A DNA stretch of 41,975 bases from an uncultured Acidimicrobiaceae bacterium (GTDB lineage: Bacteria > Actinomycetota > Acidimicrobiia > Acidimicrobiales > RAAP-2): assembly GCA_903873395.1 (NCBI GenBank), contig CAIQOJ010000068.1, positions 1-41,975 of the forward strand. Direction: 5' to 3'. The position numbers and the translations under genes were made by a program. Shown here piece by piece: positions 1-41,975 of the stretch. Each line of letters begins with the position of its first letter. The first letter of the stretch is position 1. The notes under the pieces are model-generated. The model was not told where the DNA came from and ran no database searches. It saw only the letters and a program-made list of their open reading frames with translations.

Positions 1-108
1 AAATCGACGGTGATCGTGCCGATGCACAAGGAACTTGCTTCAGGAACACTCCGCTCAATCATCCGCCAAGCAGGTCTGTCGGTGGATGACTTCCTGGACC
101 TCCTCTAG
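1..108 (+). CDS. hicA: HicA-family mRNA interferase toxin, 3' end only
   Basis: The window opens inside this gene; 35 codons and the stop are visible. The translation carries the HicA C-terminal signature GTLRSIIRQAGLSVDDF followed by LDLL. HicA toxins are small double-stranded-RNA-binding-fold ribonucleases of about 60-80 residues that cleave mRNA and are neutralised by HicB. The catalytic histidine region and any partner hicB lie outside the window, so an intact system cannot be confirmed. It is followed within 2.3 kb by higBA and mazEF, so this is the edge of a toxin-antitoxin cluster. Family assignment rests on the conserved C-terminal motif alone. Confidence 0.75.
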   Translation, partial: KSTVIVPMHKELASGTLRSIIRQAGLSVDDFLDLL

Positions 109-147
109 GCCCTCGAACTCCAGGGCGTTTCTACTTTGATTCGGAAT

Positions 148-180
148 ACCAATGTGTACAGATTTTCGTTGGAGGGCTGA
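148..180 (+). repeat. 33-bp imperfect direct repeat, left copy
   Basis: Begins ACCAATGT, continues with a variable 8-bp stretch, and ends in the 17-bp core TTTCGTTGGAGGGCTGA (164-180). The same arrangement with identical spacing occurs at 1639-1671. About 28 of 33 positions match. The two copies bracket the HAD pseudogene and higBA. Confidence 0.7.
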
Positions 181-213
181 GGTCCGGTTCGTCTATCTCA
201 ACGGGTCGCCACG

Positions 214-920
214 TTGTCGCCTGATGAGGTGAGTTCCCTTAGATTCGGCGCGGCGTCCGCTGCAGCGATCTTCGACCTGTTCGGGACGCGTGTTCCCTCC
301 GCCTCGATGGAGCAGCGGGACGCCAAGTCACATGAGTTGACTGACATCCTCGGCGTCGATCGGCAGGCGTTCGCCGAGATCGTGAGATCGACCTTCGATG
401 AGCGCGTGCGAGGCGAGATCGGCGATCTCCGGCAGACCTGCTCCACACTGAGGACGCCTCGGAGGGTCGCCTGATCTCGACCGTGTGGATGAAGCCATCA
501 CCCGTCGGCTGGAGTTCTCGCACAAGCTCCTCGGTGTGAGAGATTCGGAGCCGGTTCTCTCGCGGTTGGGTCGCGATGGCTATCCCCTCGGCATCGTGAC
601 CGATTGCTCGGTGGAGACACCTGAGGTGTGGCCGACTACCTGGCTCTGTGAGGCCGTTGATGCAGTGCCATTCTCGTGCCTACCGGCACAAGAAAGCCAC
701 GTGAGCGGAACTACCTCTCGGTCACGGAGGAACTGGGTCGATGTCAGCTCGTGCGTTGGCGTGGGTGATGGAGGCAGTCAGGAGTTGAGCGGCGCTCGGC
801 ATGCGGCCGATCCTTCTCAGCGATCCTCGGGAGCATGGTCATGAGCGGCCCGACGAAGAGGTCGGCTGGCGCGGAGAGGTCATCACTTCGATCGTGGATG
901 TCCTTGACCTCCTCAGGTGA
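214..920 (+). pseudogene. HAD-superfamily hydrolase remnant, multiply frameshifted
   Basis: Pieces of one HAD hydrolase appear in order but in different frames. Motif I (AAIFDLFGTRVPS) lies in the frame starting at TTG 214, or GTG 229. The helical cap (RRLEFSHKLLG) and motif II (GIVTDCS) lie in the next frame, about 455-676. KPRERNYLSVTEELG returns to the first frame, about 677-737. Motif IV (VGDGGSQELSGAR) is in the second frame. The tail, from GMRPILLSD to VDVLDLLR and the stop at 918-920, is in the third. At least four frameshifts are needed to join them. Even motif I is altered: the usual D-x-x-G-T-L reads D-L-F-G-T-R. The gene is therefore dead or miscalled. Similarity across the breaks is too good for chance, so decay looks recent, or there are sequencing indels. 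Confidence 0.8.
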
Positions 921-961
921 GAGGGCGTCTAGGCCAAGTAACGGAGCCTCTGGTCACTTAC

Positions 962-998
962 ACATAACGCTTGCCGTTCATAACGGGGAGCGTTATGT
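962..998. promoter_or_regulatory. Nested inverted repeat upstream of higBA (putative HigA operator)
   Basis: Outer arms ACATAACGCT (962-971) and AGCGTTATGT (989-998) are perfect 10-bp inverted repeats. Inside them lies a second one, CCGTT (974-978) and AACGG (982-986). The hexamer ATAACG thus occurs three times, twice forward and once reversed. It ends 7 bp before the higB start. This is the expected place for an autoregulatory HigA or HigBA site. Confidence 0.65.
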
Positions 999-1005
999 TT
1001 GGTGA

Positions 1006-1287
1006 GTGCTGCAGACCTTCACCGACCGGGACACTGAGCGGGTCTGGCGCAGAGAGCGAGTTCGGAAATTCCGTGGAGACCTCCAACGGGTGGCACTTCG
1101 CAAGCTCGTGATCCTCGATGCGGCAGAGAGCCTGGCTGACCTTCGTGTCCCGCCGGGGAACCGTTTGGAGAAGCTGAGCGGCAGCAGGGCGGGACAGCAC
1201 AGCATCAGGATCAACGACCAGTGGAGGATCTGCTTTCGTTGGACGAAGGTTGGGCCGGAAGAGATCGAGATCACGGACTATCGCTGA
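1006..1287 (+). CDS. higB: HigB-type toxin, RelE/ParE superfamily mRNA interferase
   Basis: 93 residues, the usual HigB size. It carries the plasmid-maintenance-killer features: the N-terminal stretch FTDRDTERVW, the central PGNRLEKLSGSRAGQ, and the C-terminal core HSIRINDQWRICFRW ending in EIEITDYR. HigB cleaves mRNA on the ribosome and is inhibited by HigA. The start is GTG 1006, just beyond the nested inverted repeat at 962-998. The stop is 11 bp before higA, with the higA ribosome-binding site in the gap. The toxin-first order is typical of higBA. The reading frame is intact, unlike the HAD gene before it. Confidence 0.88.
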   Translation: MLQTFTDRDTERVWRRERVRKFRGDLQRVALRKLVILDAAESLADLRVPPGNRLEKLSGSRAGQHSIRINDQWRICFRWTKVGPEEIEITDYR

Positions 1288-1298
1288 AAGGAGAATCG

Positions 1299-1595
1299 AT
1301 GACGACCACGATGACGCCCATCCATCCGGGCGAGATTTTGATGGAAGACTTTCTCACCCCTCTTGGGGTGACACAGCACCGCCTGGCGGTGGAGATCGCT
1401 GTGCCCCCCCGCCGGATCAATGAGATCGTCCACGGCAAGCGTGGGATCTCCGCCGACACCGCATTACGGCTGGCCAAGTACTTCGGCACGAGTGATCGTT
1501 TCTGGATCAACCTGCAGTCCCGCTATGACCTCGAGAACCAGAAGGATCAGCTCGGCCCCGTGCTCGATGCCATCACGCCGTTGGCTTTCGCGTAG
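1299..1595 (+). CDS. higA: HigA antitoxin, helix-turn-helix XRE family
   Basis: 98 residues. ATG 1299 is preferred over longer frames because AAAGGAG sits at 1287-1293, six bases upstream. It opens with the family signature IHPGEILMEDFLTPLG, then the helix-turn-helix (QHRLAVEIAVPPRRINEIVHGKR), and then GISADTALRLAKYFGTSDRFW, all highly typical of HigA/VapI antitoxins. The protein binds and blocks HigB and represses the operon, most likely through the nested repeat before higB. The two genes form one transcription unit. Confidence 0.92.
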   Translation: MTTTMTPIHPGEILMEDFLTPLGVTQHRLAVEIAVPPRRINEIVHGKRGISADTALRLAKYFGTSDRFWINLQSRYDLENQKDQLGPVLDAITPLAFA

Positions 1596-1638
1596 GCCAT
1601 CGATCCAGCAGATTCCGGTTTCAACCGTAAGTCGAGAG

Positions 1639-1671
1639 ACCAATGTCTAACTACTTTCGTTGGAGGGCTGA
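1639..1671 (+). repeat. 33-bp imperfect direct repeat, right copy
   Basis: Second copy of the element at 148-180, with ACCAATGT at 1639-1646 and the 17-bp core at 1655-1671. It begins 43 bp after the higA stop. The copies are 1491 bp apart. Confidence 0.7.
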
Positions 1672-1723
1672 CCTCAGTCGCAGGCTTCGCGATTCTCGAC
1701 TGCTCGAATAGATCCCACCAGCG

Positions 1724-2053
1724 CTATTGGCGACAGTCGACTGCAACCTCCAACGCGGCGCAGACTTCTCGCATGCGAGCATCAGAAAGTCGACCAAGTC
1801 GTTCGACGAGAACTCCGATAGCAACGCTCTCCACCGAGTCGAGGTTTATTGCCGACGTCCTCGGTATGGGATCGTCCCCAGGCTCGAGCAGCACTTCGCT
1901 GGGCAATCCTCGAACGGTCGTGGTGCACGGTGCGACGATCGATCTACCAAGGCGTGGGATGGCGGCATCTCGAGACAGGACGACGACGGGACGTCTGCCG
2001 ATGCCTGCGAGCTCACACCACCAAATCTCCCCCCGGGCGGGACCTGTGCTCAC
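1724..2053 (-). CDS. mazF: MazF/PemK-family mRNA interferase toxin
   Basis: 109 residues starting at GTG 2053, whose last bases overlap the antitoxin stop in a GTGA junction. A longer frame exists upstream, but translational coupling favours this start. The N-terminal GEIWWCEL, then [12 protein letters not shown], and the S/T-rich strand [16 protein letters not shown] with LDSVESVAI are classic MazF/PemK features. The conserved Arg and Thr of the active site are in RRPVVVL and PCTTT. MazF cleaves single-stranded RNA at short sequence motifs. The gene converges on higA, with the right-hand direct repeat between them. Confidence 0.9.
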
Positions 2054-2286
2054 GAGGAGGCAGCGGCTTCTCGGAAGGACGCTAGGTCTCCCCACTCGTC
2101 GGCCTCAGTGAGTGGGTACTCGTCATAGGCGGCGTAGCTCGCATCAGCCTCTGCTGCTCGATGTTTGGAGATGAGCGCAGCGAAGGCCTCGTCAAGAAGG
2201 ACAGAGTCCGGTATCCCCTCGCGAACACGGCGGGCACTCGCTAGGAGATCTTCATCAACGGTGGTGCTCACTCGGATTCTTGCCAT
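2050..2286 (-). CDS. mazE: MazE-like antitoxin, probably ribbon-helix-helix
   Basis: 78 residues from ATG 2286. It opens with [19 protein letters not shown], resembling the beta-strand and first helix of ribbon-helix-helix antitoxins such as the mycobacterial MazE5 type. An acidic tail ([17 protein letters not shown]) follows, of the sort that occupies the toxin's RNA site. Its stop codon overlaps the mazF start by four bases, so the pair is co-translated. Upstream frame extension is possible but lacks homologous character. It probably represses its own promoter in the 2287-2593 gap. Confidence 0.85.
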
Positions 2287-2593
2287 GCCACAAGCGCCTC
2301 GGAGGCCCTCCCGGTTCGCAGCGGAGGGGGAATCGTCGGACGTTGGGTACCAAGAACCAGAAGGTTGGCCGTGCTCACCAGCGGTCCGCCAGGTGGTCAA
2401 GGTGACGGGGGCCCTGCACAGGGGTCAGTGCACCGCCATCACGGTCCGACGCAGGCCACCCGATGTGGTGATGCCTTGCCGAGCAAAGGTTCCTGCCTCA
2501 GGCGTCAAGAACACCAACACAGCGCCAGTGACGCACCCAGGGCCTCAACCTGGCGCGTACGAACCCTGCCTTGCCCGGTCAGGTCAGGTCAGG
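2287..2593. other. Gene-free interval upstream of mazE
   Basis: About 300 bases between the mazE start and the 3' end of the next minus-strand gene. It must contain the mazEF promoter, but I see no convincing -35/-10 pair or operator palindrome. The only structure is the GGTCA tandem at its right edge. Confidence 0.5.
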
Positions 2594-2596
2594 TCA
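2577..2596. repeat. Four tandem GGTCA pentamers over a stop codon
   Basis: GGTCA is repeated exactly four times. The last TCA (2594-2596) is the complement of the stop codon of the minus-strand gene that ends here. One of several short tandem repeats at stop codons in this window. Confidence 0.9.
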
Positions 2597-2866
2597 GCGG
2601 GCCGTGCCCGGCTGGGCGATGGGATAGATCTCGAGGTCCCAGAACTTCGACATGGGTAGCGATTCGATGGTTGCCTGCATGTCCTCATCGCTTTCACCGA
2701 AGCCGTAGATGAAGACCTTCCCCTGCGCCGTGGCCAAGAAGATCTGGCCGATCTTGCCGGCATCGGTGAGCGCCGCAGCCTGGGCCTGCTCCTCGGGCAC
2801 CATGGCAAAGACGTCGGGCATGTGCGTGCCTGGCTTGAAGGTGGCAACCACCATGTAGGGATCCAT
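2594..2866 (-). CDS. Small ferredoxin-fold protein, muconolactone-isomerase-like
   Basis: 90 residues from ATG 2866. An ATG at 2854 (MVVATFKP) is an alternative, and the frame also extends upstream to 2893. The pattern is an opening beta-strand (MVVATFKPGT), a helix (FAMVPEEQAQAAALTDAGKIG), a beta-hairpin (QIFLATAQGKVFIYGFGES) and a second helix ending SLPMSKFWDLEIYPI. This layout, with the terminal WDLE(I)YPI strand, resembles muconolactone isomerase or YciI-like dimeric alpha/beta-barrel proteins. No catalytic residue can be assigned and the substrate is unknown. It is a monocistronic-looking gene with its stop embedded in the GGTCA repeat. Confidence 0.55.
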   Translation of the reverse strand: MDPYMVVATFKPGTHMPDVFAMVPEEQAQAAALTDAGKIGQIFLATAQGKVFIYGFGESDEDMQATIESLPMSKFWDLEIYPIAQPGTAR

Positions 2867-3023
2867 CTCCCAATCTTGGCATGGCCGGATCACTGTGCAG
2901 ATTGGGCCTCCGACGTCTCGAACTTCACCATCGGGCAGCAGTCAGTTGCCAGCGCAATCGCTATCGGCCAGTGGACGTGCCCCTGTACGGTGAGAGAGAT
3001 CACCGAGCTCTCAGGAGACCTTC

Positions 3024-3461
3024 ATGGCTGTCGTCACCCCTTTCCTCTGGTTCGATGGCCGAGCAGCCGAGGCCAAAGCCCTCTACGACTCGGTCTTCCA
3101 CCCCGACGGCGCGCCGGCCAGCGATGGCGGCCCCGGTCTGTCGGTGAGCCTTCCTGGGTGCGAGCTTCTTCTCTTCGATGGCGGCCCGCATCACGAGTTC
3201 AACGACGCCATCTCGCTGTTCGTCTCCGTCGACACTCAAGATGAGCTCGACCGGCTCTGGGAAGGTCTGGGGGACGGGGGCACCCCCGTGCAGTGCGGCT
3301 GGCTCCACGACCGCTTCGGCGTGCGCTGGCAGATCGTCCCCTCTCTCCTGGGCACATTGCTCGGCGATTCCGACCGGGAGCGGGCCGGCCGGGTTCACCA
3401 AGCCATGCTGGGCATGGTCAAGCTCGACATGGCCGGATTGCAGGCCGCCTACGACGGCTGA
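3024..3461 (+). CDS. VOC-superfamily protein, PhnB-like
   Basis: 145 residues; CAGGAG sits six bases before ATG 3024. The start VTPFLWFDGRAAEAKALYDSVF is the hallmark of PhnB-type glyoxalase-fold proteins. It is followed by LPGCELLLFDGGPHHEF, the FVSVDTQDELDRLWEGL helix and CGWLHDRFGVRWQIVPSLL. These proteins form beta-alpha-beta-beta-beta dimers; many are annotated as 3-demethylubiquinone methyltransferases, although most have no known activity. The helix-rich tail HQAMLGMVKLDMAGLQAAY is also typical. The last 13 bases overlap the convergent GNAT gene. Confidence 0.8.
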   Translation: MAVVTPFLWFDGRAAEAKALYDSVFHPDGAPASDGGPGLSVSLPGCELLLFDGGPHHEFNDAISLFVSVDTQDELDRLWEGLGDGGTPVQCGWLHDRFGVRWQIVPSLLGTLLGDSDRERAGRVHQAMLGMVKLDMAGLQAAYDG

Positions 3462-4069
3462 GCATCGAACTGCTGGCGATGCATTGTCCAGATCTGCTGC
3501 CAGCCAGTGTCCCCTGGCGTGTCACCCTCATACGCTCGGGTCTCGCTGAGGGCATAGCCGAGACCACGAGCCACACGGGCTGAGCGCACGTTCCCTTCGT
3601 CGCAGTGGATCTCCGTGCGGTCGATGCCTGCGAGGCCGAGCCCCGTTTCGGTCAGGGCCCGGGCTGCTTCGGTGGCAAAACCTCGACCCGCGTGGGCCGA
3701 GTGGATCCAATAGCCGATCTCCAGGGCACCCGGTCCGATGCGGGCGATCAGTCCAACATGACCCACCACTTCGGAGATTTCGGCGGAACGGAGCGTGTAG
3801 GTGAACTCCTCACCTGCATCCCACTTGCAGAACGTCTCTGCCAGGAAGGCGGCCGTTCCTTCCCGTGTGCCTTGGGGATCTTGCGCCCACGGCATCCACG
3901 GCGCCAGTTCATCCAGGCTGGCGTCAACCGCATCAGTGAGGTCATCAACGTCCTCAGGGCAGGACCGGGTGAGGATCAGCCTCGACGTGCGGACAACGTC
4001 GGGAGGGACACCCGGCGCCGAGACGACCCCGGAAGGACGATCGGGACAGGTGGGCCCGTCATCGCTCAC
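3449..4069 (-). CDS. GNAT-family N-acetyltransferase, RimJ/RimL type
   Basis: 206 residues. RTSRLILTRSCPEDVDDL opens the fold after about 25 extra residues. The central VVGHVGLIARIGPGALEIGYWIH strand, then HAGRGFATEAARALTE (the acetyl-CoA pyrophosphate loop, R/Q-x-x-G-x-A type) and TEIHCDEGNVRSARVARGLGY, are diagnostic of RimJ/RimL enzymes. They transfer an acetyl group from acetyl-CoA to protein N-termini or small amines; the substrate is not predictable here. Its ATG overlaps the stop of the upstream VOC gene in an ATGA junction, so the two are co-translated. It overlaps the convergent PhnB-like gene by 13 bp. Confidence 0.87.
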   Translation of the reverse strand: MSDDGPTCPDRPSGVVSAPGVPPDVVRTSRLILTRSCPEDVDDLTDAVDASLDELAPWMPWAQDPQGTREGTAAFLAETFCKWDAGEEFTYTLRSAEISEVVGHVGLIARIGPGALEIGYWIHSAHAGRGFATEAARALTETGLGLAGIDRTEIHCDEGNVRSARVARGLGYALSETRAYEGDTPGDTGWQQIWTMHRQQFDAQPS

Positions 4070-4629
4070 CGGACCGGGCCGGCCGGGGTGTGACTCACAT
4101 CGTCGGGCCTGAACTCCCTGGTCCAGGCGGCAAACTCGAGGAGGATCCCGTCAGGGTCGCAGAAGTAGATGGACCGAACGAAGACTCCCGCATGCATCGA
4201 GGAAGCAATGCCGAGCTCGGAGTCATCGTGGTTGGCCACCTCGCTGACCTCGACTCCCGCAGCCATGAGCCGGTCTCGATACTCCTCGATCTTCTCCGCA
4301 GGCACGGAGAAGGCCACGTGGTTCATCGAAGCGATGGCACTGGTCAAGGTTCCCTGGTCAGGGCGCACCTGGGGACCCGACACCCCTGCCACCGGTTCGG
4401 CCGCATCCGGGAACCAGAAGAACGCCAGGGTGTCTCCTCCCCCGCAGTCGAAGAAGAAGTGCTGACCCAATCCGAAGGGAAGCTCGATGGTCTTGACCAG
4501 TGGCATCCCCAAGACCTTGGTGTAGAAGTCCACCGTTCGGGCCATGTCACGACAGACCAGGGCAAGGTGGTTGACGCCTCCCAATTCGAAGGGCACCTCC
4601 ACTTCGGCATCAGCGGCATCACTGCTCAT
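4066..4629 (-). CDS. VOC-family glyoxalase/ring-cleaving dioxygenase-like protein
   Basis: 187 residues with two VOC half-modules. The first begins VNHLALVCRDMARTVDFYTKVLGM, the second MNHVAFSVPAEKIEEYRDRL. The metal-ligand positions are filled: His in NHLALV, His in NHVAFSV and Glu in LLEFAAW. The protein may therefore bind a divalent metal, as glyoxalases and extradiol dioxygenases do. CDPDGILLEF is the usual closing motif. The substrate cannot be read from the sequence. It is the first gene of a two-gene unit with the GNAT acetyltransferase, overlapping it by four bases. Confidence 0.83.
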   Translation of the reverse strand: MSSDAADAEVEVPFELGGVNHLALVCRDMARTVDFYTKVLGMPLVKTIELPFGLGQHFFFDCGGGDTLAFFWFPDAAEPVAGVSGPQVRPDQGTLTSAIASMNHVAFSVPAEKIEEYRDRLMAAGVEVSEVANHDDSELGIASSMHAGVFVRSIYFCDPDGILLEFAAWTREFRPDDVSHTPAGPVR

Positions 4630-4727
4630 GGCATTCCCCCCGGCCTCGTCTGTCCGACAGTCGGCACGCTAGGACCGGGCCCATCCTCAGGCAAGCGTCG
4701 TGTGCCCCGGCCAAGGTCCATCTCGCA

Positions 4728-5090
4728 TCATCCGAGGGAGAAGTTGGGGTTGCGGATGAAGCCCACCAGAGTTCCGTCAGGAAGTCGGACTGAGGCGGTG
4801 ACGATGCCCTCACCCACATCGGTGGGAGGCGAGTGCACGTGCGCAGCCTGCTCCACGGACGCATCAACTGCAGCCTGCACATCTTCGACCCCCCAATAGG
4901 TCTGGGCGCCGTCGGCCACATCGGCATCGGGGAGAAGCCCCAGCTCATAACCGGCCACCTCAAACCCCACATAGAACGGCTGGTCGAAGTACGGGCCATA
5001 CCCGAGGAACTCGGTCCACCACGCCCTGGCCGCAGCCAGATCCGGTGCCGGATAGATGACCGTGCGGAGTCCGAGCAGTTCTTGTGCCAT
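4728..5090 (-). CDS. VOC-family protein, single-module
   Basis: 120 residues from ATG 5090. It begins LGLRTVIYPAPDLAAARAWWTEFLG, has GFEVAGYELGLLPDAD and TYWGVEDVQAAVDASVEQGA-like helices, and ends VRLPDGTLVGFIRNPNF. This is the glyoxalase/bleomycin-resistance-like fold. The first metal-ligand His is replaced (TVIYPA), so metal dependence is doubtful. A CAGACT hexamer on the minus strand (5097-5102) lies six bases before the ATG, which suggests a leaderless start. The frame extends much further upstream, but that portion opposes the trmO gene and is not VOC-like. Confidence 0.78.
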   Translation of the reverse strand: MAQELLGLRTVIYPAPDLAAARAWWTEFLGYGPYFDQPFYVGFEVAGYELGLLPDADVADGAQTYWGVEDVQAAVDASVEQAAHVHSPPTDVGEGIVTASVRLPDGTLVGFIRNPNFSLG

Positions 5091-5177
5091 GAGCGAAGTC
5101 TGACACCGAGCTACCCGGCACGGGTGGCGGACCGCCGGTGGATCGAGATGTCCCCCAGGGCCGCCCGGGGTCGCCAG

Positions 5178-5190
5178 TAGTTTGGGTGGA
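5178..5190 (+). promoter_or_regulatory. Leaderless -10 for trmO-like gene
   Basis: TAGTTT at 5178-5183 is followed by seven bases and then GTG 5191. No Shine-Dalgarno sequence fits. This spacing predicts transcription starting at the GTG and decides the start over TTG 5182. No clear -35 box was found. Confidence 0.4.
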
Positions 5191-5652
5191 GTGTCTGGGT
5201 CACCCACGTTCTCGTCCATCGGCGTGGTCCGATCCTCTCGGACTGACGTCGTCGACGACGACTGGGACGTCGAAACAGCGAGCATCGAACTGCTCCCTCC
5301 TTTCGATGGGCGGGCGCTGCGAGGCCTCGACTCGTTCAGCCACTGCGAGGTCATCACCCTGCTCGACCGAGCAACATGGGACCAAGCCCACATGATGCGC
5401 CACCCACGGGGAAACTCCGATTGGCCTGAGGTTGGCATTTTCGCCCAACGGGCCAAGGATCGTCCGAACCCGATAGGTCTCACCGTCTGCCGCATCCTGG
5501 CCATCGAGGGAGGGGTTCTTACCGTGGGGGGCCTCGATGTCATCGACGGAACGCCGGTGCTCGACATCAAGCCGTGGGTGGCCGAGTTCGGTCCCAAGGG
5601 TCCAGTCCATCAGCCTGCATGGATGACCCAACTCATGGGCGGCTACTGGTAA
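5191..5652 (+). CDS. tRNA (N6-threonylcarbamoyladenosine37-N6)-methyltransferase TrmO-like (TsaA/YaeB fold)
   Basis: 153 residues. The order SPTFSSIGVVRSS, IELLPPFDGRALRGLDSFSH, the MMRHPRG loop and VGIFAQRAKDRPNPIGLTV (the RxPxRPNPI-type motif) matches the TsaA/TrmO family. The end DIKPWVAEFGP includes the conserved DxKP(Y/W). TrmO methylates t6A at position 37 of tRNA-Thr using S-adenosylmethionine. This is the short form lacking the C-terminal domain of the E. coli enzyme, as in many actinobacteria. GTG 5191 is chosen from the leaderless -10. The GTG lies 100 bp from the divergent VOC gene. Confidence 0.85.
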   Translation: MSGSPTFSSIGVVRSSRTDVVDDDWDVETASIELLPPFDGRALRGLDSFSHCEVITLLDRATWDQAHMMRHPRGNSDWPEVGIFAQRAKDRPNPIGLTVCRILAIEGGVLTVGGLDVIDGTPVLDIKPWVAEFGPKGPVHQPAWMTQLMGGYW

Positions 5653-5778
5653 CCGCCGCCCGTCATCTGTGCGCAGACTCCTAGGTCATCCACACCGGGC
5701 TCTGAGGTTCGATTTCCATGCTGGTCTCCGTCGCCGGATCTTCCGGTGCAGACCAACGAGGAGCAGAGGAACCACATC

Positions 5779-6381
5779 ATGACCACGAAGAATCCCAGCC
5801 TGCGTCGCAGACTGACGACCACGGTGTTGCTGGCCGGAGTGAGCCTTGGGGCCGGAGTCGGTGCCGCCGGCATCGCCAGTGCCGCCACCGGTTCGACGAC
5901 CACCACGAACCCGTCCATCAATGCACCAGCCCACGATGGCACCGCACCACACGGACATCCATTTGGCCCTCCGCCTGCAGGTGCTCCTGATCCGGCGACC
6001 ATGACCCACGGACCAGGGGAAACCTTGCTGACCGGGACCGACCTGGACAAGGCCACGGCTGCTGCAGAAGCGAGTCAGTCGGGGGCCACGGTCGTTCGAG
6101 CCGAGACAGACTCGTCAGGCACCTCGCCCTACGAAGTCCATATGAAGAAGGCCGATGGCACCTTCGTCACCGTGCACCTCGACTCGTCATTCACCGTGAC
6201 GAGCACAACTGATGGATTCGGGCGTCCTCCATCTGACGGGAAGCACCCGATGGGGCCTCCTCCGGCTGACGGAAAGCACCCGATGGGGCCTCCTCCGGCT
6301 GACGGAAAGCACCCGATGGGGCCTCCTCCTGGCCAACAGCCCCCAGCAAACGGGCAGGCATCGACCAGCACCTCTCACTGA
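5779..6381 (+). CDS. Secreted PepSY-like protein with Pro-rich repeat tail
   Basis: 200 residues from ATG 5779; AGAGGA upstream is a weak ribosome-binding site. A Sec signal peptide is clear: positive RRRL, then TTTVLLAGVSLGAGVGAAG, with cleavage probably after ASA. A His/Pro/Gly-rich linker follows. A single PepSY-like beta module spans about residues 83-145: TDLDKATAAAEASQSGATVV, RAETDSSGTSPYEVHMKK, DGTFVTVHLDSSFTV. PepSY modules often act as peptidase inhibitors or extracytoplasmic regulators. Residues 152-184 are three 11-residue repeats, [S/A]DGKHPMGPPP. The tail STSTSH contains no membrane anchor. Related actinobacterial proteins commonly sit beside two-component systems, but none is visible here. 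Confidence 0.75.
   Translation: MTTKNPSLRRRLTTTVLLAGVSLGAGVGAAGIASAATGSTTTTNPSINAPAHDGTAPHGHPFGPPPAGAPDPATMTHGPGETLLTGTDLDKATAAAEASQSGATVVRAETDSSGTSPYEVHMKKADGTFVTVHLDSSFTVTSTTDGFGRPPSDGKHPMGPPPADGKHPMGPPPADGKHPMGPPPGQQPPANGQASTSTSH
6232..6330 (+). repeat. Three 33-bp in-frame tandem repeats
   Basis: Units 6232-6264, 6265-6297 and 6298-6330 encode the 11-residue period with core DGKHPMGPPP. Units two and three differ by a single base at the end. Near-identity at the DNA level points to recent duplication. Confidence 0.95.
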
Positions 6382-6416
6382 TCCCTGCACTTCCTCCACC
6401 GCTTGCCCCCAGCACC

Positions 6417-6458
6417 CCGAAGGGCCCAGGTTGCCTCCCCTGCAACCTGGGCCTTCGG
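6417..6458. terminator. Strong hairpin after the PepSY-like gene
   Basis: Left arm CCGAAGGGCCCAGGTTGC and right arm GCAACCTGGGCCTTCGG pair across a 7-base loop with one bulged G, giving a 17-bp stem. There is no U-tract. It lies between convergent genes (stops at 6381 and 6534) and may end transcription both ways. Confidence 0.7.
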
Positions 6459-6513
6459 GCGCGCTCCCTGGTCCCAGACATGCCGCGGTCCAAACCTTGG
6501 AACTTCAGCCCTG

Positions 6514-6543
6514 AGGCCTCAACCCTGCAGGCCTCAGCCCTCC
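6514..6543. repeat. Two 15-bp tandem units at a stop codon
   Basis: AGGCCTCAACCCTGC is followed directly by AGGCCTCAGCCCTCC. The second unit contains the stop codon complement of the DinB-like gene (6534-6536). Confidence 0.7.
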
Positions 6544-7064
6544 ACAGCTGCCGCCACCGACCGCATGTCGCCGAGGTGGTGCTGACATTCGTGCAGCGCC
6601 TGGGCAGCCACCCAGGTCAGGGGGACGGGGGCGGGCGACAAGAACGAGTAGTACATCGTGCGGTTGCTCGCAGCTTCCGGCAGACAGGCGACAGCCTTGG
6701 TGCACAGCCGGGCGCTGGCATCGAGTTCGTCGGCGACATCTTCTGGGGTATCGAGCCCGTAGAAGCCAAGATCGACCCGAGCGTCGCGATGGATGGGTTG
6801 ACTTTCGTAGTCATCGACGATCGACGCGAGGATCAAGCGCTCCCGGATGCTGAGGAGGACATCGCGGACATGTCCTGCATATTCCAAGACTGACCAGCGA
6901 TCGACAGCCGGCCGCACGGCCACAAGACCACCCAGGCGCAGCAGCACGTCGACCATGGCGTCGACGGCATCGTCGATGCCTGGCACGACATCGTCGAGTG
7001 ACGTCGTGGCCCAACAGAAGCCACAGTCAGGGCAGGTGGCAGGCGTGCCGGACGGTGTTGTCAT
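6534..7064 (-). CDS. DinB-like four-helix protein with N-terminal CxxC
   Basis: 176 residues from ATG 7064; TGGAG lies just upstream. After a short ATCPDCGFCW segment with three cysteines, the rest is helical: VPGIDDAVDAMVDVLLRLGG, DRWSVLEYAGHVRDVLLSIRERL and TWVAAQALHECQHHLGDM. The histidines in YAGHVRD and HECQHHLGD are in the positions that bind metal in DinB/YfiT-type proteins, some of which act in thiol-dependent detoxification (mycothiol in actinobacteria). The N-terminal Cys motif is an add-on and may form a small zinc knuckle. It is divergent from the methyltransferase at 7106. Confidence 0.75.
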   Translation of the reverse strand: MTTPSGTPATCPDCGFCWATTSLDDVVPGIDDAVDAMVDVLLRLGGLVAVRPAVDRWSVLEYAGHVRDVLLSIRERLILASIVDDYESQPIHRDARVDLGFYGLDTPEDVADELDASARLCTKAVACLPEAASNRTMYYSFLSPAPVPLTWVAAQALHECQHHLGDMRSVAAAVEG

Positions 7065-7093
7065 GTCTCCAGTGTGCCCGCTGGTGACACCGA

Positions 7094-7105
7094 TAGCCTG
7101 CAGAG
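7094..7105 (+). promoter_or_regulatory. Leaderless -10 for methyltransferase
   Basis: TAGCCT (7094-7099) is followed by six bases and then ATG 7106. The bases before the start contain no good Shine-Dalgarno sequence. The same hexamer precedes the patatin gene at 36461. Confidence 0.4.
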
Positions 7106-7930
7106 ATGGGCGGACATGACGATCGCTACTCCCACGGACATCATGCATCGGTACTGCGCAGCCACCTCTGGCGCACCGCGGACAACTCGGCTGCCTATCT
7201 GCTCCCTCACCTCGTCTCCGGTGTTGCGATGCTCGACGTGGGGTGCGGACCTGGCAACCTCACAGCTGATTTGGCACGCCATCTGGGGTCAGGCACTGTC
7301 GTCGGCATCGACCGGGTGGCCGACATCGTCGCCATGGCGAGCCATGACCACCACGCCACAGATGATGCATCATCGGATGGCGCATCACTCAGTTTCCAGG
7401 TCGACGATGCCTACGAGCTTTCCTTTGCCGATGCCACCTTCGACGTCGTCCATGCCCACCAAGTGCTCCAGCACCTGACGGATCCCACTGCGGCCCTGAC
7501 CGAATGGCGCCGGGTCCTCAAACCCGGTGGCCTACTGGCCGTGCGGGATACCGACTTCGGGGCCATGGCCTGGGGCCCAGAGGACCCGGTCATCGAGGGA
7601 TGGCTGGACCTCTACCACCGACTCACCCAGCGCAACGGGGCCCAAGCCGATGCCGGTCGGAACCTGGCTGGCTGGGTCCGGGCTGCCGGCTACCAGGACC
7701 TCGTGGTCTCCTCGTCGAACTGGACCTTCCATACCGCCGACGATCGCTCGTGGTGGGGCGGCCTCTGGGCCGATCGAGTGGTGGCCAGTGAGTTCGGCAC
7801 CCAAGCCGTCGAATACGGACTCGCGACTCCTGAGGAACTCGACGTCATCGCCGAGGCCTTTCGACGCTGGGCTGACAATCCCGATGGGGTCTGCATCACG
7901 GTCCACGGCGAGGTGCTGGCCCAGGCGTGA
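7106..7930 (+). CDS. Class I SAM-dependent methyltransferase
   Basis: 274 residues. The Rossmann motif I is AMLDVGCGPGNLTADLAR, with motif post-I VVGIDRVADIV, motif II FDVVHAHQVLQHLTDP and motif III RVLKPGGLLAVRDTDFG. This is the UbiE/COQ5-like methyltransferase type 11 group. A C-terminal region of about 100 residues with WTFHTADDRSWWGGLWADR probably forms the substrate lid. Two His-rich stretches (YSHGHHAS; HDHHAT) are unusual but outside the core. The substrate is unknown. The start is ATG 7106, supported by a leaderless -10. Confidence 0.85.
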   Translation: MGGHDDRYSHGHHASVLRSHLWRTADNSAAYLLPHLVSGVAMLDVGCGPGNLTADLARHLGSGTVVGIDRVADIVAMASHDHHATDDASSDGASLSFQVDDAYELSFADATFDVVHAHQVLQHLTDPTAALTEWRRVLKPGGLLAVRDTDFGAMAWGPEDPVIEGWLDLYHRLTQRNGAQADAGRNLAGWVRAAGYQDLVVSSSNWTFHTADDRSWWGGLWADRVVASEFGTQAVEYGLATPEELDVIAEAFRRWADNPDGVCITVHGEVLAQA

Positions 7931-8054
7931 CGTCAGTGACCGGCGGCCTCGCCGTCTAGGCGGACACGGCGCACGTCGTGCAAGACCGAAGAGCCAACAT
8001 CCTGCCTGCCGGCTGATCAGGAAGGTCAGCCCTGGCCCTAGGCCCGAGAGTCGC

Positions 8055-9590
8055 TCACGACCCGGACTCACCCATCAGCCTGGTGGCCTCGATGATGGCG
8101 TCGGGCTCACCCACGTCATCGTGTTGGCCGAGATGATGGCGATCGACGTTGACCATGATCACGAAGATGACCGCGGCGATGAACATCGAACCAGCCCCCC
8201 AGCGGAACGCTACGGAGAACCCGTGCGTCAGTGCATCCGGCGGACTGGCTCCCGGCGGAAGGGCTGGTCCGTGCCATGGATTGGCCAGAGCGAAGGCCGC
8301 AGTGGCGCTGATGGCCAGGGTGTTGAAAATGGCCGTTCCCAGTGAGCCGCCGATCTGCTGCGTGGTGTTCAACACAGCCGACGCGATACCGGATTCGTGG
8401 AACGGCACGTTGAACAACGCGGTGGACGAGATCGTTACGAAGGTCAGACCCAGGCCCAAGCTCATCAACAGCAGTGCCGGCAGCACCGAGGTGACATAGC
8501 TCGACGTCGCCGTGATGAACGACAGGTAGATCAAGCCGGAGCAGGCCATCAGGAGGCCCAGCGTGCCCAGTGGCCGAGGCCCAACACGAGGCAGCATCTG
8601 GCTGGCCACCGTGGCACTGACAGCCACGCCGACGGAGAAGGGCAAGAAGCACAGTCCCGTCTTGATGGGCGAGTAGCCGTGCACCAACTGGAAGTAGAAG
8701 GTCATGAACAAGAACATCCCGAACAGTCCTGCCCCGAGAAGGAGCTGGGCCAGGAAGGAGCCGCCACGGACGCGATCCAAGATGACGCTGAGCGGAAGGA
8801 GCGGGTGATCGATCCTGGTCTCGACGACCAAGAAGGCACCCAAGAGAACGACGCCCGCCACCAAGAAGGTGATGGTCGAGGTCGACCCCCAGCCGCTTCC
8901 GGCCGTGGCGGCCTCGGTGATCCCGTAGACGAGGGAGACAAATCCCAGAGTCGAAAGCAGGGCGCCAGGAATGTCGTAGCGGGTCTTGCCGAGAATGCGG
9001 CTCTCTCGCACATTGGGGATGGCCAGGCCCACCGCGATCAACGCCATGGGTACGTTGACGAAGAGACACCAGCGCCACGACGCATACTGAGTCAGCAGTC
9101 CGCCCATGATGAGACCGATGGCGGCACCGGCACCAGACAAGGCTCCATAGACGCCGAATGCCTTGGCGCGCTCTTTGGAGTCGACGAAGGTCACAGAGAT
9201 CAGCGAGAGCGCAGCTGGTGCCAGCAATGCTCCGAACGCGCCTTGGAGGGCGCGAGCAGCGAACAGCCACCCCTGGGTCGGAGCGAACCCACCAAGAGCA
9301 GAAGCGCCGGCGAACCCGAGCAGGCCGATGATGAAGACTCGCTTGCGGCCGGCGTAGTCAGCAATGCGTCCCCCAAGGAGCAGCAGACCACCGAAGGCCA
9401 GGGTGTAGGCCGTCACCACCCACTGACGGTCGGCATAGGAGATGTCCAGCGCCTTTTGCGCGTCGGGCAGGGCGATGTTGACGATCGAGGCGTCGAGCAC
9501 GACCATCAACTGGGCGATAGCGATGACCACCAAGGCTCGCCAACGCCGTGGATCCGGGACGTGGCCTTCGTGAGGATTGGGTGCGGTCAT
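8055..9590 (-). CDS. MFS multidrug efflux transporter, DHA2 (EmrB/QacA) family
   Basis: 511 residues from ATG 9590, about 14 predicted membrane helices. Helix 1 carries MVVLDASIVNIALPDAQ (the DHA2 motif with Asp). The helix 2-3 loop is GGRIADYAGRKRVFIIG (motif A), and GALSGAGAAIGLIMGGLL is motif C, characteristic of drug/proton antiporters. The frame is open upstream, but that portion overlaps the YceI gene. It is the last gene of a minus-strand unit PPOX, YceI, MFS with 6- and 5-bp gaps, so it is probably co-transcribed with them. The substrate cannot be predicted. Confidence 0.9.
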   Translation of the reverse strand: MTAPNPHEGHVPDPRRWRALVVIAIAQLMVVLDASIVNIALPDAQKALDISYADRQWVVTAYTLAFGGLLLLGGRIADYAGRKRVFIIGLLGFAGASALGGFAPTQGWLFAARALQGAFGALLAPAALSLISVTFVDSKERAKAFGVYGALSGAGAAIGLIMGGLLTQYASWRWCLFVNVPMALIAVGLAIPNVRESRILGKTRYDIPGALLSTLGFVSLVYGITEAATAGSGWGSTSTITFLVAGVVLLGAFLVVETRIDHPLLPLSVILDRVRGGSFLAQLLLGAGLFGMFLFMTFYFQLVHGYSPIKTGLCFLPFSVGVAVSATVASQMLPRVGPRPLGTLGLLMACSGLIYLSFITATSSYVTSVLPALLLMSLGLGLTFVTISSTALFNVPFHESGIASAVLNTTQQIGGSLGTAIFNTLAISATAAFALANPWHGPALPPGASPPDALTHGFSVAFRWGAGSMFIAAVIFVIMVNVDRHHLGQHDDVGEPDAIIEATRLMGESGS

Positions 9591-9595
9591 GGACG

Positions 9596-10156
9596 TCAGC
9601 GTACCGGCAAGCCTTCGGGCACCTGTCCGGTTCCAGAACTCCCCTCGACTCGCACAGCAGTGAGCACCAGATCCAGATCGAGGTGGCGCCCGGCCATCCC
9701 TCGCATGGCAGTAATACCCAAGCCGTAGCGATCGATCCGGGCGTTGCCTCGCACGGTCAGGGCCAACGGGCCTGCGGACATCTCGGAGGCCACGATGCGC
9801 ACAGGCCCTCCGCGACGGCCCACCGTCAGGTGTCCCTCGATCTCCCAACCCGACCCATGTCGGGTCACCTTGGTCGATCGATAGCTGGCCACGGGGTGGT
9901 CATCAGCACCGAGGAACTTCCTTGAACGGATCATCTCGTCTCGTCGACGGGATCCGGAGGACACGCTGTCGGCAGCGATCACGACGTCGACGATCGACCA
10001 TTCAAGCGGATCGGCCACCGTGATCGATCCCGAGACGACCTTGAAGTTGCCGTCCACGCCAGCTAATCCAAAGAGATGACGGGTGTGGAACTCGATCGTC
10101 GTTGCCGACGGGTCCACTCGGTACACCCCCTCCGGTGGTCCCGAGTGAGGACACAT
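9596..10156 (-). CDS. YceI-family lipid-binding-fold protein
   Basis: 186 residues. The lipocalin-like YceI pattern is clear: GVYRVDPSATTIEFHTRHLFGL, VDGNFKVVSGSITVADP, a serine-rich helix with SSGSRRRDEMIRSRKFLGADDHP, and YRSTKVTRHGSGWEIEGHLTVGRRGGPV. Family members bind isoprenoid or amide lipids in a beta-barrel; some are secreted, but no signal peptide is present, so this one should be cytoplasmic. It sits between a PPOX oxidoreductase and an MFS exporter with tiny gaps. Confidence 0.88.
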   Translation of the reverse strand: MCPHSGPPEGVYRVDPSATTIEFHTRHLFGLAGVDGNFKVVSGSITVADPLEWSIVDVVIAADSVSSGSRRRDEMIRSRKFLGADDHPVASYRSTKVTRHGSGWEIEGHLTVGRRGGPVRIVASEMSAGPLALTVRGNARIDRYGLGITAMRGMAGRHLDLDLVLTAVRVEGSSGTGQVPEGLPVR

Positions 10157-10162
10157 GGTCCG

Positions 10163-10555
10163 TCAGGCCTCTCCGACAGTTCGACGGTCCATGCTGGGCA
10201 CGCCTGGCTTGGGGTCGTTGATCCCCCAGGACCAGATCACCTCTGGAGTGATCTTGAAACGCTGACCGCCATCGTGGTCTTCGATGGTCACCGCACCTCG
10301 GACCTTGATCCCCCGAGGAGTCCATGGATCCACGGTGGCCAAGTCGTCGACGACGATGGTGCCGGTGGTGTTGGTCTGGAAGTTCCGGTACCGAACCGTC
10401 TTGGCAATGTTGAAGCCGCCACTCACGATGGCATCGCCGTCGAGACCGAACGTGACCGGGGATACATCGGGCACGCCAGTGGGTGAAGCTGAGGCAAATC
10501 GAGCCAGTGGTTGGCTTTCCAGGTACTGGCGCTCCGCCGGGGTGAAGACATCCAT
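10163..10555 (-). CDS. PPOX-class (flavin/F420-type) oxidoreductase
   Basis: 130 residues from ATG 10555. It has the split-barrel pattern: FTPAERQYLESQPLARFASAS, TGVPDVSPVTFGLDGDAI, KTVRYRNFQTNTTGTIVVDDL and GIKVRGAVTIED. This matches the pyridoxamine-oxidase-like fold used by FMN- and F420-dependent reductases. Actinobacterial members called PPOX class F420-dependent enzymes are the closest impression. Which cofactor it uses is not determinable by eye. It is the first gene of the PPOX-YceI-MFS unit. The start codon is divergent from the hydrolase at 10690. Confidence 0.8.
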   Translation of the reverse strand: MDVFTPAERQYLESQPLARFASASPTGVPDVSPVTFGLDGDAIVSGGFNIAKTVRYRNFQTNTTGTIVVDDLATVDPWTPRGIKVRGAVTIEDHDGGQRFKITPEVIWSWGINDPKPGVPSMDRRTVGEA

Positions 10556-10626
10556 GCTTGTGCTGCTCCTCTGCGCTTGACGGCCGCACCCCAGAGGGTG
10601 CACGTCCACCGTAGGGCAATGCTCGG

Positions 10627-10641
10627 CCGGGTACTACCCGG
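10627..10641. promoter_or_regulatory. Short palindrome in a divergent intergenic region
   Basis: CCGGGTA, C, TACCCGG: 7-bp perfect arms around one base, between the PPOX and hydrolase starts. It could be an operator shared by both. Confidence 0.35.
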
Positions 10642-10689
10642 GGCATGACGTCACCCGGCACCAGACCGTCGGCCTGACAGACTCCCCGT

Positions 10690-11463
10690 ATGTCCGAGAC
10701 CACCCTCGTCCCCGTTCCCGTCGTCCTCGTCCACGGCAACCCTGAGACCCCAGCCGTCTGGGACCTGCTCGTCGACCATCTAGGAGACCGACCGGTCTTC
10801 ACCCCCAATCTGCCGGGATTCGGATGTCCCGCACCCGAAGGGTTCGATGCAAGCATGGACGCCTATGCCGCCTGGCTGATTGAAGAGATCGAGGCGGTCG
10901 GCCAGCCCATCCACCTCGTCGGTCACGACTGGGGTGGCATCTTGGCCATCCGGGTTGCCGAGCTCCGGCCGGATCTTCTCGTGTCGTGGGCCTCTGATGC
11001 AGCCGGGCTGTTCCACCCCGGGTATGTGTGGCACGACTTGGCACAGGTCTGGCAGACGCCGGGCGACGGCGAAGCTGTCGTTGAGGCCATGGCCGTGCTT
11101 CCCACCGAAGATGCCGTCACCGGCTTCGTGACTATCGGCATCCCGCGAGACCAGGCCGAGGTGTTCGTCGCCGCCATAGACGACACGTTCGGAGCCTGCG
11201 TACTCGCGCTCTACCGATCCGCCACGACGGACCTCTTGGCCCCATGGCGAGATGCAGCAAGTCAGGCCGGCCAGAAACCAGGGCTAGCCCTTCGGGCGAC
11301 TGACGATCCCTATGTGGGCGACGACGTCTTGGTTGCTGAGGCTGCTGATCGACTTGGTGCCGACCTGGCCGTCCTCGACAAGTGCGGTCACTGGTGGATG
11401 CTGCAGGATCCCACCACGTCTGCCGCTCTACTCAACGGCTGGTTCGAGCGCACCGAAGGCTGA
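10690..11463 (+). CDS. Alpha/beta-hydrolase, haloalkane-dehalogenase/epoxide-hydrolase-like
   Basis: 257 residues. VVLVHGNPETPAVWDLL gives the oxyanion HGN(P), and HLVGHDWGGILAIRVAE is the nucleophile elbow with Asp rather than Ser (GHDWGG). That is the arrangement of haloalkane dehalogenases and epoxide hydrolases. LDKCGHWWMLQDP carries the catalytic His near the C-terminus. The cap spans about residues 115-190. No second halide-stabilising residue can be called confidently. CAGACT lies six bases before ATG 10690, consistent with a leaderless start. Confidence 0.83.
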   Translation: MSETTLVPVPVVLVHGNPETPAVWDLLVDHLGDRPVFTPNLPGFGCPAPEGFDASMDAYAAWLIEEIEAVGQPIHLVGHDWGGILAIRVAELRPDLLVSWASDAAGLFHPGYVWHDLAQVWQTPGDGEAVVEAMAVLPTEDAVTGFVTIGIPRDQAEVFVAAIDDTFGACVLALYRSATTDLLAPWRDAASQAGQKPGLALRATDDPYVGDDVLVAEAADRLGADLAVLDKCGHWWMLQDPTTSAALLNGWFERTEG

Positions 11464-11493
11464 TGCGGGACACCCGGCCGTCGCTCGACCACA

Positions 11494-11937
11494 TCAGGCC
11501 GGCTGCTCGTAGTACCAGTTGAACATCCACCGGACCCCGAATCGGTCCAGACACGTACCCCACAAGGCGCCCCAGGGCATATCCATGAGCGGGCCGACAT
11601 CGTCAGCGCCTTCCGAGAGCGCGGCGAAGAGGCGTTCGGTCTCCTCACGCGTATCCGGCTCGAGATTGATGGTGGTGTTGTTCCCGATGCGCAGCTCATG
11701 GCCCATCGACTCGAGCATGTCCGTGCCCATGAGCACGTGACCAGCCGTAATAGGCAGTTCGATGTGCATGATCTTGACGAGATCGTCCTCGCTGAATGTC
11801 GGACCGTTGGGATCCCTCGGCATGTCACCGTTGCGCATGGTGACTCCCAGGTACTCCGTGCCGAAGACCTGCTTGTAGAAGGCGAAGGCTTCCTCGGTGT
11901 CCCCCATGAAGTTGAGATACGTACTCACGCGTGCCAT
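11494..11937 (-). CDS. VOC-superfamily PhnB-like protein
   Basis: 147 residues from ATG 11937. STYLNFMGDTEEAFAFYKQVFG opens the fold, and KIMHIELPITAGHVLMGTDM, LEPDTREETERLFAALSEG and MPWGALWGTCLDRFGVRWMF follow. The final motif is the PhnB/3-demethylubiquinone-like ending. It is more like the classic YjdN/PhnB form than the gene at 3024. Function is unproven for nearly all of the family. The frame upstream of 11937 overlaps the divergent HPP gene and is not conserved-looking. Confidence 0.85.
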   Translation of the reverse strand: MARVSTYLNFMGDTEEAFAFYKQVFGTEYLGVTMRNGDMPRDPNGPTFSEDDLVKIMHIELPITAGHVLMGTDMLESMGHELRIGNNTTINLEPDTREETERLFAALSEGADDVGPLMDMPWGALWGTCLDRFGVRWMFNWYYEQPA

Positions 11938-12008
11938 AACGGACTCCTCATCTCGGCCACACAGCATGGCCACCGACGATGACTCTACGAGAACGAGGGC
12001 TTCGGTCC

Positions 12009-12020
12009 TATCCTTGCAAG
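12009..12020 (+). promoter_or_regulatory. Leaderless -10 for HPP gene
   Basis: TATCCT at 12009-12014, then six bases, then GTG 12021. This picks GTG 12021 over ATG 11979, which has no ribosome-binding site, and over internal ATG 12093. Confidence 0.45.
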
Positions 12021-12572
12021 GTGGCTGACAACGAACCGCTCGAGGCAACCCAGCCCATCCCTGCGGTGGCGGCACGGAGGCTCCGAGAGGGGATGGCAAC
12101 GCTCTCGGTCATCGACACCGTGGCCGTCGGTTTGATCATCGGCACCATGGTGTGGATCAACCAAGTGTCGGTCCACAATCACCTTCCCTTCCTGGTGGCA
12201 TCGTTCGCTTCATCGACCGTGGTGCTCTTCTCCCTGCCCGGCCTCGACATCGCTCGATCATGGAATGTCATCGGCGGCCAGTTCTTTGGCGCACTTTCTG
12301 GGTTTGTCTGCGCGTCCTTCATTCACGGGCACCTGGGCCTCTTGGCCGGGTGCTCGGTGGCCCTGTCGTTCGCCCTGATGCGTCTGACCCACTCGTTACA
12401 TCCGCCAGGGGCGGCAACCGCTCTGATCGTGGCCATTCAGCCACTCGATCACGGGATCCGATTCCTGTTCCTTCCAGTCCTAGCCGGCGCCATCACCATC
12501 GTGATCTTCGCCTGGGTCATCCACTTGGTCGACCGCCACGTGCTGGCTCGCTTCACCGATCGCCCGACCTGA
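12021..12572 (+). CDS. HPP-family integral membrane protein
   Basis: 183 residues with four hydrophobic helices: SVIDTVAVGLIIGTMVWI, FLVASFASSTVVLFSL, FFGALSGFVCASFIHGH with LLAGCSVALSFALM, and FLPVLAGAITIVIFAWVI. The eponymous motif is in THSLHPPGAATAL. HPP proteins are CBS-less four-helix membrane proteins; some plant and cyanobacterial members carry nitrite. Transport here is a guess. It is transcribed away from the PhnB-like gene. Confidence 0.8.
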   Translation: MADNEPLEATQPIPAVAARRLREGMATLSVIDTVAVGLIIGTMVWINQVSVHNHLPFLVASFASSTVVLFSLPGLDIARSWNVIGGQFFGALSGFVCASFIHGHLGLLAGCSVALSFALMRLTHSLHPPGAATALIVAIQPLDHGIRFLFLPVLAGAITIVIFAWVIHLVDRHVLARFTDRPT

Positions 12573-12605
12573 TTACCAGGTGGGATCACTCAGCCCTGCG
12601 TCCGA

Positions 12606-12659
12606 GATGAAGACGTGTCCGTGGATGAATACGTGACCGAGGATGAAGACGTCTGCTCC
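12606..12659. repeat. Three imperfect 18-bp tandem units
   Basis: GATGAAGACGTGTCCGTG, then GATGAATACGTGACCGAG, then GATGAAGACGTCTGCTCC, starting 34 bp after the HPP stop codon. They lie in a gap with no gene. Confidence 0.7.
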
Positions 12660-12746
12660 TGGATCCTCGTAAGACGCTCAGTCCGGCCCTAGGGTTTCCT
12701 CCAGCGGGGCATGTGCCCCAAGAACACAGATCCAAGGGGGACTGCC

Positions 12747-13106
12747 GTGATTGCAGCCATGTCGTCAAGTTCAGTGATCGGCTACATCGTGCCGCTGGCC
12801 GTAGCCGTTTTCATCATTGCTGCCTGGTGGACCGTGTTCACCAAAGCCGGTCAGCCCGGCTGGGGAGCCATCATCCCCATCTACAACGTCTACTTGATGT
12901 GCAAAGTCGGCGGAAAGCCCGGATGGTGGGTCATCCTCTTCTTCATCCCGCTCCTCAACATCGTGATGGCCTTCGTCGTGATGATCGGAATCGCCAAGAA
13001 CTTCGGCAAGGGTGCCGGCTTTGGCGTGGGCATTGTGTTTCTGCAGGTCATCTTCGTGCCCATCCTGGGCTTCGGTAGCGCCACCTACCAGAAGTCCCTC
13101 ATCTGA
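12747..13106 (+). CDS. DUF5684-like small membrane protein
   Basis: 119 residues. GTG 12747 is preferred because AAGGGGG (12734-12740) is six bases upstream; ATG 12759 is the alternative. Three membrane segments are visible: IVPLAVAVFIIAAWWTVF, VILFFIPLLNIVMAFVVMIG and FGVGIVFLQVIFVPILGFG. Between the first two lies the conserved KAGQPGWGAIIPIYNVYLM. This GxPGWxxxIPIYN pattern is shared by a large family of uncharacterised membrane proteins, sometimes annotated as signal peptidase I-like. No catalytic Ser/Lys dyad is present, so peptidase activity is unlikely. Confidence 0.75.
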   Translation: MIAAMSSSSVIGYIVPLAVAVFIIAAWWTVFTKAGQPGWGAIIPIYNVYLMCKVGGKPGWWVILFFIPLLNIVMAFVVMIGIAKNFGKGAGFGVGIVFLQVIFVPILGFGSATYQKSLI

Positions 13107-13137
13107 CAGCCTGAAGCTGACGCAGATCTCGTCAATC

Positions 13138-13164
13138 AGTTCAGCCGGGGCACCCGGCTGAACT
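13138..13164. terminator. Bidirectional hairpin terminator
   Basis: AGTTCAGCCGGG, three-base loop, CCCGGCTGAACT: a perfect 12-bp stem midway between the convergent DUF5684-like gene and thioredoxin. No long U-run. Confidence 0.75.
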
Positions 13165-13186
13165 GATGACCAGTGAGGTCAGGTGG

Positions 13187-13561
13187 TTAGGCCTGCTCCT
13201 CGCCTGACGCCAACTCGTTGTGGACCTCTTCCATGTCGAGCTGCACTGCCTGGGTGATGAGGTCCTCCAGGGCATCAGCCGGAAGGGCTCCGGGCTGACG
13301 GAAGACGATGACCTTCTCGCGCAGGATCATCAGCGTGGGAATCGACTGGATCTCGAAGGATTGGGCGAGGTCCTGTTGGGCCTCGGTGTCGATCTTGGCG
13401 AACAGCAACTCAGGGTGATCCTCTGCCGCCGCCTCAAAGATCGGGCCGAACTGGCGGCATGGACCGCACCATGACGCCCAGAAGTCGATGAGGACGGTGT
13501 CGTTGCTCGACACCACCTCGGCAAAGTTCTCACTGGTCAACTCCACGGTGGCCATGGCCAT
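13187..13561 (-). CDS. Thioredoxin
   Basis: 124 residues. The active site is in LIDFWASWCGPCRQFGPIFE (WCGPC), and the cis-proline loop is EIQSIPTLMIL. KIDTEAQQDLAQSF precedes it as in TrxA. Two ATGs lie in tandem (MAMATVEL), and AGAGAGG sits just upstream. The protein reduces disulfides in the cytoplasm with NADPH-thioredoxin reductase, whose gene is not in the window. The acidic C-terminal tail (EEVHNELASGEEQA) is slightly longer than in classical thioredoxin. Upstream is a 17-bp tandem repeat that may bear on its expression. Confidence 0.93.
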   Translation of the reverse strand: MAMATVELTSENFAEVVSSNDTVLIDFWASWCGPCRQFGPIFEAAAEDHPELLFAKIDTEAQQDLAQSFEIQSIPTLMILREKVIVFRQPGALPADALEDLITQAVQLDMEEVHNELASGEEQA

Positions 13562-13609
13562 GTCCTCTCTCTACGTGATCGCCTTGTGCAACATTGGATC
13601 ATTCGTACT

Positions 13610-13677
13610 TGTTCCCTCTGCGCACGTGTTCCCTCTGCGCACGTGTTCCCCCTGCGCACGTGTTCCTCAAGCGTGCG
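13610..13677. repeat. Four 17-bp tandem units upstream of thioredoxin
   Basis: TGTTCCCTCTGCGCACG (13610-13626) recurs exactly at 13627-13643, with one change at 13644-13660, and degenerately at 13661-13677. Each junction creates the palindrome CACGTG. The repeat is 49 bp before the thioredoxin start and 101 bp after the stop of the next gene. Confidence 0.8.
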
Positions 13678-13777
13678 GGTTCCCCTGGCCAAGCCCGAAT
13701 CTGATGGCCTGCACGGGGAACGCCCGCCAAGACGGTGAGCGGCGACAAGGCCAAGGGCAACAGAGGGAGACGGCGGG

Positions 13778-14383
13778 TCAGGGGCGTCGCACGGCCCGCA
13801 CCAGGGTGTCGATGGCCACCCGGGTGCCTTCGGCCGATGTCACGGGACGCTCGACCTGTGCGGCCTTGACGATGTCGAGACCTCCAGCCGCCAACACCGC
13901 CGTCGTCTCTGCCACGTCATAGAGAACTGCAGCATCTGGTGGTCCACCAACGCCTCGGACCAGGTTGTCTCGATCGTGGGCCACAACCACGAGATTCCCT
14001 CCCGGGGCAGTGGCTCGAGTGGCCACTGCCAATGCCGCAGCGCGCCCGGGACCATCAAGTTGGAGGTAGCAGAGGATCACCAGATCGAACCCGCTGGCCG
14101 GTGGTTGCCACGACGTGGCGTCGGCCTCGATCCAGGTGACCTCAACGCCGACGGCCTCCGCGAGGTGACGGCCCTTGGTCAGCCCGACCGAGGAGAAGTC
14201 CACCCCGGTCGCCTCCCAGCCCTTCGAGGCCAGCCAGACGGCATTGCGACCTTCACCGCAGGCCAGGTCGAGTGCTCGTCCTGGAGCCAAACCCTGCACC
14301 TCGTCGACGACGAACATGTTGGGCTCTGCCGTCCAGATCAGATCGGCACCCTCATAGCGCTCGTTCCACGCCGTGGCATCCAT
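13778..14383 (-). CDS. SAM-dependent methyltransferase, TehB-like
   Basis: 201 residues. Two ATGs exist (14389 and 14383); GAGGAG is six bases before the second, so 14383 is preferred. ATAWNERYEGADLIWTAEPNMFV, then RALDLACGEGRNAVWLASKGW (motif I), then GVDFSSVGLTKGRHLAE, are typical of the TehB/methyltransferase-25 group often annotated as tellurite or thiol methyltransferases. FDLVILCYLQL is motif II. It follows the VOC gene by about 10 bp and probably shares a transcript with the VOC and FKBP genes. Confidence 0.82.
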   Translation of the reverse strand: MDATAWNERYEGADLIWTAEPNMFVVDEVQGLAPGRALDLACGEGRNAVWLASKGWEATGVDFSSVGLTKGRHLAEAVGVEVTWIEADATSWQPPASGFDLVILCYLQLDGPGRAAALAVATRATAPGGNLVVVAHDRDNLVRGVGGPPDAAVLYDVAETTAVLAAGGLDIVKAAQVERPVTSAEGTRVAIDTLVRAVRRP

Positions 14384-14393
14384 CGTCATCTCC

Positions 14394-14765
14394 TCACGCG
14401 GTGGTCGACTGGAGGATCAACCCGTTGCCGTCGGGATCGTCGAAGGTCACGAACCGACCCCACGGAGCCTGGGCGATCTCGCCTTCGATGACAACACCAG
14501 CAGCCCGCAGACGGGCGACGTCGCCTTCCAGGTCATCGCTCTCCAGCACCGTTCCTTTGGTCGACCCGGCGGGCATGGTCTCGAACCAGGTCACCAGGGT
14601 GATCGACGTCGATCCCCCCTTCGGGCGAACGCGGACCCACCGACGGTCAGGGCCCATAGGCGTGTCGTCGAGCAGATCGAATCCAAGCGTGGCGACGTAG
14701 AAGGCCAGAGCCCGATCAACATCCGCAACGGGAAGGGACAACAGCTGAATCCCGGTGATTCCCAT
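14394..14765 (-). CDS. VOC-family glyoxalase-like protein
   Basis: 123 residues. IQLLSLPVADVDRALAFYVATLGFDLLDD opens the first beta-alpha-beta unit. RRWVRVRPKGGSTSITLVTWFE, the helix DDLEGDVARLRAAGVVIEG and FVTFDDPDGNGLILQ close the fold. The terminal metal Glu is replaced by Gln (LILQ), as in many members that bind ligands without glyoxalase activity. It is 7 bp from the FKBP gene upstream and 10 bp from the methyltransferase downstream, so it is mid-operon. Confidence 0.82.
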   Translation of the reverse strand: MGITGIQLLSLPVADVDRALAFYVATLGFDLLDDTPMGPDRRWVRVRPKGGSTSITLVTWFETMPAGSTKGTVLESDDLEGDVARLRAAGVVIEGEIAQAPWGRFVTFDDPDGNGLILQSTTA

Positions 14766-14772
14766 GGTCGGT

Positions 14773-15318
14773 TCAGTTGATCTTCACGAGATCGACGATG
14801 AACACCAAGGTGTCGTTGGCGGCGATTCCTGCTCCTGGTGAGTTGGCCCCATAGGCCTGGTCAGCCGGGATCACGAGCTCGCGGCGGCCACCCGCCTGCA
14901 TCCCCACGACGCCGTTATCCCAGCCGGCGATGACCTGGCCTTGCCCCAACCCGAAGTTGAACGGCTGGCCGCGGTCCCAGGAAGCATCGAACTGCTGCTT
15001 GTTCGCATAGGAGTAACCGACGTATTGGACCGTCACATTGTCGCCCGGCTTGGCTTTGGGTCCGGTCCCCACGATGAGGTCGGTCACTTGGAGCGTCGTC
15101 GGTGGAGGCCCAGACGGCACAACCACCGTGGGCTTGGTCCCAAAGGTCCCTGCCGGCGATGGATCGGCGACCGGCTCGGTGCCGACCGATTGCGTCGGTG
15201 CCGTCGCCGGCAACGTCGATGTGGTCACCGACGAGGACGAACTAGATGAACAGGCGGCCAGACTGACACCGGAAGCGAGAGCAACGGCGGCCAGCATGAT
15301 GGGGCGAAGTCGCGTCAT
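14773..15318 (-). CDS. FKBP-type peptidyl-prolyl isomerase lipoprotein
   Basis: 181 residues from ATG 15318. The start MTRLRPIMLAAVALASGVSL with lipobox LAAC marks a lipoprotein. A Ser/Thr-rich linker follows. The FKBP domain spans about residues 75-181: TLQVTDLIVGTGPKAKPGDNV, VQYVGYSY, QFDASWDRGQPFNFGLG, QVIAGWDNGVVGMQAGGRRE, and the end VIPADQAYG...DTLVFIVDLVKI. The key aromatic and Asp residues of the prolyl isomerase pocket are present. It should fold exported proteins on the outer face of the membrane. TACCTT on the minus strand (15326-15331), seven bases before the ATG, suggests a leaderless start. Confidence 0.9.
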   Translation of the reverse strand: MTRLRPIMLAAVALASGVSLAACSSSSSSSVTTSTLPATAPTQSVGTEPVADPSPAGTFGTKPTVVVPSGPPPTTLQVTDLIVGTGPKAKPGDNVTVQYVGYSYANKQQFDASWDRGQPFNFGLGQGQVIAGWDNGVVGMQAGGRRELVIPADQAYGANSPGAGIAANDTLVFIVDLVKIN

Positions 15319-15325
15319 GGAGCAA

Positions 15326-15331
15326 AAGGTA
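15326..15331 (-). promoter_or_regulatory. Leaderless -10 for FKBP operon
   Basis: Reads TACCTT on the minus strand, seven bases before ATG 15318. Confidence 0.35.
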
Positions 15332-15385
15332 GTCGCGGAGCACTGCACAGGCGTGTGCACGCCCATCTCTCCTCCCGCCGGCCCT

Positions 15386-16717
15386 TCAGGCTTCCGCCCC
15401 GCCCAACGGATGATCACCCGATGGAGCTGCATCGAACGGACCGTGCTCGGCCAGCCACGCTGCTTCAGCCATGAAGGCCACCTCACGGAGTGGTCGACCA
15501 AGGAGCGCCGACGCGCGCTCTACATCGTCGAACTCCGCTTTGGCCCGCCCAGGTCCCACCTTCACTCGGATCGATGCACCCTCGACATCCACGGTGACGA
15601 ACGACCGAGGCGAAGGCCAGCGCTCCCCGTAGAGTGCCCGCACCCCCAACGTCCCCGTTTCCGAACGCAGCACAGCCCGCAGGTGGGGTGCCATCACGGG
15701 ATCGCACAACACATGCACAACATGCCCGGGACGACCCTTCTTCATCACCACCGGAGTCAACCAGGCGTCGTGCGCACCGGCATCGATGAGTTTGGACACG
15801 GCGTGGCCAAGCTGCTCGCCGGTGACATCATCCACCGTCGCTTCGAGCTGGACGACCGGCTGACCAGGGCCCGGATCACCTTGGAAACCAGGGTGTCCGT
15901 CAACATCACGTCGACCACCGACTTCCACGTCCCCGATGACGACCTGCGTGCAATTGGGAAGCTCTGGGAGATCCCGGGATCCGGCACCGAACCCGTGTGA
16001 GGTGACTCGCATGGCGGGCAATGGTCCAAAACCCGAGGCCAATGCAGCCAGCAGTGCAGCCCCTGTCGGCGTGGTCAACTCCAGATCGATGTCTCGCCCC
16101 CACGTGGGTGCACCTGCGGCAGCCAACAGGCCGACGACCGCGGGTGCGGGATTGGGCAACACGCCATGGGCCGCCCGAATGCTGCCCGTCCCGGTGGCCA
16201 CCGAACTGGACCGGACCTCGTCGACGCCCAGGATCTCGAGAGCCGCCGCCGTACCGACCACGTCGACAATGGTGTCGTGGCCACCCACTTCGTGGAAGTG
16301 GACCTGATCGATAGGACGACGATGCAGTCGTGCTTCGACCTCGGCCAGAGCGGCAAAAGTAGCCAGGGAGCGCATCGCCACCCTCTCGGGAAGTCTGGCC
16401 TGCTCGACCAGTCCGACAATGTGGGCATAGGTGCGAACGACCACGTGATCGTGGACGGTCACGATGGCCCTGCTGGCGGCAATACCGCCTCGCAGCACCG
16501 GCTCGACGTCGAGAGCCCAGCCATCGAAAGGAAGCCGGCCGAGGAGCTCCACCACCTCGTCGAGGTCGGCGCCGGCATCGATCAAGCTGCCCAGGGCCAT
16601 GTCTCCGGCGATTCCGGCAAAACAATGGAACCAGGCAGTCCTGTTGGTGCCCGGCCGAGAGCGACTGCTCTCCGTGCCATCCCTGTCACTCGAGTCGCCT
16701 GCTGTCCTGGCGTTCAC
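15386..16717 (-). CDS. larC: LarC, nickel insertion protein for the nickel-pincer cofactor
   Basis: 443 residues, a single-polypeptide LarC (some species split it). The start GTG 16717 overlaps the larB stop as GTGA. The first 30 residues are a hydrophilic extension; the family begins TAWFHCFAGIAGDMALGSLIDAGAD. Then come VHFHEVGGHDTIVDVVGTAAALE, the ELTTPTGAALLAAL segment, and the C-terminal part with QLEATVDDVTGEQLGHAVSKL, MKKGRPGHVVHVLC and the SETGTLGVR region. LarC inserts nickel into the dithio-pincer nucleotide in a CTP-dependent reaction. LarE and a lactate racemase (LarA) are not in the window. Confidence 0.93.
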   Translation of the reverse strand: MNARTAGDSSDRDGTESSRSRPGTNRTAWFHCFAGIAGDMALGSLIDAGADLDEVVELLGRLPFDGWALDVEPVLRGGIAASRAIVTVHDHVVVRTYAHIVGLVEQARLPERVAMRSLATFAALAEVEARLHRRPIDQVHFHEVGGHDTIVDVVGTAAALEILGVDEVRSSSVATGTGSIRAAHGVLPNPAPAVVGLLAAAGAPTWGRDIDLELTTPTGAALLAALASGFGPLPAMRVTSHGFGAGSRDLPELPNCTQVVIGDVEVGGRRDVDGHPGFQGDPGPGQPVVQLEATVDDVTGEQLGHAVSKLIDAGAHDAWLTPVVMKKGRPGHVVHVLCDPVMAPHLRAVLRSETGTLGVRALYGERWPSPRSFVTVDVEGASIRVKVGPGRAKAEFDDVERASALLGRPLREVAFMAEAAWLAEHGPFDAAPSGDHPLGGAEA

Positions 16718-17499
16718 GGGAGCATCCGGGCCAGTGCACACGCCGCCCCGAACCCGTTGTCGATGCCGACGACCGTGATGCCGGCTGCACACGATGCGTG
16801 CATCGCCAACAAGGCGGTCACCCCCTCGAGGGCGGCGCCATAGCCCGTGCTGGTGGGTATGGCCACCACTGGCGCAGGGGTGATTCCTCCGACCAGGCTG
16901 GCCAAGGCACCTTCCATTCCGGCGACAACGACGACGGCATCGACGTCGGCCAGCTCATCGGCCGAGGCCAACAAGCGGTGGACCCCAGCCACCCCACAGT
17001 CGGGCAGGAGTACCGGTTCCAGTCCCAATGCCGTGAGCGTTGCCTGGCACTCCCGGGCCACAGGAAGATCCGACGTCCCAGCAGTGATCACCAGAGTCCG
17101 GTGCGATCGAGGGGAAGCACGGCGCCAGACCGCGGTCGCCAGTTCGCCGCGTGATCGGTCCGCTCCGGTGGCGGGCCCGGTCACGGTGACTACGGACCCG
17201 GGGTGCTCTCTCACCACAAGGGCCAGCTGATCAGCATCGGCCCGAGTCAAGATCACCGGCGGACCATCGCTGAGCGGATCTCCGAGAAGTTCACCCACGA
17301 TGGCAGAGCACTGCTCAGCCGTCTTTCCCTGTGCATAGACGGCTTCGGGAAGACCCTGGCGCAGGTGGCGATGGTGGTCGACCTTGGCGAATCCCAGGTC
17401 GGCAAATGGCAGACGACGAAGGAGCTGGACGGCGTCGTCAGGCGTGCAGGCACCAGTGCGCACATCCTCGAGAAGGCGCTGCAGCGCAAGTTCATCCAT
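16714..17499 (-). CDS. larB: LarB, pyridinium-3,5-biscarboxylate mononucleotide synthase
   Basis: 261 residues from ATG 17499. It has an N-terminal helical region (LEDVRTGACTPDDAVQLLRRLPF, then DHHRHLRQGLPEAVYAQGKT) and a PurE-like Rossmann domain: VITAGTSDLPVARECQATL, LLPDCGVAGVHRLLA, DAVVVVAGMEGALASLVGG and VAIPTSTGYGAALEG. LarB carboxylates and hydrolyses nicotinic acid adenine dinucleotide to make the pincer precursor. It is fused translationally to larC by a 4-base overlap. The start codon is 23 bp from that of pheA, with a shared AT-containing core as likely -10 on both strands. Confidence 0.93.
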   Translation of the reverse strand: MDELALQRLLEDVRTGACTPDDAVQLLRRLPFADLGFAKVDHHRHLRQGLPEAVYAQGKTAEQCSAIVGELLGDPLSDGPPVILTRADADQLALVVREHPGSVVTVTGPATGADRSRGELATAVWRRASPRSHRTLVITAGTSDLPVARECQATLTALGLEPVLLPDCGVAGVHRLLASADELADVDAVVVVAGMEGALASLVGGITPAPVVAIPTSTGYGAALEGVTALLAMHASCAAGITVVGIDNGFGAACALARMLP

Positions 17500-17506
17500 G
17501 ATGTTC

Positions 17507-17514
17507 ACTATCCT
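17507..17514. promoter_or_regulatory. Overlapping divergent -10 elements for larBC and pheA
   Basis: The core ACTATCCT gives GATAGT on the minus strand (17507-17512), seven bases before larB ATG, and TATCCT on the plus strand (17509-17514), eight bases before pheA ATG. Neither gene has a usable Shine-Dalgarno sequence in the 23-bp gap. Both look leaderless and would compete for polymerase. Confidence 0.45.
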
Positions 17515-17522
17515 GCCTCTCC

Positions 17523-18500
17523 ATGGCCTCTGACGCATCTCCGGAGCCGACCACGGCGACAACGCTGCGGATCGGCTACCTCGGACCTGAGGGCACGTTC
17601 ACCGAAGAGGCCCTGCTGTCCGAGCCGGACTACGCCGCGGCAGACATCGTGGCCTTCGGCTCTTTGGTCGACGTCCTGGAGGCTGTGAAGGGTGGACAGG
17701 TCGACCTGGGTTTCGTGCCCTTGGAGAACGCCATCGAGGGCACCGTCCGCGACATCCTGGACAGCCTGGTCCTCGACTTCGAGCTGCGCATCCAGCGTGA
17801 GCTCGTGCTCGATGTCCATCTCCACCTGATGGCAGCCCCGAACACGGCGCTGGCTGACATCGAGCGGGTGGCCTCGATCCCCGTGGCAACAGCTCAGTGC
17901 CGGCGCTTCCTGACCGAGGTCCTCCCGGGTGTCGAGACGATGGCCACCAACTCCACTGCTGATGCCGCCCGCCTCCTCGGCCAAGGTGATCCCACGCTGA
18001 CCGACCGACCGACGGCTGCCATCGCTCCCCGTCTGGCGGCCGAACTCTATGGCCTGAACATCCTGGCCGAGCGGGTGGAGGATCATCCCGACAACCAGAC
18101 CCGGTTCATCGCCGTGGCCCGAACGGGTATCCCGGCACCCACTGGTCATGATCGGACCAGCATCGCTTGCTTCCAGCGAGCCGACCAACCCGGCAGCCTG
18201 TATGCCATCCTCGGGCACTTCGCAGCCAGGAACATCAACCTCACGAAGTTGGAATCGCGGCCGACCAAACGGGCATTGGGCGACTACTGCTTCATCATCG
18301 ACTTCGAGGGCCACGTCGGTGACGCGGTGGTGGCGGACTGCCTGCGTGACCTCCAAGCCGATGTAGCCGGGGTCAAGTTCCTCGGCTCCTATCCAGCGGC
18401 CGGAGAGGCGGGCGAGGCGATCCGGGCAGAAGCCCATGAATCACACCGACGGGCCGCCGAATGGATGGACGATCTCCATCAAGAAATTGTGACTGACTGA
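17523..18500 (+). CDS. pheA: Prephenate dehydratase
   Basis: 325 residues. The catalytic domain covers about residues 16-200: RIGYLGPEGTFTEEAL, VDLGFVPLENAIEGTV, and the catalytic Thr in HPDNQTRFIAVAR. The regulatory ACT domain covers about 213-290, with QPGSLYAILGHFAARNINL and LTKLESRP, the Phe-binding ESRP motif. It converts prephenate to phenylpyruvate, the committed step of phenylalanine synthesis, with feedback inhibition by phenylalanine. There is no chorismate mutase domain, as usual in actinobacteria. The end is a helical tail of 30 residues. Confidence 0.95.
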   Translation: MASDASPEPTTATTLRIGYLGPEGTFTEEALLSEPDYAAADIVAFGSLVDVLEAVKGGQVDLGFVPLENAIEGTVRDILDSLVLDFELRIQRELVLDVHLHLMAAPNTALADIERVASIPVATAQCRRFLTEVLPGVETMATNSTADAARLLGQGDPTLTDRPTAAIAPRLAAELYGLNILAERVEDHPDNQTRFIAVARTGIPAPTGHDRTSIACFQRADQPGSLYAILGHFAARNINLTKLESRPTKRALGDYCFIIDFEGHVGDAVVADCLRDLQADVAGVKFLGSYPAAGEAGEAIRAEAHESHRRAAEWMDDLHQEIVTD

Positions 18501-18558
18501 CGCGGTAACTTTCGGATTGCCGCGGCGTCGCTCACCCCAACTACCCTGTCGGATGCCA

Positions 18559-18646
18559 GGAGGGATGGCAGAGCGGACGAATGCACGGCTCTTGAAAAGC
18601 CGCGAGGTGCAAGCCTCCGGGGGTTCGAATCCCCCTCCCTCCGCCA
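18559..18646 (+). tRNA. tRNA-Ser (anticodon UGA), CCA encoded
   Basis: Acceptor arm GGAGGGA (18559-18565) pairs with TCCCTCC (18636-18642), followed by discriminator G and genomic CCA (18644-18646). The anticodon stem is CGGCT/AGCCG around loop CTTGAAA, so the anticodon is UGA, reading UCA/UCG/UCU. A long variable arm and T-arm GGGGGTTCGAATCCCCC are present, as expected for class II tRNA-Ser. Confidence 0.97.
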
Positions 18647-18674
18647 AGATGAGTACGCATCAAGAAGGAGCCTG

Positions 18675-19886
18675 ATGACTGCCGGAGCCGACAACGACCG
18701 CACCACGGATCGTCACGGCACCACGTCACCGAAACTGCTGCCTGGCGGCCAGGATCTCTCGACCTGGGTCACCCTCTTCTACGACCTCGTGTTCGTGGCC
18801 GCCATCCTCATCTTCACGAAGGCCGTTGAGCACGTCCACCCCCAGACGGGCGTCCTTTGGATCGTTGGTGTGTTTGCGGCCACCTGGTGGGTCTGGTTCT
18901 CCTCCACCCTGCTGATGCACCGGTTCCACCAATCCGACCTGATTCACCGCCTTCTCCTGTTGTTCCAGATGCTCGTCATCGTGCTGATGGCCATGGAAGC
19001 TCGTGTGTCCTTCGATCACGAAGCATCGCTCATCGGCTTCGAGTTCGGCCTGCTCCTCCTGTCCATCGCCGCCATGTATGCACGTGCTGGCTACGGCAGA
19101 CACGCCGCATCCGAGGCAGGGGCAGCCCGTCAGTTGGCCGCCGTCAATCTGGCTGCTGCGGTTATCTGTCTGATCGGTTCGCTCACTCCTCAGCCCTATC
19201 GACTGATCATCAACCTTGTCGGCATCATCATCGTCACAACGGGCAGCGCCTCGGTGTGGCGTTCGCTCAGCCTCTTCACCACCCAGGACGAAGAGCACTT
19301 CCTCGAACGTATGGGTGCCTTCACCCTGATCGTGTGCGGTGAAGCCTTCATCGAGACCGCCTTGGCCGTCAGCGGCGCCAGCATTGAGTCCATCGACGTC
19401 TGGTCACTCATGTTCGAGTTCGTCCTGGTATTCGCCCTGTTCTCGAGCTACTTCGAGGACGTGCCCTGGGCTGGCATCCACCCCAACCGGTTCGGCGGTT
19501 GGTCGGGACTACACCTGTTCGCCCAAGTCTCGATCGCCGCAACAGCGGTCAGTGCCACGAAGTTGATAGGCGACCACACCGGAGAGCCCCTCCCCGACAG
19601 TGAGATCATCCGGCTCACCATCCCGCTTGTCGCCTTCTACTTAGCGCTGTCAGGGATCGACGCCTGCTCAAGACGCAGGCCCTATGCGCCGGTCCTCAAG
19701 GTCCATGCTGCAACTTCCGTTCTCGTTCTCATCGTCGGCGTCATGGCGTGGTTCATCCCCTGGGTCCACCTGGCCGAGACCCTGCCCATGCTCGACGTGA
19801 TCGCCATACTCCACCTCATCGCCATCGACCGTGTCCGGGAACGAACCGGCGTGGTCGATCGCGAAGAGTTGGCCGTTCGGACCTGA
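18675..19886 (+). CDS. Low-temperature-requirement protein A (LtrA)-family membrane protein
   Basis: 403 residues with about ten membrane helices. LtrA hallmarks are STWVTLFYDLVFVAAIL near the N-terminus (the F-Y-D-L-V-F motif) and AFTLIVCGEAFIETALAV (the G-E-x-F-I-x-T motif). Listeria LtrA gave the family its name, from cold growth mutants; the biochemical role is unknown. ATG 18675 follows GAAGGAG by six bases. It lies 28 bp beyond the tRNA and may read through from it, though its own ribosome-binding site is good. Confidence 0.87.
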   Translation: MTAGADNDRTTDRHGTTSPKLLPGGQDLSTWVTLFYDLVFVAAILIFTKAVEHVHPQTGVLWIVGVFAATWWVWFSSTLLMHRFHQSDLIHRLLLLFQMLVIVLMAMEARVSFDHEASLIGFEFGLLLLSIAAMYARAGYGRHAASEAGAARQLAAVNLAAAVICLIGSLTPQPYRLIINLVGIIIVTTGSASVWRSLSLFTTQDEEHFLERMGAFTLIVCGEAFIETALAVSGASIESIDVWSLMFEFVLVFALFSSYFEDVPWAGIHPNRFGGWSGLHLFAQVSIAATAVSATKLIGDHTGEPLPDSEIIRLTIPLVAFYLALSGIDACSRRRPYAPVLKVHAATSVLVLIVGVMAWFIPWVHLAETLPMLDVIAILHLIAIDRVRERTGVVDREELAVRT

Positions 19887-20298
19887 GAGGCCGGCCAGCA
19901 CATCAGACCGGCGCATCAGACCGGCGCATCAGACCTACGACCGGCCGGCGACCGATCAGTGATTATGTCGTGGGGGAAGGACCCGGGATCCGAACGCCTC
20001 ATCAACGATCAGTCAATGGAAGGCGCAGCGCCGTCTGCTAAACGCTCCTGCACCAGGTACCAGTGTGCGGTCAGCGACACAGAGTGTTCTCAGAGGAACT
20101 CGGGCCGACCTAGCAGTTACCGCTTCGGACCTTCACGAGAACGCTGCCCACCTGATGCCAACCAGTGGTCGAGATGGTTCGTCGTGGCCAAGCAGGGCAC
20201 CTCGTCCACTGCATCACAACGCCACCGGACGTCTTCCGCCAAGGCCTAGTACCGGGAACAACCAAGCCGATTGGCTGGTGCAGTCCCGGCAGCGCCAA
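19887..20298. other. Gene-free interval with 13-bp tandem repeat
   Basis: About 410 bases between the LtrA stop and the coxIII stop. Positions 19901-19939 are three 13-bp units (CATCAGACCGGCG twice, then CATCAGACCTACG), flanked by GGCCGGCC-type sequence. Around 19970-20060 there is a tRNA-like look that does not fold. No reading frame looks coding. Confidence 0.6.
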
Positions 20299-21021
20299 TC
20301 AGACGAAGAACCCTCCGACGATAGCCAGGACGCTGGTGGAGATAGCGATCCACACACCGAACATCCGCATGATGCGCACCCGGTGGAATGTCCCGCCTTG
20401 GTAGCGACCCTTGGCCGCCCTGGTCCACAGACCCGTCAGGATGAAGCCCATGAGTAGGAGGTGAGCCAAGGTCGAGCCCATGAAGAACTCATACACCGAG
20501 GCATACCCGCCATCAACCGTCGTGAACGGCAGTACCTGGAACTGGAGGATCTGCACGACGATCGCAGCGATCATGAAGACGAGAGCCGCAAGGGCGGGGC
20601 CAGATACGGCACTCTTGGCCGCCTTTCGGCGAGATGCGCTCTCCGCGGCCCAGACGAACAGTGCCGAGATGATCGCGAGCGACATGATGATCATCGGATG
20701 CCAAATGGATGCCTTGGCCACAGGACCGATCAGCGGATTGCCTAGGCCGTCCACGCAGTTTGCCGACGCCGTGCACTTCGCAGCGTTCCACATTCCATTG
20801 GAGTCAAGAGTCCGAAGGTAGAACCAGGCGAATACCTCGAGAATGAGGATGACCAGGTCGCCGCCGATGAACAACCAGATCATCAGGCGTTCCTTCTTAT
20901 CGCGCTCACCGGCGGACTCGTGCTCCCCGCCAGGATTCTCCGCGCCCTCAACCGCTGGGAGGTACTCGTGATGGTGCTCGCCACCGTCGGTGGATTCGTG
21001 CTCAGACGTAGTCAACGACAT
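20299..21021 (-). CDS. ctaE: Cytochrome c oxidase subunit III-like protein
   Basis: 240 residues. After a hydrophilic N-terminus of 45 residues, five membrane helices follow: MIWLFIGGDLVILILEVFAW, WHPMIIMSLAIISALFVWAA, ALAALVFMIAAIVVQILQF, EFFMGSTLAHLLLMGFILTGLW and FGVWIAISTSVLAIVGGFF. The conserved Glu in EVFAWFYLR is present. Canonical subunit III has seven helices; this is a shortened form, like the five-helix subunit III of ba3/aa3-type actinobacterial complexes. ATG 21021 overlaps the coxI TGA by one base, so it is translationally coupled. It is the last gene of the oxidase unit. Confidence 0.83.
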   Translation of the reverse strand: MSLTTSEHESTDGGEHHHEYLPAVEGAENPGGEHESAGERDKKERLMIWLFIGGDLVILILEVFAWFYLRTLDSNGMWNAAKCTASANCVDGLGNPLIGPVAKASIWHPMIIMSLAIISALFVWAAESASRRKAAKSAVSGPALAALVFMIAAIVVQILQFQVLPFTTVDGGYASVYEFFMGSTLAHLLLMGFILTGLWTRAAKGRYQGGTFHRVRIMRMFGVWIAISTSVLAIVGGFFV

Positions 21022-22976
21022 CAGCTAGCCCCTCCGCCACTTGTGGATTCAGATGCACCTGCTGGCACCAGTTCAGGTTCCGGCGCTGCACTCGGCTGAT
21101 TCTGGCCGTCCGGCACGCCCTCACCGTAGGTATAGGGATCTGAGGTCACGACAGGATCCACCAAGAAATTCTCCAAAGGCACCGGTGTCTGCACCTTCCA
21201 CTCGAGAGACTTTGCGTGCCATGGGTTGGCCGGAGCGATCTTGCCATTTCGCCACGAGACGATGATGGCGGCCAGAAGGATCATCCATCCGAGCATCAAG
21301 AAGTACGCGCCGATGGTTGACATCTGATTTGCCCGCAGGAAGATCGGGTCGTAGAAGGCGATACGCCGAGGCATGCCCTGGAAACCTTCCCAGAACTGGC
21401 CGAAGTAGGTGACCTGGAATGCGATGGCGATGAACCAGAACGCCGTCTTGCCGATGCGCTCGTTCAACATGCGACCCGTCATCTTCGGGAACCAGTAACA
21501 GACCGCTCCAGTGGCGGCGATCATGGCGCCACCCAGCAGCGTGTAGTGGAAGTGGGCCGTGGTGAACATGTTTCCGTGGAAGAACTGATCGGCGGGGACA
21601 TCGGACAGGTAGATGCCGGTCACGCCACCGATGATGAAGTTCCAGAGGAAGAGATAGAGGAAGTACATCGGAAGCCTGGCCCAGATGCTGCCCTTCCAGA
21701 TCGTGCCGATGAGGACGAGGAAGATGACGCCCGTGGGGATCGAGATCAACTCCGTGGTGAGCATGAACGGCGTCGCCAGGTTCGGAGCCCATCCGGTAGT
21801 GAACATGTGGTGAGCCCAGACCATGATGGCCAGCGAACCGATACCCACGAAGGCAGCCACCGCAGCCTTGTAGGCGAACACAGGCTTTCGGGAGAACGTA
21901 CTGGCGATCTCCATGAGCGCCGCCGTTCCGGGGAGGAGGATCACGTAGACCTCAGGGTGGCCCATCGTCCAGAACACGTTCTCCCAGAGCCAGCCCGCAC
22001 CGCCAAGCTGGTTCACGAAGAACGAGGTGCCCGTAGCGCGGTCGGTAATCATCATCGACATGGCGGTGAGAAACGCCGGCATGGCGTAGAGGCCCAGCGC
22101 TGCGCTGACCACCGATCCCCAGGCGAAGATCGGGACTCGGGACATCGTCATGCCCTTGGCCCGCATCGTCGACACAGTGACGATGGTGTTGATACCAGCA
22201 ACGGTCACCGAGACTCCGGCGAAGGTGATGATGCAGATGGCAAAGGCGTCCATGGCCGGAGGTGCCTGCACGGACAAGGGTGCGTAGGTCGTCCAACCGG
22301 TGTCGACGCCGCCGAGCACGAAGGTGGCCAGCAGAGGGGGGACCGCCGAGACGACAACCCACAGGCTCATCGCGTTCAAGCGAGGGAAGGCCATGTCCTT
22401 GGCGCCGATCATGATCGGCAGGATGAAGTTGGCGAACGGCCCGGACACCATGATGATGGTGGCGATGATCATGATCATCCCGTGGATGGTCACGATGTTG
22501 TTGTAGGTGCCTGGGCTGAGGAACGACGAGTGTGCGGTGATCAGCTGGGTGCGGATCATCATGGCCAACGTGCCACCGATGGCGAACAGCACCATCACGA
22601 GGACGAAGTACTGAGTCCCCACAACCTTGTGGTCGGTGCAGTACTTCCAGTACCGAGCCGCGCCCTGGCCGACGCCTGCGCCGTAGAGCTCGTCCTCGCG
22701 GGTGGAGTCCTTTCCGACCACCCATCGGAACGGGGCGTTGAACGTGCCAATGCCGATGTTGAAACCGATGACCCAACAGGTCAGGGTGACCGTGACGACC
22801 ATGTCCGATCCCCAATTTGAACCCTGGAGCAGCGCGTGGGAGATGACCCAGCCGATGGCGGCGAGCACCACTCCGGCGATCAGTCCAACCAAGGCGTTCT
22901 GGCGTCGGTAGAGACCTCCGGCTTTGGGGCCGAGCGGGGTGTCTTCGAGCAGCAGAGGTGCGGTGGCAATGCTCAC
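21021..22976 (-). CDS. ctaD: Cytochrome c oxidase subunit I
   Basis: 651 residues from GTG 22976; GGAAGG is upstream. It carries TIHGMIMIIATIIM (heme a ligand His), FWTMGHPEVYVILLP (CuB His, D-channel Glu and the cross-linked Tyr), VFAYKAAVAAFVGIG (K-channel Lys), WAHHMFTTGW (CuB His pair), and MFTTAHFHYTLLGG (heme ligands). AKDMAFPRLN gives the D-channel Asp. All key A-family residues are present, so it should be a proton-pumping oxidase. Two helices lie ahead of the standard twelve, and an Ala/Pro-rich tail ends the protein. It works with the CoxII and CoxIII neighbours. Confidence 0.96.
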   Translation of the reverse strand: MSIATAPLLLEDTPLGPKAGGLYRRQNALVGLIAGVVLAAIGWVISHALLQGSNWGSDMVVTVTLTCWVIGFNIGIGTFNAPFRWVVGKDSTREDELYGAGVGQGAARYWKYCTDHKVVGTQYFVLVMVLFAIGGTLAMMIRTQLITAHSSFLSPGTYNNIVTIHGMIMIIATIIMVSGPFANFILPIMIGAKDMAFPRLNAMSLWVVVSAVPPLLATFVLGGVDTGWTTYAPLSVQAPPAMDAFAICIITFAGVSVTVAGINTIVTVSTMRAKGMTMSRVPIFAWGSVVSAALGLYAMPAFLTAMSMMITDRATGTSFFVNQLGGAGWLWENVFWTMGHPEVYVILLPGTAALMEIASTFSRKPVFAYKAAVAAFVGIGSLAIMVWAHHMFTTGWAPNLATPFMLTTELISIPTGVIFLVLIGTIWKGSIWARLPMYFLYLFLWNFIIGGVTGIYLSDVPADQFFHGNMFTTAHFHYTLLGGAMIAATGAVCYWFPKMTGRMLNERIGKTAFWFIAIAFQVTYFGQFWEGFQGMPRRIAFYDPIFLRANQMSTIGAYFLMLGWMILLAAIIVSWRNGKIAPANPWHAKSLEWKVQTPVPLENFLVDPVVTSDPYTYGEGVPDGQNQPSAAPEPELVPAGASESTSGGGAS

Positions 22977-23037
22977 GATCGCGCCCTTCCTTCCATCCCT
23001 GCAGTACTGCAGGCGAGATCCTTCACATTCACGGGAC

Positions 23038-23934
23038 TCATTGACTTGCCCCCGTATTCATCGGCGCCGCAGTGGTCGTTGATGTGCTTGAGGGGGTCAG
23101 TGACGATTCTGGGACGTCTGCGGACTTGGCCGCCGCTGAGGTGGTAGCGCCCTGGGAGACCAGCCAGTTTCCGAACTGCGTTGGCGTCACCACGGATCCC
23201 TTGTTGTTCATGAAAGCGTGGTTGAGACCGCAGAGCTGGCTGCATCGGACGACAAAACCGCCCAGCGTCGTCGGCGTCGTACGGATCACCGTGTTCTCAT
23301 TCGGGTTCGCATCGGTTTGGATGCCCATGGTGTCCAACCAGAACCCGTGGATGACGTCGAGAGCGGTCACGTTGAACTCAACGGGACGGTCTTGAGGAAG
23401 TTCGAGGGTCCGTGACGTCACTCCGGTGCCGGGGTACTCGTAAGTCCAGAGCCACTGCTGCCCGGTGACGTTTACCTGAAGGGCACCGTCATGGGCGACC
23501 TGCTGCGAGCTCCAGACGGTCATGCCCCAGACGAGGAGCACGATGACCAACAAGGTCGAGATACCGACCCACAGGATGGTCAGAGGACCGTTGCCCCGCT
23601 GGGGAGGTCCGTCTGGAGGTGGTTCGTCGCTAGAGCCTGACTTCTTGGGGCGCCAAGCGAGCAGGCTGTAGAAGGCCAGGGCATAGACGAAGGCAGCCAC
23701 AGGCGCTGCCAGCACGGTGAAGAAGACGATGGTGGCCCACACATCCGAGCCCGTGCCGGATTGGAGACCAGGGAGGAGGTGGTGTGGGGCGAAGACGCCG
23801 ATAACGACGCCAATAGCCGTGAAGACCAGCCAGATGATGAAGATCTTGCCACCGGGACGGGAGAAGAACGGCGGTGCATCGCCCTCCTCGGTGATTTCGT
23901 TCTCAATGGCGTCAAACTGTTGCTCAAACGACAT
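23038..23934 (-). CDS. ctaC: Cytochrome c oxidase subunit II (CuA)
   Basis: 298 residues from ATG 23934. There are three hydrophobic segments: KIFIIWLVFTAIGVVIGVF, WATIVFFTVLAAPVAAFVYAL and ILWVGISTLLVIVLLVWG. The first is extra compared with the usual two. The CuA domain has VTGQQWLWTYEYPG (electron-entry Trp), ALDVIHGFWLD (ligand His), and CSQLCGLNHAFM (C-x3-C-x3-H-x2-M), so the binuclear copper site is complete. A 35-residue Ser/Thr-rich tail follows. Its first 11 bases overlap the upstream cupredoxin-like gene. No cytochrome c domain is fused. Confidence 0.94.
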   Translation of the reverse strand: MSFEQQFDAIENEITEEGDAPPFFSRPGGKIFIIWLVFTAIGVVIGVFAPHHLLPGLQSGTGSDVWATIVFFTVLAAPVAAFVYALAFYSLLAWRPKKSGSSDEPPPDGPPQRGNGPLTILWVGISTLLVIVLLVWGMTVWSSQQVAHDGALQVNVTGQQWLWTYEYPGTGVTSRTLELPQDRPVEFNVTALDVIHGFWLDTMGIQTDANPNENTVIRTTPTTLGGFVVRCSQLCGLNHAFMNNKGSVVTPTQFGNWLVSQGATTSAAAKSADVPESSLTPSSTSTTTAAPMNTGASQ

Positions 23935-24697
23935 GGATGAACCCCGACATGAATCCATACGCGCTCATCACGCCTCCAAAGGCTGCAACCATCTGTCCAC
24001 AAGGTGCCTCGCAGTTCCATGCGTAGGTACCCTTGCCACCCGAGATGAAGCTGAACGTCACCGTGTAGGACTGCCCGTTGTCCTGATTGCTCGCGCTGCC
24101 CTCGTTGTTCGGCAGGTCAGCATTGGTGGGCAGAGGCACGCTCAGGAAGAAGTTGGGGTCATACCCAGGAACGCCTCGCACGGTGAAGGTGTGGCCGATG
24201 TTGTTCTGGTCCCACGAGGAGACCGTCGATGACGTTCCGTCAGGCGTGGTGACCGTGGCAGTGCCGTCTTGCGTACCGTGCACCTTGGAGAACCATGGGT
24301 TGTTGAGCGGACCGCCCGAGTCGTACTGGTGGACGGTCACCGTCACCAGAGAGTGAGCTGGGACCTGAAAGACGTTGGACATCCCATAGGCAGGCCAGGA
24401 ATCACTGCCGCTGGAGTGAACGGGCACCGATCCCGGTCCCGTACCTTGCGCGTTCCGGGATCCGGTCGAGTTGGGATACGTCTGGAAGTTCAGTGCCACA
24501 TGGGGCATCGACTGACCGTTGACCTCAGTAGTCCCGAGAGATTGGGCAACGACGGTTCCTGATGGTGAGGTGTAGTACTGGGACGAGAAAAACACGCCCA
24601 CGGCGACGATGAAGGCGAACACGCCCAACAGCGTCGCCACCACCCCAAACGCTGGGGACTTGCGTTCGTCCTCTTGTGACTTCTCGGGATCTGCCAC
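23924..24697 (-). CDS. Membrane-anchored cupredoxin-like protein upstream of coxII
   Basis: 257 residues from GTG 24697 (GAGG lies four bases upstream). One N-terminal membrane helix (about 16-38) is followed by an extracytoplasmic beta-rich region. The C-terminus reads YAWNCEAPCGQ then FGGVMSAYGFMSGFIHVV. C229-x3-C233-G resembles the CuA CxxxC loop of CoxII, but the His four residues on is replaced by Val237. The type-1-like tail (M..GxMxG) looks like a cupredoxin. It may be an electron carrier or a copper-delivery factor. It overlaps coxII by 11 bp, so it is a stable part of this operon. No named family is recognised with certainty. Confidence 0.62.
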   Translation of the reverse strand: MADPEKSQEDERKSPAFGVVATLLGVFAFIVAVGVFFSSQYYTSPSGTVVAQSLGTTEVNGQSMPHVALNFQTYPNSTGSRNAQGTGPGSVPVHSSGSDSWPAYGMSNVFQVPAHSLVTVTVHQYDSGGPLNNPWFSKVHGTQDGTATVTTPDGTSSTVSSWDQNNIGHTFTVRGVPGYDPNFFLSVPLPTNADLPNNEGSASNQDNGQSYTVTFSFISGGKGTYAWNCEAPCGQMVAAFGGVMSAYGFMSGFIHVV

Positions 24698-24757
24698 GAT
24701 CCTCGCTTTCCCACGTCGACTAACTCCGGACTGGCGTCCAGATCTCACTTGGCCACA

Positions 24758-24786
24758 CTGTAATCACGTCGTCGGGCGATAGCCAA
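24758..24786 (-). promoter_or_regulatory. Candidate promoter of the oxidase operon
   Basis: On the minus strand TTGGCT (24781-24786), a 17-base spacer, and TTACAG (24758-24763) resemble a -35/-10 pair, 60 bases before the cupredoxin-like start. Both hexamers match the consensus only partly. Confidence 0.3.
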
Positions 24787-24865
24787 CACTGTCGATCGAA
24801 TTCTTCCCTCTGGGGATCGCGCCTCTCGTCCATTCACGACCTCCTGTCAGCCGAGCAGCGATCGG

Positions 24866-24877
24866 TAGGGTTAGGGC
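24866..24877 (+). promoter_or_regulatory. Leaderless -10 for small membrane protein
   Basis: TAGGGT at 24866-24871, then six bases, then GTG 24878. Confidence 0.4.
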
Positions 24878-25330
24878 GTGACCATGGAACGCGCACCAGT
24901 CGGGGGTTCGCCGAAGCCAACGCCGGGCGCCGGCGATCGTTCGTCGATCTGGTTGCTGCACCTCACGCTGGCCGTTGGCCTGGCCATCTGCGCAGTCGCC
25001 TTCGTCTACGAAATCAGCCGAGCGATCGGGGGGAACGGCCTGAGTTGGGCCTACGTCTTCGAGTGGCCGATCTTCGCTGGCTTCGCCATCTATATGTGGT
25101 CGCACCTGCGCAAGGAGTATCAAACGGGAGGAAAGGAGCAACAACCCCGCGAGTCCTCCCCGAAGGCGCCACCGCTTTCCGGACGTGGTGCTTCAACTCA
25201 TCCTGAAGTTGACGCACCGTCCGACCAAGATCCTGCACTGACTGCATGGCTGGCCTACGTGCGAGACATCGAAGACGCCGATGTGGCCCGCCTGGCCGAG
25301 GACGATCAACCCACGCCAGGCGCTGTCTGA
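24878..25330 (+). CDS. Small two-helix membrane protein, unrecognised
   Basis: 150 residues from GTG 24878; ATG 24884 is an alternative. There are two membrane helices, IWLLHLTLAVGLAICAVAFVY and AYVFEWPIFAGFAIYMWSHL. A cytoplasmic tail of about 75 residues follows, with a low-complexity middle and the acidic end ALTAWLAYVRDIEDADVARLAE. The position between the oxidase operon and ctaG suggests a respiratory accessory role, and actinobacterial oxidase clusters often contain small membrane proteins. I do not recognise a family. Its last 25 bases overlap the convergent ctaG. Confidence 0.6.
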   Translation: MTMERAPVGGSPKPTPGAGDRSSIWLLHLTLAVGLAICAVAFVYEISRAIGGNGLSWAYVFEWPIFAGFAIYMWSHLRKEYQTGGKEQQPRESSPKAPPLSGRGASTHPEVDAPSDQDPALTAWLAYVRDIEDADVARLAEDDQPTPGAV

Positions 25331-26199
25331 CCTGAGATCTCACTCGTGGTTGCATCATCACCAGGCACATCGTCGGTGGCAGGATCCTGGCGGATGAAGG
25401 TCCGGTACGCGATGAGCACCAAGGCCGGGATGGCCCAGAAATCACCGCACACCCAGAGGATTCCTGCGGCGACTCGCTGATCCCGCAAGGCGGAGGCGGT
25501 TCCATCCATGGTGACGTGCATGGAGTAGAGCGCCGTCCTCGAGAGGACGGCCAGTGAGATTGCGGTGACCAGCATGACGAATGCGGTGATCACTATTGCG
25601 CCCACCTGATCCTTGGTCGACCCTCGGGGCGGCCATGGGTGCGAGGGAAGGACCACCCGCCAGAACAGGTAGCCCGAGGCCACGAACATCGGCACCATGC
25701 ACCAGTCCATGGGCCAGCCATGCCACGAAGCCCAGTTGTAGACCCGAGGGATATGCCAGAGGACCATCGTCCCGTTGAACAACACCACGGCCGTGGCCGG
25801 CCGAGTGATGAGCCAGCGCAGGCGTGCGAGCGCCGACGATGACGAACCGAGATAGCAGGCCCGAAGTATCCGTCTGCGCCGCTCAATCGGCACTGCATGC
25901 AGCATCGGCACCCAGGGTGCGCCGACGACGAGGAGGATCGGGACGAAGAACATTTCGACGACGTGGCCGGCCATGTGGATGCTGAACCAGGCCATCGACA
26001 AACGGTTGACTGGGCCTGAGGCGATCAGGGCGAGGACGAGAAGACCCGCGTAGAACGCGAGTGCCCGATGGAACGTGGTCCGCCGGTGCGCTTTCGTCTG
26101 ACGACGCGCCAACAGGGCTCGACCAGACTCATGGATGGCGGCAACGACCACGGCAGCAACGGCGACCGGAGTCACCTGCCACGCAGGCGGAAGGGTCAT
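25306..26199 (-). CDS. ctaG: CtaG (caa3-type) cytochrome c oxidase assembly protein
   Basis: 297 residues from ATG 26199. Seven membrane helices. Family landmarks are LALIASGPVNRLSMAWFSIHMAGHVVEMFFVPILLVVGAP (with the histidines in IHMAGHVVEM, the metal-binding type of motif), VVLFNGTMVLWHIPRVYNW and YSMHVTMDG. These match the Bacillus CtaG family, which supports oxidase maturation, probably at CuB. The carboxyl end is Asp-rich. It follows the Asp-box gene by 20 bp on the same strand and is likely co-transcribed with it and the Sco fusion. Confidence 0.85.
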   Translation of the reverse strand: MTLPPAWQVTPVAVAAVVVAAIHESGRALLARRQTKAHRRTTFHRALAFYAGLLVLALIASGPVNRLSMAWFSIHMAGHVVEMFFVPILLVVGAPWVPMLHAVPIERRRRILRACYLGSSSSALARLRWLITRPATAVVLFNGTMVLWHIPRVYNWASWHGWPMDWCMVPMFVASGYLFWRVVLPSHPWPPRGSTKDQVGAIVITAFVMLVTAISLAVLSRTALYSMHVTMDGTASALRDQRVAAGILWVCGDFWAIPALVLIAYRTFIRQDPATDDVPGDDATTSEISGQTAPGVG

Positions 26200-26219
26200 G
26201 GTCGCGAATGTGAGGCCGC

Positions 26220-27449
26220 TCACCCCGATGACCCGAACTGGATGGGGACACGTTCCGTCGACCCGACCATCCATCTGTCCGATCCAGACGTCCACGACCA
26301 TGTGGTCTCCCGACCGCCACTCACGGCCAGTGCATCGACCCCTGAGTCAGTGGCCACGGCGGTCGCCGTACCGGACGGTCCGGGTGGCAGGGTGATCCAC
26401 GACGACGTTGGAGCGGCAATTGCGTTGATCCGTCGTTGCGCGCCATGCGACAAGAGCACAACGACCGCTGTGGCTCGAACATTGCCAGTGCCGCCAACAC
26501 CAGTGCCCCCTACCCCGACCGATGCAACCTTCCAGCCGGTCGGTATCGCAACGATCGGCCCAGATGACCAGGTCGAACCACCGTCGGACGACCACGAAGC
26601 CTGGACCCCCGTGCCCAACCCGTTACGCACGACAAGCGCCACATCGACCACGGCAGTCGCCACGGTAGTGAGACGCAAGGGCTGGAAGTTGGTGCCGGGT
26701 GCGGCGATTCCCTGAGGCTCGCCCCTCCGCCACGTCGTTCCCCCCTGGGCCACGAGCACACCGCCGTCCGAACCACCGGAGCACTCCAGGCCGACAAGCA
26801 GTGTGCCCGAGGCAGCAAAGGACACCCTGGTTGGCTTGGCACCTGAGCAGTTGGAGGCAGCGGCCAACGCAGCATGCAGACCGGCAGGTTCGTTCCACGA
26901 CGCCAGATCAGGTCCGGCAACAACGACCTTGGGAGCGGCCCCCTTCTTGTTGGTCACCACTGCCGCTACGGTCCCGGTGGACGACGTAGCCAGTGCATCT
27001 GGCGCCGAAAGGAGGGCTCCCGGCAGCAGACCCGGAGCCCAGGTCGCACCAAGATCACGGCTGGAAGCTACCGGCGAAAACGTCAGAAAGGCCGAGGGAA
27101 GGACACCCGCCGTCACCGAGCCAGACGGTCCCACTCCCGCTACGAGACCACCGTTGCTGGCCGTACCAAGCGGTGTGGCCAGCGACCATTGCGTCGACCC
27201 CTGGGTCCGCACGAACAACTCCCAGAAGGTATTGGCGGGATCGGCAAGGTCACCCATGGCCACCGTCGCCACCGCACCCGTGGGCCATGCTGAGGCAGCG
27301 GCCAACGGCACGGCTGGTCCCGTTGATGACGACCCAGCCTCGGTCCCCGTTGAGCCGCTGTCTGCGCCCACCAGCGCCACGATGATGAATACCACCACAG
27401 CGACAACGACCGTCGTGGCACCGATGGCCACCCAGGATCGACCGTTCAA
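26220..27449 (-). CDS. Secreted/anchored Asp-box protein, unknown function
   Basis: 409 residues. TTG 27449 is the first usable start; GTG at codon 7 is an alternative. An N-terminal helix (ATTVVVAVVVFIIVALVG) anchors or exports it. The rest is Ala/Gly/Ser/Thr-rich beta structure with an Asp-box, SSDGGSTWS, near residue 300 and weaker repeats such as SRDLGATWAP and GTTWRRGEP. These are the turns of sialidase-like beta-propellers. No catalytic Arg triad or Tyr/Glu can be identified, so sialidase activity is not claimed. It lies between the Sco fusion (10-bp gap) and ctaG, so an envelope role in oxidase assembly is conceivable. Confidence 0.6.
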   Translation of the reverse strand: MNGRSWVAIGATTVVVAVVVFIIVALVGADSGSTGTEAGSSSTGPAVPLAAASAWPTGAVATVAMGDLADPANTFWELFVRTQGSTQWSLATPLGTASNGGLVAGVGPSGSVTAGVLPSAFLTFSPVASSRDLGATWAPGLLPGALLSAPDALATSSTGTVAAVVTNKKGAAPKVVVAGPDLASWNEPAGLHAALAAASNCSGAKPTRVSFAASGTLLVGLECSGGSDGGVLVAQGGTTWRRGEPQGIAAPGTNFQPLRLTTVATAVVDVALVVRNGLGTGVQASWSSDGGSTWSSGPIVAIPTGWKVASVGVGGTGVGGTGNVRATAVVVLLSHGAQRRINAIAAPTSSWITLPPGPSGTATAVATDSGVDALAVSGGRETTWSWTSGSDRWMVGSTERVPIQFGSSG

Positions 27450-27459
27450 GAGGCCGCGC

Positions 27460-29445
27460 TCATGGGTGAAGGACCTGTTTCACCTGCTGGGCCAAGATCT
27501 CGGCGAACGACACCTGAGATGCATGTCCGCCGTCTCCGGCGTCAGCATTAAGGACTCGACGTAACGTGCCGTGGGCATCTATCACGAAGACCGTGTCCGA
27601 GTGCAACGACATGCCGCCTGCTGGTGCAGTCAGCACCTCCATGCCGTAGTCCTTCCAGACAGGGGCCAGTTGATTGACCGGACCGGTCAGGAAACTCCAG
27701 TTTGGCAAGGAGTCCAAGCCCTCCTGTTGGTCGAAGGCCACCATCGCCTCCCGAGAGTTATACAGCCGACTGGCCATGATGGCCACGAACCGAACGTCAC
27801 CGGCATCTGGCCCGAGTAGCTCATCGGCGACTCGCAACTCCTGGGCGATTACCGGGCAGTCGGTGGTGCACACCGGGTCGAGGAAGGCCAGGACCACCAC
27901 CTGGCCTTGGAGCGAGGACAACGACACGACATGTCCGGCTTGATCGACCAAGGAGAACGCCGGAGCAGGACTCGAAACCACCGACGGCGGTCCTGTTGAT
28001 GACTCAGCGATGGCCGGATCGGCCGAACGGTCGACTGCAGCCGCGGCCATCGGTGCCACGCCGATGAGCAGCACGGCAAGGGCACCCACTGCAGCGACTG
28101 CACGGCCGGCCGACGACGTATCGATCCGCTCCCACCATGAACGGTCGGTCGGGGGCGTCACACCCGATGCGGCAGCTACCGGCACGGGCACGTCGGGTTC
28201 AATGGTGACCGGCTCGTTGGCAACCGGTTCGTTGGCAGGCGGTTCGTTGGCAGGCGGTTCATTCGCCACCACGTCGATGGACTCCGGTTGTGCCGCCACC
28301 ACGGCCATGCCTTCCGTGTCGTCGGCGACTTCGTCGGCAACGACTCCAGGCCGCACCGTGGCGACATAACCAGCAACGGCCAGTAGCAGCAGCGGGAGCA
28401 TGGAGTTGAGATCGGTCGCCGTTCCGCCCCAGACACCCACGTCTTCGATCAGTATCCAATCGGCGATGGCCAGGACTGCAAAAACGATCAGTGCAGGGCG
28501 AAGCCATCGCCCACCGACAACGAAGCAAGCTCCCAGCGTTGCCAGTGCCACCACCACGAAGAGGTTCACACCCCAGCCATGGGACTGGTCGAACGCACCG
28601 AAGGATGCGACGAGGGACGACAGCGGATGCGGCTGGGGAACCTCTGCCATAGAGGCGACCATGGAAGCCAGCGGCCCAGGCTTGCCATCGATGGTGCCTT
28701 GCCATGATCCTCGGCCCGGCCATGCCTGAAGCACGGCCATGGCCAGCAAGAACACACCAAGGCCACCGGTGATCCGTCGGCCGGTGCGGGGAGAGGTCCA
28801 GATCCGCTCCGGAAAGGCGAGAAGGATGCCGGCGATGACGTAGAACACGACCGCACCGGGAGCACCGAACAGCACGGTCAGACCAGGAGCGAAGATGCCG
28901 CCGAATGCCCCACCGATGGACCACACCACGAGACCCCACCCGGCGCTGAGAGCACCCGCACCACGACTCGCCAGTCCCCGAGGGGCGAGCAGCAGAAGTG
29001 CACCGATACCAAGTTGGATCCAGACGACCGACGCTGCAGCCGTTGCGGGATGGCGAGCCCAGATGTCTGCCCCCGATCCGACGAGGTGCTGCACCCAGGT
29101 CGGTGACGTGGCTGCCGAAGGCTGCAAGACGGCTGATGGCAGTCCGAGGGGCATGCCCGGCTGGAGCTGGAGCAGTCCGTCAATTATCCACAGGACGCCG
29201 AAGGCGATCCGGAGGAGGCGTCGAGCCGGAGCCTCGGGGACCTGACGCCGAGCTGGCTCTGCAGGCGGGTAGGTCTCGCCGCGGGCAACGGCACGCCGAT
29301 ACTGCAGTGATCGCAGATGATTCCATCCGACGAAGAGGATGGCCACGACGACAAGGATGAGAGCACCCTGGGTGACGAGGGCGTGATGGAAGGCCTGAAC
29401 AACAAGGGAACCTCCGGAATCAGAGGATCCGCCCATGCCGGGCAT
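27460..29445 (-). CDS. Multi-helix membrane protein fused to Sco1/SenC copper chaperone
   Basis: 661 residues. The first 370 residues hold about eight to ten membrane helices with no recognised family (for example FHHALVTQGALILVVVAILF, LLRIAFGVLWIIDGLLQL). A Pro/Glu-rich linker with tandem NEPPA repeats is next, then another helix (AVAAVGALAVLLIGVAPMAA). The C-terminal ~150 residues are a Sco domain: APAFSLVDQAGHVVSLSSLQG, VVVLAFLDPVCTTDCPV and MSLHSDTVFVIDAHG. Copper ligands are C526, C530 and H615, all present. Sco proteins load copper into the CuA site of CoxII. ctaG and the CoxI-III genes are nearby. ATG 29445 or 29436 can start it. Confidence 0.82.
   Translation of the reverse strand: MPGMGGSSDSGGSLVVQAFHHALVTQGALILVVVAILFVGWNHLRSLQYRRAVARGETYPPAEPARRQVPEAPARRLLRIAFGVLWIIDGLLQLQPGMPLGLPSAVLQPSAATSPTWVQHLVGSGADIWARHPATAAASVVWIQLGIGALLLLAPRGLASRGAGALSAGWGLVVWSIGGAFGGIFAPGLTVLFGAPGAVVFYVIAGILLAFPERIWTSPRTGRRITGGLGVFLLAMAVLQAWPGRGSWQGTIDGKPGPLASMVASMAEVPQPHPLSSLVASFGAFDQSHGWGVNLFVVVALATLGACFVVGGRWLRPALIVFAVLAIADWILIEDVGVWGGTATDLNSMLPLLLLAVAGYVATVRPGVVADEVADDTEGMAVVAAQPESIDVVANEPPANEPPANEPVANEPVTIEPDVPVPVAAASGVTPPTDRSWWERIDTSSAGRAVAAVGALAVLLIGVAPMAAAAVDRSADPAIAESSTGPPSVVSSPAPAFSLVDQAGHVVSLSSLQGQVVVLAFLDPVCTTDCPVIAQELRVADELLGPDAGDVRFVAIMASRLYNSREAMVAFDQQEGLDSLPNWSFLTGPVNQLAPVWKDYGMEVLTAPAGGMSLHSDTVFVIDAHGTLRRVLNADAGDGGHASQVSFAEILAQQVKQVLHP
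28211..28270. repeat. 15-bp in-frame tandem repeat in the Sco fusion linker
   Basis: Four units of 15 bp; those at 28226-28240 and 28241-28255 are identical (GGTTCGTTGGCAGGC). On the minus strand they encode a repeating NEPPA/NEPVA linker. Confidence 0.9.
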
Positions 29446-29558
29446 TAGGGAGCACCACGGAACGGCATCGGCGATACGTTACCGGCCATCACCCTCCCAC
29501 CGGACTCGCCTCCTCGGCACGATCACCGAGTACGTGAATGACGAGACGTGTGGGGGAT

Positions 29559-31268
29559 TCAGGGGACCGTATAACTTGCTGCTGCCACCGCCGTGCCGTA
29601 CTTGGTCGAAACTGAGACCACACCAGAGGATGCCTTGGTGGACACCGTGGCCACAATTGTCGTAGCCGTGTCCGATGTCACAAGGGCCTTCTTCCCGCCG
29701 ATCAGCACTTTCTTGGCTGCAGCCAAGCCGGACCCGGAGATGGTGACGGAGACCGCACTGCCCTTCGCACCTGACGTCGGGCTGAACGAGGTGACCGTCG
29801 GGGCCACATGGAACGCCTTCGGACTCGTCGCTGTGCCCAGCGTGGTGACGACGGACACGACGCCGTCGACGGCAGCAGCCGGCACGGTGGCGACCACGGC
29901 CGAGTCAGTCGCCGAGACGACGGTGCCGGCCACTCCACCAAAGAGAACGTGGCTGGCCGAAGCCAAATTGGTTCCCGAAATCGTCACGTTTGCACCAGCC
30001 GTTGAGGCGCCAGGAGCCACGGACGTGATGGTGGACGAGTAGGTGAACGGCACCTCACCATCAACACAACTGCCCTTGCCGTTATTTGCCAGGTTTGACC
30101 ACATGCCTTGCACGGCAACGGTGCCAGTGGCCAGGGACAGGTTGAAGGCCGCTCCCGATGCCGAAGCCGCAAGGTACGAGCACATGTCGCCGATCTCGGC
30201 TCCCTTGATCGTCAACCAGCCAGGCGTAGGCGAGTAGCCGGGGAACTGATCAGTCAGCGTTTCGGCGTACTCGTGGCTGGCTGCCTCTGTGGCCCCATCC
30301 AGCGTTCCCGGGCTGTTTACCGAGGCCGCTCCGCAACTGGCTCCGGCGTCGGGAACGTAAGGGAGGTTCGTGAACGCCACCACCGGACCCGCCACTGGCC
30401 CTCCACCGGTGATGAAAGGATCTTCAGTGTCATCGTGATACGCGCAGTACCCGTACCTTGAATCGGCCCAGCCGTCTGGGTTGGTGCCGGTAGGTGAGAC
30501 GATGACGTACTGGGCGTTTCGGTTCGACGCCTGGGTGGTGTTTCCGAAGTGCGTTGCTGCAGCCTCAGCCTCAAGGGCCAGTTGGTTTCCGGTAGCTCCA
30601 GCCGCAGTTGCCGACGTGGCGGTAGTTGACGAGTCGAACCACACTCCCTGGAGTACCTGACCTGTCGGATAGGGGATGTTGGCATCACCCGGCGAGCAGC
30701 TCGCCGCCCCCGTGGCTGCGCCATCGCAGTACTGACTGAAGATGTTGCTCCAGGTCTCCCCGTTGGTGCCCAGCCCGGCGAAAAACGTCTGCAGGGCCGG
30801 GGCCATCTTGTTCGGATCACCGGTGAACGAGGTCTGACCTGCACTGTTCTGGCCAGCCGTTCCCCACTGACTCCCCATGAACACGAGATACACCTTCGGC
30901 TGACCAGTGGTCACACCGGCACCGAGCAGGGGGGCGGCAGAAGCACCCCCGCCGTAGCGAAGGGACTTGGCGCTGAGCGTCGACGATTCGTGTCTCGATG
31001 CCTTCTGCCTGTCCATGGTTGCTGCACTCACCCGGACGTGGAGGCGGCGAGGAACTGCACCGTGTCGATAGGCGTGATGATTGCCGGTCGGGTCGGTGAG
31101 AAGCACCGTGGTGCCCGTGGTGCCCGATGCCGTGGCCGCGGCCGCCACATCAGCCGGAGCCATCATGACTCCGGCCGCAAGCACCAGCGAAGCCATCGCC
31201 GCCGGAAGTGTCAGCACCGAGGTGAGCCCATGGCGCACGTTGACGTCCCCTGCCCGTCGCCTTCGCAC
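29559..31268 (-). CDS. Secreted metallopeptidase-like protein with two IPT/TIG domains
   Basis: 569 residues from GTG 31268; GGAGGA lies seven bases upstream. A signal peptide (LTLPAAMASLVLAAGVMM, then APADVAAAA) is followed by a pro-like region. The middle domain has KVYLVFMGSQWG, QGVWFDSS, and the motif ATEAASHEYAETLTDQFPGY with EIGDMCSYLA. This HEYxE...EIGD pattern is like the EXORDIUM-like or zinc-peptidase-like secreted proteins; true zinc-protease activity is unproven. Two IPT/TIG immunoglobulin-like repeats end it, ITSVAPGASTAGANVTISGT and VTSFSPTSGAKGSAVSVTISG. The final VSTKYGTAVAAASYTVP is typical of TIG. There is no anchor, so it is probably released. Confidence 0.75.
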   Translation of the reverse strand: MRRRRAGDVNVRHGLTSVLTLPAAMASLVLAAGVMMAPADVAAAATASGTTGTTVLLTDPTGNHHAYRHGAVPRRLHVRVSAATMDRQKASRHESSTLSAKSLRYGGGASAAPLLGAGVTTGQPKVYLVFMGSQWGTAGQNSAGQTSFTGDPNKMAPALQTFFAGLGTNGETWSNIFSQYCDGAATGAASCSPGDANIPYPTGQVLQGVWFDSSTTATSATAAGATGNQLALEAEAAATHFGNTTQASNRNAQYVIVSPTGTNPDGWADSRYGYCAYHDDTEDPFITGGGPVAGPVVAFTNLPYVPDAGASCGAASVNSPGTLDGATEAASHEYAETLTDQFPGYSPTPGWLTIKGAEIGDMCSYLAASASGAAFNLSLATGTVAVQGMWSNLANNGKGSCVDGEVPFTYSSTITSVAPGASTAGANVTISGTNLASASHVLFGGVAGTVVSATDSAVVATVPAAAVDGVVSVVTTLGTATSPKAFHVAPTVTSFSPTSGAKGSAVSVTISGSGLAAAKKVLIGGKKALVTSDTATTIVATVSTKASSGVVSVSTKYGTAVAAASYTVP

Positions 31269-31354
31269 CTGTGCTTCCTCCGGATGTACATGATGGCGCG
31301 CACTGCACCTTCTCCAACGACACTACCGGGGCCAATTGGCCAACGGGCGTGAAG

Positions 31355-31383
31355 CAACGAGAACGCAACTTGCGTTCTCGTTG
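31355..31383. promoter_or_regulatory. 14-bp perfect palindrome upstream of the TIG protein
   Basis: CAACGAGAACGCAA, C, TTGCGTTCTCGTTG. The flank continues TCGTTGGAGAA (31379-31389), and its reverse complement TTCTCCAACGA recurs at 31310-31320. GGCCAATTGGCC at 31330-31341 is another palindrome. There is no U-tract, so operator is preferred over terminator. Confidence 0.6.
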
Positions 31384-31493
31384 GAGAAAACCGACGAACC
31401 CCCCACAGGCGTTACAGCCCGCGGTTCTGCCGTGCCAGCCGTTTCGGTTCGCAGAAGGGACCCGAGCGATCGGATCCACGCCAGCCAGGCAGC

Positions 31494-32363
31494 TCAGCTG
31501 CCGAACAAAAGTCCGTAATTCGCACCGCGTCGCAGATGGTGTCCGCCGTCGACAGCCAGGGTCTCACCGCTCACCCAACTCGACTCCGGCCCGGCCAAGA
31601 ACCGGACAGCGGAGGCAATGTCGTCCACCGTCCCCAGGCGGCTGATGGGTGTCTCGGACAGGTAGTCGTCGAGGAGCGGTCCCCCCGCGGTGATGGGCGC
31701 CATGAGTTCGTCGTCGACGATTCCCGGCTGGATCGTGTTGACCCGGATACCCGATCCCCCCAACTCCTCGGCGGCATAGCGGCACAACATGTCGATGCCC
31801 GCCTTGGCCGAGCCATAGGCCCACAGGTAACGATGAGGGAAGTGGCCTGCGCCCGACGACATCCCGATGATCGAACCGCCGATCGACGCAGCACCGTCCA
31901 CACCTGTGCCCTCACCAGCCTTCATCAATGGTGCGCCGTGCTTGATGCACAAGAACGTGCCGATCACATTGAGATCGAGCGTGGCCCGCACGCCATCGAC
32001 GTCCGCATCAGCGATGGGCCCCATGGTGTGCGCCCCGCCAGCGTTTGCCACCAGGATCTCGAGGTGCCCCCGGGGAGATGCAGCCTCGGCAATGGCCGCG
32101 GCAACCTGGTCCTCGACGGTGACGTCGGCCACGACATAACGGGCAGAGCCAACGGGGCCGCCCGCATCAGCAACCGCGGTGGCCACCTCGTGCATCCGAT
32201 CCACGGCGGCGGCCAGCTTGTCCTCGGTCCGTCCGCAGATGACTACATGAGCGCCATCGCGAACTAGTCGCATGGCGGCTGCCTCGCCGATGCCACTTCC
32301 TCCTCCAGTTACCAGCGCGGCATAACCGACGATGCCTGGGGTAGGTGCTGTCGTGTCAGTCAT
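31494..32363 (-). CDS. Short-chain dehydrogenase/reductase
   Basis: 289 residues from ATG 32363; GGAGG is four bases upstream. The NAD(P)-binding ALVTGGGSGIGEAAAMRLV, the VVADVTVEDQV acidic turn, ILVANAGGAHTM (NAG motif), the catalytic Ser in IGMSSGAGHFPH and Tyr/Lys in LWAYGSAKAGIDML are all in place. The end WVSGETLAVDGGHHLRRG is typical of classical SDRs. The Arg in CGRTEDK suggests an NADPH preference. The substrate is unknown. It is divergent from an acyl-CoA synthetase. Confidence 0.9.
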   Translation of the reverse strand: MTDTTAPTPGIVGYAALVTGGGSGIGEAAAMRLVRDGAHVVICGRTEDKLAAAVDRMHEVATAVADAGGPVGSARYVVADVTVEDQVAAAIAEAASPRGHLEILVANAGGAHTMGPIADADVDGVRATLDLNVIGTFLCIKHGAPLMKAGEGTGVDGAASIGGSIIGMSSGAGHFPHRYLWAYGSAKAGIDMLCRYAAEELGGSGIRVNTIQPGIVDDELMAPITAGGPLLDDYLSETPISRLGTVDDIASAVRFLAGPESSWVSGETLAVDGGHHLRRGANYGLLFGS

Positions 32364-32536
32364 GGAGCCTCCATTCGTCCTCGGTCCCGCCGGGTAGCGT
32401 TCCGGTGTTCGGGCCAGCATGCTACGAGCCGTGCCACACCATCGGCACCCAACGGGCACAGAGTGCGACAGCGACGGCATCGGTCCCCGATGGACGCCGG
32501 ACATTGATTCGACACACCAGAGCAGAAAGGCAGCAC

Positions 32537-34189
32537 GTGTCAGCACCCGAGTTCAACCTGGCCGACCTCTTCGAAATCGTGGCCGACGCCGTACCCGACC
32601 GGCTGGCCCTCGTGGCCGGGTCGGTCCGTCTGACCTACCGCCAGCTGGATGAACGCGCCGACCGGTTCGCCAATCACTTGGCATCGGCTGGCATCCGACC
32701 AGGAGCCCATGTGGGCATCCTGGCCCGCAACCGAGCCGAGTGGGTCGAAGCCATGGTGGGCAGCTACAAGTCGCGTACCGTCCCGATCAATCTGAACTTC
32801 CGCTACGTGGCACCCGAACTCCGCTACGTGATCGACAATGCCGATCTCGAGGTACTCGTGTACGAGCGATCGTTGGCCGACCTCGTCGCCGAATCGCTGG
32901 CGGCCGAGGATGCCGACAGCGAGTCGGCCGGAACACTGCATCCACTCCACCTCCTGGTCATCGAAGACGGCACGAGTGCGGCAAGTCCCGATGCCGTTGC
33001 CGCAGCAGCGAACACGGTGCCCGTTCATTACGAAGAAGCCCTCGCAGCTGCAGCCACCGGGCGCACTGTCGTACCGCGCTCACCCGACGACCTCTACGTG
33101 ATCTACACGGGTGGCACCACGGGGATGCCCAAGGGCGTCATGTGGCGCCAAGAGGACATCTTCTTTGCTGCGATGGGTGGTGGTGGGTGGGGACAAGAGC
33201 CACTTACCCAGGCCCAGGGGCTGGCTGCACGGATCGCTACCGACGAGTCGGCCAGGATCCCCATGCTGGTCGTGGGGCCGCTCATGCACGGCAACGCTCA
33301 GTGGGCCATGTGGAACGCCTTCATGATGGGCGGGACGACCGTGCTCTATACCGAGCACCGCTTCGACCCGGACACACTCCTTCGGTTGATCGGCACCGAA
33401 GGCGTGGTATCCGCAGCCCTCGTAGGCGATGCCATGGCCAGACCGCTTGCCGAAGCATTGGCATCGGCACCCGAAGGCACCTACGACGTGTCCTCGCTTG
33501 CCGTGATCGGCTCCGGCGGAGCGATGCTGACCGCCACGGTGAAGGCCGAGCTCGCAGAGTTGCTTCCCACCACGATGATCATGGACCGCTTCGGCTCGAG
33601 TGAGGCAGGGGCGCAAGGTGCCGTCGACATCGGTGCTGGTGGGCCGCGGTTCGTCATGAGCGACGACACGTCAGTGCTCGACGACGACCTCAATCCCCTG
33701 GAGCCAGGAGACGGGCGAACCGGCAGACTGGCCCGCACGGGCCGCATCCCGCTCGGCTACTACAAGGATGAGGCAAAGACAGCTGCGACGTTTCCGACCG
33801 CCCCTGATGGCACCCGGTGGTCGGTACCAGGAGATCTGGCATCGATCGAGCCGGACGGCACCATCACCGTGCATGGACGAGGTTCGGCATCGATCAACTC
33901 GGGAGGCGAGAAGATCTTTCCCGAAGAGGTCGAGGCCGCCGTCAAGACCCATGCCGACGTCTATGACGCCATCGTGGTCGGGCTCCCCGACGAGCGCTTC
34001 GGCCAACAGGTGGCGGTGGCAATTCGCCTTCGGGCAGGTGCTGCCCAGATCACGCTCGACGACCTCCAAGAGCACTGCCGGAACCACATCGCTGGCTACA
34101 AGGTCCCGAGGCGCATCCTCTTCGTTGATGAGATTCCGCTGACAGCAGCCGGAAAGCCTGACGCCAAGGCGGCAAAAGAGCTCTTCTGA
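32537..34189 (+). CDS. Acyl-CoA synthetase (AMP-dependent ligase)
   Basis: 550 residues. GTG 32537 is preceded by AAAGG six bases upstream; the longer upstream frame is non-coding in look. The AMP-binding P-loop is VIYTGGTTGMPKGVMWRQ. MDRFGSSEAG, then LARTGRIPLGYYKD, then the hinge region GRGSASINSGGEKIFPEEVE and the catalytic Lys in LTAAGKPDAK complete the ANL set. It activates a carboxylic acid as the adenylate and then the CoA thioester. It resembles FadD-type actinobacterial enzymes for steroid side chains or medium-long acids; the substrate is unknown. The SDR is divergent. Confidence 0.92.
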   Translation: MSAPEFNLADLFEIVADAVPDRLALVAGSVRLTYRQLDERADRFANHLASAGIRPGAHVGILARNRAEWVEAMVGSYKSRTVPINLNFRYVAPELRYVIDNADLEVLVYERSLADLVAESLAAEDADSESAGTLHPLHLLVIEDGTSAASPDAVAAAANTVPVHYEEALAAAATGRTVVPRSPDDLYVIYTGGTTGMPKGVMWRQEDIFFAAMGGGGWGQEPLTQAQGLAARIATDESARIPMLVVGPLMHGNAQWAMWNAFMMGGTTVLYTEHRFDPDTLLRLIGTEGVVSAALVGDAMARPLAEALASAPEGTYDVSSLAVIGSGGAMLTATVKAELAELLPTTMIMDRFGSSEAGAQGAVDIGAGGPRFVMSDDTSVLDDDLNPLEPGDGRTGRLARTGRIPLGYYKDEAKTAATFPTAPDGTRWSVPGDLASIEPDGTITVHGRGSASINSGGEKIFPEEVEAAVKTHADVYDAIVVGLPDERFGQQVAVAIRLRAGAAQITLDDLQEHCRNHIAGYKVPRRILFVDEIPLTAAGKPDAKAAKELF

Positions 34190-34238
34190 GCGATCCCCGG
34201 GCTACGGCACGTACGCCCTGGTGCATCGTCCTACGGCG

Positions 34239-35165
34239 TCATGCAGCAGTCAGGCCGATCGCCAACTCGGAATGGGCACGTCGCACTGCGGCAACCACTC
34301 TCTCAGAAGTCGCGCCGAGCAGTCGGTCGTCGATATCGACCATGCGCACCGTGGCAGCATCCGGCCACAGCCCGACCACACGAGCAGGCACTGGTCTCGA
34401 CGGCCATCGCAATCCGGCCACCAGGGCCGGGAAGGCCAACTCCTCCTGCCATAGCTCCCCCGGGCGACCCGACACCACCGAGATCAGCGCAACACTCGAT
34501 GTGTCCGCTGTACACCGGGGATCTTCGCTGGGAACACCAATGGTCTGGCGGTCACCAGCCTGGCTGTCATCAGAGGTGCCAGGCAGGCTGTAGGCGTCTC
34601 CCGCCAATACCACCTGGACGTCAGCTCGCCCTTTCAGACGCACCGTGCGCGGCCCCGGACAGGTCCAAAGATCGTTCGGAGCACCGAACAGGCATCGAGA
34701 GCCAAGTGCCGCCCAATCGAAGGCGACCCAGAGAGCACTCGCCCAGGTCACAGCCTCCGCCAAGACAACAGCGCGAGCCCCTGGCGCGAGACCTGCCAAC
34801 CACGGCTCCCAGTGATAGGTGCGCCATCCGGTCTGCCGCCAGCAGTCCAGAGCTTCGGCGACCACTGGTTCCGCCGCGGTCGCTGGAGCCTTGAAGCGCC
34901 CCTCTACGCAGGCCCGCACCAAGGCAAGCCCCAAGCTCCGGCGGACGAACGCCGGCTTCCACCGGAACTCCTCTGGCGCCGTTGGGTTGGACCATTGACC
35001 GTCGATGGAGGCGCCGGTGACCTCGACGAGCCCACCTGGTGCTGTGTGGGCCATCGCCTCGGCAACGGCAGCGACCAGGTGGTCTCGCACCACACCGATC
35101 TGGCGATCATGCTCCGGCACCGGTGCCACGAGGGCGCTGGCGCGGGCATGAGCCCGCCCGGTCAT
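34239..35165 (-). CDS. Unrecognised protein with degenerate RecB/PD-(D/E)XK-like core (partner B)
   Basis: 308 residues; ATG 35165 overlaps the stop of the next gene (ATGA). I do not recognise a family by name. Residues 174-290 look like a RecB nuclease core: TVRLKGRADVQVVL (motif II, D182), then SVALISVVSGRPGE (motif III position, with Ser229 and Val231 where D/E-x-K is expected), and EELAFPALVAGLRW then ARVVGLWP. The upstream gene has SVALVDVISGPRR in the same place, so the two are related. The N-terminal half contains a Trp-rich region (GWRTYHWEPWLAGL). The catalytic Lys is missing, so it is more likely structural or nucleic-acid binding than nuclease. It is translationally coupled to partner A. 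Confidence 0.6.
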   Translation of the reverse strand: MTGRAHARASALVAPVPEHDRQIGVVRDHLVAAVAEAMAHTAPGGLVEVTGASIDGQWSNPTAPEEFRWKPAFVRRSLGLALVRACVEGRFKAPATAAEPVVAEALDCWRQTGWRTYHWEPWLAGLAPGARAVVLAEAVTWASALWVAFDWAALGSRCLFGAPNDLWTCPGPRTVRLKGRADVQVVLAGDAYSLPGTSDDSQAGDRQTIGVPSEDPRCTADTSSVALISVVSGRPGELWQEELAFPALVAGLRWPSRPVPARVVGLWPDAATVRMVDIDDRLLGATSERVVAAVRRAHSELAIGLTAA

Positions 35166-36400
35166 GCGGCAACCTCGTGTCGAAACTGAGGCGCTCGTGT
35201 GATGTCATCAGAAAGCCCGACATACGGGTGATGTGCAGGGTCCGTCACTTGTTGGGGCCGATCAGCGAGGCCTTCTCCTTCCCCGAGGACAGTCATCCAT
35301 CCGACTGCATCAGTCGTCCGGGCCAGTGCGGCCAACGGTTCGGCCGCGCACGCAGGACAGCCATCACCCAGCGGCAGGGTCTCACCGGCCCGACAGCCTG
35401 CAACGGGCCGTCCCAGCACCTGGGAAACGAGCGCAGACATTCCGGCCAGTAGCCGTTGGGAAGCTGCCACCAAGATCTCCGGTGACACCGGATCCACATC
35501 CAGTTCGCCGGTTTGCGTGTAGTACGTCGCAGCAGCGAACGGCGAGGCCCCAGTGCGAAGCGTCTCCACCAATGCTTCAAGGTGGCGGTCAGCACGGTGC
35601 TCAAGACGGCGAGGCCCCGAGATGACGTCCACCAGTGCCACCGAACCTTCGGAGGCAGCGGGACGACCGATGACAAGATCCACACGGGTCATCAATTCGA
35701 CGGCGCCACCGGCCAAACCGGCCCGCAACACGTCCTTTGTCCGTGGCATCCATGCCGGGTCAAAGGTTGGCCAGCGGGCAAGGAGATCTTCGCTCTGGCG
35801 GCAGACCTCGGTCATCAGGCCGCCTCGCTCGGACTCCGACAGGTCGTTGATCCAGGCGACCAGCGGTGCCTGGTAGTCATCAATGGCCAATGCGGCCATC
35901 CCGTCTTCGATGGGATCGCCGATCGCCCCGGTGGTCACCAACTGGCGGAACAAGACATCTACGAGCGCCCCGCAAGCCATCGCCACCGTCAACGGCCTGG
36001 CCGATGGTGCGGTGAGTTCTCGGTGGCGTGCACAGATGAGCGCGCGCCGCAGGCGAGTGGGTGTGACGACGAGGCGATCGCGGTGACCGGTCGCAAAGGG
36101 ATCGGCCGGCGTGTCCGAGGTGCCAGGGGCCCACTCAAGGGCCAGCCGTTGCTCAAGCGCAGGAAGGCCGTCGGCGGACAGCCCCATGGCAGCCAGTCCC
36201 GAGTCGATGCCGGCCCCCAGTTCGGCGGCCAAGGAGGGATCTGCCTGTGGTCGTGCTCTGCCGGTCATGCGGAGTCGCTCGAGCAATCCTGGTCCAGCGA
36301 GCGGCGTCCCGTGAGAGCCGGTCATCATGCTTGGAGATGCAGCATGTGGTTCCGACGGGGAGATAACGGGCGAGGCACCACGTGTCGTCGGGGCGGTCAT
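35162..36400 (-). CDS. Unrecognised protein with RecB/Cas4-like fold and four-Cys pattern (partner A)
   Basis: 412 residues from ATG 36400; ATG 36406 and internal ATGs are alternatives, and no ribosome-binding site decides. From residue 110: LVVTPTRLRRALICARHREL (C123) resembles the opening of AddB/Cas4-type nucleases, and MACGALVDVLFRQLV matches the following G-xx-(V/H) helix. Core: MTRVDLVIGRP (D241), SVALVDVISGPRRLEHRADRH (D258, with Ile260 where Lys is expected). Then C336-x11-C348-x2-C351 near the C-terminus (GCRAGE...GDGCPACA). One early and three late cysteines is the arrangement that binds a 4Fe-4S cluster in AddB and Cas4. The catalytic Lys is absent. Divergent from a patatin gene. 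Confidence 0.6.
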   Translation of the reverse strand: MTAPTTRGASPVISPSEPHAASPSMMTGSHGTPLAGPGLLERLRMTGRARPQADPSLAAELGAGIDSGLAAMGLSADGLPALEQRLALEWAPGTSDTPADPFATGHRDRLVVTPTRLRRALICARHRELTAPSARPLTVAMACGALVDVLFRQLVTTGAIGDPIEDGMAALAIDDYQAPLVAWINDLSESERGGLMTEVCRQSEDLLARWPTFDPAWMPRTKDVLRAGLAGGAVELMTRVDLVIGRPAASEGSVALVDVISGPRRLEHRADRHLEALVETLRTGASPFAAATYYTQTGELDVDPVSPEILVAASQRLLAGMSALVSQVLGRPVAGCRAGETLPLGDGCPACAAEPLAALARTTDAVGWMTVLGEGEGLADRPQQVTDPAHHPYVGLSDDITRAPQFRHEVAA

Positions 36401-36425
36401 GAACATGGCGGCAGTCTGCAGGATG

Positions 36426-36440
36426 GGTGTTACAAACACC
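36426..36440. promoter_or_regulatory. 15-bp palindrome between divergent genes
   Basis: GGTGTT, ACA, AACACC: perfect 6-bp arms, between the partner A start (36400) and the patatin gene (36475). It is a plausible operator for either. Confidence 0.45.
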
Positions 36441-36460
36441 GGAGGCCTGCAGGTGACCGG

Positions 36461-36474
36461 TAGCCTCTCGCACG
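36461..36474 (+). promoter_or_regulatory. Leaderless -10 for patatin gene
   Basis: TAGCCT at 36461-36466, eight bases before ATG 36475; no ribosome-binding site. Confidence 0.35.
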
Positions 36475-37659
36475 ATGACTCCCGCCGCCGCCAACACACT
36501 CTTCTTCGCTGTGTTCGGCGCAGCCACCATCGCCTTTGTCATCCTGGTCATCGTGACCTTTCGCTTCACGTGGGTCCGGATGACCGCTTCACGGAACAGC
36601 TGGCTGGACAGCCAGCACGGCCAGCCACTCGACGAGGAGGTTGACGGCGCTGACGGTACTGAAGACGAAGAAGAAGAGGAGGAGGAGCTGACCGCTCTCG
36701 TGCTGGCCGGAGGGAGCACTCGAGGAGCCGTGCAGATCGGCATGCTCCAGGTTCTGGCCGAACACGGGTTTCTTCCCGATCGGATCTACGGATCCTCGGT
36801 GGGAGCCATCAATGGCGTGGCCTTTGCCAACGATCCCACTGTGGCGGGGGTCGAGCACATGACCCGGGTTTGGAAGAGCGTCCGTCGACAGACCATCTAC
36901 CCCCAGGGTCGCCTCCACGGGCCATGGCTCTATCTCCAGCAGCGGGACTCGGTCTACTCCAACCTGGGACTACGCTCGATCATCGAAGAGGGCCTCACAT
37001 GCGAGCGCCTCGAAGAGATGGTCATCCCCGTCGAGGTGGTGGCCACATCGCTCACTGATGGCGGCGAGCACTGGTTCACTTCTGGTTCTGCTGTCGATGC
37101 TGTGTTGGCATCGACAGCCATGCCGGCCATCTATCCCCCGATGGAGATCGCCGGTGAGCGCTACATCGATGGCGGCGTGGTCGACAATGTGCCCATACAG
37201 CGGGCCATCGATGCGGGTGCCACTCGGATCGTGGTCCTCTTGTGCAGCCCACCGATCTTCTCCCCGCCTCGGTCCAAGCGCCCAGTGGAGGGGATGGTCA
37301 ACGCCTTGGTCATCGCCATCCACGCCCGGTTCGTGCGCGACATGGCCCACCTCCCCGAGGGCATTGAGGTCATCGTCTGCGTCGGCCCCGAAGATGCCAC
37401 CCGCGACTTCGACGATTTCTCCACGACGGAAGAGCTCATCGCCAAGGGTCGGGCAGAAGCCTCAGAAGTGGTCCGCCGCTACGGGCTGGGGACCATCCCT
37501 CACCCCGGGATCCCTCGTCCGGTCCCTGCTGACCCGCCACATGTGGACCCCAGCACATTGGACACTGGCGATCTGGATGCAAGCGGACCGCATCTGGGTG
37601 AACTGCATCTGGGGGAAGAGGACGCCGGGCCCACCGGCCCCGAGACCTTCGCCTCCTGA
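36475..37659 (+). CDS. Membrane-anchored patatin-like phospholipase
   Basis: 394 residues. An N-terminal helix (FFAVFGAATIAFVILVIVTF) and a run of acidic residues (about 56-71, mostly Glu and Asp) precede the patatin domain. The oxyanion loop is VLAGGSTRGAVQIGML, the nucleophile Ser is in IYGSSVGAINGVAF (G-x-S-x-G), and the catalytic Asp is in YIDGGVVDNVPIQRA (DGG). The active dyad is complete. It should hydrolyse acyl esters of lipids near the membrane. The C-terminus is Pro/Asp-rich. The substrate and the role of the acidic run are unknown. Confidence 0.9.
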   Translation: MTPAAANTLFFAVFGAATIAFVILVIVTFRFTWVRMTASRNSWLDSQHGQPLDEEVDGADGTEDEEEEEEELTALVLAGGSTRGAVQIGMLQVLAEHGFLPDRIYGSSVGAINGVAFANDPTVAGVEHMTRVWKSVRRQTIYPQGRLHGPWLYLQQRDSVYSNLGLRSIIEEGLTCERLEEMVIPVEVVATSLTDGGEHWFTSGSAVDAVLASTAMPAIYPPMEIAGERYIDGGVVDNVPIQRAIDAGATRIVVLLCSPPIFSPPRSKRPVEGMVNALVIAIHARFVRDMAHLPEGIEVIVCVGPEDATRDFDDFSTTEELIAKGRAEASEVVRRYGLGTIPHPGIPRPVPADPPHVDPSTLDTGDLDASGPHLGELHLGEEDAGPTGPETFAS

Positions 37660-37675
37660 GCCGAACCACCCAACG

Positions 37676-38422
37676 TCAGCCTTCGAGAGCCGGCGGCCCG
37701 TCGATCCAGCCCGTCCCCGGAACGTAGTGACGCAGGATCTTGGCCGGCACCCCGCCGATCACGCATCGATCCGGGAACGTTCCACGGACCACCGCTCCAG
37801 CTGCCACCACCGTGTTCTCACCGAGCGTCGTGCCCGGCAGGATGACGACACCGGTACCGAGCCAACTTCCCCGGCCGATGGCCACCGGCACATCGTGAGG
37901 CCACTGGGTATGCACCACCTCGTCGGGGTTCTCATACCCGTGGTTCTGGTCGGTGATGTACACATACGGGCCGGTATGCACGTCATCGCCGATCTCGATG
38001 GAGAAGTGGCCGATGACATGGCTTCCTCTACCGATCATGCAACGGTCGCCGATCCGGACCACAGGGTCAGTCACCATCTCCTGTCCGGGCACCATGCCGG
38101 CCGTCAGCGCCACGTTGGGCCCTACCAGCGTGTCCACGCCGATCCGGATCCACCGCTCACCGAAGATGGCGCCGGTCGGGAAGCAGAGACAACTCCCCTG
38201 CCCGAAGGCCCCGAATCGTTCAGCCAGGCGGTCATCTGGGCCTGTCGCCCCATGGCGGCAGATCCAGTCCCAGCCCGCATGAATCAGAGCGTTGAGCCTG
38301 CGATGACGACTCCGTCGCAGGTCCCGACCGGTTGGCACGCCAGGATGTGGCGGTAAGCCACGTCGTCCGGCCGCCGGCCGAGATCCGTCGTCGGTGCTCT
38401 TGTCGGAAGCGGCTGCACTCAC
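37676..38422 (-). CDS. Hexapeptide-repeat (left-handed beta-helix) acyltransferase
   Basis: 248 residues from GTG 38422 (GTG 38470 is an alternative). The N-terminal 45 residues are basic and variable. Then come hexapeptide turns: IRIGVDTLVGPNVALTAG, VRIGDRCMIGRGSHVIGHFS, IEIGDDVHTGPYVYITDQ and the catalytic-type His in DQNHGYENPD, then VAIGRGSWLGTGVVILPGT and GENTVVAAGAVVRG, ending VIGGVPAKILRHYVPG. This is the trimeric acetyltransferase architecture (NodL/WbbJ-like). The acceptor sugar or lipid is unknown. It faces the patatin gene with 16 bp between stops. Confidence 0.85.
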   Translation of the reverse strand: MSAAASDKSTDDGSRPAAGRRGLPPHPGVPTGRDLRRSRHRRLNALIHAGWDWICRHGATGPDDRLAERFGAFGQGSCLCFPTGAIFGERWIRIGVDTLVGPNVALTAGMVPGQEMVTDPVVRIGDRCMIGRGSHVIGHFSIEIGDDVHTGPYVYITDQNHGYENPDEVVHTQWPHDVPVAIGRGSWLGTGVVILPGTTLGENTVVAAGAVVRGTFPDRCVIGGVPAKILRHYVPGTGWIDGPPALEG

Positions 38423-38563
38423 GCCGTGACGGTAACCGACCGACTGGGTCGCTGACCATGTGAGACGCACGACAGGGCATCGTTCGACGCACAGACCTCA
38501 GCGACCTAGCGTCAGCGTCGATGTTCTGGCCGATGCTCGGCCGCACTCGAGGGAAGGGACACG

Positions 38564-38920
38564 ATGATCAAGCTGACCTGCCTACTGCGCCGCAAAGAAG
38601 GACTGACGCCGGCCGAGTTCCATGCGTACTGGCGAGACGTGCACGGACCCCTGATCGCTTCCTCGAGCGCCGCCAACTACGTGATCCGCTACGAGCAGAA
38701 TCCGCGTCCGCTGGCCGACTACCGCAACGATGACGATCGATCGGGCTACGACGGGGTGACCGTCCAGTGGTTCGAGTCGATGGAGAGCTACTACGCCCAC
38801 ATGGGCGAGGACGACTTTCCCGCCATGATGGAGGACATTGCCAAGTTCCTCGACACCGACAGCCTGGACATGGTGCTGACCGAGGAGCCTCGCATCATCA
38901 TCGACGGCTCGGTCGACTGA
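38564..38920 (+). CDS. EthD-domain protein
   Basis: 118 residues from ATG 38564, after GAAGGGA. It begins IKLTCLLRRKEGLTPAEFHAYWRDVHGPLI, the defining EthD motif (F-x-x-Y-W-x-x-x-H-G-P). VQWFESMESYYAHMGEDDFPAMMEDIAKFLD and EEPRIII complete the ferredoxin-like dimeric fold. EthD proteins accompany cytochrome P450 systems (the name comes from ether degradation in Rhodococcus), and a P450 lies just downstream. The biochemical role is unknown. Its stop codon lies inside a 13-bp tandem repeat. Confidence 0.85.
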   Translation: MIKLTCLLRRKEGLTPAEFHAYWRDVHGPLIASSSAANYVIRYEQNPRPLADYRNDDDRSGYDGVTVQWFESMESYYAHMGEDDFPAMMEDIAKFLDTDSLDMVLTEEPRIIIDGSVD

Positions 38921-38990
38921 ACTGGTCGACTGAACTGGTCGGCTGAACCGGTCGGCTGAACCGGTCGACTGAAGCAGTCGACCGAAGCAG
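38913..38990. repeat. Six 13-bp tandem units beginning over the EthD stop codon
   Basis: TCGACTGAACTGG (38913-38925) repeats exactly once, then becomes TCGGCTGAACCGG twice, then TCGACTGAAGCAG and TCGACCGAAGCAG. The TGA stop codon (38918-38920) is inside unit one. The pairing of units suggests stepwise duplication. Confidence 0.9.
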
Positions 38991-39053
38991 TCAATTCAGG
39001 ACGAACGAAGGCGCACGTCCTGAGCTCTCAGCGATCGGCCTGGGGTTCCCGCG

Positions 39054-39082
39054 TTGACGGACTGACTCCTCAGACATACGAT
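39054..39082 (+). promoter_or_regulatory. Sigma-70-like promoter of the P450 operon
   Basis: TTGACG (39054-39059), 17-base spacer, TACGAT (39077-39082). The predicted start, about 39089, falls on the first bases of the operator. Confidence 0.65.
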
Positions 39083-39087
39083 CCTAT

Positions 39088-39110
39088 TGATCGGACAGAG
39101 TGTCCGATCA
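39088..39110. promoter_or_regulatory. TetR-type operator, 10+3+10 perfect palindrome
   Basis: TGATCGGACA, GAG, TGTCCGATCA. It overlaps the predicted transcription start and precedes the ribosome-binding site GGAGGGGG (39114-39121). A TetR gene is the second gene of the operon, so autoregulation is likely. Confidence 0.72.
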
Positions 39111-39129
39111 TCTGGAGGGGGTGTCCGGC

Positions 39130-40392
39130 GTGAGCCAGACGGAGCTCGACATCAGCGGGATCGATCCTGCGAACATCAATCTGATGGACTCGACGGTGTT
39201 CGCCGAGCGAGTGCCACACGAGTGGTTCGCCTACCTGCGTCAGAACTCCCCGGTGTGGTGGCAGGAGGAGCAGGACGGACCCGGGTTCTGGGCCGTCACC
39301 TCCATGGCTGGGGCTACAGCCGTCAATCGGGACTACGAGCACTTCTCCTCTGCCCGCAAGGCCACCTATCTCTGGGAGTTAGGCGAAGACGAACTGGCTC
39401 AGCAGCAGCTGATCATGCTGAACATGGACCCGCCGCTGCACACCCGCTATCGCCGGTTGGTGAACAAAGGATTCACGCCGCGGATGATCAACCAGCTCCA
39501 TGAGCGCATCCACGTGGCCACCGACACCATTATCGATGGGGTCATCGAGCAAGGCTCCGCCGACTTCGTGACCGACATCGCCGCCGAACTTCCGTTGGTA
39601 GTCATCGCCGAACTCTTGGGCGTCCCCCACGAAGATCGGCACCGGATGTTCGACTGGTCTAACCGCATGATCGGTAGCGAAGATCCCGAATATCAGGGCG
39701 GAGGCAACACAGCCGAAGCCGCCATGATGGCCTCGATGGAGCTCTACGCCTATGCGTCCGAGCTCTTCGGCCGCAAGCGGATCGATCCTCACGATGACCT
39801 GATGAGCGTGCTGACCCAGGTCGACATCGATGGCGAGCAGCTCTCGTCGTTCGAGCTCGAACTCTTCTTCCTTCTGCTCACGGTGGCCGGCAACGAGACC
39901 ACCCGAAACCTGATCTCGGGGGCGATGGCCGCCTTCTTCGACAACCCGGACCAGTGGGAATTGCTCAAGAATGATCGCTCGCTCCTTCCCGGGGCCGTGG
40001 AGGAGATGCTTCGCTACGTCACCCCGGTGATGAACTTCCGACGTCAGTGCACTGAGGACTTCGAGCTCCTCGATCAGAAGATCGAGGCCGACCAGAAGGT
40101 CGTCTTCTTCCACATCTCAGCCAATCGGGACGAGTCGGTGTTCGAGCGTCCTCAGAAGTTCGACATCACCCGTGACCCCAACCCCCATATGGCATTCGGT
40201 GGCGGTGGGCCTCACTTCTGCCTGGGAGCGAATCTCGCCCGCATGGAGATTCGGGTCATGTTCGAGCACCTCTTGGACCGCATGCCCGATATCCAACTCG
40301 ACGGCGAGGTCTCTCGTTTGCAGTCGGCCTTCATCAGTGGCGTCAAGCACATCCCGGTGGCATTCCCCGCCGGTCCACAAGTTGTCGCCTAG
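39130..40392 (+). CDS. Cytochrome P450 (bacterial CYP)
   Basis: 420 residues. GTG 39130 is chosen since GGAGGGGG is eight bases upstream. The I-helix has LLLTVAGNETTRNL, the K-helix EEMLRYVTPV (E-x-x-R), and the heme loop FGGGGPHFCLGANLAR with the thiolate Cys. It looks like the CYP125/CYP142/CYP124-like steroid or branched-lipid hydroxylases of actinobacteria in overall motif style, but the subfamily cannot be set by eye. It needs ferredoxin and reductase, neither of which is present here. It is cotranscribed with a TetR regulator. Confidence 0.92.
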   Translation: MSQTELDISGIDPANINLMDSTVFAERVPHEWFAYLRQNSPVWWQEEQDGPGFWAVTSMAGATAVNRDYEHFSSARKATYLWELGEDELAQQQLIMLNMDPPLHTRYRRLVNKGFTPRMINQLHERIHVATDTIIDGVIEQGSADFVTDIAAELPLVVIAELLGVPHEDRHRMFDWSNRMIGSEDPEYQGGGNTAEAAMMASMELYAYASELFGRKRIDPHDDLMSVLTQVDIDGEQLSSFELELFFLLLTVAGNETTRNLISGAMAAFFDNPDQWELLKNDRSLLPGAVEEMLRYVTPVMNFRRQCTEDFELLDQKIEADQKVVFFHISANRDESVFERPQKFDITRDPNPHMAFGGGGPHFCLGANLARMEIRVMFEHLLDRMPDIQLDGEVSRLQSAFISGVKHIPVAFPAGPQVVA

Positions 40393-41013
40393 GTGCCCGA
40401 ACGCAGATCCTCGGACGACCTGAAAGAGGTCATTCGCGACTTCCGGCGCGACCAAGTCATCGACGTTGCTCGCCGACTGTTCGGCGAGCGGGGCACGACG
40501 GACGTCCCCATGGACGAGATTGCTGCGGCAGCCGGTGTTGCTCGGTCGACGGTGTACGTCTATTTCGCCAATCGCGAGGAACTTCTCCGAGCCTGCCTGA
40601 AAGGCATGCACACACACCTGATCGATGCCGTGGCCGAGGCTTGGGAAGCAGACGCTGGGCCGACCCAGAGGTTGGCCCGGATCATCGAGGAGATGCTGGC
40701 CCGGGTCGATGAGAACCCTGCCTTCTTTCGCCTGGCCCTGGTCACCCAAGGAGCGCCGTCGAGCGGTGCTGCGGCCGTGGGAGCAGAGCTCGCCCTCATC
40801 AGTCTGGACATCGCCCGGCTGCTGCGCACCGTGGTGGATGACGGTATGAACTCGGGTCAGTTCCGCATGATTGAGCCCGATCTGGCTGTCACCTTGATCG
40901 GCCAACAGATCTATGGGGCCATTGCCGTGCGGGCTGCAGAGCCCATCCCGGGACCTCGAGCCGAGGCGGCTGCTGCGGCAGTGGAGTTCATCCTCCACGG
41001 CCTCGCCGCCTGA
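40393..41013 (+). CDS. TetR-family transcriptional regulator
   Basis: 206 residues; the GTG start directly follows the P450 stop, with no gap. The helix-turn-helix is VIDVARRLFGERGTTDVPMDEIAAAAGVARSTVYVYFANREELL. The rest is a helical ligand-binding domain (RIIEEMLARVDENPAFFRLALV, FILHGL). The P450 operon operator (39088-39110) is the probable binding site, giving autoregulation lifted by a P450 substrate or product. No ribosome-binding site is visible beyond the P450 end, so it relies on coupling. Confidence 0.93.
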   Translation: MPERRSSDDLKEVIRDFRRDQVIDVARRLFGERGTTDVPMDEIAAAAGVARSTVYVYFANREELLRACLKGMHTHLIDAVAEAWEADAGPTQRLARIIEEMLARVDENPAFFRLALVTQGAPSSGAAAVGAELALISLDIARLLRTVVDDGMNSGQFRMIEPDLAVTLIGQQIYGAIAVRAAEPIPGPRAEAAAAAVEFILHGLAA

Positions 41014-41097
41014 ACTGGCACCACAGGCCCCGAGCGATCTTCACTCTGTTCGAGCGGATACGACCAAAGGAATCACCGCCCCAGACCCCGACGTCGG

Positions 41098-41871
41098 TCA
41101 GCGACGTCCGCCGAAGATCCGCAGCAAGGCCAGATACACCATGACGGTGGAGACCAGGATGGAGAAGGCAGAGAACCACTCGGCGTCAGCGTCAAGACCT
41201 GCCTGTTCGGCCCTGTCGACAAAGCTGAAGTCCACCAAGAGGTTGGCGATGGCCAGCACCAGGTAGAGCACGCCGAAGATGATCAGTCCACTCGTGCCGG
41301 ATGTACCCCAACCGGTCAGGACGGCGACCACCATGACGGCGATCATGGCGAGGCCTCCCACCATGGTCATCTGAAGGAACCGTGGCGTTACCTTGACAAG
41401 TCCGGTGCGATATAGCGACCAGACACCGATGACGACTGCGGCCGTTCCCACTACGGCCAACAGCACCACGGGCCGCCCGGAGTCGGCATAGAACCGAGAG
41501 ATCACCCCCAGCACGACGCCTTCAACGACAGCGAAGATCGGCGCCAGTACGGGTGCCCGGCGGGGCTGGAATGCGCACCACATGCCAAGCCCGAGGCCAA
41601 GGAGCATGCCAATCCATGCGGCACTGACGGGAACCTGGGCGATCGACGACACAACCCCAGAGGCCAAGGCGACCAGGACGAGCAGGCCCGCTTTGTTCAG
41701 CGCCCCATCAGAGGTGAACCGAGCAGTATCGCCTGGGGCAGGAGGTGCCTGAGGGGGACCCTGCGCCTGGAGGTGCCATGTCGTGCCGTCCCACTTCCAC
41801 CACGAACCATCGGGCTGCTGGGCCCAGTTGGCCGGAGGGACCGTCGGAGGCACGGGGTAGGTGGCGATCAT
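41098..41871 (-). CDS. Bax-inhibitor-1/YccA-like membrane protein, 5' end uncertain
   Basis: 257 residues from ATG 41871, but the frame stays open to the window edge (34 more sense codons, Gly/Ser-rich) and no ribosome-binding site precedes the ATG. The gene may begin outside the window. The N-terminal WAQQPDGSWWKWDGTTWHL resembles a DUF2510 Trp-rich module. Seven helices follow, such as LLVLVALASGVVSSIA, VLAPIFAVVEGVVLGVISRF and LIIFGVLYLVLAIANLLVDF. The typical BI-1 motifs EG(V/I)x LG and the final ADAEWFSAFSILVSTVMVYLALLRI are present. Related proteins modulate ion leak or membrane stress; the function here is unknown. Confidence 0.8.
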   Translation of the reverse strand: MIATYPVPPTVPPANWAQQPDGSWWKWDGTTWHLQAQGPPQAPPAPGDTARFTSDGALNKAGLLVLVALASGVVSSIAQVPVSAAWIGMLLGLGLGMWCAFQPRRAPVLAPIFAVVEGVVLGVISRFYADSGRPVVLLAVVGTAAVVIGVWSLYRTGLVKVTPRFLQMTMVGGLAMIAVMVVAVLTGWGTSGTSGLIIFGVLYLVLAIANLLVDFSFVDRAEQAGLDADAEWFSAFSILVSTVMVYLALLRIFGGRR

Positions 41872-41975
41872 CCGCCGGAAGTTGGAATCTGTCCCGAACG
41901 AGGCGCCGTGCGTCTTGGTGGCAGTAGTACCGCCCCCACCTTGTGACGATCCCGCGTGCTGCCCTGCTCCTGGTG

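Follow-up and report, generated by a model that had tools for sequence, protein, structure and literature searches.

A tandem pair of degenerate RecB/Cas4-like genes, probably derived from a single nuclease gene and preceded by a probable recA-type promoter, in a lineage of Acidimicrobiales

Two overlapping minus-strand genes, A and B, lie on a 41,975-nucleotide Acidimicrobiaceae contig and appear to be the duplication daughters of a single-gene nuclease, S; on balance, their products probably form a damage-response pseudonuclease heterodimer that would hold DNA or a recombination enzyme without cutting. A bolder form of this proposal, namely that a damage-induced dead RecB/Cas4-type heterodimer replaced an active four-cysteine exonuclease in this lineage of Acidimicrobiales and acts as a DNA-end or single-stranded DNA clamp in recombination, is offered only tentatively. 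Inactivated RecB-like domains and nuclease/pseudonuclease pairs are already known kinds; what is added here to the first-pass annotation of this DNA is a single, apparently intact S gene and a likely DNA-damage-type promoter. A literature search found nothing joining RecB family exonucleases or PDDEXK with Acidimicrobi, and a search on the DNA damage response, PafBC and RecA-NDp returned no mention of Acidimicrobi among the matches listed.

The gene pair and its junction

Gene A (35162 to 36406, minus strand, 414 aa, with its ATG at 36406) is a degenerate PDDEXK_1 (RecB/Cas4-like) paralogue, and gene B (34239 to 35165, minus strand, 308 aa) is a second and fully degenerate paralogue. At the junction, GCCGCATGACC, the TGA of A and the ATG of B share the sequence ATGA, creating a 4-nt overlap. 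Both reading frames and the ATGA junction had been described in the first-pass annotation and are indeed present, and the conserved A-B order that it had proposed to look for is borne out by neighbourhood comparison: the start codon of B sits at an ATGA-type 4-nt overlap in 35 of 42 pairs, and begins no more than 60 nt from the stop of A in all 42. The start of A at 36406 is favoured on the basis of promoter-to-ATG spacing that is kept across A orthologues, and the cysteines that are C123, C336, C348 and C351 when numbered from an ATG at 36400 become C125, C338, C350 and C353 when numbered from 36406.

The window, meaning the whole stretch of DNA analysed, is an entire contig; the source organism of A-B is a soil bacterium, and its named near relatives are metagenome-assembled genomes of Acidimicrobiaceae or Acidimicrobiales. 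A patatin-like phospholipase gene (36475 to 37659, plus strand; Pfam Patatin, 1.9e-34) is the divergent neighbour of A and is mentioned as context only. The patatin cluster is also found near A in 16 other loci, and in the loci of the genus that were read the neighbours of A-B are patatin and acyl-CoA synthetase genes.

Paralogous, adjacent and overlapping genes are the arrangement expected of a gene pair encoding a nuclease/pseudonuclease heterodimer, and A and B are all three. In locus L107 (/L150), A and B are contained in a single 746-codon frame with no separate B, and L152 is a second single-frame case, recognized from the length of the frame and the absence of a separate B; these long frames look like A-B fusions. 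A and B may thus be translationally coupled and form a heterodimer.

Descent from a single nuclease gene

Most order-level relatives outside the window's family possess S as a single gene, encoding an apparently intact, single-domain, four-cysteine PD-(D/E)XK nuclease of exonuclease type with the invariant residues C80, H102, D196, D213-x-K215, Y230, C297, C300 and C306 (numbering of L082). S matched PDDEXK_1 (Pfam PF12705) in 17 of 17 sequences scanned at E up to 1 (best 8.9e-15) and the phage exonuclease family phrog_69 in two of two tested; Cas4 models match it weakly. Matches of S to DruK (PADLOC; two of two tested, best 8.6e-8) and to NCBIfam PLuB_AAA (7/17, best 1.5e-5) were taken as shared PD-(D/E)XK signal, not as membership, and the S profile had no match among PDB sequences at E up to 1.

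Neither A nor B of the window matches Pfam or NCBIfam at E up to 1, or PHROGs or PADLOC at E up to 0.1, and their descent in the PDDEXK_1 branch of PD-(D/E)XK nucleases is traced through the profiles of their orthologues. When compared by hhalign, S and A align over 297 columns with a probability of 100% (E 7.8e-55), and S and B over 264 columns with a probability of 99.0% (E 5e-18), supporting the RecB/Cas4-like ancestry that had been proposed for both proteins. The shared local core noted at the outset, SVALVDVISG after TRVD in A and SVALISVVSG after GRAD in B, is also upheld, the A (35 sequences) and B (36 sequences) profiles matching each other at 98.4% (E 5e-15). Because that match is strong, and because 11 unrelated neighbouring gene families used as negative controls reached at most 1.3% probability against S, A or B, the likeness of the two cores is not due to chance. 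Seven of 35 A orthologues also have PDDEXK_1 matches of their own (E up to 1, best 5.1e-10).

The distribution of S and of the pair was read from 61 genomes, of which 53 were matched by A and 36 by B. The 54 loci that were read comprise 35 tandem A-B pairs (two from G008), the single frame of L107, 17 single S genes and one locus cut at a contig end that shows only B; G004, a contig-end fragment, was left out. The eight genomes with no A match are G014, where B lies at a contig end, G034, G040, G051, G055, G056, G057 and G060, and an A-type locus of G055 was later found as L115. No S was seen in pair-bearing genomes. A class-wide scan of 148 genomes found S-like genes in further families of the class, suggesting S as the ancestral state; in family f1 of that scan, 11 of 12 genomes have one weak match to the S profile (54-122 bits) and the twelfth has none. 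Since A and B are homologous both to S and to each other, the pair would most simply have arisen by tandem duplication.

Active-site and cysteine residues

Residues at the motif positions were counted in 26 S, 43 A, 44 B and 6 early-pair (X) rows, nine of the S rows having been picked from 27 matches above 278 bits, and a separate tally was made of 46 A-type rows. All 26 S rows have the His, the Asp, D-x-K, the Tyr and the four cysteines, that is, the one early and three late ligands of Cas4/AddB-type proteins, and the Glu of motif I is Glu in 21 and Gln in five. Among the 43 A rows, two have the motif-I His, and none has the motif-I Glu, which is Arg in 39. The first Asp is present in 41 and the Lys in 13, and cysteines 1 to 4 are present in 16, 18, 18 and 6 rows, respectively. 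Decay is further advanced in B, where the 44 rows include one with the His, one with the Lys, and none with a motif-III Asp or Glu or with late cysteines.

In the window's A, the motif I region MACGALVDVLFRQ (35942 to 35980, minus strand) stands in place of the G-x-x-x-H-K-A-x-E of S, with His replaced by Asp and Glu by Arg. Asp243 of motif II (35678 to 35680, minus strand) and Asp260 of motif III (35627 to 35629, minus strand) are retained, but the catalytic Lys position (35621 to 35623, minus strand) is Ile262, and the position of the Tyr that is invariant in S (LRFYAL; 35576 to 35578, minus strand) is Glu277. Thus, set against an active site of His, Asp and (D/E)-x-Lys, A offers Asp and Arg at motif I, Asp, and D-x-Ile. 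In B, the motif I region FVRRSLGLALVRAC (34908 to 34949, minus strand) has neither His nor Glu, and Ser229-Val-Val231 (34473 to 34481, minus strand) replaces D-x-K, so that B has no His but an Asp, followed by S-x-Val. The first-pass annotation was therefore right that the catalytic Lys is lost from both proteins (Ile262 in A, Val231 in B) and the motif-III Asp from B (Ser229). Its concern that the Lys position might be generally occupied in homologs found a divided answer: the residue is absent from the window's A, but its absence is not general in A, as it is present in 16 and missing from 30 of the 46 A-type rows, making the loss lineage-specific.

The cysteines fared less well. Four cysteines had been put forward as a set holding a 4Fe-4S cluster, and four do exist in A, but C338 is not at a ligand position. 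Cys125 (36032 to 36034, minus strand) occupies the retained Fe-S ligand position 1 of the S family and Cys350-x2-Cys353 (35348 to 35359, minus strand) positions 2 and 3, whereas position 4 (35330 to 35332, minus strand) is Ala359 and so has been lost. The 4Fe-4S pattern is consequently incomplete in the window's A, as well as in B; the complete set of four is found in 7 of 46 A-type rows, and none of the 44 B rows has a late cysteine.

Those A-type rows that bear the Lys tend to keep the rest of a site as well. Tyr, D/E and an acid or His at motif I occur together in 14 of 16 Lys-bearing and in 1 of 30 Lys-less rows.

Tree and order of decay

In a tree of 72 rows, built by a quick method and with long branches flagged, the B clade (20 B rows) received a support of 97* and the A clade 81, and the 20 A rows grouped with three early A-like rows at 99*. 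On an A-only tree made without the motif columns, six changes of the Lys state can be mapped, of which at least four fall on starred branches, a count that does not separate gain from loss; because S bears the Lys, repeated loss in A is the simpler explanation. On independent branches, the changes of Lys and Tyr agreed in an average of 2.3 of 4 pairs and were opposed in none, numbers too small for significance.

The early A-like genes come from L114, L115 and L116 (families f20 and f26), where a gene with D/E, D, E-x-K, Y and four cysteines is followed by a degenerate partner. The partner in L115, found by eye, has a profile match of 93% to S (E 2.7e-7) and of 4.7% to B. A single shared duplication is likely to underlie the pairs of families f1, f9, f20 and f26, the early ones included, but is not certain, because L114-L116 sit on long branches.

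The residue counts, the tree and the co-occurrence of the Lys with the remainder of the site in A rows make one history the simplest, whereby S would have been duplicated, B would have died early as the first to become a non-catalytic partner, and A would have been remodelled and would then have died repeatedly. The modified site of A (D/E, D, E-x-K, Y) would have been kept in some lineages and lost in others, including that of the window, whose A would belong to the repeatedly dead class on account of its His-to-Asp change, Lys-to-Ile262, Tyr-to-Glu277 and ligand 4 becoming Ala359.

Constraint on the pair

For the closest pair of genomes, dN/dS is about 0.19 (A) and about 0.30 (B). Among four pairs that are more distant, three gave 0.34-0.47 for A and 0.36-0.45 for B, and constraint on the two genes is accordingly only moderate; the fourth gave 0.12 (A) and 0.23 (B), with dS saturated. 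In genus g10, whose genomes are 1.5-2.2 Mb, seven of eight sampled genomes keep A and B, both in dead forms. A genome search with A and B matched neither gene in G034, a member of the family. Pairs were detected as open frames without read-through, a method that badly broken copies would escape.

The promoter of A-B and the recA-type regulon

The DNA ahead of A is conserved as TGT-N-ACA-N-CC, six bases, CACACT, six bases and ATG. In the window, the upstream box TGTAACACCC (36425 to 36434, minus strand) is RecA-NDp-like, with an A where recA has the first C, and the -10-like hexamer, 6 nt ahead of the start codon, is CAGACT (36413 to 36418, minus strand), where A orthologues most often have CACACT. 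Translated in the frame of A, this stretch looked like a conserved peptide, V-x-P-x-x-H-T-x-x-M, but the conservation is that of a DNA element. That the spacing between element and ATG is kept points to 36406 as the start of A, and suggests a leaderless mRNA.

Searched with at most one mismatch and with the start codon included, the CACACT-form element has 52 sites in 36 of 61 genomes of the family, against none for a reversed-pattern control, and 24 of the 43 element-plus-gene cases that were read are A. Other genes behind it encode HD/HD_assoc phosphohydrolases (three of three tested), which we take to be of the dGTPase type, an HNH protein, and products with no known repair role, namely a small LDE(H/R)TR protein, a family of ~130 residues, a TY-Chap3 protein and short ORFs.

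The link to recA comes from the genus itself. In 11 of 11 loci read, a count that leaves out two contig-edge matches (L256 and L257), recA is preceded by YGTCRCA(C/G)CC-N6-TA(G/C)GGT, whose box and N6 spacing match those of A. Farther upstream of the recA box, a CGAAC-N4-GTTCG palindrome, presumably a LexA box, was seen by eye in 10 of the 11. When 14 genomes were searched for TGTCACANCC-N6-TANGGT, allowing at most one mismatch, 47 sites matched, while the reversed control yielded 5. Of 30 matches read, 20 precede recombination or repair genes (8 of the 20 checked by Pfam): 10 recA, two of which were recognized from the leader sequence alone, 5 ComM/YifB-like (Pfam Mg_chelatase), 3 RecC, 1 RmuC and 1 RNase_T-type exonuclease. 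The other 10 loci have an ArdC-like ORF, a methylase-like ORF, further ORFs and, in two cases, no long ORF.

The boxes of A, recA, recC and the comM-like genes of the genus share the same register and spacing, and are in register with the RecA-NDp motif, the consensus of which is given as tTGTCRgtg-8nt-TannnT in the excerpted text of PMC5656591. RecA-NDp is described there, and in the excerpted text of PMC8223512, as a LexA-independent recA promoter that depends on PafBC. In a scored search, with a pattern drawn up after the A and recA promoters had been seen, a RecA-NDp-like element occurred in 30 of 43 regions for A, against 0.2 expected from shuffles, in 6 of 26 for S (0.1 expected) and in 1 of 43 for B (0.2 expected); none of the six early-pair rows has it. 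The A promoters deviate in that their -10 is CACACT or CAGACT, not TAnnnT, and in that the C of TGTCR is not conserved (A in the window). The S regions do not have the CACACT form in excess (1 of 26 at a score of 11 or more). Because of these deviations, and because the early pairs lack the element, the regulatory link between A-B and recA could be wrong or partial.

Two WYL genes lie 0.9 kb apart on one contig of the window's genome, as expected for pafB-pafC. WhiA, whose site is GACAC according to the excerpted text of PMC4850268, was discarded as a candidate regulator, the G position varying among A promoters (AACAC in the window, CACAC and TACAC elsewhere). In the window's species, A-B would have a RecA-NDp/PafBC-type promoter and be induced from it alongside recA and genes of recombination.

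Alternative explanations

That the SVALxxVxSG cores are coincidental and the folds unrelated is scarcely credible: the window's A and B do lack any Pfam or NCBIfam match of their own, but the long alignments to S, the clean negative controls and the direct PDDEXK_1 matches of A orthologues all argue otherwise. It is also very improbable that the two genes are functionless, decaying relics. Fast divergence, the repeated change of active-site and cysteine residues, and a family genome with neither gene (G034) are what decay would produce; open frames, the recurrent overlap start, a conserved promoter, purifying selection in the closest pair and retention across g10 are not.

A pair that still cuts, with A a nuclease of remodelled site (an acid in place of the motif-I His, D, E-x-K and Y) and B its regulatory partner, an active/pseudo arrangement like that of XPF-ERCC1, is unlikely for the window, although it describes some relatives well. 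The 14 A-type rows among 46 that combine an acid or His with D/E, Lys and Tyr include the early-branching L114, L115 and L116 with all four cysteines, and the loss of the motif-I Glu need not by itself kill activity, since S has Gln there in 5 of 26 rows; against this stand the Ile and Glu at the Lys and Tyr positions of the window's A, and the 30 A-type rows without the Lys. We similarly doubt that A-B is a non-catalytic regulator that binds a recombination protein, RecBCD or a RecB-type helicase-nuclease, and not DNA. The absence of the catalytic Lys and motif-I His from both proteins of the window would suit such a regulator, as would the same promoter box ahead of RecC genes of the genus, but no helicase gene adjoins A-B in the genus loci read, and an Lhr-type helicase (one representative annotated) within a few genes was seen in 10 loci of other genera only. 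The pseudonuclease heterodimer thus remains the preferred reading. Its two proteins would retain the nuclease fold, with the old cleft holding single-stranded DNA or DNA ends without cleavage; alternatively, the pair would act on another recombination enzyme, loading or restraining it. A structural role or the binding of DNA ends, as first suggested for the pair, is plausible.

Comparison with known systems

While S matches both PDDEXK_1 and phrog_69, and A and B appear to derive from S, the window's proteins differ from PDDEXK_1 by the lost motif-I His and Lys and, in B, by the lost motif-III Asp. XPF-ERCC1 is a paralogous nuclease/pseudonuclease heterodimer with one catalytically dead subunit; it differs from A-B in belonging to another nuclease subfamily, and in that A and B both look dead in many lineages. 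The nearest functional precedent is RecC, in which, according to PMC1185551, a RecB-like domain without catalytic features forms a hoop for single-stranded DNA, an inactivated nuclease-like domain having been reused to guide DNA. Unlike RecC, A and B are small stand-alone proteins encoded in tandem, with no helicase domains seen.

In Cas4 and AddB, as stated in the excerpted text of PMC3466216, the RecB-type core lies between one early cysteine and three late ones, an arrangement also found in S but incomplete in the window's A and without its late part in B. Cas4 and Csa1 of archaea, as described in the same text, are often adjacent genes for related RecB-type, cysteine-bearing proteins, resembling A-B in this respect; they act in CRISPR adaptation, whereas the window's A and B are both degenerate and no cas gene is among the annotated neighbours of A-B. 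The same source (PMC3466216) reports that substitution of these cysteines made the protein insoluble, so that A and B, if they keep the fold, must presumably do so by other means.

Implications

The control switch of recA type suggests that A-B serves DNA repair in a role for which cleavage is no longer required. If this is correct, that A lost its catalytic Lys repeatedly would mean that binding, not cutting, is the conserved function of the pair. The lineages form a natural series that starts with a single-gene nuclease, apparently intact, passes through pairs in which one active site is plausible and ends with pairs dead in both members, while the promoter can be traced alongside. Such a series makes it possible to study what, other than cutting, a Cas4/AddB-type nuclease contributes to DNA repair. 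A-B, together with some small uncharacterised genes, would join a likely RecA-NDp/PafBC-type regulon of this actinobacterial order.

Neighbours and additional copies of the A-B genes

A neighbour of A-B, the overlapping pair of degenerate RecB/Cas4-like nuclease paralogues, is an acyl-CoA synthetase gene in the window's genus, as opposed to genes of BipA/TypA type and Lhr type elsewhere in the family, these two labels coming from the annotation of one representative per neighbour family. The family's other genera have, at 14 loci (L063-L067, L069-L076 and L113), a BipA/TypA-type gene (f5) after B on the same strand and, at 10 loci, an Lhr-type helicase gene (f9) upstream. Within the window itself, the minus-strand gene at 29559-31268 encodes a 569-residue protein with an IPT/TIG domain and an N-terminal part that is for the rest without assignment.

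Two A-B loci (L104 and L109) occur together in G008, a genome of the window's genus, and the leaderless-type promoter element found upstream of A is present at both. A further paralogue of S, the apparently intact four-cysteine nuclease gene of relatives, lies in G197, a genome of family f27 (L117, 8519-9511), and has a broken active site with all four cysteines kept; a nearby gene resembles, by eye, a type I restriction methylase. G197 additionally has an S-like match of 437 bits.

Other genes behind the A-B type promoter element

The element also precedes a gene for a small protein at L175, L187, L188, L189, L231 and L232, including a copy in the window's own genome (G000, contig C118; L232, 2443-3006). 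Its C-terminal end reads W-(R/Q)-L-D-E-(H/R)-T-R-x-x-G-x-x-G-(I/V)-A-x-A-R-A-x-L, and the three copies tested gave no Pfam match. A family of ~130-residue proteins has the element upstream in several genera (L199, L216, L227-L230 and L239-L242), with no Pfam match for the one member tested. HD/HD_assoc phosphohydrolase genes of the dGTPase type likewise share the element, their start codon lying 6 nt beyond it; three were tested against Pfam (L190, 861-2117; L226, 253-1503; L236, 1966-3114), and those of L158 and L221 were assigned by eye.
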